Shown: piece by piece, positions 1 to 34,361 of the stretch | Numbering within the stretch: position 1 is the first letter of the stretch | How the letters are laid out: every line of letters starts with the position of its first letter | Source of the DNA: Parabacteroides sp. An277 | GTDB taxonomy: Bacteria; Bacteroidota; Bacteroidia; Bacteroidales; Tannerellaceae | Reading direction: 5' to 3' | NCBI RefSeq assembly: GCF_002159645.1 | Contig: NZ_NFJB01000033.1 | Span: forward strand, 1-34,361 | Length of the DNA: 34,361 nt | Notes under the pieces: model-generated | Databases searched by the model: none | The model's input: the letters and a program-made list of their open reading frames with translations, nothing else | What the model was told of the DNA's origin: nothing | Program-made: the position numbers and the translations under genes

Positions 1-352
1 ACGTCTCTTTTAAAAAAGCCCCGAACTCCTTGGAGTAACGGGTGCCCTTGGCCACGATGTCAAGGTCTATTGGAATGCTGAAACTCTTGCCCGTGCGGGT
101 ATCCGTCCAGCGCCTGCGACGTACCTTCAAAATTACTTTATGGTCGCGTATCGGGAAGTCCGTCACGCTTACCGCTTCCATAAAGCCTTTGGACTCAAAG
201 TGCACGTCCTCGCTTAGTTCCGGATTCATCTTCTCGTCCAGACTAATATGTATCTCCGTTGAAGTCTGGGATATCCCAACTATGGAGAAGTAATCCAATA
301 TCTGTGTAGGCAGTACTATACTGGCCAACATGTTCAAATAATCGTTTTCCAT
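1..352 (-). CDS. ISAon1-family transposase N-terminal region protein (partial)
   Basis: The reverse strand is open from ATG at 352-350 to the window edge (117 codons, no stop seen). The product begins MENDYLNMLASIVL and contains the block DFPIRDHKVILKVRRRRW followed by KGTRYSKEFGAFFKR. I recognise this pattern from the small first ORF of ISAon1-type elements, where a DDE catalytic ORF follows. That second ORF would lie to the left of the window. The role, inferred from the family, is DNA binding and assembly for transposition. No Shine-Dalgarno is visible. Recognition is from memory of the family; a profile search would settle it. Confidence 0.7.
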   Translation of the reverse strand, partial: MENDYLNMLASIVLPTQILDYFSIVGISQTSTEIHISLDEKMNPELSEDVHFESKGFMEAVSVTDFPIRDHKVILKVRRRRWTDTRTGKSFSIPIDLDIVAKGTRYSKEFGAFLKET

Positions 353-412
353 GTCGCAAAGTAAAAGAATTAATCTTTAATCTGAAATATCCCCACTAAA
401 AATCTACTGACC
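1..412 (-). mobile_element. ISAon1-type insertion sequence, partial (runs off the left edge)
   Basis: The left edge holds the 5' end of an insertion sequence read leftwards. Support is the ISAon1-type N-terminal transposase ORF that starts at 352. The outer end should lie between that start codon and the truncated plus-strand gene that becomes open after the TGA at 408-410. The interval around 390-414 (CCCCACTAAAAATCTACTGA then CCCC) is a plausible terminal repeat. The exact tip and the target duplication cannot be fixed because the other end is outside the window. Confidence 0.6.
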
Positions 413-668
413 CCAATTCACTCCTGCCGGACAGGATTTCTTCTTTTCTGCCACGATGCAAGGACGCAGCCTTGAAAGTCTGGTAAGCGATATGGAAGAG
501 TATTACGAGGGTTTTGACGCTGATTCGGAAGCCTATCTATGGCTGGACGGTAACGGACACGGCAAAAATGGCGCACCTTACCGAATGAAGGATGTACTGG
601 CCGACATGGAAGCGGCGGAGGGTATGGTCTGTAAGCTGCTTGAAGCGGTCAGGGGGCTGGCAGATTGA
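411..668 (+). pseudogene. 3' fragment of a phage/mobile-element small acidic protein, cut by the IS
   Basis: The frame is open from just after a TGA at 408-410 to the TGA at 666-668. The first available ATG is at 456, but residues before it look meaningful: PQFTPAGQDFFFSATM precedes EEYYEGFDADSEAYLWLDG. The order TPAGxDF, an acidic FDxD segment, then a GxPYRMKDVLADMEA tail resembles a family of small acidic proteins in phages and Bacteroides mobile elements. Those proteins have more sequence before TPAG. The fragment abuts the inferred IS end, so the simplest reading is that the IS removed the N-terminus. It could instead be a short functional protein from 456 (70 aa). Function unknown. Confidence 0.5.
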
Positions 669-730
669 CCACGAATACAAACATGGCCTGCTATATCTCT
701 ATTGGTGTGGCAGGCTATGAAATTTTCATC

Positions 731-964
731 CTATCTCCGTTTGCGCCCTTTCTTCGGGAGGCCGGCAGTCTTGTAGGCAATCAGGTCATCACCACGGAAT
801 TGTATTCTCTGGTTGTCCTGCATCCGGAAGAACGGCAACGGCCTTTCCGTATGGGTAATGTAATCATAGATGGTACACCGGTGTATGCCGAGGAAACGCG
901 CCGCATCGCTTACCGAATACGACTGTTCCGGCTTTATCTCTGAAAAATGTTTGCATATATCCAT
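731..964 (-). CDS. Small helix-turn-helix (excisionase-like) DNA-binding protein
   Basis: A 77-aa protein (79 if a GTG at 970 is used; I prefer ATG at 964). Residues about 17-45 read YSVSDAARFLGIHRCTIYDYI, a typical HTH_17/MerR-like winged helix of the Xis type, and the C-terminus is basic (KKGRKRR). Such proteins bind DNA to promote excision or control transfer genes in Bacteroides integrative elements. It stands alone, with about 500 bp of repeat-bearing DNA upstream between it and the RloAB operon, which could contain its binding sites. The family assignment is by motif; the exact role is inferred. Confidence 0.7.
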   Translation of the reverse strand: MDICKHFSEIKPEQSYSVSDAARFLGIHRCTIYDYITHTERPLPFFRMQDNQRIQFRGDDLIAYKTAGLPKKGRKRR

Positions 965-1153
965 ATCCACTTTGTTTTGGCATTAAAGATACAATGCCGA
1001 AAATCAAAATGAAACAGGTTAAACATGGGAATACCACGTAGTTTGTAGGATTTTCAGGGAATATGTGTCCGTCTGTTCAGAAAGGTAATCATCTTTACAT
1101 GAAATGGCAACGGGACAAAAATCTAAAAAACAGATAGGCATATATATTTCAGC

Positions 1154-1406
1154 GTTGACAAGGTTGACAAGAAAGCCAATGTACAAACTTGATTATACAG
1201 CTTATCAGAAATGCTTATTATTCAATACTTTATCTTTTTTCTTATAGAAATAAGAATAAATATAGATACGTGTGTTTTTGTCAACCATTGGCTACAAAAT
1301 TCATAGGATTTTCAAAAGCGTCAACGCTTGTCAACGTTTGTCAACGCATCGTTTTTGATGCAAGTAACTGATACGATGCAACTTGTATCTTGTCAACAAC
1401 GTCAAT
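1154..1406. repeat. Cluster of GTCAAC / GTTGAC motifs (iteron-like)
   Basis: GTTGACA occurs at 1154-1160 and 1163-1169. The inverse TGTCAAC or CGTCAAC occurs at 1279-1285, 1319-1325, 1329-1335, 1339-1345 and 1391-1397, with a near copy CGTCAAT at 1400-1406. The three copies at 1319-1345 are spaced exactly 10 bp apart, one helical turn, as expected for cooperative protein binding. The arrangement resembles iterons or multi-site operators. Confidence 0.6.
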
Positions 1407-1450
1407 CCTGAAATGTGTGCAGATTATATTTTGAAATATGCCATAAAATA

Positions 1451-1473
1451 AAGGCCATCCATAGGATGACCTT
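1451..1473 (-). terminator. Rho-independent-like terminator of the rloA-rloB operon
   Basis: Read on the minus strand, AAGGTCATCC-TAT-GGATGGCCTT forms a 10-bp stem (one G:U type pair) followed by TATTTTAT. It lies 12 bp beyond the stop of the RloB gene. Confidence 0.65.
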
Positions 1474-1484
1474 AACGAGCATAA

Positions 1485-2117
1485 TCAGATAAACTTGTTC
1501 AATTCTTCCACCAACAGATGTACGGTAGTGGAAGATTCTTCCATAGCCGGATTGCCATGTGATATTTCGGCAAGGACAGTAGCAGCATTCTTAATGGCCT
1601 GCGGTTGCAGGTGGAGCAATCGGTTATACATAATAGCCCCGAATCCTTCCGTCTTGGAATAGGGTATTCCTGAAAGCCTTGACAGCATGTCGGCATAACT
1701 GTTCCTGTGCAACGCCCCTTTGTAGAGATTGAAGTGCAGCAGGAACCAATATTCAAACGCCTGGTTGCTATAGGCCACCTTGAAACCGTTTTTTTCGGCC
1801 AGTGTAATGGCTTCATTGAAGTCCTTTGCAGGAAAATCGTCCTTGTCGAACACTACCCAGCACTGGTCATAAGTCCGCTTCTTCTTTTGGTCGGCGTCAC
1901 GGATACTAATGGCCTTGCTCACAAGACTGGTCGTGTTCATTGCCTGGCCTACCGCCTTTACCGTGGCGGCGGTCATTCTGAAGGCCTTGAAATAATCCGG
2001 TTCCGTGCGGACACCTTCACATACGATGAGAAACGACTGCTTTACTTCTCTCGTGCTTTGGCGGCGTGTCAATGAAGCGGAACGATGGTCTTTCTTTTTT
2101 GTCTTTCCCATGGTCAT
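1485..2117 (-). CDS. rloB: RloB-like TOPRIM-type protein (AbiLii-like), second gene of a putative phage-defence pair
   Basis: A 210-aa protein of the RloB family. After a basic N-terminus, residues 29-43 carry FLIVCEGVRTEPDYF, with E34 in the position of the TOPRIM glutamate. Residues 86-94 carry CWVVFDKDD, with D91 and D93 as the DxD pair. A conserved NQAFEYWFLLHF block follows. This arrangement fits a metal-dependent nuclease-like fold. The ATG at 2117 overlaps the TGA of the upstream ATPase gene as ATGA, showing translational coupling. RloB/AbiLii proteins act with an SMC/ABC-like ATPase in abortive-infection-type modules such as lactococcal AbiL. The family is clear; the defence role here is inferred from the pairing and from the mobile-element context. 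Target unknown. Confidence 0.85.
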   Translation of the reverse strand: MTMGKTKKKDHRSASLTRRQSTREVKQSFLIVCEGVRTEPDYFKAFRMTAATVKAVGQAMNTTSLVSKAISIRDADQKKKRTYDQCWVVFDKDDFPAKDFNEAITLAEKNGFKVAYSNQAFEYWFLLHFNLYKGALHRNSYADMLSRLSGIPYSKTEGFGAIMYNRLLHLQPQAIKNAATVLAEISHGNPAMEESSTTVHLLVEELNKFI

Positions 2118-3328
2118 CCCTCCGCCGTAAATATTGTTTCCATATCACCTATAATGGGCGTGGCACCGAACTTACCTTGCAGGTAATCCCGCTCGAAAGG
2201 TGAACTGCCACGCACTTTATACTCGGCCAGCGAATAGGCTTCTGTCGCGCCGAAACTATCCTTTTGAGTGAACCATACCTGGTCTCTGCGGAACAGACCT
2301 GCACTGAGCAGGAACGTGTCATGAGTGGTAAACAGCAGTTGCGCTCCTTTGGGATTTGTCTCCGCCGAGTTGAAAAGCGTGATAATCTTGCGCACAAGCA
2401 ACGGATGGAGTTTGGAGTCAAGCTCATCCACCACCAGACGTTTGCCATTGTCCAGCGCATCTATGATAGGATATGCCAAGGAGAAATATTTGATGGTTCC
2501 CTCGGATTCGTTTCCGTTAAACGAAAAGGCTACATTATGGGTCGCTTTTCCTTCATCATCGTACTGACGATGGCTGCTTACGATGCGGTTGTCAATCTTG
2601 GCTATGTTGTCTATGCCCAAATCCGCATATTTGGCGAAACGAACTATACGCTCACGCATCTTTTCATCGTCCAGATGCCTGATGGCTTGCGACCACATTT
2701 TCTCGTCCTCGCTACAGAACAGGACTTGTGTGTCGCCAAGCCAATGCAGGATATTGACGGCGGTCGTTTCGTTGAACTGGGCGGCAGTGGAGAGAAGAAG
2801 CGCGTTGCCGCGAACCATTTTCTTGTTGACCAAATCCTGTATCAACGGGCTTTTAGCATGAACGGTGGTTGTTTCCCCTTCGCGGTAGAATATCTCTACC
2901 TCTTTGGCACGTTTCCTGTTCATACGGCGGTAAAGCCATTCGGCATGTATAGCTTTGGGGTCTACCTCAAAGCCGTAACGGTAGATGTATTCACCGACGG
3001 CGAAGGTGGCCTCCATCGTGGTCGGCTCATGGGCGGTGGAAATGTTCAGGCGGAAGTTCTCCACGTCTATGCTTTCGCCAGCCTGGCTGTTCTTGAACGA
3101 ATCCATGATGAAACGCTTGTAAAAAGCGATGGCCTTCAATACATTCGTTTTTCCTGAAGCGTTCGCCCCGTAAATCACCGCACTGCGCACGAGTGACAAT
3201 CCCATGTCGGAAAGCGGAATGACATCATTAGGTTCCGAAAGGGATTCCTTTAGGGTAGTGGCCACGAAGGATAGTTTAAGTTCATCCTTTATGGACAGGA
3301 AATTGCTGGCACAAAATTCGAGAATCAT
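2114..3328 (-). CDS. rloA: RloA-like AAA/ABC-type ATPase (AbiLi-like)
   Basis: A 404-aa AAA_15/AAA_21-type ATPase. The start MILEFCASNFLSIKDE at 3328 is typical of the family and sits 32 bp below a TATATTTG promoter element; a longer in-frame start at 3409 lies upstream of that promoter and is rejected. Walker A is GANASGKT (residues 54-61), Walker B is KRLVVDELD with a following HP, and a TTHD H-loop follows. The overall layout is that of OLD/RloA ATPases with a long helical insertion between the Walker motifs. It shares ATGA with rloB. By analogy with AbiL and PARIS systems, the ATPase would sense infection and control the TOPRIM partner; this is inference. Confidence 0.88.
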   Translation of the reverse strand: MILEFCASNFLSIKDELKLSFVATTLKESLSEPNDVIPLSDMGLSLVRSAVIYGANASGKTNVLKAIAFYKRFIMDSFKNSQAGESIDVENFRLNISTAHEPTTMEATFAVGEYIYRYGFEVDPKAIHAEWLYRRMNRKRAKEVEIFYREGETTTVHAKSPLIQDLVNKKMVRGNALLLSTAAQFNETTAVNILHWLGDTQVLFCSEDEKMWSQAIRHLDDEKMRERIVRFAKYADLGIDNIAKIDNRIVSSHRQYDDEGKATHNVAFSFNGNESEGTIKYFSLAYPIIDALDNGKRLVVDELDSKLHPLLVRKIITLFNSAETNPKGAQLLFTTHDTFLLSAGLFRRDQVWFTQKDSFGATEAYSLAEYKVRGSSPFERDYLQGKFGATPIIGDMETIFTAEG

Positions 3329-3359
3329 ATATTTAACCTTGTTATTTGCTGATTTTTTG

Positions 3360-3367
3360 CAAATATA
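3360..3367 (-). promoter_or_regulatory. -7 element of the rloA-rloB promoter
   Basis: The minus strand reads TATATTTG, matching the Bacteroidetes TAnnTTTG -7 box, 32 bp before the chosen rloA ATG. A clear -33 TTTG is not evident at the right distance. Confidence 0.5.
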
Positions 3368-3436
3368 CAAGTTTTCTTCCGTATTTGGTAAAGATAGCTG
3401 GATTTTCATATCTACTAAATTGATTTATTTCCTTAG

Positions 3437-3723
3437 TTTGAACTATTCAGCATTGGGCCAACCGGGTATTTTGCAGTAAAACAGCCTGATCTTATAATAG
3501 TAAAACTTGTCTTACATATTAGAGGACAAAAGCATGTCACGAAAGAAATAACTGAACGTCAGATGATTGCGTTAGGTTTAATCCGTGAGAATAAAGGCCT
3601 AACCATATCTGAAATGTCCCTAAAGACAAATGTGGCATTACAACTTTTCAAGAATTAGGCATCATATCAAGGGAAGGCGGTCGCAAAGACGGCTCATGGA
3701 TTATAAAGCAAGATGAGGAATAA
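3437..3723 (+). pseudogene. Decayed 3' end of an HTH protein (possibly AlbA_2-type ATP-binding regulator)
   Basis: On the plus strand the frame after the TAG at 3434-3436 reads through HVTKEITERQMIALGLIRENKGLTI (from 3533) and hits TAG at 3656-3658. The shifted frame from about 3637 continues TTFQELGIISREGGRKDGSWIIK and ends at TAA 3721-3723. Joined, these make a typical C-terminal winged helix (ITERQ... recognition helix ...LGIISREGGRKDG-W). Such tails are found on AlbA_2-type ATP-binding putative regulators. A small deletion with frameshift between the two halves and the missing N-terminus mark it as a remnant. No intact reading is possible. Confidence 0.6.
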
Positions 3724-3737
3724 TGAACTGTTTCATT

Positions 3738-6700
3738 TCATGAGACCTCATTTGCTAAATCCATTTCATCTTGAACCATTTCCGTTTCAAGGTCAAGCCC
3801 AAACATATCCTTCAACTGTAAGTAGTCGAAACACAACGCTTTCGGACGATTGGCCTTGACTTTCTTGACCTGTTCGCCGCCTGACATCTCTATCGTGTAA
3901 TCCGGCAAGCCGTTTGGCAACAGTATCGTGAACCTGTCCTGCTTCAGCCCAAGGAATGACGGGTGCGATTTGAGGTAGGACATGATGGTTGACCAGTTGG
4001 AGCGGTTGACCGTGGCATTTTGGTTACGGCTATTGAACAGGGAGGCCACAGCTGCCATATTCAAGTAAAGAATGGGACGTGCTTCCATGAACTCGATTTC
4101 TTCCTTGGCAGCCAACGGACGGAAGCTCTTCAGGTAACGGATGCGGTAATGCGCCTTCTCCACGCACTTGCCCATCGTCTGGAAACCTTGCAACATGTTC
4201 CAGAAGTCGGCGACCTCAGAACTTTCCTGGGCAAGCTCGTTCTGGACGCGCATTCCCTTGACGGCAGTATCGAACAGGTCGGTATAGCTGAAAGGCATAT
4301 CCAGCACGGTTTCCAACGTGCGGAACGTGGCCAAAGGAATCACCCAGTTGCCGAAAATTCGGTCATGTATCGTCTCATCTTCCATCTTGGTGGCCAGTTC
4401 CCGTTTTACAATGGAATAGGTGTCCGAAAAGTTCTTCTCGAACAACTCCCGATGATTCAGTATCTCTATGGTCAGGTGTGTCAGTCCCAAGTTGCACAGG
4501 GCTACCAAATCCTCATAGCGGCTTTTCTCCTTTTGGCTGAACGAGGTCTTGGAAAAGGCGAGAAACAGGACACGGGTGTAGAGTGCCATATCCTGCGTGG
4601 GCTTGTCTTGTCCGCAAAGCACCACACCTGTACTGACAATGGTCTGTGTTGCCATGCCGTCCGTACCCGTGTTCTTCTTTGTCTGGCCACCGCCTCCCCA
4701 AAGCCCTTTCAGATAGGCTATCTTACGGATATCAAGGTCGTTCTTGTATTCGTCAAGCACTACGAGCGTATTGACTGCCTGTGAAACACGGTCGTTCATA
4801 GCCGGTACGGAAGTGACACCGAGATTGGGAGGGTCAACGCCGTGCAGGAAAAAAGCCTGCAATGAAGTGGCAAGCGTGGTCTTTCCAGTTCCCTTCTCAC
4901 CGAAGAGGTTTAGAATAGGGAAATGCCTTGTGCGGCGGAAGATTACGTCCCGGAACAGGGTGGACAGCAGATAACAGAAAGCAACGGTAGCGTTCTCGCC
5001 GAATACTTCCATCAGTTGTTTCACATAGTTGTATAGCTTTATGCCGTTACGGTTCTCGTGTATCATCAGACGTTCAAACTGGAAAATCTCCGGGTTATGA
5101 ATGTAGATTTTGGACATGGCAGGAATATAGTACGCCTTTCCGCTGACACCACGGACAATGCCGAGGTCATCCACAGCTTGAAATTTTCCATCAGCAAGAA
5201 GTCCGTTACCAAAGGCGAAAAAGCCTTCTGCGGCGTTCCATCCTAATTTGCGCACACGTTCCGCCGTGTCGGTCTTGGAGTACAGATACTCCTTGACACG
5301 GTTGAGCTTGTCTATCTTGGCCAGCCACACATAGTTGCCCACGGAGCCGACCTTTTGCTGAAAGTTATTTAGCGAACACAATTCGGACTCCCTCAGTTCA
5401 ATGACACGGCATATATTATAGGTGTTGCGCATACGGAAGATGCGTGTGCCGTTGTTCTCGTCCTCGATGTGAAACAGCGGTTCCATGATGAAGTTGGAAA
5501 TCCTTGACGGCTCCTCATCGTCATCCCCGGTGGCGTAATAACAGTTCTCCCTGATGAACAGCCCATGCTGGCGAAGCAGTTCCGCTTCACGCTGTCTCTC
5601 GTCCATTGGCGTAAGTTTGTCCTGCCTTTTCCGCGCCTCTCCACGGGCTTGCGTTACGGCATCACGCCACAATTTGGCTTTCCCGTAGATTCTGGCCAAT
5701 TCATCAATGCACTGATTGAATATCAGTTGGTCTTTCACATAGCGCATCAGGTCTGCAATCTCTGACACGCATTTCCGTTCTTCCACCAAAGAGTCCGCGA
5801 CAAGAAAGCGTTTCTGTGCCAGCCAGACAATAAACAGCCTTTCTTTCAGTGAAGTGTAATCCTCCCGGCAATGAATGAAATTGTCTGCATCGTTCTTTCC
5901 GGGTTTCACATCCCAGCCGTTTTTACCGACGGGGATTTCGGCAAACGGCAGTTCCCTTACGGTTACATGGAAACCTTTCCTGACAGCGGCTGTCCCGTTT
6001 GCCATGACTGCCTCGAATCCCGGTCCGAAGGGTTTGCCTTCACTGACATCGGAATCAGGGATGAAGCATAATGAAGTGGTGTACTTTTTCAGTTGCTCAA
6101 ACTGGCTGTCCGTCCATGCTGTACCCAATGCGGCCACGGTATTGTCGTAGCCGACGGACTGCATACGCAACACGTCAGGCGCCCCCTCCACGATGATAAA
6201 GTATTCCGCACTGCGTTCCCGGCTCGCCCGGTCTATACCGAACAGGCATTCCCCCTTGGCATACACCGCGCTGTTTGGTGAATTGATGTATTTCGGTGCT
6301 TTCGGATTGTTTCCGATGTAACGGGCGGTATAAGCGATGATGCGTCCCCACCTGTTGCGTATGGGAATCATTATCCTGTGTCTGAACATGGCATAGACAC
6401 GACCGTCATCTCCGCGCCGGAGCAGACCCAGCTCGAAAAGTACATCCTCGTCCAGTCCTTTTGTCCGGCAGAACTCCATGAACGCACCTCCGTCACGCGG
6501 CGCGTACCCGATACCAGCAACCGAACAGAACTCTTCCGGCCATCTTCCATAAGCATATTCACGGGCAAGGCGGCTTTCATCACTGTCAGGCATCAGCAGG
6601 CTGCCTACAAAGAAGTCCTGTACATGGCCGAGTATGGCAAGAAGCGTTTCCTTGTGCTGAATCTTTGCGACTTGCTCCTTGTCCTGTCCTTCCACATACT

Positions 6701-6980
6701 CAATGGGAATATTGTGCCGTCTGGCCAGGAACTCGATGGCTTCCATGAAGGAAAGGTTCTCTTTCTCCATGATGAATGTGATGGCATCGCCGCCACGGTT
6801 ACAGCTGAAACAGTGGAACAGGTTCTTTCCCGGACTGACAGAGAAAGAACCTGTCCGCTCCTCATGGAACGGACAAATGCCCATCAGGGTCGAGCCTTTC
6901 CTTGACAGCCTGACATACGGCTCCAATACATCCCCTATAGCAAGCTCCCTGACTTTGTTGATTGTTGACTCGCTTATCAT
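3738..6980 (-). CDS. Large primase-helicase-like protein of an integrative element (CHC2 zinc finger, TOPRIM, P-loop ATPase)
   Basis: A 1080-aa multidomain replication protein. The zinc finger is C36-H39-C57-C60 within CPFHEERTGSFSV and HCFSCNRGGDAI. The TOPRIM core follows, with FIIVEGAPDVL near residue 265 and the DxD in IPDSDV near 312. A coiled middle part leads to a P-loop ATPase with LFGEKGTGKTT near residue 697 and a Walker B-like VVLDEYKND. The start at 6980 is chosen because its ATG overlaps the upstream TGA (ATGA); an ATG at 7001 is also in frame. This layout is common for primases of Bacteroides mobilizable elements, where it would prime complementary-strand synthesis after transfer. 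It is last in an operon with three small genes. Substrate and partner relaxase are not visible. Confidence 0.85.
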   Translation of the reverse strand: MISESTINKVRELAIGDVLEPYVRLSRKGSTLMGICPFHEERTGSFSVSPGKNLFHCFSCNRGGDAITFIMEKENLSFMEAIEFLARRHNIPIEYVEGQDKEQVAKIQHKETLLAILGHVQDFFVGSLLMPDSDESRLAREYAYGRWPEEFCSVAGIGYAPRDGGAFMEFCRTKGLDEDVLFELGLLRRGDDGRVYAMFRHRIMIPIRNRWGRIIAYTARYIGNNPKAPKYINSPNSAVYAKGECLFGIDRASRERSAEYFIIVEGAPDVLRMQSVGYDNTVAALGTAWTDSQFEQLKKYTTSLCFIPDSDVSEGKPFGPGFEAVMANGTAAVRKGFHVTVRELPFAEIPVGKNGWDVKPGKNDADNFIHCREDYTSLKERLFIVWLAQKRFLVADSLVEERKCVSEIADLMRYVKDQLIFNQCIDELARIYGKAKLWRDAVTQARGEARKRQDKLTPMDERQREAELLRQHGLFIRENCYYATGDDDEEPSRISNFIMEPLFHIEDENNGTRIFRMRNTYNICRVIELRESELCSLNNFQQKVGSVGNYVWLAKIDKLNRVKEYLYSKTDTAERVRKLGWNAAEGFFAFGNGLLADGKFQAVDDLGIVRGVSGKAYYIPAMSKIYIHNPEIFQFERLMIHENRNGIKLYNYVKQLMEVFGENATVAFCYLLSTLFRDVIFRRTRHFPILNLFGEKGTGKTTLATSLQAFFLHGVDPPNLGVTSVPAMNDRVSQAVNTLVVLDEYKNDLDIRKIAYLKGLWGGGGQTKKNTGTDGMATQTIVSTGVVLCGQDKPTQDMALYTRVLFLAFSKTSFSQKEKSRYEDLVALCNLGLTHLTIEILNHRELFEKNFSDTYSIVKRELATKMEDETIHDRIFGNWVIPLATFRTLETVLDMPFSYTDLFDTAVKGMRVQNELAQESSEVADFWNMLQGFQTMGKCVEKAHYRIRYLKSFRPLAAKEEIEFMEARPILYLNMAAVASLFNSRNQNATVNRSNWSTIMSYLKSHPSFLGLKQDRFTILLPNGLPDYTIEMSGGEQVKKVKANRPKALCFDYLQLKDMFGLDLETEMVQDEMDLANEVS

Positions 6981-7222
6981 AAGGTGGTCAGGATTTTCCA
7001 ACAGTCAATTATGGACTGGCCGGAGTATTTTGGACGGCTGGCATTATCGGGATTAAGCGGCTTGATATAGCCGCTTTCCTTATATTTTCTAAGCGTCTTG
7101 TAACTGACACCCAGTTCCGCACAAGTACGCTTGACCGAATAAACCCCTTCCGGGTCGCATGTTGGCACTAATTCTCTCATCCGCTGTAATGTTTTATCGT
7201 ATGCCTGCTTCGTATGTCTCAT
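6977..7222 (-). CDS. MerR-like helix-turn-helix protein
   Basis: An 81-aa protein with one recognisable domain, residues about 27-55: VYSVKRTCAELGVSYKTLRKYKESGYI, a MerR/excisionase winged helix. The C-terminal PKYSGQSIIDCW matches the usual 'wing plus final helix' of this type. Its TGA overlaps the primase ATG by ATGA, so the two are translationally coupled. Small HTH proteins before the primase are standard in NBU-like elements, where they act in excision or control of transfer; the specific role here is inferred. Confidence 0.75.
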   Translation of the reverse strand: MRHTKQAYDKTLQRMRELVPTCDPEGVYSVKRTCAELGVSYKTLRKYKESGYIKPLNPDNASRPKYSGQSIIDCWKILTTL

Positions 7223-7257
7223 GAATTACAGCACCGGCATATCCTTATATTGTTTCC

Positions 7258-7572
7258 TTATTTCTTTATATCTAAACTATTTCTGTTTATATCAGAAGAA
7301 GTGTTATCGAAATAGTCCTGGACCGTGCGTTGCAGGAGGCGGAGGTCTGTCGTCCTGTATTCCACTTTGCCTGGTCTCTTATAACATACCACTTTCCCTT
7401 GCCGTCTCCATCTTTCGACATTCCGGCGACCGAACATCTCATAAGCCTTCCTTTGACTAATAAATTCCGGATCGGCATTGTCGGATTTCAGGTACTTGAC
7501 AATCCTTGCCGCAAGGTCATTCAGGAATGTGTCATAAGGAATTAGGCGGTCTAAAAACTGGAGGAACTGCAT
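7258..7572 (-). CDS. Small DNA-binding protein of integrative element (excisionase-like)
   Basis: A 104-aa protein. The N-terminal half is amphipathic (LQFLDRLIPYDTFLNDLAAR). The second half carries FISQRKAYEMFGRRNVERW, a helix-turn-helix-like block followed by RPGKVEYRT, which looks like a wing. It lies 35 bp upstream of the MerR-like gene and 11 bp below the next small gene, so it belongs to the same operon as the primase. I recognise the general type from Bacteroides mobilizable elements but cannot name a family with certainty. Confidence 0.7.
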   Translation of the reverse strand: MQFLQFLDRLIPYDTFLNDLAARIVKYLKSDNADPEFISQRKAYEMFGRRNVERWRRQGKVVCYKRPGKVEYRTTDLRLLQRTVQDYFDNTSSDINRNSLDIKK

Positions 7573-7583
7573 AGCCTCAGGAT

Positions 7584-7775
7584 TTACAAGGTACGCATTA
7601 CGGTGATGGTCTGTCTCTCCCTGTCCGTCCGCGTCTTAAACTGACGGTTGTAGATGGCACCAAGTTCTGAGGCCTGGGTCCGGACGCTTTTCAGCCTGGA
7701 GATGTGGAAGGTGATTTCATCGCCAACTTCGAGTGCGACAAGCGCGGGACGGATTTTTTCCATGTTTTCTGCCAT
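7584..7775 (-). CDS. Small conserved element protein, first gene of primase operon
   Basis: A 63-aa protein with the core LVALEVGDEITFHISRLKSVRTQASELG and a basic end RTDRERQTITVMRTL. The shape (beta strand, short helix, beta strands) fits a small DNA-binding or regulatory protein. Very similar short ORFs head the early operon of Bacteroides mobile elements, but I know no assigned function. It is transcribed divergently from the XRE regulator, with 145 bp between the start codons. Confidence 0.65.
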   Translation of the reverse strand: MAENMEKIRPALVALEVGDEITFHISRLKSVRTQASELGAIYNRQFKTRTDRERQTITVMRTL

Positions 7776-7779
7776 AATA

Positions 7780-7831
7780 TTTGTTTGTTTAATGATTAAT
7801 GTTTAACTTTGTAGTCACAAATTCAATTTGT
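7780..7831 (+). promoter_or_regulatory. Promoter of the XRE regulator with an overlapping palindromic operator
   Basis: TTTG at 7780-7783, a 20-bp spacer and TAACTTTG at 7804-7811 match the Bacteroidetes promoter. A perfect inverted repeat ACAAATT-C-AATTTGT (7817-7831) covers the expected transcription start. This is the natural place for an operator bound by the encoded XRE protein, giving autoregulation and possibly control of the divergent primase operon. The leader to the ATG at 7921 is about 100 nt. Confidence 0.6.
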
Positions 7832-7920
7832 ATCATCGGCAAAATAACACAAAAAGGTTTATATAGCCAAATATTTGTTTGATAATTGTTGATTTAATAT
7901 TGCAATTTAAGGTTTGACCC

Positions 7921-8385
7921 ATGAATATAGATATAAAAGACGTACATGTGGGACAGGCTATTGACCAACGCCGCAACGAACTCGGCCTTTCTAAGTCCGA
8001 ACTTGGACGCAGGCTTGGCATCCCCCAACAGCATATAAACCGCCTTCTGGAAAGGGAGACGATGGAGACCAAGCGGCTTGTCAAGGCTTGCAAGGCGTTG
8101 GACTTTAATTTTTTCGCCTTGTTCTGCCCGGTCAACCCCCAGATATCCGCATACCTCGCGGCAGTGGCATTGGACGGGGGAGATGCCAATAACAACATTG
8201 GCGATAGCGGACTTGCAGCCCAGCTTACCGCCGAACAGACCAAGGTGGAAAACTTGAACGGCACTATCAAGCTACTGAAGGAGCAGATAGATAGCCTGAA
8301 TGCACAAATTATCCGTCTGGATTCCAATCTGAAGGACAAAGACGCAATTATAGAACTACTAAAAGAAAGGAGGCAAAATATGTAA
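7921..8385 (+). CDS. XRE-family transcriptional regulator with C-terminal coiled coil
   Basis: A 154-aa protein. Residues about 10-60 form an HTH_3 domain: VGQAIDQRRNELGLSKSEL, then GRRLGIPQQHINRLLE as turn and recognition helix. The last 60 residues are a heptad-rich coiled coil (LTAEQTKVENLNGTIKLLKEQIDSLNAQI) that should drive dimerisation. Divergent from the primase operon, it is likely the element's master switch. The palindrome at 7817-7831 is the probable operator. Family clear, targets inferred. Confidence 0.85.
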   Translation: MNIDIKDVHVGQAIDQRRNELGLSKSELGRRLGIPQQHINRLLERETMETKRLVKACKALDFNFFALFCPVNPQISAYLAAVALDGGDANNNIGDSGLAAQLTAEQTKVENLNGTIKLLKEQIDSLNAQIIRLDSNLKDKDAIIELLKERRQNM

Positions 8386-8665
8386 CATTGAATACTGTGG
8401 TCAATATGATGATTGGCACATAGTAGCGCAGAATGTTTACACCAATATCGGTAGTTATCTGATTTTCAAATATATATTGCTATCATTTCGACTGTTATTG
8501 AGTTTGGATATTCGATGGAAATTCGATAAGAGAAATCAAATTCACGAGACTGTTTGCTATTTGTTTTCTGCATAGTAGATAACTCATTGAATATGAATAT
8601 CTAATTAGAGTCGCGCAAGCTGCAGTTGAAGAGAAATAAGTATTCATAATAAATATGGCTTTTAG

Positions 8666-8705
8666 GCCGTCAAGCATGATTCCAGATTGCTTGGCGGCTT
8701 TTTTT
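8666..8705 (+). terminator. Intrinsic terminator downstream of the XRE gene
   Basis: GCCGTCAAGCA (8666-8676) pairs with TGCTTGGCGGC (8688-8698) with one G:U pair, followed by seven T. It lies 280 bp after the XRE stop. Confidence 0.8.
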
Positions 8706-8802
8706 GTATGCATAGTAAAGGGAGCCAACGCCATGCCGGACGTCTTTTCAAATGGTGCGGGAGGTTAGAAAACGGGGACTGGATGAAAAAGGCTTCGTCC
8801 GA

Positions 8803-8963
8803 CCCCTTCTTTAGTGTCTCTTTTTTTAAAATAGGCTTGAAGAACGCCTTCCTGAGTCTTATTTTCAAAAAAATAGAGGTTCAAGAATGTTTCTTGCACA
8901 CTATTTTTATTGAAGTAAGCCGAATGAAGCCCTTCCTGAGCGTTTCTTTTTTCAAAAAGAAAG
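8803..8963. repeat. Three imperfect copies of a CCCTTCCTGAG-T-rich motif
   Basis: Related segments begin at 8803 (CCCCTTCTTTAGTGTCTC), 8846 (GCCTTCCTGAGTCTTATTTTC) and 8929 (GCCCTTCCTGAGCGTTTC), each followed by a T/A-rich tract. The third copy can fold with GAAGGG at 8967-8972 around an internal T/A palindrome. It looks like decaying repeat DNA rather than a gene. Confidence 0.5.
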
Positions 8964-9085
8964 TAAAGAAGGGATAGGAGTTAGTTCTGCGCATCAAAAC
9001 AGGGAAAAATGAAAGTTGGCATGCTCTTTTTCTGGCAGATTGGAGAAATTGGGGGGGGGAAATCAGGCGGGGAATAAAAAAAGAA

Positions 9086-9139
9086 AACCCATCGGCTTGT
9101 CGATACCTGTCGAATGCGACGGACCGAGGCCGATGGGTT
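9086..9139 (-). terminator. Terminator of the DUF4270 operon
   Basis: On the minus strand AACCCATCGGC (9139-9129) pairs perfectly with GCCGATGGGTT (9096-9086), followed by TTCTTTTTTT. It stands 22 bp beyond the DUF4270 stop. Confidence 0.85.
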
Positions 9140-9161
9140 ATTTTATCACTGAAAAGTTTCT

Positions 9162-10556
9162 TTACATATCGTTATATTGACTGGTAACGAGTACGAAAGT
9201 CATCGACTCTTTATCCTTTTTCAGTTTCACACCCGCCGGAGCAAGTAAATTACTTACCGAAGTGATTGTTGTTGACTCTTGTCCATAGCTGCTTGAAGTA
9301 GAGCGGCCTACGTCTACCGGTATAGCCAAAAGCACTAAGTCTTCCTCTGGATTATTAGCCCAATGCGTGCGAAGCACATTTGAAATATTCCCGAAATCGT
9401 AGGTACGCGTCGAACTGGAATACTGTGCGTTAAACGAAGTAATTCCGTCATTTATATTACGTCCTTCAAAAAAGTTCTTGACAGAATCTTCTGGTAAAAG
9501 AAGCAAATCGTCTGGCGCTTCAAAGGCATAAAGCCAATCCTCTTGCGGTTTGGCTTGCAGACTGAATTTAAGATTATTCAAAATACGGTCGTCATTTATG
9601 CGTTCTTTCAATTCGCGAGCAGGAATGACAAAACGAGTGCATACGCCAGAAGGACTTTTAATGTACATGAATTCATCGCTTGGAGCCAAAAGTTGCTCTA
9701 AGTTTTCGTTTTGCATTTGGTTCATTTGAATGACCTCTTTTGTGACGTTGAATTGTTCACGTGCCTGCATGATGGTATCTCTGGGCTCCGCATCTGTACC
9801 AATCTGTTCCGTATACCGATAATAAATATAAAAAGAAGTTTGTGCCACAGCAATAATGGAACCCGTACCGAACTCGGTGGTGATGTAAAAACCAGGGAAG
9901 AAGTTGTTGAAAGATTCCTGCGAAGCAAAGGTAGTCGGATTATTCACCGTCTCATCGTAAAGTTGTTGCGCTATTTCCCGGTTGATACGGATGCGCACGT
10001 TGGGAGTGTAGTAAAGGGAATCGTTCGTATCTGTAATATTGCGAATCGAGTCTGATATACTCTGGTCGTATGCCGTATAGGTCTTTTCTCCAATAAGATT
10101 TTGCAGATTACAATAATCTGCTGGATCCAAGTTGGTGTAGTAATTTCGGTCAAGAGGTTCGGTCACTTCATACACCTTGGCTTGCATAGGAGCCAATGAA
10201 TCGCCATAATATCCTCCGTTATTATACATAATGAAGAGTGCCATCGAGTCGACCTGCCCATTCAGCGGTTCATGCGTAAACGTATAATTATCCGGACAAT
10301 AAAATTGGCAAATATAATCACTCTTCAAATTGCCATAAAGCGGGTCGTAGAGTTGACCTAATAATCCCGATGCGGTACGTGCATAAACGGAATCCAATTT
10401 AATGGTAGAAGCCTCGACTTCAAAGGTATCTGTCCACACAGTAATGCGGTCACTTTCAGGTTGAATACTTGGTCCCACCAAACTAATTTCATCATTGCAA
10501 CTTGCCAGCAGCAAACCACTGCCAGCAAGCCCAAGTATTATACTTTTGATTTTCAT
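9162..10556 (-). CDS. DUF4270 family lipoprotein
   Basis: A 464-aa protein with a lipoprotein signal MKIKSIILGLAGSGLLLASC, Cys20 being the lipidation site, so it should be anchored in the outer or inner membrane facing the periplasm or surface. The body has the DUF4270 character: early block RITVWTDTFEVEASTIKLDSVYART, repeated beta-rich segments, and a GRNINDGITSFNAQYSSS region. DUF4270 proteins are widespread in Bacteroidetes with no established biochemical function. It follows the GT5-like gene by 18 bp, in the same operon, an arrangement I have seen next to panC in this order. A strong terminator follows. Confidence 0.85.
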   Translation of the reverse strand: MKIKSIILGLAGSGLLLASCNDEISLVGPSIQPESDRITVWTDTFEVEASTIKLDSVYARTASGLLGQLYDPLYGNLKSDYICQFYCPDNYTFTHEPLNGQVDSMALFIMYNNGGYYGDSLAPMQAKVYEVTEPLDRNYYTNLDPADYCNLQNLIGEKTYTAYDQSISDSIRNITDTNDSLYYTPNVRIRINREIAQQLYDETVNNPTTFASQESFNNFFPGFYITTEFGTGSIIAVAQTSFYIYYRYTEQIGTDAEPRDTIMQAREQFNVTKEVIQMNQMQNENLEQLLAPSDEFMYIKSPSGVCTRFVIPARELKERINDDRILNNLKFSLQAKPQEDWLYAFEAPDDLLLLPEDSVKNFFEGRNINDGITSFNAQYSSSTRTYDFGNISNVLRTHWANNPEEDLVLLAIPVDVGRSTSSSYGQESTTITSVSNLLAPAGVKLKKDKESMTFVLVTSQYNDM

Positions 10557-10574
10557 ATATTTGTTGTATAAACA

Positions 10575-11390
10575 TTAAGCTTCGCTCCACAATTTTTGGT
10601 AGAATTCATAACAAGCTGGAGCCAGTTCTTCTACCGTATGATAGGGGAGGAAAGGAGTTTTCTTTTCTTCGATGTATGCTTTAAGAACAGGGTTTATCGT
10701 TTCACTACCTTGTACAACACCATCTGCCATGTCGATAACCATTTGGTTCAGATGTTCGTAACTTGCCTCTTGTCGCAATCCTTTTACATCTTCTTCAGTA
10801 GCCCCATCAGTTACTAATTTATCAGCAAATGATGGACTTAGTGGCTTCTGGAATGCGTCATTATACATAGAATACACTACTTTGGCATTACAAAGGGAAG
10901 GATCATCGGCATACATACGTTTAATATATAATGCGGTGAGCGCGGAAAACCATCCATGGCAATGAATCAAATCAGGAATCCAACGTAATTTCTTGATGGT
11001 TTCCATCACACCACGCACGAAAAAGATAGAACGTTCATCGTTGTCGTCAAATTCTGTTCCATCTTCATCGTTAATACCGGCTTTACGGAGGAAATAGTCA
11101 TCATTGTCAATAAAATATACCTGCATACGAACCGGTTGTATAGAAGCAACCTTGATGATAAGCGGATGGTCGGTATCGTCAATAATCAGATTCATACCTG
11201 ATAAGCGAATGACCTCATGCAGTTGGTTTCGACGTTCGTTAATGGTACCGAATTTAGGCATAAAAGTTCTGATTTCGCAACCGCAGTCTTGAATGCCCAT
11301 CGGCAAGTGGCGACACACCGTTGCAATCTCAGTTTCCTTCAAATAAGGGTTGATTTCTTGAGTTATAAACAACACTTTTTTTGCATCCAT
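10575..11390 (-). CDS. Glycogen/starch synthase N-terminal (GT5) domain protein, single-domain form
   Basis: A 271-aa protein starting at [17 protein letters not shown] (11390). An in-frame start 78 bp earlier lies upstream of the TATCTTTG promoter box and is rejected. It aligns by eye with the N-terminal Rossmann half of GT5 synthases (early [22 protein letters not shown] matching the HDWQ-type block). Two things are missing: the K-x-G-G-L ADP-glucose motif (here [10 protein letters not shown]) and the whole C-terminal GT-B half; full enzymes are about 480 aa. It is therefore unlikely to be an ordinary glycogen synthase. It heads the operon with the DUF4270 lipoprotein and is divergent from panC. 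Actual function unknown. Confidence 0.8.
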
Positions 11391-11417
11391 TCTGTTATCA
11401 CGTTTATTATTTTCGCA

Positions 11418-11425
11418 CAAAGATA
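11418..11425 (-). promoter_or_regulatory. -7 element for the GT5-like / DUF4270 operon
   Basis: The minus strand reads TATCTTTG, 27 bp before the ATG at 11390. A TTG about 22 bp upstream is a weak -33 candidate. Confidence 0.5.
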
Positions 11426-11489
11426 CGAAAAATCTTTCATATATGGCCAATTTTTTGTTGCTTTGCACCCGATTTTAGCTTTATCTAAC

Positions 11490-12329
11490 ATGATAGTAGT
11501 TGAGAAGAAACAAGAATTGAAAGAATACCTTGCTGCTGAGCGGCAGCAAGGAAAGCACATCGGATTGGTTCCTACCATGGGTGCCTTACACCAAGGACAT
11601 TTATCTTTGGTAAAGCGGTGTGTAGAGGAGAATGAGGTATGCGTGGTGAGTGTGTTTGTTAATCCTACACAATTTAATGATAAGCATGATTTGGAAACTT
11701 ATCCGCGTACATTAGAGGCAGATTGCGCGTTGCTTGAGAAAGCAGGATGCACGTATGTTTTTGCTCCATCCGTTGAGGAAATGTATCCGGAACCAGATAC
11801 ACGCCAGTTTTGTTTAGGTCCGGTGGCTGAAGTAATGGAAGGACCTCGTCGGCCTGGACATTTCAATGGGGTAGCGCAAGTAGTAAGCAAGTTATTTTAT
11901 ATAGTGGAACCGGACAGGGCTTATTTCGGTGAGAAAGATTTCCAGCAAATAGCTGTGGTTCGTGAGATGGTTCGCCAATTAAGGATTCCGGTTGAGATTG
12001 TGGCGTGTCCTATCCAACGCGAAGCAGATGGATTGGCTCTTAGTAGCCGCAATGTGCGTCTGACTCCTGCGCAACGTCAGGAAGCGCCTCTTATCGCCCG
12101 CACGTTAAAGGAAAGCGTAGCATTGGTGAAAGAAAAGTCCGTAGAGGAGGTGAAGCGGTTCGTATGTGACACGCTGAATGCGAATCCGGTCATGGAAGTA
12201 GAGTATTTCGAGATAGTGGATGGCCATACGATGCAGCCTATTGCCGATTGGAAAGATACGGATTATCCAGTAGGATGCATCACGGTGTATTGTGGCGAAG
12301 TAAGATTAATAGACAATATCAAGTATTGA
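11490..12329 (+). CDS. panC: Pantothenate synthetase (pantoate-beta-alanine ligase)
   Basis: Joins pantoate and beta-alanine with ATP to form pantothenate, the CoA precursor; cytosolic. The product is 279 aa, normal for PanC. Visible motifs: [18 protein letters not shown] (ATP-binding HxGH), [22 protein letters not shown] (pantoate binding), YFGEKDFQQ and LSSRN (KMSKS-like). The start MIVVEKK at 11490 is chosen because the ATP motif then sits at the usual distance; the frame is open further upstream but overlaps the divergent gene. panD follows 9 bp later, and it supplies the beta-alanine substrate. Confidence 0.97.
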
Positions 12330-12338
12330 GCGTAGGTT

Positions 12339-12689
12339 ATGTACGTAGAAGTGGTAAAAAGCAAAATCCATCGGGTGACTGTCACGGAGGCCAACCTGAA
12401 TTATATCGGGAGCATTACGATTGATTCTGCATTGATGGAGGCGGCCAACCTCATTCCGGGTGAAAAGGTGGCCATTGTGGATAATAATAATGGGGAACGG
12501 TTTGAGACTTACGTTATTCCGGGCGAACCTCATTCGGGTATGATTTGTTTGAATGGGGCCGCGGCTCGTAAAGTGCAACCGGGTGATATTGTCATTATCA
12601 TGTCGTACGCTTGGATGGATTTTGAAGAGGCGAAGCATTTCAAGCCTGCGGTGGTGTTTCCTGATACAGCTACCAATCGCTTGATTTGA
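12339..12689 (+). CDS. panD: Aspartate 1-decarboxylase (pyruvoyl-dependent)
   Basis: Makes beta-alanine from aspartate for pantothenate synthesis. The 116-aa proenzyme contains the self-cleavage site Y22-I-G24-S25: cleavage between G24 and S25 creates the pyruvoyl cofactor. Conserved K9 (SKIHRVTVT), Y58-type and NGAAARK blocks are present. It is translated just after panC and is followed by a strong terminator, so panC-panD form a two-gene operon. Confidence 0.97.
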
Positions 12690-12718
12690 CTTCTTTATTT
12701 AATTCATTAAGAAACAAA

Positions 12719-12750
12719 GAGGACCTTCCTATATAGGAGAGGTCCTCTTT
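12719..12750 (+). terminator. Terminator of panC-panD
   Basis: GAGGACC-TTCC-TATA-GGAG-AGGTCCTC forms a long stem (12719-12747) followed by TTTTATTT, 30 bp after the panD stop. Confidence 0.9.
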
Positions 12751-12857
12751 TATTTGGCTCACAATAGTAATAAAATTTAAAGGCAAAAAGATTGTTTAGG
12801 TTATCTGACTGCAAAGGTGGGCCTTTTGAATCAATTAACCAAATTATTTTTTATATT

Positions 12858-13880
12858 CTACAACATACTTTCGGAGATAATGAGCGAAATGACCTCGGAA
12901 TAGTTGGCGGTGCCCGTCGGGATACGGTTCCCTTTCAAATACCAATTATACAATTGTGCTTGCAGGCGTCCGATGAACGGGTTGTATAGCGCATTCCAGT
13001 ATGCCTGTTTTTCTTGATAGAGTGTAATGATTTCGGGGCGCAGCGTCTCTTTCCAGGTCTTGAAATCGGTAGGAGACAAGAGACGGTGTGCGTTAGATAT
13101 TACGTAGGGAAGTAAAGAGAAATACCCTGAGAAGCGTATGGCGGGCACGGACGAAGCGGTACAAATTTTGTAGCTGAAGAAGTTGGCTTCGGCTTCGTTG
13201 GCTATTCCCAGGACGTGGGCCATCTCGTGCGCGTAGGTCGCGGCGAATTGTGTGGGGAGTAGGTCGCGGTTCAGGTTATATTCTGTGAAGAAGGGACCGA
13301 CGTAACCCAACACGCCGACTCCGCTCATCCACGTGGAACAGAGCATAGGTTTCGCCCGGAGGTAATCGGCGGGTTTGTTCAAGCCATAGTGAGTCGCCAA
13401 TTGTTTGTAGCCTTGTTTTACCTCGTGCGCGACGACCGGTTCGGTACAGTTCCCGTTTGTCACATAGGAGGCGTTCAGTGAATCTGTATACCTCGTCAGG
13501 AAAAGGCTGAATTGCTCCTCTGAATAGGGCTGTTTTTCCAACGACGTGCGGGTGAAGAAGTCCGCTCTGTAGTAGAGTAATCCCCATGCCAGGTAGAACC
13601 AGACGTACGTCCAAGCCAGGTATTCCACCTCGCGGCGTATCATCTTCCGGATGCCTTTCCGTCGGTACAGGCAGACGACGGCGTAGGCTATCAGTCCGCC
13701 CAGACTCCCATAAATGAACACATCTCCTAAGGAAAAGGGAAAGAGGGAGGAGAATCGGGAGAGCCCGTTGGATAGCACGGGGTAGATATACCAGGCATAC
13801 CATTCGCCTCCGCCTGGGACGGCCATCAACGTCCAGACGCTTGCCAGCAGGAGGCCCAAAAATGCCCAGCGAACCCTCAT
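12858..13880 (-). CDS. DUF3810 family membrane protein with HExxH motif
   Basis: A 340-aa protein. The N-terminus has about three membrane segments (RWAFLGLLLASVWTLMA, VFIYGSLGGLIAYAVVCLY, YVWFYLAWGLLYY), then a soluble domain with H218-E-M-A-H222, followed by NEAEANFF, in which a downstream Glu could be a third zinc ligand. This is the DUF3810 layout, thought to be a membrane-bound zinc metalloprotease; no substrate is known. It lies 10 bp downstream of tsaB, on the same strand, so co-transcription is likely. Confidence 0.85.
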   Translation of the reverse strand: MRVRWAFLGLLLASVWTLMAVPGGGEWYAWYIYPVLSNGLSRFSSLFPFSLGDVFIYGSLGGLIAYAVVCLYRRKGIRKMIRREVEYLAWTYVWFYLAWGLLYYRADFFTRTSLEKQPYSEEQFSLFLTRYTDSLNASYVTNGNCTEPVVAHEVKQGYKQLATHYGLNKPADYLRAKPMLCSTWMSGVGVLGYVGPFFTEYNLNRDLLPTQFAATYAHEMAHVLGIANEAEANFFSYKICTASSVPAIRFSGYFSLLPYVISNAHRLLSPTDFKTWKETLRPEIITLYQEKQAYWNALYNPFIGRLQAQLYNWYLKGNRIPTGTANYSEVISLIISESML

Positions 13881-13890
13881 CGTGCTTCCG

Positions 13891-14589
13891 TTAATGGTTT
13901 CCTAATACTTTGTTCTTGGCTATGGTCGCTTGGAACTCTTTCAGGTAGAAGGGTTCGAAGTAGGCCACATCCTCGAACTGCTTTGCCGCATAGGCTTTTT
14001 CGGCCAGCGGGGCCATGTGGGAAGCTAATGGATAGATGCCGTCGAGGAACCGCGCGTGGGGCGAGGTGATGACGGCCTTGCATTTCTCTGCCCCGTCGCC
14101 GAAGAAGCAAACCGGATGGGATGCCAACGTGTCGGCGTAGGTCTCCTCGGTCACGATGTCTGCCTGTGCCCCCCGTACTGGCTGCAACTGCCCGTCGAAC
14201 AGGGCGGCATAGACCTCCATCCGCCGGGCGTCGATCATCGGGCAATAAAGCGCACCGTCGATAGGCTTCGTCTGGATGGCCGTGTATGCGAGGAGCTCCA
14301 GCGTCGGGATGCTTATCAGCGGAATGCCGAATCCGAAACAAAGCCCTTTGGCCAGCGAGACGCCGATGCGCAATCCGGTATAGGAACCGGGTCCGGAACT
14401 GACGGCCACCGCGTCCAGTTTGTGGCCTTTCGAGTGCATTTCGCGCAAGGCTTCTTCTACATATACGCCCAACAAGGTGGCGTGGGAGTGTCCTTCGTAG
14501 GATGTTTGCTCCCAAGCGACGTTCCCGTCTATCGCGAGCGCTGCCGAACATACGTTCGTCGAGGTTTCAATATTCAATATACATGCCAT
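13891..14589 (-). CDS. tsaB: tRNA threonylcarbamoyladenosine biosynthesis protein TsaB
   Basis: A 232-aa member of the ASKHA family that activates TsaD in forming t6A37 on ANN-decoding tRNAs. The start MACILNIETSTNVCSAAL at 14589 gives the family's usual N-terminus (a TTG two codons earlier is also in frame). The motif SSGPGSYTGLRIGVSLAKGLC (residues about 66-86) is diagnostic. The length is normal. It precedes the DUF3810 gene by 10 bp. The 42-bp repeats lie directly upstream, so its promoter must lie within or beyond them. Confidence 0.95.
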   Translation of the reverse strand: MACILNIETSTNVCSAALAIDGNVAWEQTSYEGHSHATLLGVYVEEALREMHSKGHKLDAVAVSSGPGSYTGLRIGVSLAKGLCFGFGIPLISIPTLELLAYTAIQTKPIDGALYCPMIDARRMEVYAALFDGQLQPVRGAQADIVTEETYADTLASHPVCFFGDGAEKCKAVITSPHARFLDGIYPLASHMAPLAEKAYAAKQFEDVAYFEPFYLKEFQATIAKNKVLGNH

Positions 14590-14637
14590 ATTCAATCAGT
14601 TTTAAATGCTTGTAAAATCTTTTTCATAAACAGTGCC

Positions 14638-14945
14638 TGACCGGTCAGGCACGCTTCCGGAGTAGTCGCGAAGGCCGAATGACCGGTCAGGCACGTTTCC
14701 GGAGTGGTCGCGAAGGCCGAATGACCGGTCAGGCACGTTTCCGGAGTGGTCGCGGAAGTCAAATGACCGGTCCGGCACGCTTCCGGAGTAGTCGCGGAAG
14801 TCAAATGACCGGTCCGGCACGTTTCCGGAGTGGTCGCGAAGGCCGAATGACCGGTCCGGCACGTTTCCGGAGTAGTCGCGGAGGCTGAATGACCGGTCCG
14901 GCACGTTTCCGGAGTAGTCGCGAAGGCCGAATGACCGGTCCGGCA
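14638..14945. repeat. Tandem array of seven 42-bp units plus a partial eighth
   Basis: Units begin at 14638, 14680, 14722, 14764, 14806, 14848 and 14890, with a partial copy at 14932-14945. Each unit has the palindrome ACCGGT, then GGCACG-TTTCCGGAGT-GTCGCG. Units differ at a few sites (GGTCAGG in the three nearest tsaB, GGTCCGG in the others; GAAGGCCGAA versus GGAAGTCAAA). The left end makes a perfect 20-nt palindrome at 14633-14652. Because 42 is divisible by 3 the array stays open in several frames, including a 114-codon minus-strand frame (14946-14602) with a 14-residue VPDRSFGLRDYSGN-type repeat. The whole space between tsaB and the ATPase stop is filled by it. Confidence 0.97.
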
Positions 14946-17624
14946 TTATTTTTTAATGAGCCGCGCCAGCTCGCCTACCCAAAGCACCAGCGACGAGGAG
15001 CCGATGATGATTCCCCAATCTTTCCACGGAAGCGGAACGACGTTAAACATCGGCCCGCCAAAGGTGACAATCAAGTATTGCCCTACCAAAATCAACGCCG
15101 CCACGAAGAGGAAGCTCTTGCAGTGCTTCAAATCGGCAAACGCCGACCGCCCGTCCATGAATGCCTTTGCGTTGAACATATTCCAGAACTGGAGCATGAC
15201 GAAGAAGGTGAAGAAACGGGAAAGGTCTTGCGGGCTCAAGCCGTCAGTTACATGAAAACGCATCAACACCCCTATCAGCACCAATACAAACAAGATGCCC
15301 ACGATAAAGATGCGGTGCGCCATCGGTTTGGTGATGATAAAATCGCCATTCACCCCGCTGCGACGCGGCTTGTCGTTCATCACGCGCTCCGTCGGCGGCA
15401 AGGATGCCAGTGCGCCCGCAGCAAACGTGTCCATAATCAGGTTCACCCAAAGCATCTGCGTGATAGTCAGCGGCGACTCCGTTCCCAACAAAGAGCCTAA
15501 CAACACAATCAGGCACGCCGCCACGTTGATAGTCAACTGGAACAGCAAGAAACGCTGAATGTTCCGGTACAACGAACGTCCCCACATCACAGCGCGGGTA
15601 ATGCTGGCGAATGAGTTATCGAGGATGGTGATGTCGCTCGCTTCCTTTGCCACCGACGTACCGTCGCCCATCGAGAGACCCACCTGCGCAGCCTTCAAAG
15701 CCGGCGCGTCGTTCGTCCCGTCACCCGTTACGGCCACGACTGCCCCCCGTTGCTGCAACAGCCGCACGAGGCGTTGCTTGTCTGTGGGCCGCGCACGGCA
15801 CATGATTTTCAAATCCAACACGCGGTCCAAAGCCTCCTCGTCGCTCAGCGCCTCAAACGCAGGTCCGGTGATGATATTGCGGTCCGTGTCTTCTGGTTTC
15901 CAGATGCCAATCTGACGGCCAATCTCGCGTGCCGTCCCCGGCGTATCGCCCGTGACAATCTTCACCGCGATGCCGGCCTTCATACAGCTCTGTACGGCTG
16001 CGGGTACATCCTGGCGCACGGGGTCGGAGATGGCCACGATGCCGAGGTAAGTCAAATCCACGTCCGGGTTCAAGCGGCCGTCCGTATAAGGCGCGTCGTT
16101 GTCACTTTCTTCCAATATTTGATAGGCAAAGCCCAGCGTACGCATCGCCTGGTTCTGGTAGGCGAGGAGTTGCTGCTCGATTTCGGGGCGTGCCTCTTCT
16201 GCCGGAACGTATCCGCCGTTCATCGCCACGCGACGGCTGTTGGCCAAGACAATTTCCGGCGCACCTTTGACATATAAAATCTTCTTTCCTAAGAGCGGAG
16301 ACTTCACGACGGTCGCCATATACTTGCGCTCGGTCGAGAAGGTCAGTTGGCTCACCACCTCCGCCTCCTCACGCAACGGGAGGTAATCCACGCCCTGCGC
16401 ATTGAGCCAGAGCAAAAGGGCAGCCTCGGTCGGATTACCCAACGTCTTGACTTTCCCCTCTTCGCGCTCCAGGTTGGCGGTCGAGTTCACTGCAATACCC
16501 TCTTGGATGAGGCGGCTCAGGTCGCTGTCGACCAACTTCTGCCCGTCGAGGTTATAAAATTTCGTCTCGTGTACCTGCATCTGGTTTTGTGTCAGTGTAC
16601 CCGTCTTATCCGTACAGATAACTGTCGTGGCACCCATCGTTTCGCAGGCGTGCATTTTCCGGACGAGGTTGTTGGTCTTCAACATGCGGTTCATGCTCAA
16701 CGCCAAACTCAAGGTGACGCTCATCGGCAAACCCTCTGGCACCGATACCACAATCAATGTCACGGCCACCATGAAGAAGTTCAAGAGGTGCGAAATCCAT
16801 TCCATTACCGAATATTCCTGCCCTGAGAGGATGAGCTTGGTAGTCAACGCCACGAAGGTCAGTACTGCAATCGTATAGCCTGCCTTGCTGATGACGTTTG
16901 CCAAGCCCTTCAACTGGATTTGGAGCGGTGTATCGATATTGTTCTCAATCTGCGAGCCCTCGTAGACTTTGCCATATCCGGTGGCATCGCCCACCTTTTC
17001 TACCTGCATGACGCCATGCCCGTCGACGACGGTCGTCCCGCGCATTACGACGTTAGAGGGGTAGGTAGCTTCCTCGTCAAAGTCCGCCGGGTTCGTGGTC
17101 TTGCCTATCATCGGTTCGCCTGTCAGGGTCGATTCATTTACCTGCAGCGAGACCGCTTCCAGTAGCTGGCCATCAGCCGGAATCTCGTCGCCCGTTCCCA
17201 GCATGACGATATCGCCCACGACGATATCTTTCCTCGGCACTTCTGTAATCTTTCCATTCCGGACGACCGTCACCAGTATATCGTCGTTTACCGTATTCAA
17301 CACATCAAAAGCCTTATTGGCCTTTACTTCGAAAAAGAAACCTACGCAACTGGCCAGCATAATCGCGAAGAAAATGCCCAGCGGTTCCAGAAAGGCGGCT
17401 AGCCCGGCGGCCTCCGGTCCCCAGCAATGTACGCCCGCAATCACCATCGAAAGCACCCAAGCTACCAACAGGATACGGATGATAGGATCTTCAAATTTCT
17501 CCAAGAATTGTTTCCACAACGGCGTTTTGGCCGGTGGCGTCAATACATTCTCTCCATGCAAACGGCGGCTTTCCTCTACTTGAGCAGAGGTAAGTCCCTG
17601 ATACTGTTGTTTATTTTCCATCAT
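14946..17624 (-). CDS. Calcium-translocating P-type ATPase, PMCA type
   Basis: An 892-aa P2B-type pump that would expel Ca2+ across the inner membrane. Visible motifs: actuator LTGEP, membrane VPEGLP (M4), phosphorylation ICTDKTGTLTQNQ (about residue 345), nucleotide-binding KGAPE, and hinge TGDGTNDAPALK. Ten membrane segments can be followed, ending in ...ARLIKK. The start MMENKQQYQG at 17624 is chosen; an open frame runs about 300 bp further upstream but crosses the promoter. The stop overlaps the ATG of the repeat-encoded frame (TAATG). Ion choice is inferred from similarity to PMCA-type pumps; other divalent cations are possible. Confidence 0.93.
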   Translation of the reverse strand: MMENKQQYQGLTSAQVEESRRLHGENVLTPPAKTPLWKQFLEKFEDPIIRILLVAWVLSMVIAGVHCWGPEAAGLAAFLEPLGIFFAIMLASCVGFFFEVKANKAFDVLNTVNDDILVTVVRNGKITEVPRKDIVVGDIVMLGTGDEIPADGQLLEAVSLQVNESTLTGEPMIGKTTNPADFDEEATYPSNVVMRGTTVVDGHGVMQVEKVGDATGYGKVYEGSQIENNIDTPLQIQLKGLANVISKAGYTIAVLTFVALTTKLILSGQEYSVMEWISHLLNFFMVAVTLIVVSVPEGLPMSVTLSLALSMNRMLKTNNLVRKMHACETMGATTVICTDKTGTLTQNQMQVHETKFYNLDGQKLVDSDLSRLIQEGIAVNSTANLEREEGKVKTLGNPTEAALLLWLNAQGVDYLPLREEAEVVSQLTFSTERKYMATVVKSPLLGKKILYVKGAPEIVLANSRRVAMNGGYVPAEEARPEIEQQLLAYQNQAMRTLGFAYQILEESDNDAPYTDGRLNPDVDLTYLGIVAISDPVRQDVPAAVQSCMKAGIAVKIVTGDTPGTAREIGRQIGIWKPEDTDRNIITGPAFEALSDEEALDRVLDLKIMCRARPTDKQRLVRLLQQRGAVVAVTGDGTNDAPALKAAQVGLSMGDGTSVAKEASDITILDNSFASITRAVMWGRSLYRNIQRFLLFQLTINVAACLIVLLGSLLGTESPLTITQMLWVNLIMDTFAAGALASLPPTERVMNDKPRRSGVNGDFIITKPMAHRIFIVGILFVLVLIGVLMRFHVTDGLSPQDLSRFFTFFVMLQFWNMFNAKAFMDGRSAFADLKHCKSFLFVAALILVGQYLIVTFGGPMFNVVPLPWKDWGIIIGSSSLVLWVGELARLIKK

Positions 17625-17651
17625 TACACTAAAAGGGTTAAATACTTCGCG

Positions 17652-17659
17652 CAAAGGTA
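17652..17659 (-). promoter_or_regulatory. -7 element of the calcium ATPase promoter
   Basis: The minus strand reads TACCTTTG, 28 bp before the ATG at 17624. It is back to back with the promoter of the divergent secreted-protein gene. Confidence 0.6.
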
Positions 17660-17688
17660 GGATTATTTTTTGAATATGCCTAAATCCG

Positions 17689-17720
17689 TTGCTTTTATCT
17701 CGGAACATTTTGTACCTTTG
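17689..17720 (+). promoter_or_regulatory. Promoter of the beta-helix secreted protein gene
   Basis: TTGC at 17689-17692, a 20-bp spacer and TACCTTTG at 17713-17720 match the Bacteroidetes consensus. The ATG is at 17761. Confidence 0.65.
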
Positions 17721-17760
17721 TAAAGTTAAATCTAAGTTAAACATTAAAACAGTAACAAGT

Positions 17761-18984
17761 ATGAGAAAAATCTTTACCAGTGTGTTAGTTTTGTTCCCGT
17801 TATTGGCTTGGGGGCAGAATTGGAATGAAACGACGAAGACGTTGCAATTGGTAAACGTAACCAGGAGCGAAAGCATTACGTTGCCCGATGGTGCGACGAT
17901 TGTGTTAAGCGGAGAAAATAAAATCAATTATCCGCTTACCGAAGGAGCTGCCATTACGGCAGAAGGTTCTTTGCGCATCCAAGGAGAAGGCTCTTTGGAT
18001 ATTCAGAGTGGCTATGAAGCCATTCATGCGGCAGGCGATATTACAATCGAGGGAAGTACTTTAACAATCCGTACGGAAGGTGAAGGCGATGGCGCTATTG
18101 CTACGGATGCTTCTATTTCCATGGATGGATGTGATATTTCGATTACTACGGCTACGGACGACGGGATTATGGCGGATGGTTCGTTGTCCATCACGAATTC
18201 CAATTTGAATATTCAAGCCGAGGCGGAAGAAGGCATTGTTTGCTATGGCGTAGTTAATATTACCGGAAACAGTGCGGTGGATATTTATTCGGGAGCGAAG
18301 GAAGCCATGGAAGCACACGAAGGCTTGGTGGTTTCAGGAAGCGAAGTGACGTTGGTGGCGGCTGATTATGAACCTCTTTATGGCGATGGAGTTCAGATAG
18401 ACAATAGTACGTTTAAGGCATTAAGAGGTAATGCGGCGAGTGCTTTGTCTTTGCGCGAAGGAGAAATCAGTTATACAATTCGGAATAGTTGGGTGGAAAG
18501 CAGCGACCCGATTGCGTTGATGGAAGAACCGGTCAATTCGTTTGTGCGCATTCTCGGTGCAACCAATACCGTTTATGGAAATTATACATTGGTTGGCGAT
18601 GTAACTCTGCCTGAAGGTGAGGCTTTGATGCTTACCGAAGGCTCCACCCTCACTATTCCCGAAGGTATTACGCTGACCAATAGTGGTACCTTAGCCAATG
18701 CGGGTACGATTGTCATCCAGCAAGGCGGTGTGATGGAAGGTGAAGAGAACGGCGAAATTATCCGGGATAGTGCGACGGGTATTGAGGACATCGAGGGTGC
18801 GAAGGTGTATGCCCAAGAGGGTACGGTTTATGTCCAGACGCCCAGCCGGATGAAGGTCGCTATTGTTTCGATAAGCGGTGCTACCGTAGCGCGTGCCGAG
18901 CAAGAAGGTTTGCAATCTTACTCTTTGCCGAAAGGTATCTATATTATATGTATAGGCGAACAGACGTTTAAGGTACGGAATTAA
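17761..18984 (+). CDS. Secreted beta-helix carbohydrate-binding-like protein (DUF4353-type) with DUF6383-like C-terminal tail
   Basis: A 407-aa protein with signal peptide MRKIFTSVLVLFPLLAWGQ. The middle (about 40-230) has regular parallel beta-helix rungs (LRIQGEGSLDIQSG, ITIEGSTLTIRTEG, MDGCDISITTATDDGI), as in the Cthe_2159/DUF4353 polygalacturonate-binding-like family. The last 70 residues (VYAQEGTVYVQTPSRMKVAIVSISG... LPKGIYIICIGEQTFKVRN) are a small beta-sandwich like DUF6383/type IX sorting domains, suggesting export beyond the outer membrane. Ligand unknown. It is a single-gene unit with its own promoter and terminator. The type IX interpretation is inference: no secretion genes are in the window. 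Confidence 0.75.
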   Translation: MRKIFTSVLVLFPLLAWGQNWNETTKTLQLVNVTRSESITLPDGATIVLSGENKINYPLTEGAAITAEGSLRIQGEGSLDIQSGYEAIHAAGDITIEGSTLTIRTEGEGDGAIATDASISMDGCDISITTATDDGIMADGSLSITNSNLNIQAEAEEGIVCYGVVNITGNSAVDIYSGAKEAMEAHEGLVVSGSEVTLVAADYEPLYGDGVQIDNSTFKALRGNAASALSLREGEISYTIRNSWVESSDPIALMEEPVNSFVRILGATNTVYGNYTLVGDVTLPEGEALMLTEGSTLTIPEGITLTNSGTLANAGTIVIQQGGVMEGEENGEIIRDSATGIEDIEGAKVYAQEGTVYVQTPSRMKVAIVSISGATVARAEQEGLQSYSLPKGIYIICIGEQTFKVRN

Positions 18985-19008
18985 AGTAGAACAAATGCGA
19001 AAAGAAGA

Positions 19009-19038
19009 GCCTTCCTCGTATCGGGGAGGGCTTTTTTG
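19009..19038 (+). terminator. Terminator after the beta-helix protein gene
   Basis: GCCTTCCTCG-TAT-CGGGGAGGGC (19009-19031, two G:U pairs) followed by six T, 24 bp beyond the stop. Confidence 0.88.
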
Positions 19039-19053
19039 TTTCTTTTTTTCCTG

Positions 19054-19061
19054 TATCTTTG
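19054..19061 (+). promoter_or_regulatory. -7 element of the fkp promoter
   Basis: TATCTTTG, 27 bp before the ATG at 19089. A TTTG at 19035-19038 is only 15 bp away, shorter than usual, and overlaps the preceding terminator tract. Confidence 0.5.
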
Positions 19062-19088
19062 CATTCGTAAAATCAGAGACAAGAAAAG

Positions 19089-21920
19089 ATGATGAAGACA
19101 TTGTTGTCGTTGCCACCCAACTTGGTGGATTGCTTTCATGAGTTGGAAGAGGTCGGGGTGGATTATTATTGTACGTCCGATCCCGTGGGTGCTCGTTTGG
19201 GCTCAGGTGGAGGAACGGTTTGGTTGTTGGAATCTTGTTGGCAGGCAGAGGCAGAGAACCTTTCGTTTAATGAATGGCTTGGCCGCGAAAAGCGTGTGTT
19301 GCTTCATGCCGGAGGACAAGGAAGGCGGCTTCCGGCGTATGCGCCTTCGGGGAAAGTCCTGACGCCGATACCCGTCTTCCGATGGGCAAGGGGACAACGT
19401 TTGTCGCAGAATTTGTTATCATTACAATTACCTTTGTATCAACGTATATTGGAAAAGGCACCCGCTTCACTTCATACACTCGTGGCAAGTGGTGATGTCT
19501 ATATTCGTTGCACGGAACCACTTCAGTCGATACCGGAAGCGGATGTGGTATGCTATGGGCTTTGGGCTGATCCGAATTTGGCTACACACCACGGTGTGTT
19601 CGTTTCCCGGCGTCAGACGCCCGGTGTGCTCGATTTCATGCTTCAGAAGCCTTCATTAGAAACCTTGGGTAAGCTCTCGGAGACGCATCTTTTCCTGATG
19701 GATATCGGCATTTGGCTTTTGAGCGATAAGGCGGTCCGTTTGTTGGCGCAGCATTCGAAGGGTGCAGATGGGAAAACTTGGACTTTTTATGATTTATATG
19801 GGGATTTCGGTTTGAATTTAGGCAGAATCCCGCGCGTTTATGCCGAGGATTTAAATCGACTCTCGGTAGTTATTTTGCCGTTGCCAGGCGGAGAATTTTA
19901 TCATTATGGAACGAGCCGGGAATTGCTCTCTTCTACATTGGCCGTACAGAATCTGGTGCGCGACCAACGGGCTATCATGCAACGGAAAGTAAAGCCGCAT
20001 CCGGCTATGTTTGTGCAAAACGCGCTTATTCATTGTCCCCTGACCGTCGATAATTCGGAGTTGTGGATAGAAAATAGTTGCATTAGTGCAGGATGGGAAT
20101 TGCATGACCATCATGTCCTGACTGGTATTCCGAAGAACGATTGGAGGCTACGCCTTCCGGCTGAAGTGTGTGTGGATGTGGTTCCATGGGGAGAAAATGA
20201 ATATGTGGCGCGTCCGTATGGTTTTTATGATCTGTTTAAAGGGGCGAAGGGTGAGGCTTGTTGGATGGGTAAGCGCATGGGTACGTGGTGTGAAGAGCGT
20301 CAGGTGTCATTAGCGGATTTTCTGGACATACAGGATGCCCCGCTTTTTCCCGTTTGTGCTTCTGTGGACGACTTGGGTATTCTCTTGCGTTGGATGATTT
20401 CCGAACCGGAATTAGAGGCAGGAAAGGTGTTGTGGGAAAAGGCCCAGAAAGTATCGGCTAACCAGCTGTTGGATAATGCCAATTTGCGCCGTTTGTTGGC
20501 CCAACGTAAATTGTTCAGGAAGGAGGATTGGAAACTCTTGGCGCGTAACCATGCCCGGAGTGTTTTCTACCAACTGGATTTGGCAGATGCAGCCGAGGAG
20601 TTTACCCGTTTCGGATTGGAGGCTCCGGAGGCGTTGCCTACAGAGGAGCCGTTGATGAAACGCATCCATAACCGGGCGTTGCGGGCTCGTATCCTCTGTT
20701 TGGAAGGAAAAGAGGATGCGCAAGAACAGCAAATGGCGTTCGCCCTGTTGCGTGAAGGGTTGACGCACATGATAGAAACGAATAAACAGATGCCTCGGAT
20801 GCAGGTCTATCCGGACCAAATCGTGTGGGGACGCAGTCCGGTGCGCATCGACTTGGCGGGTGGCTGGACCGACACGCCTCCCTATTGCCTCTTCGCCGGA
20901 GGAAATGTAGTGAACGTGGCGATTGAGTTGAATGGCCAACCGCCGTTGCAGGTCTATGTGAAACCCTCGAAGGCTTACCAGATAACGTTACGTTCCATCG
21001 ACTTGGGTGCTATGGAGGTGATTCGTACCTGGGAGGAGTTGGCCGACTTCAATAAGGTGGGTTCTCCTTTCTCCATTCCCAAGGCAGCGTTGGCGTTGGC
21101 AGGATTCTTGCCCCGTTTCTCTGCGGAACATTTCCTTTCGTTGGAAGAACAATTGAAGGCGTTTGGGTGTGGCTTGGAGATTACGTTGCTTGCAGCAATT
21201 CCCGCAGGTTCGGGGTTGGGCACCAGCTCCATTTTGGCAGCTACAGTGTTAGGGTCGCTTGCTGATTTCTGTGGTTTGAACTGGGATAAGAACGAGATAG
21301 GCAATCGGACGTTGATATTGGAGCAACTCTTGACGACAGGAGGCGGATGGCAAGACCAATACGGAGGTATCTTGCATGGCTTGAAACTTTTGCAGACGGG
21401 GGAAGGTTTCCTACAGAGTCCGCAGGTACGTTGGTTGCCGGAACATCTTTTTACGGATGCTGATTATCGCTCGTGCCATATCCTATATTATACGGGTATC
21501 ACGCGCACAGCCAAGCATATCTTGGCGGAAATTGTACAGGGAATGTTCCTCAATAGCGGGCGGCATCTCTCGCTTTTAGGAGAGATGAAAGCACATGCAT
21601 TGGATATGTTCGAAGCGATTCAGATGGGCGACTTTGAACTGTACGGACATTTGGTAGGCAAGAGCTGGGCGCAAAACAAAGCTTTGGATACTGGAACAAA
21701 TCCTCCTGCCGTGGATGAACTAATTGACCGTATTAGTGGTTATAGCTTAGGATGTAAACTTCCTGGCGCGGGAGGCGGAGGCTATTTGTATATCGTGGCG
21801 AAAGACCCGGATGCGGCTGTGCATATCCGTCGTATCTTGGCTGAACATCCGCTCCATGCCAATGCCCGTTTAGTCGATATGGACCTCTCGACTACCGGGT
21901 TGCAGATAAGCAGGTCGTAA
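19089..21920 (+). CDS. fkp: Bifunctional L-fucokinase / L-fucose-1-phosphate guanylyltransferase
   Basis: Converts scavenged L-fucose to fucose-1-phosphate and then GDP-L-fucose, used for capsule and glycoprotein fucosylation in Bacteroidales. The product is 943 aa, matching the known Fkp (about 950 aa). The N-terminal pyrophosphorylase half has GSGGGTVWLLE and LHAGGQGRRLPAYAPSGK (about residue 71). The C-terminal GHMP kinase half has GRSPVRIDLAGGWTDTPP (about 580), IPAGSGLGTSS (about 703) and LPGAGGGGYLY (about 890). Start MMKTLLSL at 19089, just below a -7 box. The enzyme is intact with no visible lesion. lemA follows 40 bp later. Confidence 0.96.
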   Translation: MMKTLLSLPPNLVDCFHELEEVGVDYYCTSDPVGARLGSGGGTVWLLESCWQAEAENLSFNEWLGREKRVLLHAGGQGRRLPAYAPSGKVLTPIPVFRWARGQRLSQNLLSLQLPLYQRILEKAPASLHTLVASGDVYIRCTEPLQSIPEADVVCYGLWADPNLATHHGVFVSRRQTPGVLDFMLQKPSLETLGKLSETHLFLMDIGIWLLSDKAVRLLAQHSKGADGKTWTFYDLYGDFGLNLGRIPRVYAEDLNRLSVVILPLPGGEFYHYGTSRELLSSTLAVQNLVRDQRAIMQRKVKPHPAMFVQNALIHCPLTVDNSELWIENSCISAGWELHDHHVLTGIPKNDWRLRLPAEVCVDVVPWGENEYVARPYGFYDLFKGAKGEACWMGKRMGTWCEERQVSLADFLDIQDAPLFPVCASVDDLGILLRWMISEPELEAGKVLWEKAQKVSANQLLDNANLRRLLAQRKLFRKEDWKLLARNHARSVFYQLDLADAAEEFTRFGLEAPEALPTEEPLMKRIHNRALRARILCLEGKEDAQEQQMAFALLREGLTHMIETNKQMPRMQVYPDQIVWGRSPVRIDLAGGWTDTPPYCLFAGGNVVNVAIELNGQPPLQVYVKPSKAYQITLRSIDLGAMEVIRTWEELADFNKVGSPFSIPKAALALAGFLPRFSAEHFLSLEEQLKAFGCGLEITLLAAIPAGSGLGTSSILAATVLGSLADFCGLNWDKNEIGNRTLILEQLLTTGGGWQDQYGGILHGLKLLQTGEGFLQSPQVRWLPEHLFTDADYRSCHILYYTGITRTAKHILAEIVQGMFLNSGRHLSLLGEMKAHALDMFEAIQMGDFELYGHLVGKSWAQNKALDTGTNPPAVDELIDRISGYSLGCKLPGAGGGGYLYIVAKDPDAAVHIRRILAEHPLHANARLVDMDLSTTGLQISRS

Positions 21921-21960
21921 CATGTAAGTAGTAAATTATTCATTAAAAAACAGAAAGAAT

Positions 21961-22521
21961 ATGACAGTATTAATTGTAATTGCCGTAGTAGCGGTTTTGG
22001 TCATTTGGGGCGTATCGCTCTACAACAAGTTGGTGAAGTTGAGAAACAACCGTGAGAATGCGTTTGCGGATATTGATGTCCAGTTGAAGCAACGTCATGA
22101 CTTGGTACCTCAGTTGGTGTCGACGGTCAAAGGTTATGCAGCGCACGAAAAGGAAACGCTCGACCGGGTTGTTTCTGCCCGTAATGGGGCGATGGCTGCA
22201 CAAACCATCGACGACAAGATTAAGGCCGAAAATATCCTCTCTTCTGCTTTGGCTGGTTTGAAAGTGACGGTGGAAGCTTATCCGGATTTGAAGGCGAACC
22301 AGAACTTCATGCAGCTTCAGGAGGAGATTTCGGATTTGGAAAATAAACTGGCTGCTGCCCGTCGTTACTTCAACTCGGCGACGCGCGAATTGAATAATGC
22401 GGTCGAGACCTTCCCGTCGAACCTGATAGCAGGAATGGCTGGTTTTAAGAAGGAGATTATGTTCGATTTGGGGGAACAGCAGCGTGCAACGCTCGAGGAG
22501 GCCCCGAAGATTAGCTTTTAA
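21961..22521 (+). CDS. lemA: LemA family protein
   Basis: A 186-aa protein with one N-terminal membrane segment (VLIVIAVVAVLVIWGVSLYNKLV) and a helical body containing NRENAFADIDVQLKQRHDLVPQLVSTVKGY, the LemA signature. The C-terminus has the usual YFNSATRELNNAVETFPSNLIA. The role is poorly understood. The conserved neighbour is an M48 (HtpX-like) protease, which follows here after 3 bp, so the two are surely co-transcribed and probably act together in membrane protein quality control (inference). Confidence 0.93.
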   Translation: MTVLIVIAVVAVLVIWGVSLYNKLVKLRNNRENAFADIDVQLKQRHDLVPQLVSTVKGYAAHEKETLDRVVSARNGAMAAQTIDDKIKAENILSSALAGLKVTVEAYPDLKANQNFMQLQEEISDLENKLAAARRYFNSATRELNNAVETFPSNLIAGMAGFKKEIMFDLGEQQRATLEEAPKISF

Positions 22522-22524
22522 TCT

Positions 22525-23499
22525 ATGAAATACGTAGGAATACAGACGCAACAGAGCCGGAACAACTTCCGCTCGTTGCTTCTGCTTTGTCTCTTCCCGT
22601 GCCTTGTGGCGGGGATGTTGTATCTGTTCTGTTTCCTGTTGCATTACATTTCTATGCCGGACGATGGAAGCAATATGTCGCGGGTTGTCTGGTATTCAAA
22701 CGGGATGTTCCTTCATTACCTGCCGTATGTGATGGGCGGCGTGTTGGTCTGGTTCGTGATTGCTTATTTCGCCAATACAAGCATCATCAACTCGGCGGTG
22801 GGCTCTGTGCCGTTGCAACGCAAGGATAACAAGCGGGTCTATAATCTGGTGGAGAACCTTTGCATCAGCCAAGGTATGAAGATGCCGAAGCTCTGTGTCA
22901 TCGAGGATGAATCGTTGAATGCCTTTGCCAGTGGCATCAACGAACGAACCTATACGGTGACGCTTACAACGGGCATTATCCGCAAATTGAACGACGAGGA
23001 GCTGGAGGCGGTCATTGCCCACGAGCTTTCGCATATCCGTAACCATGATGTGCGTCTGTTGATTATCTCGATTGTCTTCGTGGGTATCTTCTCGATGGTG
23101 GCGCAAATGTGCATGCAGTGGGTGTATTATTCGTCGTGGGCTCCCCGTCGGAGGGACGAGAAAGGGAACAGTGTCATCATCGTCATGTTGCTGGCACTTC
23201 TCGTGGCGGCTATTGGGTATTTCTTCGCGTTGTTGATGCGTTTTGCCATCTCCCGCAAGCGGGAATATTTGGCCGATGCAGGTTCGGCTGAGATGACGCA
23301 CAATCCACTCGCGTTGGCCAGTGCGCTCCGGAAAATATCGGGAGACCCGACCGTCGAATCTGTTCATCGCGCCGACATCGCGCAGCTCTTCATTGCCCAG
23401 CCCGGCGACCAGGCCATGGGTTTTTTGGGTGGGTTGAACGGTCTCTTCGCTACCCATCCGCCTATTCAGAAACGTATCGAAGTCTTGGAACAGTTTTAA
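22525..23499 (+). CDS. M48 family zinc metalloprotease (HtpX-like)
   Basis: A 324-aa inner-membrane protease. Two N-terminal membrane segments flank residues 20-80, then the active site IAHELSHIRNHD (HExxH near residue 166), two further membrane segments (LLIISIVFVGIFSMVAQMC; VIIVMLLALLVAAIGYFFALL), and the third zinc ligand in REYLADAGSAEM. The C-terminal THPPIQKRIEVLE is typical of the family. It degrades damaged membrane proteins in known members. It is coupled to lemA by a 3-bp gap. No downstream gene is close; a large inverted repeat follows. Confidence 0.93.
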   Translation: MKYVGIQTQQSRNNFRSLLLLCLFPCLVAGMLYLFCFLLHYISMPDDGSNMSRVVWYSNGMFLHYLPYVMGGVLVWFVIAYFANTSIINSAVGSVPLQRKDNKRVYNLVENLCISQGMKMPKLCVIEDESLNAFASGINERTYTVTLTTGIIRKLNDEELEAVIAHELSHIRNHDVRLLIISIVFVGIFSMVAQMCMQWVYYSSWAPRRRDEKGNSVIIVMLLALLVAAIGYFFALLMRFAISRKREYLADAGSAEMTHNPLALASALRKISGDPTVESVHRADIAQLFIAQPGDQAMGFLGGLNGLFATHPPIQKRIEVLEQF

Positions 23500-23519
23500 A
23501 GCATATATTTATGTATAAA

Positions 23520-23640
23520 ATGGCACACAGAGTACACAGATATTACAAGATAACCACAGATTTTTTTCTATTCTGTTCACCCTGTATGACTTGGAGAGAT
23601 CAGTGGTCATCTTGTAATATCTGTGTACTCTGTGTGCCAT
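23520..23640. repeat. 38-bp inverted repeat with 45-nt loop
   Basis: Left arm 23520-23557 (ATGGCACACAGAGTACACAG...) and right arm 23603-23640 are reverse complements over 38 bp with a single A/G difference, around a 45-nt AT-rich loop. It starts 21 bp after the M48 stop. The arms are themselves built from CACAGA/ACACAGA words. It has no T-tract and is far larger than a normal terminator. It could be a short non-coding mobile/repeat unit (MITE- or REP-like) or an RNA hairpin. Confidence 0.95.
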
Positions 23641-23667
23641 CGTTTTTATTTTAAGGAGACAACATTT

Positions 23668-24372
23668 ATGAATAAGATAACAAGTTATGAATCATTGCTT
23701 CACGCGGTTCGCGAGTTTGGGCTCTTGCCTCTTTTCCGGAACGAGGTGGAGGGCTTTTCCGTCGAAGAGATGGCGGACGAGCGTTGTTGGTTTCCCGAAG
23801 AGGGAGAGGGCGTGTGGGAATGGAAAGGCCCCGTTATCCGTGAGGGCGATATCGCGTATGGCAAGTTCTTCGGCGGGAAGGCGGGGTTTGTCACGCTGGA
23901 TTGGTTCTCGCATCTGGTGAATATCCGTCGCCGGGGTAAGGTGCCGAAAAGCCTTGCAGGCAAGGTGTTGGAAGTGTATGAGGCGATTCGTAGCCACGAG
24001 TCGCTGCTTACGTCGGATATCCGCAAGCTATGTGGCTTTCAGCGTTCGAACCGTTTGAAAGGGCAGCCGGTCCTGGATGTCCCTGTCCCGAAACAGCCGA
24101 AGTCTCCCTCTTTGGAGACGATCTTGACGCGTCTGGAGATGCAGACCCTCGTGGTCATTGCCGACTTCGAGTACCGTATCGACCGTTATGGGCAACCTTA
24201 TGGATGGGGCGTTGCGCGTTATGCCACGCCGGAAGTGCTTTTCAAGCCTGCGCGGCTCCATGCGGCCACCTGTTTCGACCCCGATGTTTCGCTCGACCGC
24301 GTCTGCCGGCACCTCAGCTATTATCTTCCCGACGCGGACCTATCTTTGTTACCTAAATTAATCGATTATTAA
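23668..24372 (+). CDS. AlkZ-related winged-helix protein
   Basis: A 234-aa soluble protein starting MNKITSYESLLHAVREFGLLPLF. Its layout (N-terminal YExLLxxVxxFGxLPL, tryptophan-rich DERCWFPEEGEGVWEWKGPV, then IAYGKFFGGKAGFVTLDWF, and a later winged-helix-like stretch with YGQPYGWGVARYATPE) resembles small AlkZ-related proteins of gut anaerobes. They share a fold with AlkZ/YcaQ DNA glycosylases but lack proven activity. The start at 23668 is supported by a Shine-Dalgarno-like AAGGAGA at 23653-23659. The stop TAA is next to the Shine-Dalgarno of the following gene. Function unproven. Confidence 0.6.
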   Translation: MNKITSYESLLHAVREFGLLPLFRNEVEGFSVEEMADERCWFPEEGEGVWEWKGPVIREGDIAYGKFFGGKAGFVTLDWFSHLVNIRRRGKVPKSLAGKVLEVYEAIRSHESLLTSDIRKLCGFQRSNRLKGQPVLDVPVPKQPKSPSLETILTRLEMQTLVVIADFEYRIDRYGQPYGWGVARYATPEVLFKPARLHAATCFDPDVSLDRVCRHLSYYLPDADLSLLPKLIDY

Positions 24373-24379
24373 GGAGGTG
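24371..24379 (+). promoter_or_regulatory. Perfect Shine-Dalgarno site (unusual for Bacteroidetes)
   Basis: AAGGAGGTG lies 5 bp before the ATG at 24385 and overlaps the last two bases of the preceding stop codon. Most genes in this window have no such site, so this gene pair looks set up for strong initiation or re-initiation. Confidence 0.75.
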
Positions 24380-24384
24380 TTTGC

Positions 24385-25131
24385 ATGATAGAGAAAACCT
24401 ACACCTGGCCTTTCAGCCTGCATGAAAACGCCATGACGAAGGACGACGAGACGGACTTCCTGGCCTCCGTCCGCGTGTTGCAAACGTTTAGCATAGAAGA
24501 TATTGCGAAAGAGGTTATCCGTCGCGGAACCGAATACAGCCCCGAGACGCTCGTCGGCGTTTTCCGCCTTATGGAAGAGGCGATCCGCAGGGCGGTTTAT
24601 GCCGGGAACCGCGTCCAGACCAGCCTCGCCCGCTACAGCCCTTCCATCTCGGGTGTCTTCGACCGTACGGGAAGCGTTGAGCCACAGCTTCATAAGGGCG
24701 ACATCCGCATCACGCCCACCGCCGACTTCCTTGCCGGGCTCGACCACATCAAGCTGGTCTACAATGGCAACCTGCACGAGAACGGCGGGGCGAAAATCGT
24801 GGACCTCATCGACCTCACGACCCGCCAAAAGACCGACACCTTCACCCCGTCCAGCCTGCCCTGCCTCCGTGGGCATAAAATCAAGTGTATCAATGCAGAT
24901 GGCTCAGGCATAGGCCGCCTTGTCCTGACGGACTGCACGACCGGGGAGGAGCATCCCGTCGAGCGCATCGTCGAGAATTACCCCAAGCGCCTCACCTTCC
25001 AGTTCCCGCCCGGCCTGCCCGCAGGCGAGTACACCCTCAGCATCGAGACGTATTATACCACAGGCGTTCGCTTGCTACGTAAGCCTCGCGTAATAACCTA
25101 TTTAAACCCCCTTTCACTGCTCAGTGAATGA
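24385..25131 (+). CDS. HU-like DNA-binding domain protein with DUF4469-type C-terminal domain
   Basis: A 248-aa protein. Residues 1-125 are the HU-like domain of Bacteroidales (LHENAMTKDDETDFLASV, then IEDIAKEVIRRGTEYSPETLVGVFRLMEEAIRRAVYAGNRVQT). Residues about 140-240 form a beta-rich domain resembling DUF4469 (NGGAKIVDLIDLTT, FQFPPGLPAGEYTLSIETYY). Such proteins are thought to bind DNA but the role is unknown. It sits 12 bp after the AlkZ-related gene with a perfect Shine-Dalgarno. Codon use is strikingly C-ending (ACC, GGC, CTC) compared with the G/T-ending codons of its neighbours, suggesting transfer or high expression. The second gene of the type starts at 34311. Confidence 0.78.
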   Translation: MIEKTYTWPFSLHENAMTKDDETDFLASVRVLQTFSIEDIAKEVIRRGTEYSPETLVGVFRLMEEAIRRAVYAGNRVQTSLARYSPSISGVFDRTGSVEPQLHKGDIRITPTADFLAGLDHIKLVYNGNLHENGGAKIVDLIDLTTRQKTDTFTPSSLPCLRGHKIKCINADGSGIGRLVLTDCTTGEEHPVERIVENYPKRLTFQFPPGLPAGEYTLSIETYYTTGVRLLRKPRVITYLNPLSLLSE

Positions 25132-25142
25132 TGCTTTTACTG

Positions 25143-25259
25143 TTCAGTTAATCCGCATTGTGCGCTCCTGCATCGTGTCGTTATGCAGTAGTGCATCGTG
25201 CTGTTGTGCGCTCCTGCATCGCATCATTGTGCAGTAGTGCACAACGCGCATTAACTGAC
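25143..25259. repeat. Nested inverted repeat containing two 46-bp direct repeats
   Basis: TTCAGTTAATCCGCATTGTGC (25143-25163) is matched in reverse by 25239-25259 with two or three mismatches. Between them TTGTGCGCTCCTGCATCG occurs from 25158 (starting ATTG-TGCG) and from 25204, a 46-bp period, each followed by ATGCAGTAGTGCA-like palindromic words. The transcript could fold into one long hairpin with branches. It begins 12 bp after the HU-like stop and could act as its 3' end or as a small RNA; this is inference. Confidence 0.8.
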
Positions 25260-25360
25260 CCGTAAAGATAGCGTTGCCTGATAAGGGGAGGGTGTCGTTC
25301 CTTAACAGGCAATGGAATCCGTATAATGCAGTTTATATGAGTTTTATTTGGAATGAATCG

Positions 25361-25391
25361 TTTGTGGCGTTGGGGGGAATTGCTAACTTTG
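25361..25391 (+). promoter_or_regulatory. Promoter of the NagX-like gene
   Basis: TTTG at 25361-25364, a 19-bp spacer and TAACTTTG at 25384-25391: an exact match to the Bacteroidetes consensus, 21 bp before the ATG at 25413. Confidence 0.8.
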
Positions 25392-25412
25392 TCGTATCAA
25401 AATGGATAAAAG

Positions 25413-26552
25413 ATGATGGAAACAAAGATGTACAAACGGTTGGAATCGCTCGACGTGTTGCGTGGAGTCGATTTGTTTTGTTTGGTGGGGCTGGAAAGCG
25501 TGATGCATGCGGTAGGGCGTGCGTCGGATGCGGAATGGTTGCAGCCCGTGATGTGGTGTTTTTCGCACGTCGAGTGGGAGGGGTTCTCGTCGTGGGATTT
25601 GGTGATGCCGCTGTTCCTGTTCATGGCGGGTGTATCGATGCCGTTCGCCTTCAGCCGTTACCGCGAGATGGCAGATAAGGGGGCGGTGTACCGGCGCATT
25701 GCAAAGCGTGTGTTGCTGCTATGGATATTTGGCATGATGTGCCAGGGAAACCTACTGGGACTGGATCCAAACCGCATTTACTTCTATTCAAATACGTTGC
25801 AATCGATAGCGATGGGATACTTGATTGCAGCGATACTTTTCTTGCATACGAACGTGCGGACGCAAGTGGGTGTGGCCGTGGCGTTGTTGCTGGTCTATTG
25901 GGGTGCGATGGCGTGGATCCGCGTGGATGGTTACGGAGGCGGAAACTATACGCCGGACGGCAACTTAGCGGAGTGGATAGACCGCACGGTATTGGGTCGT
26001 TTCCGCGACGGTGCGACGGTACAAGACGGTGTGGTAGTGTTTGCTGAATGGTATCATTATACATGGATACTCAGCAGCTTGAACTTTGGTGTGACGGTAT
26101 TGACGGGGCTTTTCGCCGGACATATTTTAAAGAGCAAGGCGTGGGCGTCGGGCCGGAAAGTGAAGGCGTTGCTGGCGATTGGTGCGGCGATGGTCGTCGT
26201 GGGCTGGACGTGGGGTCTGGTGCTTCCGGTTATCAAGAAGTTGTGGACCAGCTCGATGGTATTGGTAAGCAGCGGGTATTGCTTCCTGTTGATGGGTTTG
26301 TTTTATTACCTGATAGACCACAAAGGATGGTGGCGGCAGACGACGTGGTTGCGCGTCTATGGCATGAATTCCATCGTGGCTTATATGCTGGCGATGTGCG
26401 TCAGCTTCCGAAGTATCGGGCAGTCGGTCTTCTTTGGGTTGGAACAGTATATGGGGAGTTTTTATGGCGTGTGGATAGAAATCTGCAATGCGTTGGTCAT
26501 TTACATTATCTTGTGGATGATGTATAAGCGGCAAGTCTTCCTAAAGGTATGA
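25413..26552 (+). CDS. NagX / DUF5009-type membrane protein (heparan-alpha-glucosaminide acetyltransferase-like)
   Basis: A 379-aa integral membrane protein with about ten hydrophobic segments. The N-terminal RLESLDVLRGVDLFCLVGLE matches the start of HGSNAT/NagX proteins (RxxSLDxxRGxD), and SSWDLVMPLFLFMAGVSMPFAF matches the second conserved block. Human HGSNAT acetylates glucosamine across the lysosomal membrane; bacterial NagX proteins are linked to amino-sugar handling but the reaction is not settled. The start is fixed by the promoter 21 bp upstream. It is a single-gene unit that converges on speA. Confidence 0.85.
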   Translation: MMETKMYKRLESLDVLRGVDLFCLVGLESVMHAVGRASDAEWLQPVMWCFSHVEWEGFSSWDLVMPLFLFMAGVSMPFAFSRYREMADKGAVYRRIAKRVLLLWIFGMMCQGNLLGLDPNRIYFYSNTLQSIAMGYLIAAILFLHTNVRTQVGVAVALLLVYWGAMAWIRVDGYGGGNYTPDGNLAEWIDRTVLGRFRDGATVQDGVVVFAEWYHYTWILSSLNFGVTVLTGLFAGHILKSKAWASGRKVKALLAIGAAMVVVGWTWGLVLPVIKKLWTSSMVLVSSGYCFLLMGLFYYLIDHKGWWRQTTWLRVYGMNSIVAYMLAMCVSFRSIGQSVFFGLEQYMGSFYGVWIEICNALVIYIILWMMYKRQVFLKV

Positions 26553-26559
26553 AAAGAAA

Positions 26560-26595
26560 AAGCGTAATCACAGAGGTGAACCTTGGATTACGCTT
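26560..26595 (-). terminator. Terminator of speA (between convergent genes)
   Basis: AAGCGTAATC (26560-26569) pairs perfectly with GATTACGCTT (26586-26595). On the minus strand it is followed by TTTCTTTTC, so it ends speA transcription; on the plus strand the T-tract is poor but it may serve both. Confidence 0.85.
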
Positions 26596-26618
26596 CGCTA
26601 TTCATGATTCCTTTTTAT

Positions 26619-28511
26619 TTATTCCAAATAGGTGTAGCCGTAGAGTCCCGAACGGTAATTGGATAGGAACTCGCGACCCTCCTCTGCCGAGATGGTACCC
26701 TTCTTTACTGAAGAGGCAACCCATACTTCGATGGAGCGCGCCATGCGTTTCGGGTTAAACTGGACGTACTCTAACACGTCGGCCACGGTCTCGCCTTCGA
26801 TTACCTTGTCGATAACGTAATGGTCGCCCTTCACCTTGATATGTACGACATTGGTATCGCCAAAGAGGTTGTGCATGTCGCCCAATATCTCCTGATAAGC
26901 CCCGACGAGGAAAATGCCGAAGTAGTAATGCTCTCCGGCCTTGAGCTTGTGGACGGGCAAATGATAAGAGAAATTGCGCGTAGAGATGAAGTTGTCGATT
27001 TTACCGTCCGAGTCGCACGTGATGTCCTGCAGCGTGGCAGACTTGGTAGGTTGCTCGTTCAACCGGCTGATAGGCATCACGGGGAATATCTGGTCTATAG
27101 ACCACGAGTCGGGCAAGGATTGGAAGAGCGAGAAGTTGCAAAAGTACTTATCCGGCAAGAGTTTCGATATCTTCTTCAACTCGTCGGGTGCATGTTTCAC
27201 GCTCTCTGCCATCTCGAATACGTCCCGTGCGATAGACCAGAAGAGGCGTTCCACCTGGGCACGTGTCCGAAGGTCGAGCAGACCCAGATTGAACAGTTCG
27301 AGAGCCTCTTCGCGGCATTGTACCGTATCGTGCCACGTCTCGATGAGGCGAGGCTGGTTCAGGTTATCCCATAGATTGTATAATTCGCGCACCAGCTCGT
27401 GTGCATCCGGTTGAAGCTCTTCGTTCTCGTCGCATTGAGGCAGGTGCGTGCTGGCCAATGCTTCGATAATCAACACGGAGTGATGCGCCGTGAGCGAACG
27501 TCCCGATTCGATGATGATATTGGGCTGCTCCATGTTAAATTTCTTGCATACGTCTGCAATGGAAGAGACAGCATCGTTTACGTATTCTTGAATCGAATAA
27601 TTCATGCTATTGCCGCTCAAGGGAGAGCGTGTACCGTCATAGTCGACACCCAATCCGCCACCCATGTCGAAGAACTGGATGTTGAATCCCATCTGCTTGA
27701 GCTGGACGTAGAATTGCGTAGCCTCGCGCAAGGCCGTCTTGACGCGGCGGATATTGGTCACTTGGCTACCGATATGGAAATGAATCAACTTTAAGCAATC
27801 TTTCAGCCCGTTCGCTTCCAAGAGTTCGAGCGCTTCGAGCACTTCACTGGAGTTGAGCCCGAACTTGCTCACGTCGCCTCCCGATTCTTCCCATTTGCCA
27901 CTGCCCGAGCTAGCCAGTTTGATACGTATGCCGATGTTGGGTTGTACGTTCATTCGTTTGGCCAGTGCGGCGATAGTCTTCAGTTCCATCATCTTCTCGA
28001 CCACGAGGAAGATTTGTCGTCCCATCTTTTGAGCTAAAAGGGCCAGTTCGATATAGCTTTCGTCCTTGTACCCATTGCATACAATCATAGCGTCATTGTC
28101 GATATCAATCGAAAGGACGGCATGCAACTCCGGTTTCGAACCCGCTTCCAAGCCAAGGTTGAAATTATTCCCATGGCTGGCAATCTCCTCTACTACAGGA
28201 CGCATCTGATTGACCTTGATAGGATAGATGATGTAGTTCTTAGCCGTAAAGCCGTATTCCTTGGCTGCGATATCAAAGCAACTGGATATTTTCTCGATAC
28301 GGTTGTGCAGGATGTCTGGGAATCGAAGCAAGACAGGTGCTGCTACATCTTGGATTTGTAGCTCTTCCATCAGTTCTTCCAAATCGATGAGGGGACCATC
28401 CACCTTGGGCTGTACGGCAACATGGCCTTTTTCATTAATCGAAAAGTAATTCAGCCCCCAACCGTTGATGTTGTAAAGTTCGGCTGAATCTTCAATTTTC
28501 CATTTTCTCAT
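26619..28511 (-). CDS. speA: Biosynthetic arginine decarboxylase
   Basis: PLP enzyme that turns arginine into agmatine, first step to putrescine and spermidine. It is 630 aa, the usual size. YPIKVNQMRPVVEEI (about residue 98) holds the PLP lysine; LGLEAGSKPEL, HFHIGSQVTNIR and DMGGGLGVDYDG are the conserved barrel motifs; the C-terminus has the active-site-like FQSLPDSWSIDQIFPVMPI. It starts MRKWKIEDSAELYNINGWG, typical of SpeA. Own promoter and terminator. No other polyamine gene is in the window. Confidence 0.96.
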   Translation of the reverse strand: MRKWKIEDSAELYNINGWGLNYFSINEKGHVAVQPKVDGPLIDLEELMEELQIQDVAAPVLLRFPDILHNRIEKISSCFDIAAKEYGFTAKNYIIYPIKVNQMRPVVEEIASHGNNFNLGLEAGSKPELHAVLSIDIDNDAMIVCNGYKDESYIELALLAQKMGRQIFLVVEKMMELKTIAALAKRMNVQPNIGIRIKLASSGSGKWEESGGDVSKFGLNSSEVLEALELLEANGLKDCLKLIHFHIGSQVTNIRRVKTALREATQFYVQLKQMGFNIQFFDMGGGLGVDYDGTRSPLSGNSMNYSIQEYVNDAVSSIADVCKKFNMEQPNIIIESGRSLTAHHSVLIIEALASTHLPQCDENEELQPDAHELVRELYNLWDNLNQPRLIETWHDTVQCREEALELFNLGLLDLRTRAQVERLFWSIARDVFEMAESVKHAPDELKKISKLLPDKYFCNFSLFQSLPDSWSIDQIFPVMPISRLNEQPTKSATLQDITCDSDGKIDNFISTRNFSYHLPVHKLKAGEHYYFGIFLVGAYQEILGDMHNLFGDTNVVHIKVKGDHYVIDKVIEGETVADVLEYVQFNPKRMARSIEVWVASSVKKGTISAEEGREFLSNYRSGLYGYTYLE

Positions 28512-28567
28512 TCTACTTCTTCTTATTCAATTTTAGAGGTAAAAAAATGATATGATAAATAGCGGTT

Positions 28568-28600
28568 CAAATATACGAAATATTTTTGGATGTTACGCAA
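28568..28600 (-). promoter_or_regulatory. Promoter of speA
   Basis: On the minus strand TTGC (28600-28597), a 21-bp spacer and TATATTTG (28575-28568), 57 bp before the ATG. Confidence 0.65.
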
Positions 28601-28612
28601 GGTTCCGTTGGA

Positions 28613-29689
28613 TTATCCCTCAAATAAAGGCGTAATGAAGTGAACTAATGCGTATCCTCCTCCTACGAGCCAGACATATAACAAAGCCGCCAAGACAAAA
28701 GGTTTCGCGCCTGCTTGTTTAAATTTGTCTAGGCTGGTATCTGTGCCAAGGGCTGTCATGGCCATCGTAAGCATAAATGTATCAATATATTCAATGACAC
28801 CATTGAATGGAATTTCTTTCACACTTTCTACATGAAATAAATGTTGGAGAAGCGTATTTAAGCAGATGATGCCGATAAATCCAAATGCGAACCATGGAAT
28901 CGTTATTTTACTTTTTTCTGTTTGTCCATCTGCCTCTTTCTTTTTCCGTCCAGCCAAGACAAATCCCATAATAACCAACACAGGCGCAAGGAGCATGACG
29001 CGAATCATCTTGGTAATAGTGGCGGTGCCGGCTATGCCCAGTGTATCGGTTGGGTCCATAGCATTGCCTGCACCCGCTACGTGTGCTACTTCATGCAATG
29101 TACTTCCTGTATAAATGGCCACTTCTGTATTTGTTAATCCATCCAACCATCCTATCCGATACATAATAGGATAAAGAAACATGGAAATAGTTCCGAAGAT
29201 TACAACCGTAGACACGGCTATAGCTGTTTTGTGTCCTTCGCATTTCACGACAGGTTCGGCACCTAATACTGCTGCTGCTCCGCAAATAGCACTACCTGTA
29301 GAGGTCAATAAAGCGGTATCATTATCTATTTTCAAAAGTTTCCCTAAGAAAATACCTAAGAAAATAGTGCCTCCGACGATAATGGTATCAATTAAAATGG
29401 CAGGGAGTCCTACAGCCATCACTTGCGTTAACGTCAAACGAAAACCGTATAAGACAATACCCGCTCGTAGGATTTGTTTCGTACAGAACTTAATGCCTGG
29501 CACCCATGTTTCCGGTAAGTGGTTCCGAAGGCTATTGGCATAAAGCATACCCAAGATGATACCCACGATAAGCGGACTAAACGAAAGCTTCTTGACAAAA
29601 TCCAACTCGGCAATATAGAATGCCGAACAGGAAAATAGGGCAATCAATAGAATGCCATGCAATACATTTCCTCTTTTTTCGCTAAACAT
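28613..29689 (-). CDS. YeiH family putative sulfate/sulfite exporter (UPF0324)
   Basis: A 358-aa protein with about ten membrane segments. The family block FSPLIVGIILGMLYANSLR near the N-terminus, GSAICGAAAVLGAEPVVKC, and STLHEVAHVAGAGNAMDP are the typical YeiH signatures. The family name implies sulfate export but this has little direct proof; a Na+-independent anion exporter role is inferred. It is 17 bp downstream of rfbB on the same strand, probably read-through co-transcribed, though no functional link to dTDP-sugars is evident. Confidence 0.88.
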   Translation of the reverse strand: MFSEKRGNVLHGILLIALFSCSAFYIAELDFVKKLSFSPLIVGIILGMLYANSLRNHLPETWVPGIKFCTKQILRAGIVLYGFRLTLTQVMAVGLPAILIDTIIVGGTIFLGIFLGKLLKIDNDTALLTSTGSAICGAAAVLGAEPVVKCEGHKTAIAVSTVVIFGTISMFLYPIMYRIGWLDGLTNTEVAIYTGSTLHEVAHVAGAGNAMDPTDTLGIAGTATITKMIRVMLLAPVLVIMGFVLAGRKKKEADGQTEKSKITIPWFAFGFIGIICLNTLLQHLFHVESVKEIPFNGVIEYIDTFMLTMAMTALGTDTSLDKFKQAGAKPFVLAALLYVWLVGGGYALVHFITPLFEG

Positions 29690-29706
29690 ATTTTTCTTGT
29701 TTATCT

Positions 29707-30846
29707 TTATCTTCCTGCATACATACGTTCGTAGTAGGTGATGTAATCACCCCCGGTAATCGCCTCAACCCAATCTTGATGTTCTAAATACCAGCGAATG
29801 GTTTTTACGATACCTTCTTCGAAACAAGTCTCTGGATGCCAACCTAACTCGCGTTGGATTTTCGAAGGGTCGATGGCATAACGTTGGTCGTGTCCGAGGC
29901 GGTCTTTGACGAAAGTAATCAAATCATCGTTAATCCAATCTATGGAGATTTTGCCTTGTGCGTCGCGTTCTTGCTTTTTCAATACCGCGCGATAAGCTGG
30001 ATGTTCTTCCATTAATTGGCGAATCGTATGAATCGTAAGTTTTACGATTTCAAGGTTCGTCTTTTCATTATGTCCACCTACATTATATATATGGCCTATA
30101 CGTCCTTGGTGTAACACGAGGTCGATAGCTTTGCAATGGTCTTCTACGTATAACCAATCGCGTACATTCGAGCCATCTCCATACACAGGTAGTTTCTTCC
30201 CTTCCAAAATATTTTTGATGATGAGCGGAATGAGTTTCTCCGGGAAATGGTATGGGCCATAATTGTTTGAACACCTTGTAATGCTGACTGGCATCTTGTA
30301 GGTATCGGCATACGCTTTGACGAAAAGGTCGGCACTTGTTTTCGAAGCACTATACGGACTATGTGGGTCGAGTGGTGTCTCTTCTGTAAAATAACCGGTT
30401 GAGCCGAGACTTCCATATACTTCGTCTGTAGATACCTGGTGGAAACGTACGCTTTCGCGCCATGTCGGATAACCTTTTGTATCTTTTCCTGTTACCCATG
30501 CTTTGCGAGCCACGTCCAAAAGGTTTTGGGTGCCCAAGATGTTTGTCTCCAAAAAGAGTTGTGGGTTTTCGATGCTTCTATCTACATGGCTCTCAGCGGC
30601 GAAATTGACCACATAATCGAAGGCGTATGTATTGAAAAGCTGATTTACCAACTCTCGGTCGCAGATATTACCTTTTACAAAAAAACATCGTTGGTTGTCA
30701 ATATCTTCGGCAATAGTTCCCAAATTGCCGGCATAGGTCAATAAATCCAATACGACGATGCGGATATCTTCGTATTTCGCCAGCATGTACTTGATAAAGT
30801 TTGCCCCGATAAAACCGGCTGCTCCTGTAACTAAGTATGTATTCAT
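29707..30846 (-). CDS. rfbB: dTDP-glucose 4,6-dehydratase
   Basis: Extended SDR enzyme making dTDP-4-keto-6-deoxy-glucose, second step of dTDP-L-rhamnose synthesis. It is 379 aa. NAD-binding TGAAGFIGANFIKYML at the N-terminus; STDEVYGS with the catalytic Asp-Glu; YSASKTSADL with Tyr and Lys; NNYGPYHFPEKLIP and RDWLYVEDHC follow. It lies 22 bp below rfbC. rfbA and rfbD are not here, so the full pathway must be completed elsewhere. Confidence 0.96.
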   Translation of the reverse strand: MNTYLVTGAAGFIGANFIKYMLAKYEDIRIVVLDLLTYAGNLGTIAEDIDNQRCFFVKGNICDRELVNQLFNTYAFDYVVNFAAESHVDRSIENPQLFLETNILGTQNLLDVARKAWVTGKDTKGYPTWRESVRFHQVSTDEVYGSLGSTGYFTEETPLDPHSPYSASKTSADLFVKAYADTYKMPVSITRCSNNYGPYHFPEKLIPLIIKNILEGKKLPVYGDGSNVRDWLYVEDHCKAIDLVLHQGRIGHIYNVGGHNEKTNLEIVKLTIHTIRQLMEEHPAYRAVLKKQERDAQGKISIDWINDDLITFVKDRLGHDQRYAIDPSKIQRELGWHPETCFEEGIVKTIRWYLEHQDWVEAITGGDYITYYERMYAGR

Positions 30847-30868
30847 CTTTTATAATAGGGATTGAAAA

Positions 30869-31414
30869 TTAAAAATGGAAAGAAGATAAGAAAGGTGCCT
30901 TTAAATCCTTCTCCGAAAGGTTCAGTTGCTCGTCAGCATCGATATGCCAATCAATACCAATCGTGGGGTCGTCGTATCGAATGCCCTGTTCAGCTGAAGG
31001 CATATATATATTATCTACTTTATAAGTAAAGATGGCTTCGTCGCTCAAGACGTGGAAGCCGTGGGCAAAACCGCGGGGGATGAACAACTGACGTTTGTTC
31101 TCGTCCGAGAGCTCTACGGCTACATGCTGGGCGAACGTAGGGGAGTCTTTCCGAAGGTCGACCGCCACGTCGAGCACACGCCCTTTGATTACCCGCACCA
31201 GTTTAGCTTGCGCATACGGAGCGGCTTGGAGGTGTAATCCGCGCAAAACGCCTTTCGACGAACGTGATTCGTTGTCTTGAATAAACACGGTTCGTCCTAC
31301 GTGCGCGTCAAACTCTTCCTGCTTGAAAGCTTCCATAAAGTAGCCTCTTGCATCTTTAAATACTTTTGGCTCAATAATCCATACCCCTGGAATCGGAGTT
31401 TCTGTGTACGTCAT
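30869..31414 (-). CDS. rfbC: dTDP-4-dehydrorhamnose 3,5-epimerase
   Basis: A 181-aa cupin-fold enzyme that epimerises C3 and C5 of the dTDP-keto sugar made by RfbB. Conserved blocks: PGVWIIEPKVFKDARGYFMEAF, QDNESRSSKGVLRGLHLQ (catalytic His), VRVIKGRVLDVAVDLRKDS, and FIPRGFAHGFHVLSDEAIFTYKV with the active-site Tyr region. Normal length. First gene of the rfbC-rfbB(-yeiH) operon. Confidence 0.96.
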   Translation of the reverse strand: MTYTETPIPGVWIIEPKVFKDARGYFMEAFKQEEFDAHVGRTVFIQDNESRSSKGVLRGLHLQAAPYAQAKLVRVIKGRVLDVAVDLRKDSPTFAQHVAVELSDENKRQLFIPRGFAHGFHVLSDEAIFTYKVDNIYMPSAEQGIRYDDPTIGIDWHIDADEQLNLSEKDLKAPFLSSFHF

Positions 31415-31640
31415 TTCCTTTCATTTAAAATAAAAACGGTGCAAAATAACCAAATTTCCGCGAGATAGAAAAATAATCCGCCTGCTTTCCGAAAAACATG
31501 TCCATAAATGGTGGAAAACATAGTTATAAATGAAAAGGAACACAGTGATGAACACTTTCGTTTATGCCTATAAATAACGCCAAACATAACGGTGAATTTA
31601 AGCCGTTTAGCCAAAGAGTAAAGAAAAAGAGCGGGAAATA

Positions 31641-31673
31641 TTTGGTAGAATCCAAACAAATTCCTTATCTTTG
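31641..31673 (+). promoter_or_regulatory. Promoter of the tRNA-Cys pair
   Basis: TTTG at 31641-31644, a 21-bp spacer and TATCTTTG at 31666-31673; the first tRNA begins at 31692. Confidence 0.75.
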
Positions 31674-31691
31674 CACTCGCAAAAGCGAAAC

Positions 31692-31763
31692 GGTTCCTTG
31701 GATGAGTGGCTTAGTCAGCGGTCTGCAAAACCGCGTACGGCGGTTCGAATCCGCCAGGGACCT
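31692..31763 (+). tRNA. tRNA-Cys (GCA), first copy
   Basis: A 72-nt cloverleaf. Acceptor GGTTCCT pairs with AGGGACC (one G:U), anticodon GCA at 31725-31727 in the loop CTGCAAA, T-arm GGCGGTTCGAATCCGCC. The discriminator is T, as expected for bacterial tRNA-Cys. CCA is not encoded. Confidence 0.97.
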
Positions 31764-31779
31764 CTTAAAAATAAAGCCT

Positions 31780-31851
31780 GGTACCTTGGATGAGTGGCTT
31801 AGTCAGCGGTCTGCAAAACCGTGTACGGCGGTTCGAATCCGCCAGGTACCT
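31780..31851 (+). tRNA. tRNA-Cys (GCA), second copy
   Basis: Nearly identical to the first copy, with a 16-nt spacer between them. Acceptor GGTACCT pairs perfectly with AGGTACC; anticodon GCA in CTGCAAA; T discriminator; no encoded CCA. The one stem pair that is G:U in copy one is Watson-Crick here, and the anticodon-stem/variable junction differs by one base (CCGC versus CCGT). Confidence 0.97.
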
Positions 31852-31901
31852 CCATAAATTTCTTTCATCATTTTAATATTTAATATTGATTAAACTTGAA
31901 G

Positions 31902-31929
31902 AAAGCCTTGCGAAAGCAGGGCTTTTCTT
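31902..31929 (+). terminator. Terminator of the tRNA-Cys operon
   Basis: AAAGCCTTGC-GAAA-GCAGGGCTTT (31902-31925, one G:U) with a stable GNRA-type loop, followed by TCTTG; 50 bp after the second tRNA. Confidence 0.8.
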
Positions 31930-31939
31930 GTATAAAGGC

Positions 31940-31970
31940 TTGCACAATTTATAAAAATCTCCTACTTTTG
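31940..31970 (+). promoter_or_regulatory. Promoter of the GH20 gene
   Basis: TTGC at 31940-31943, a 19-bp spacer and TACTTTTG at 31963-31970; ATG at 32005. Confidence 0.7.
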
Positions 31971-32004
31971 TAGGAAATTTATATATTATAAAATTGTTAA
32001 GTCG

Positions 32005-33984
32005 ATGAAAATACATTATGGAGGGTTGCTATGTGCGGCCCTATTCTTTCTTCCGGCATCGATGTATGCGGAAAAAAATGCAAAACCGTTTGTAATCCCT
32101 GAGTTGCAAGAATGGAAGGGGCAGGAGGGTAATTTTACTCCTTTGGCTACGACCCGTATCGTGTATTCAGGTAAAGATGCGGAAGTGGCTCGCATAGCTC
32201 ATCAATTTGCGGATGATTACGAGACGATGTTTGGTCAACGTTTACCTGTCGTGGAGGGGCGTTCTTCGAAAGGGGACTTTGTCCTCTCGCTTTCGTCGGA
32301 CAAGCGTTTGGGCGAAGAGGGATATACGATGAACGTGAAAGACCGTGTGTATCTCTCGGCTCCTACGGCAAAAGGATTGTTTTGGGCAACGCGCACAGTT
32401 CTCCAGATAGCCGAACAGACCGAAGAACGTTCGCTTCCGAAAGGGTCAGCCCGCGATTATCCGGATTATGGTATCCGTGGCTTCATGATGGATTGCGGAC
32501 GGAAATACATCCCGATGCGTTATTTGCGCGATTATGTCAAGATGATGGCTTATTATAAGATGAATACGCTTCAGGTTCATCTGAACGACAATGGTTTCAA
32601 GCAATATTTTGAGCACAATTGGGATAAGACGTACGCGGCTTTCCGATTGGAATGCGAAACTTTCCCCGGCTTGACGGCTCGCGATGGTTATTATACCAAG
32701 CAGGAGTTCATTGCCTTGCAGCAATTGGGTGATAGTTTGGGGGTAGAGATTATTCCGGAGATAGATGTGCCGGCTCATTCCCTTTCTTTATCGCATTATC
32801 GTGCCGAGTTGGGGAGCCAAAAGTATGGAATGGACCACTTGGATTTGTTTAATCCTTCGTTGTATGGTTTTGTAGATTCCCTTTTCCGTGAATATTTGGA
32901 AGGGCCGAACCCGGTCTTCCGAGGTAAACGGGTGCATGTGGGGACGGATGAGTATTCGAACAAAGACCAAGCTGTAGTCGAAAAGTTCCGTGCTTTCACC
33001 GATCATTGTATCCGTTTCGTAGAGGGTTTTGGCAAACAGGCTTGTGTATGGGGCGCTTTAACCCATGCGAAAGGAACTACGCCTGTGAAGTCGGAGAATG
33101 TTTTGATGAGTGCATGGTACAATGGATATGCCGACCCGAAAGAGATGGTAAAGCAGGGGTACGATTTGATTAGTATTCCGGATGGTTGGTTGTATATTGT
33201 CCCAGCTGCAGGTTATTATTATGATTACCTGAATACGGAGAAGCTTTATAAGGAATGGACTCCGGCAGTGGTAGGCGATGTGGTATTCCCCGAACGGGAT
33301 AAGAAGATAAAGGGCGGTATGTTTGCGGTATGGAACGACCATGTGGGGAATGGCATCTCTCCGCAAGATATCCATTATCGCATGTTCCCTGCGTTGCAAA
33401 CGTTGGCGGTGAAGATGTGGACGGGCAAGGATTGCACCGTGCCTTATGATACTTTCGATAAATCCCGTTTGGAGTTGAGCGAGGCGCCGGGGTTGAATGT
33501 CGCCGGACGTGTCGGATTGGAACCTCGTGCGGTATACCATGCAGAGCGTCTGGCGCCGGGGCAAAAGACAGGGTTGCGACAGATTGGTTACCATTATACG
33601 GTGTCGTTCGATATCCAGTCGGTTCGGGAGGAGCCTGGCACGGAGTTGTTCCGTTCGCCGGATGCTGTTTTCTATCTTTCAGACCCCATCTCCGGACGTT
33701 TGGCTTTTGCCCGCGATGGCTATTTGAATGTATTCAATTACCAGTTCTATCCGGGCGAACGGGCAGAGGTCTCTATCCAAGGGGATGAGCAATCGACCAG
33801 CCTCTATATTAATGGTAAGTTGCAAGAGGAAATGAATATCCGGAAGCTTTATTTCAATGGTGGGAAAGATTCGATGAACTATGTCCGTACCTTGGTCTTC
33901 CCGCTCGAAAAGGCAGGGGATTTCAAGAGCACCATTACGAATGTGGAGGTGTTGAACTATTTGAAAGAGGCAAAAGAGGAATAA
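32005..33984 (+). CDS. Secreted family 20 glycoside hydrolase (beta-N-acetylhexosaminidase)
   Basis: Removes terminal GlcNAc/GalNAc from glycans or peptidoglycan-derived sugars. 659 aa with a signal peptide (MKIHYGGLLCAALFFLPASMYA), so periplasmic or surface. Residues 25-145 are the GH20b-type N-terminal domain. The (beta/alpha)8 barrel begins DYGIRGFMMDCGRKYIPMRYLRDYV and carries the catalytic D315-E316 in HVGTDEYS; PEIDVPAHSL is also conserved. The last 150 residues form a beta-sandwich resembling a LamG/concanavalin-like domain (SVSFDIQSV... LYINGKLQ). No SusC/SusD partner is near, so it is not part of a visible PUL. Confidence 0.93.
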   Translation: MKIHYGGLLCAALFFLPASMYAEKNAKPFVIPELQEWKGQEGNFTPLATTRIVYSGKDAEVARIAHQFADDYETMFGQRLPVVEGRSSKGDFVLSLSSDKRLGEEGYTMNVKDRVYLSAPTAKGLFWATRTVLQIAEQTEERSLPKGSARDYPDYGIRGFMMDCGRKYIPMRYLRDYVKMMAYYKMNTLQVHLNDNGFKQYFEHNWDKTYAAFRLECETFPGLTARDGYYTKQEFIALQQLGDSLGVEIIPEIDVPAHSLSLSHYRAELGSQKYGMDHLDLFNPSLYGFVDSLFREYLEGPNPVFRGKRVHVGTDEYSNKDQAVVEKFRAFTDHCIRFVEGFGKQACVWGALTHAKGTTPVKSENVLMSAWYNGYADPKEMVKQGYDLISIPDGWLYIVPAAGYYYDYLNTEKLYKEWTPAVVGDVVFPERDKKIKGGMFAVWNDHVGNGISPQDIHYRMFPALQTLAVKMWTGKDCTVPYDTFDKSRLELSEAPGLNVAGRVGLEPRAVYHAERLAPGQKTGLRQIGYHYTVSFDIQSVREEPGTELFRSPDAVFYLSDPISGRLAFARDGYLNVFNYQFYPGERAEVSIQGDEQSTSLYINGKLQEEMNIRKLYFNGGKDSMNYVRTLVFPLEKAGDFKSTITNVEVLNYLKEAKEE

Positions 33985-33998
33985 AAGCTTCCGAATGT

Positions 33999-34029
33999 TT
34001 TGTAAAATAAGAAACAAGTCGTACCTTTG
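33999..34029 (+). promoter_or_regulatory. Promoter of the GCAA-repeat mini-gene
   Basis: TTTG at 33999-34002, a 19-bp spacer and TACCTTTG at 34022-34029: an exact consensus promoter 23 bp before ATG 34053. Confidence 0.8.
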
Positions 34030-34052
34030 GCATGGATTAAACAAAGCATAAA

Positions 34053-34205
<153 letters not shown>

Positions 34206-34235
34206 ACATTAAGCAAATAATTCACGACGTGAAAG

Positions 34236-34275
34236 GCCCGTGTGCGGAGCATGAAGCTCTGTGCACGGGCTTTTT
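34236..34275 (+). terminator. Terminator or attenuator-like hairpin before the last gene
   Basis: GCCCGTG-TGC-GGAGC-ATGAA-GCTCT-GTG-CACGGGC (34236-34270) makes a two-part stem, followed by TTTTT. It ends 35 bp before the ATG at 34311, so it closes the mini-gene transcript and could also attenuate transcription into the next gene. Confidence 0.85.
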
Positions 34276-34310
34276 GCGTTTATTGTATAACTCTTAAGTA
34301 CATGAAATCA

Positions 34311-34361
34311 TGGAATTAGCATTAAAGGCCTGGTTGGTAGACAATGCCGTGACTACCGACG
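34311..34361 (+). CDS. HU-like DNA-binding domain protein, N-terminal start only
   Basis: Seventeen codons are visible from ATG 34311 (MELALKAWLVDNAVTTD) before the window ends. The pattern ALKAxLxDNxxTxDD is the usual beginning of the Bacteroidales HU-like/DUF4469-type proteins, the family also present at 24385. No Shine-Dalgarno is seen here, unlike the other copy. It is preceded by the hairpin at 34236-34275. Identification rests on a short stretch. Confidence 0.6.

Follow-up and report, generated by a model that had tools for sequence, protein, structure and literature searches.

The window, i.e. the whole 34,361-nt stretch of Parabacteroides sp. An277 DNA that we analysed, contains an intact two-gene module that is almost certainly AbiL (RloA/RloB), a fresh example of an already known system. 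It appears to be carried as cargo by a mobile element, next to the element's primase gene, at a site which, judging by the genes found there in related copies, is a defence hotspot. AbiL is an old and little understood abortive-infection system; the module itself is ordinary, and more interest lies in the interchangeable slot, its sharp borders and a possible operator. The extent of the cassette, a fixed TAnnTTTG box with a weak dyad, and the primase-adjacent hotspot are what the present analysis adds to a sequence-only reading of the same DNA. The pair is made up as follows:

2114..3328, (-): rloA (AbiLi-like), ABC-type ATPase, 404 aa; intact ORF
1485..2117, (-): rloB (AbiLii-like), TOPRIM-type predicted nuclease, 210 aa, with E34, D91 and D93; intact ORF
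2114..2117, (-): ATGA, 4-base overlap of the rloA stop and the rloB start, seen in the sequence

The sequence-only reading had taken the two genes for an ATPase and its TOPRIM partner of the RloA/RloB, AbiL-like type, and the profile search that it named as a test bore this out: RloA matched PADLOC AbiLi at 4.9e-96, while RloB matched Pfam RloB (PF13707) at 2e-45 over positions 1-195 of 195, and PADLOC AbiLii at 1.2e-30 over profile positions 8-88 of 170, AbiLii being the sole PADLOC family matched at E values up to 1. RloA also matched Pfam AAA_21 (5.6e-36) and PADLOC AriA (4.4e-34), with many other defence ATPase models weaker still, and all of them far below AbiLi. Among 54 aligned RloA sequences (the window included), G54, N56, S58, G59 and K60 of the Walker A motif GANASGKT and D301 of Walker B are invariant, and E302 is kept in at least 90%. 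The earlier claim of Walker A, Walker B and H-loop thus stood for the Walker residues, but H336 of the H-loop is invariant only in a 10-sequence alignment, and is absent from the 90% list of the 54-sequence one. The TOPRIM residues that had been singled out, E34 and D91/D93, are indeed conserved, E34 and D91 being invariant and D93 present in at least 90% of 59 aligned RloB sequences (again including the window). Both genes are under purifying selection, with pN/pS values of 0.11-0.17 for RloB and 0.11-0.19 for RloA against six relatives (silent sites being near saturation), and of 0.10 and 0.04 in the less diverged pair L042/L033. The profile scores and the low pN/pS exclude chance.

The ATGA join described earlier is present as a 4-base overlap at 2114-2117, and may couple translation of rloB to that of rloA. 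There is an alternative longer reading of rloA, starting at 3409; since this would enclose the conserved promoter box, translation probably begins with the ATG at 3328. Structure models of both proteins were of good confidence: the top-ranking structural matches of the RloA model were Rad50 and SMC heads, with a PtuA-like fold also recognised, and OLD Toprim regions were among the matches of the RloB model. Sequence searches of the PDB yielded no convincing solved relative, and a PF13589 family search in the genome itself was uninformative.

RloB relatives were found in 20 of 98 related genomes (its own included), belonging to 14 of 56 genera; in one of these (L028) no RloA relative was seen, because the contig starts at that place. 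In a scan of named genomes, in which the best 80 of at least 570 RloB relatives were kept, every one of the 80 kept loci has an RloA relative upstream of RloB in the same orientation, and the two genes overlap or are separated by no more than 20 bases in 76 of these best 80; the other four (L045, L062, L079 and L098) have a gap of more than 150 bases between called ORFs, and L045 has a stop codon inside the RloB range. The closest relatives among the matches listed, 70-83% identical, come from Palleniella, Phocaeicola, Paraprevotella, Butyricimonas, Prevotella, Bacteroides ndongoniae and other Bacteroidales. This taxonomic spread points to transfer of the AbiL pair across families, with the genera holding the closest relatives assigned to families as we presume them to be placed. 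Viral contigs harbour the module as well, with 53 relatives, the best of which is 61% identical; a viral contig of 85.7 kb (L112) carries AbiL at 61% identity, followed by genes that look phage-like by eye. On L010, a second RloA relative (130-1416, minus strand) comes after the AbiL pair.

Outside the two reading frames, the following features were recognised:

3360..3367, (-): TATATTTG, -7 box, 39 nt before the rloA start; assigned by TAnnTTTG conservation
3370..3399, (-): imperfect dyad adjoining the -7 box, putative operator; assigned by symmetry across loci
1451..1473, (-): terminator-like hairpin after rloB; z of -3.9 for the 66-nt stretch 1425-1490

TAnnTTTG, which we take to be the Bacteroidota-type -7 box, occurs at -38 to -40 of the rloA start in all 20 loci examined, which were chosen among the closest relatives. 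Assignment of the probable rloA promoter rests on this conservation and not on a sigma-70 scan, as such a scan of 1000-3800 gave 6 sites versus 6.1 in shuffles, i.e. no excess; likewise, a terminator scan of the same stretch gave 2 sites versus 3.1. The pattern TTTG-spacer-TAnnTTTG missed the rloA promoter, which is one without that -33 motif. In an alignment of 13 close loci, conservation extends from the dyad through the ATG, and sequences further upstream are not conserved. The sequence-only reading had credited a module spanning 1485-3328 with its own promoter and terminator: the promoter is upheld by the box conserved in 20/20 loci, but lies beyond that span, at 3360-3367, and so does the hairpin at 1451-1473, which moreover falls outside the aligned AbiL block in four of five comparisons with the window (those with L034, L035, L036 and L042) and inside it only with L032, another copy of the element.

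The dyad centre, 17.5 nt before the -7 box, is the best of 100 centres tested, with 146 of 228 positions complementary over 19 loci (L237 was left out as a near-duplicate of L033), a fraction of 0.64 versus a mean of 0.31 and an s.d. of 0.08. When arms were re-paired between loci, 146 was reached in 1 of 5000 permutations; the mean was 124, and the excess is modest, given the T-rich and A-rich arms. Judged locus by locus, the dyad outscores 98 or more of 100 shuffles in just 5 of the 20 (L035, L036, L037, L038 and L051); that of the window is weak (7/12 pairs, with 30/100 shuffles equally good), and it is nearly absent in L043 (4/12 pairs) and L113 (2/12 pairs). Its symmetry is therefore conserved in position and individually weak, and a repressor site is suggested as the simplest reading. 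The AbiL cassette has no regulator gene of its own.

The borders of the cassette emerge from L042, in which AbiL is present with no backbone match in the stretch examined, and L033, in which it lies inside the element. They share 91.5% identity over a block that begins 116 nt ahead of the rloA start and runs one base beyond the rloB stop, and have no further blastn match at 1e-5 outside it. L237 and L033 are 95.9% identical across 5.6 kb comprising the element and AbiL, and diverge 6 bases after the rloB stop, while the window aligns with L035, L036 and L042 from 3373-3378 to 1482-1517. Since alignments end at the promoter and near the end of rloB, the unit exchanged is the promoter plus the two genes; we think it probable, as part of the overall explanation favoured below, that AbiL was acquired as a self-contained cassette of promoter, probable operator, rloA and rloB. 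With such sharp borders and a promoter of its own, this Bacteroidales cassette is a handy unit for cloning and testing.

On either side of the cassette lie genes of the element backbone:

3738..7001, (-): primase-helicase with a DnaG-type N-terminus (Zn_ribbon_DnaG 2.6e-30, DNAG_N 1.6e-25); its 3' end is the cargo-slot border
6977..7222, (-): small HTH protein; relative in 20/20 element loci (window included), weak MerR/HTH matches
7258..7572, (-): backbone ORF, 104 aa; relative in 19/20 element loci
7584..7775, (-): backbone ORF, 63 aa; relative in 18/20 element loci
7921..8385, (+): HTH_3 regulator at the right end of the element; Pfam HTH_3 1.5e-6, 18/20 element loci
731..970, (-): HTH_17 (excisionase-like) gene on the far side of the slot; Pfam HTH_17 3.1e-7, 14/20 element loci

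The same order (HTH at 7921, 63-aa ORF, 104-aa ORF, HTH at 6977, primase, then AbiL directly) is seen in L032, L033 and L034, and the backbone of HTH, two small ORFs, HTH, primase and HTH is found in other genera, mostly beside different genes. As the full primase used as a query across the order gave mostly shorter DnaG-like matches, its C-terminal 648 aa were used thereafter, and were found in 3 of 123 genomes of its own family (its own included, the third match being only 32% identical) and, at 1e-100, in 37 of 399 genomes of the family of Phocaeicola faecicola, many at only 33-40%. A primase pattern scan of viral contigs found nothing, and positions 1-8000 of the window have no near match in plasmids. 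Genes beyond the HTH at 7921 differ in most of the 11 copies displayed, as expected if the element inserts at different places; L233 and L240, with primases 79% and 65% identical to that of the window, have the same two neighbours there, which suggests a preferred insertion site. Beside this HTH gene lie integrase relatives in L032, L231, L232 and L034 (the last in two ORFs) and short fragments in L235 and L242; the two integrases scanned (L032 and L232) contain Phage_int_SAM_5. The proposal that AbiL is cargo of a mobile element is thus supported by a backbone that recurs in other genera with varying cargo, but the window contig, truncated on the left and showing only part of the element, has no relative of the two integrases tested.

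A phage satellite was considered on account of a 692-aa gene of L198 with a terminase match (5.3e-9), found in L198 alone of the 20 element loci, several of which end too soon to tell; as this gene is confined to L198, where the HTH_17 match next to it is shortened, it was rejected as a feature of the backbone and probably represents, together with its integrase, another insertion. Primase matches in L236 (G459:C55) and L237 (G495:C152) have three and one internal stop codons, respectively, and these copies may be partly decayed. The window contig starts inside an ORF (2-352, minus strand; MENDYLNMLASIV...) without a Pfam match, presumably the N-terminus of an IS transposase; this apparent IS adjoins a shortened backbone gene (456-668, plus strand), the counterpart of which in L231 is a 124-aa ORF. 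Two tandem tRNA-Cys genes are located at 31692-31764 and 31780-31854 of the window.

The slot was surveyed in 20 element copies with primases at least 64% identical (the window, L032, L033, L034, L198 and L230-L244), and could be read in 17, the remaining three (L236, L243 and L244) ending at the primase. All 17 readable slots contain cargo, of eight types:

AbiL: window, L032, L033, L034, L237 (5 copies)
Divergent AbiL: L231
Divergent AbiL and Septu: L232
AbiD/Abi_2: L198, L241, L242 (3 copies)
IetA/IetS: L233
PDC-M31A/B (candidate system): L234, L235, L238 (3 copies)
Schlafen/AlbA_2 protein: L239, L240 (2 copies)
AbiEi_2 and PP2C: L230

Fourteen of the 17 cargoes were assigned to PADLOC defence systems, six by scanning (window, L198, L231, L232, L233 and L234) and eight by similarity (AbiL copies 75-84% identical, with L237 placed via L033, and AbiD and PDC-M31 copies with 92-96% DNA identity). 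The other three are L230, for which no PADLOC model matched, L239, which matched only WYL (2e-8) and mad1 (3.9e-5), both at its C-terminal helix-turn-helix, and L240, 92% identical to L239 in DNA; these two of the eight cargo types make the primase-adjacent slot a place to seek new gut-bacterial defence systems. The share of AbiL among the 17 slots is a biased frequency, because L032, L033 and L034 were first found via AbiL, their genomes also turning up in the primase search. PADLOC matches are not confined to cargo, as a gene beside the slot in L233 matches the WYL model at 5.9e-20. In a control with four prophage-like primases (L245, L246, L248 and L249; 36-38% identical), none of eight genes picked downstream, which were not always the first ones, matched PADLOC at 1e-4. 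In L033, AbiL is followed by a kinase and an AIPR/AbiU-like gene. A WYL/WCX-domain regulator (domain scanned in L233 only) borders the slot between cargo and HTH_17 in L232-L235 and L238, after which come a SLOG (YpsA) gene and one resembling the 189-aa ORF of L198, presumably a phosphoribosyltransferase. Beyond the HTH_17 side, L250, L252 and L255 have genes that by eye resemble restriction-modification genes.

Pairwise comparisons place the exchange at the end of the primase gene. In L232 and L233, the final 600 bases leading up to the primase stop show 89% identity; unrelated cargo follows, and from about 4.98 kb past the stop the two agree again, at 95%. L233 and L234 diverge 58-67 bases ahead of the last base of the primase stop, and their similarity resumes at 4.6 and 2.1 kb; for L232 and L238 the point of divergence is 49-61 bases ahead of it, and similarity returns at 5.0 and 2.5 kb; for L240 and L241 (78% identity on the primase side of the cargo and 93% beyond it) the corresponding figures are 6-12 bases, and 6.1 and 1.1 kb. 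With similar backbones diverging at or shortly before the primase stop, cargo has evidently been exchanged at the primase 3′ end, sometimes together with the last codons. Tentatively, and with well under even confidence, we propose that this 3′ end is a dedicated swap site for self-contained defence cassettes with their own promoters, and that the conserved dyad of the AbiL cassette is an operator that would let RloA/RloB (or a host regulator) repress the cassette, so that phage sensing would raise its expression.

The explanation that we favour, at somewhat better than even confidence, is an anti-phage AbiL module, inserted as a cassette in a defence-cargo slot, in which RloA would hold the RloB nuclease until abortive infection is set off. 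It builds on the family identity, constant pairing, conserved catalytic residues, selection, cassette borders and slot behaviour that the analysis gave, and the other defence systems in the same slot count as support for a defence role. Anti-phage activity of the window pair would follow by analogy with its relatives, and the complex, trigger, nuclease activity, target, abortive outcome and dyad repression are likewise what we infer. The most likely mechanism, to which we give about an even chance, would be that of a PARIS-like sensor-effector pair: RloA, as an ABC-type ATPase akin to PtuA and to the heads of Rad50, would keep RloB inactive in a complex; a phage product would alter RloA; and RloB, as a two-metal TOPRIM nuclease (E34, D91, D93), would be released or activated and cut nucleic acid, stopping phage and cell alike. 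RNA, perhaps tRNA as with AriB, would be a likelier target than DNA. In PARIS, a hexamer of AriA holds AriB until a phage protein frees it to cut tRNA-Lys (according to the available text of PMC12409363), and for AbiL of Lactococcus lactis, abortive infection is ascribed to a TOPRIM_OLD effector (PMC10440598, in the part available), pairs of AAA and TOPRIM_OLD proteins being treated there as AAA-neutralised toxin pairs. According to the portion of PMC3985639 available, AbiLii of F. nucleatum is toxic in E. coli while that of L. lactis is not, and AbiLi did not neutralise the toxicity of the former. The accessible portions of the AbiL literature surveyed give no trigger or molecular target.

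In a rather unlikely variant, the same family would defend differently, with RloA detecting DNA structures or a damaged repair complex in the manner of Rad50 or Gabija and RloB cutting DNA; the ranking of Rad50 and SMC heads at the top of the RloA structural matches favours it, as does DNA cleavage by the OLD and GajA Toprim enzymes (PMC10568477, consulted in part). That the pair is chiefly a toxin-antitoxin or addiction module stabilising the mobile element, with phage defence secondary, we hold to be improbable. The overlap of the two genes and their carriage on a mobile element would suit such a role, and AAA and TOPRIM_OLD pairs have been described as AAA-neutralised toxin pairs (PMC10440598), but AbiL has no backbone match in 17 of 20 named relatives (L035-L051 of L032-L051, some in short stretches), and in other element copies the slot is occupied by unrelated systems of defence, among them AbiD, IetAS and Septu. 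Least probable is a decayed or silent remnant: although the integrases tested have no relative on the contig and, next to the apparent IS, the backbone gene at 456-668 is shortened, both AbiL frames are intact with their catalytic residues kept, pN/pS is well below 1, and the promoter box is conserved.

Comparison of the favoured AbiL module with known systems shows that it shares with AbiL of L. lactis the order of ATPase followed by an RloB-family gene, both PADLOC models matching the window pair, but represents a Bacteroidales branch with a Bacteroidota-type promoter, known here from sequence alone, and is mobile-element cargo on a contig with chromosomal genes rather than plasmid-borne. 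With PARIS it has in common separate genes for an AAA_21 ATPase and a Toprim effector, as well as the AriA match of RloA, but RloB has no AriB match in PADLOC (E up to 1) and AbiLi scores RloA far above AriA. An ABC ATPase combined with a Toprim nuclease is also characteristic of OLD and Gabija GajA; in OLD classes 1-3, however, the two form a single polypeptide, as opposed to two genes in the window, and no GajB-type/UvrD-like helicase is present among the scanned neighbours (primase and HTH genes). RloA resembles PtuA of Septu PtuAB in its ATPase fold, but its partner is RloB and not an HNH nuclease. As for restriction-linked rlo genes, no match to an R, M or S subunit was obtained among the seven proteins scanned at 731-8385 (the pair included), the contig ending at position 1. 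A literature search, mostly of open-licence papers, brought up no paper concerned with this element by its title or the start of its abstract. Interchangeable anti-phage cargo at a fixed mobile-element site is described for P2-like phages and P4-like satellites (PMC9122126, in its available part), from which the present element differs in backbone and host order, and in having the 3′ end of the primase gene as the border of its slot.
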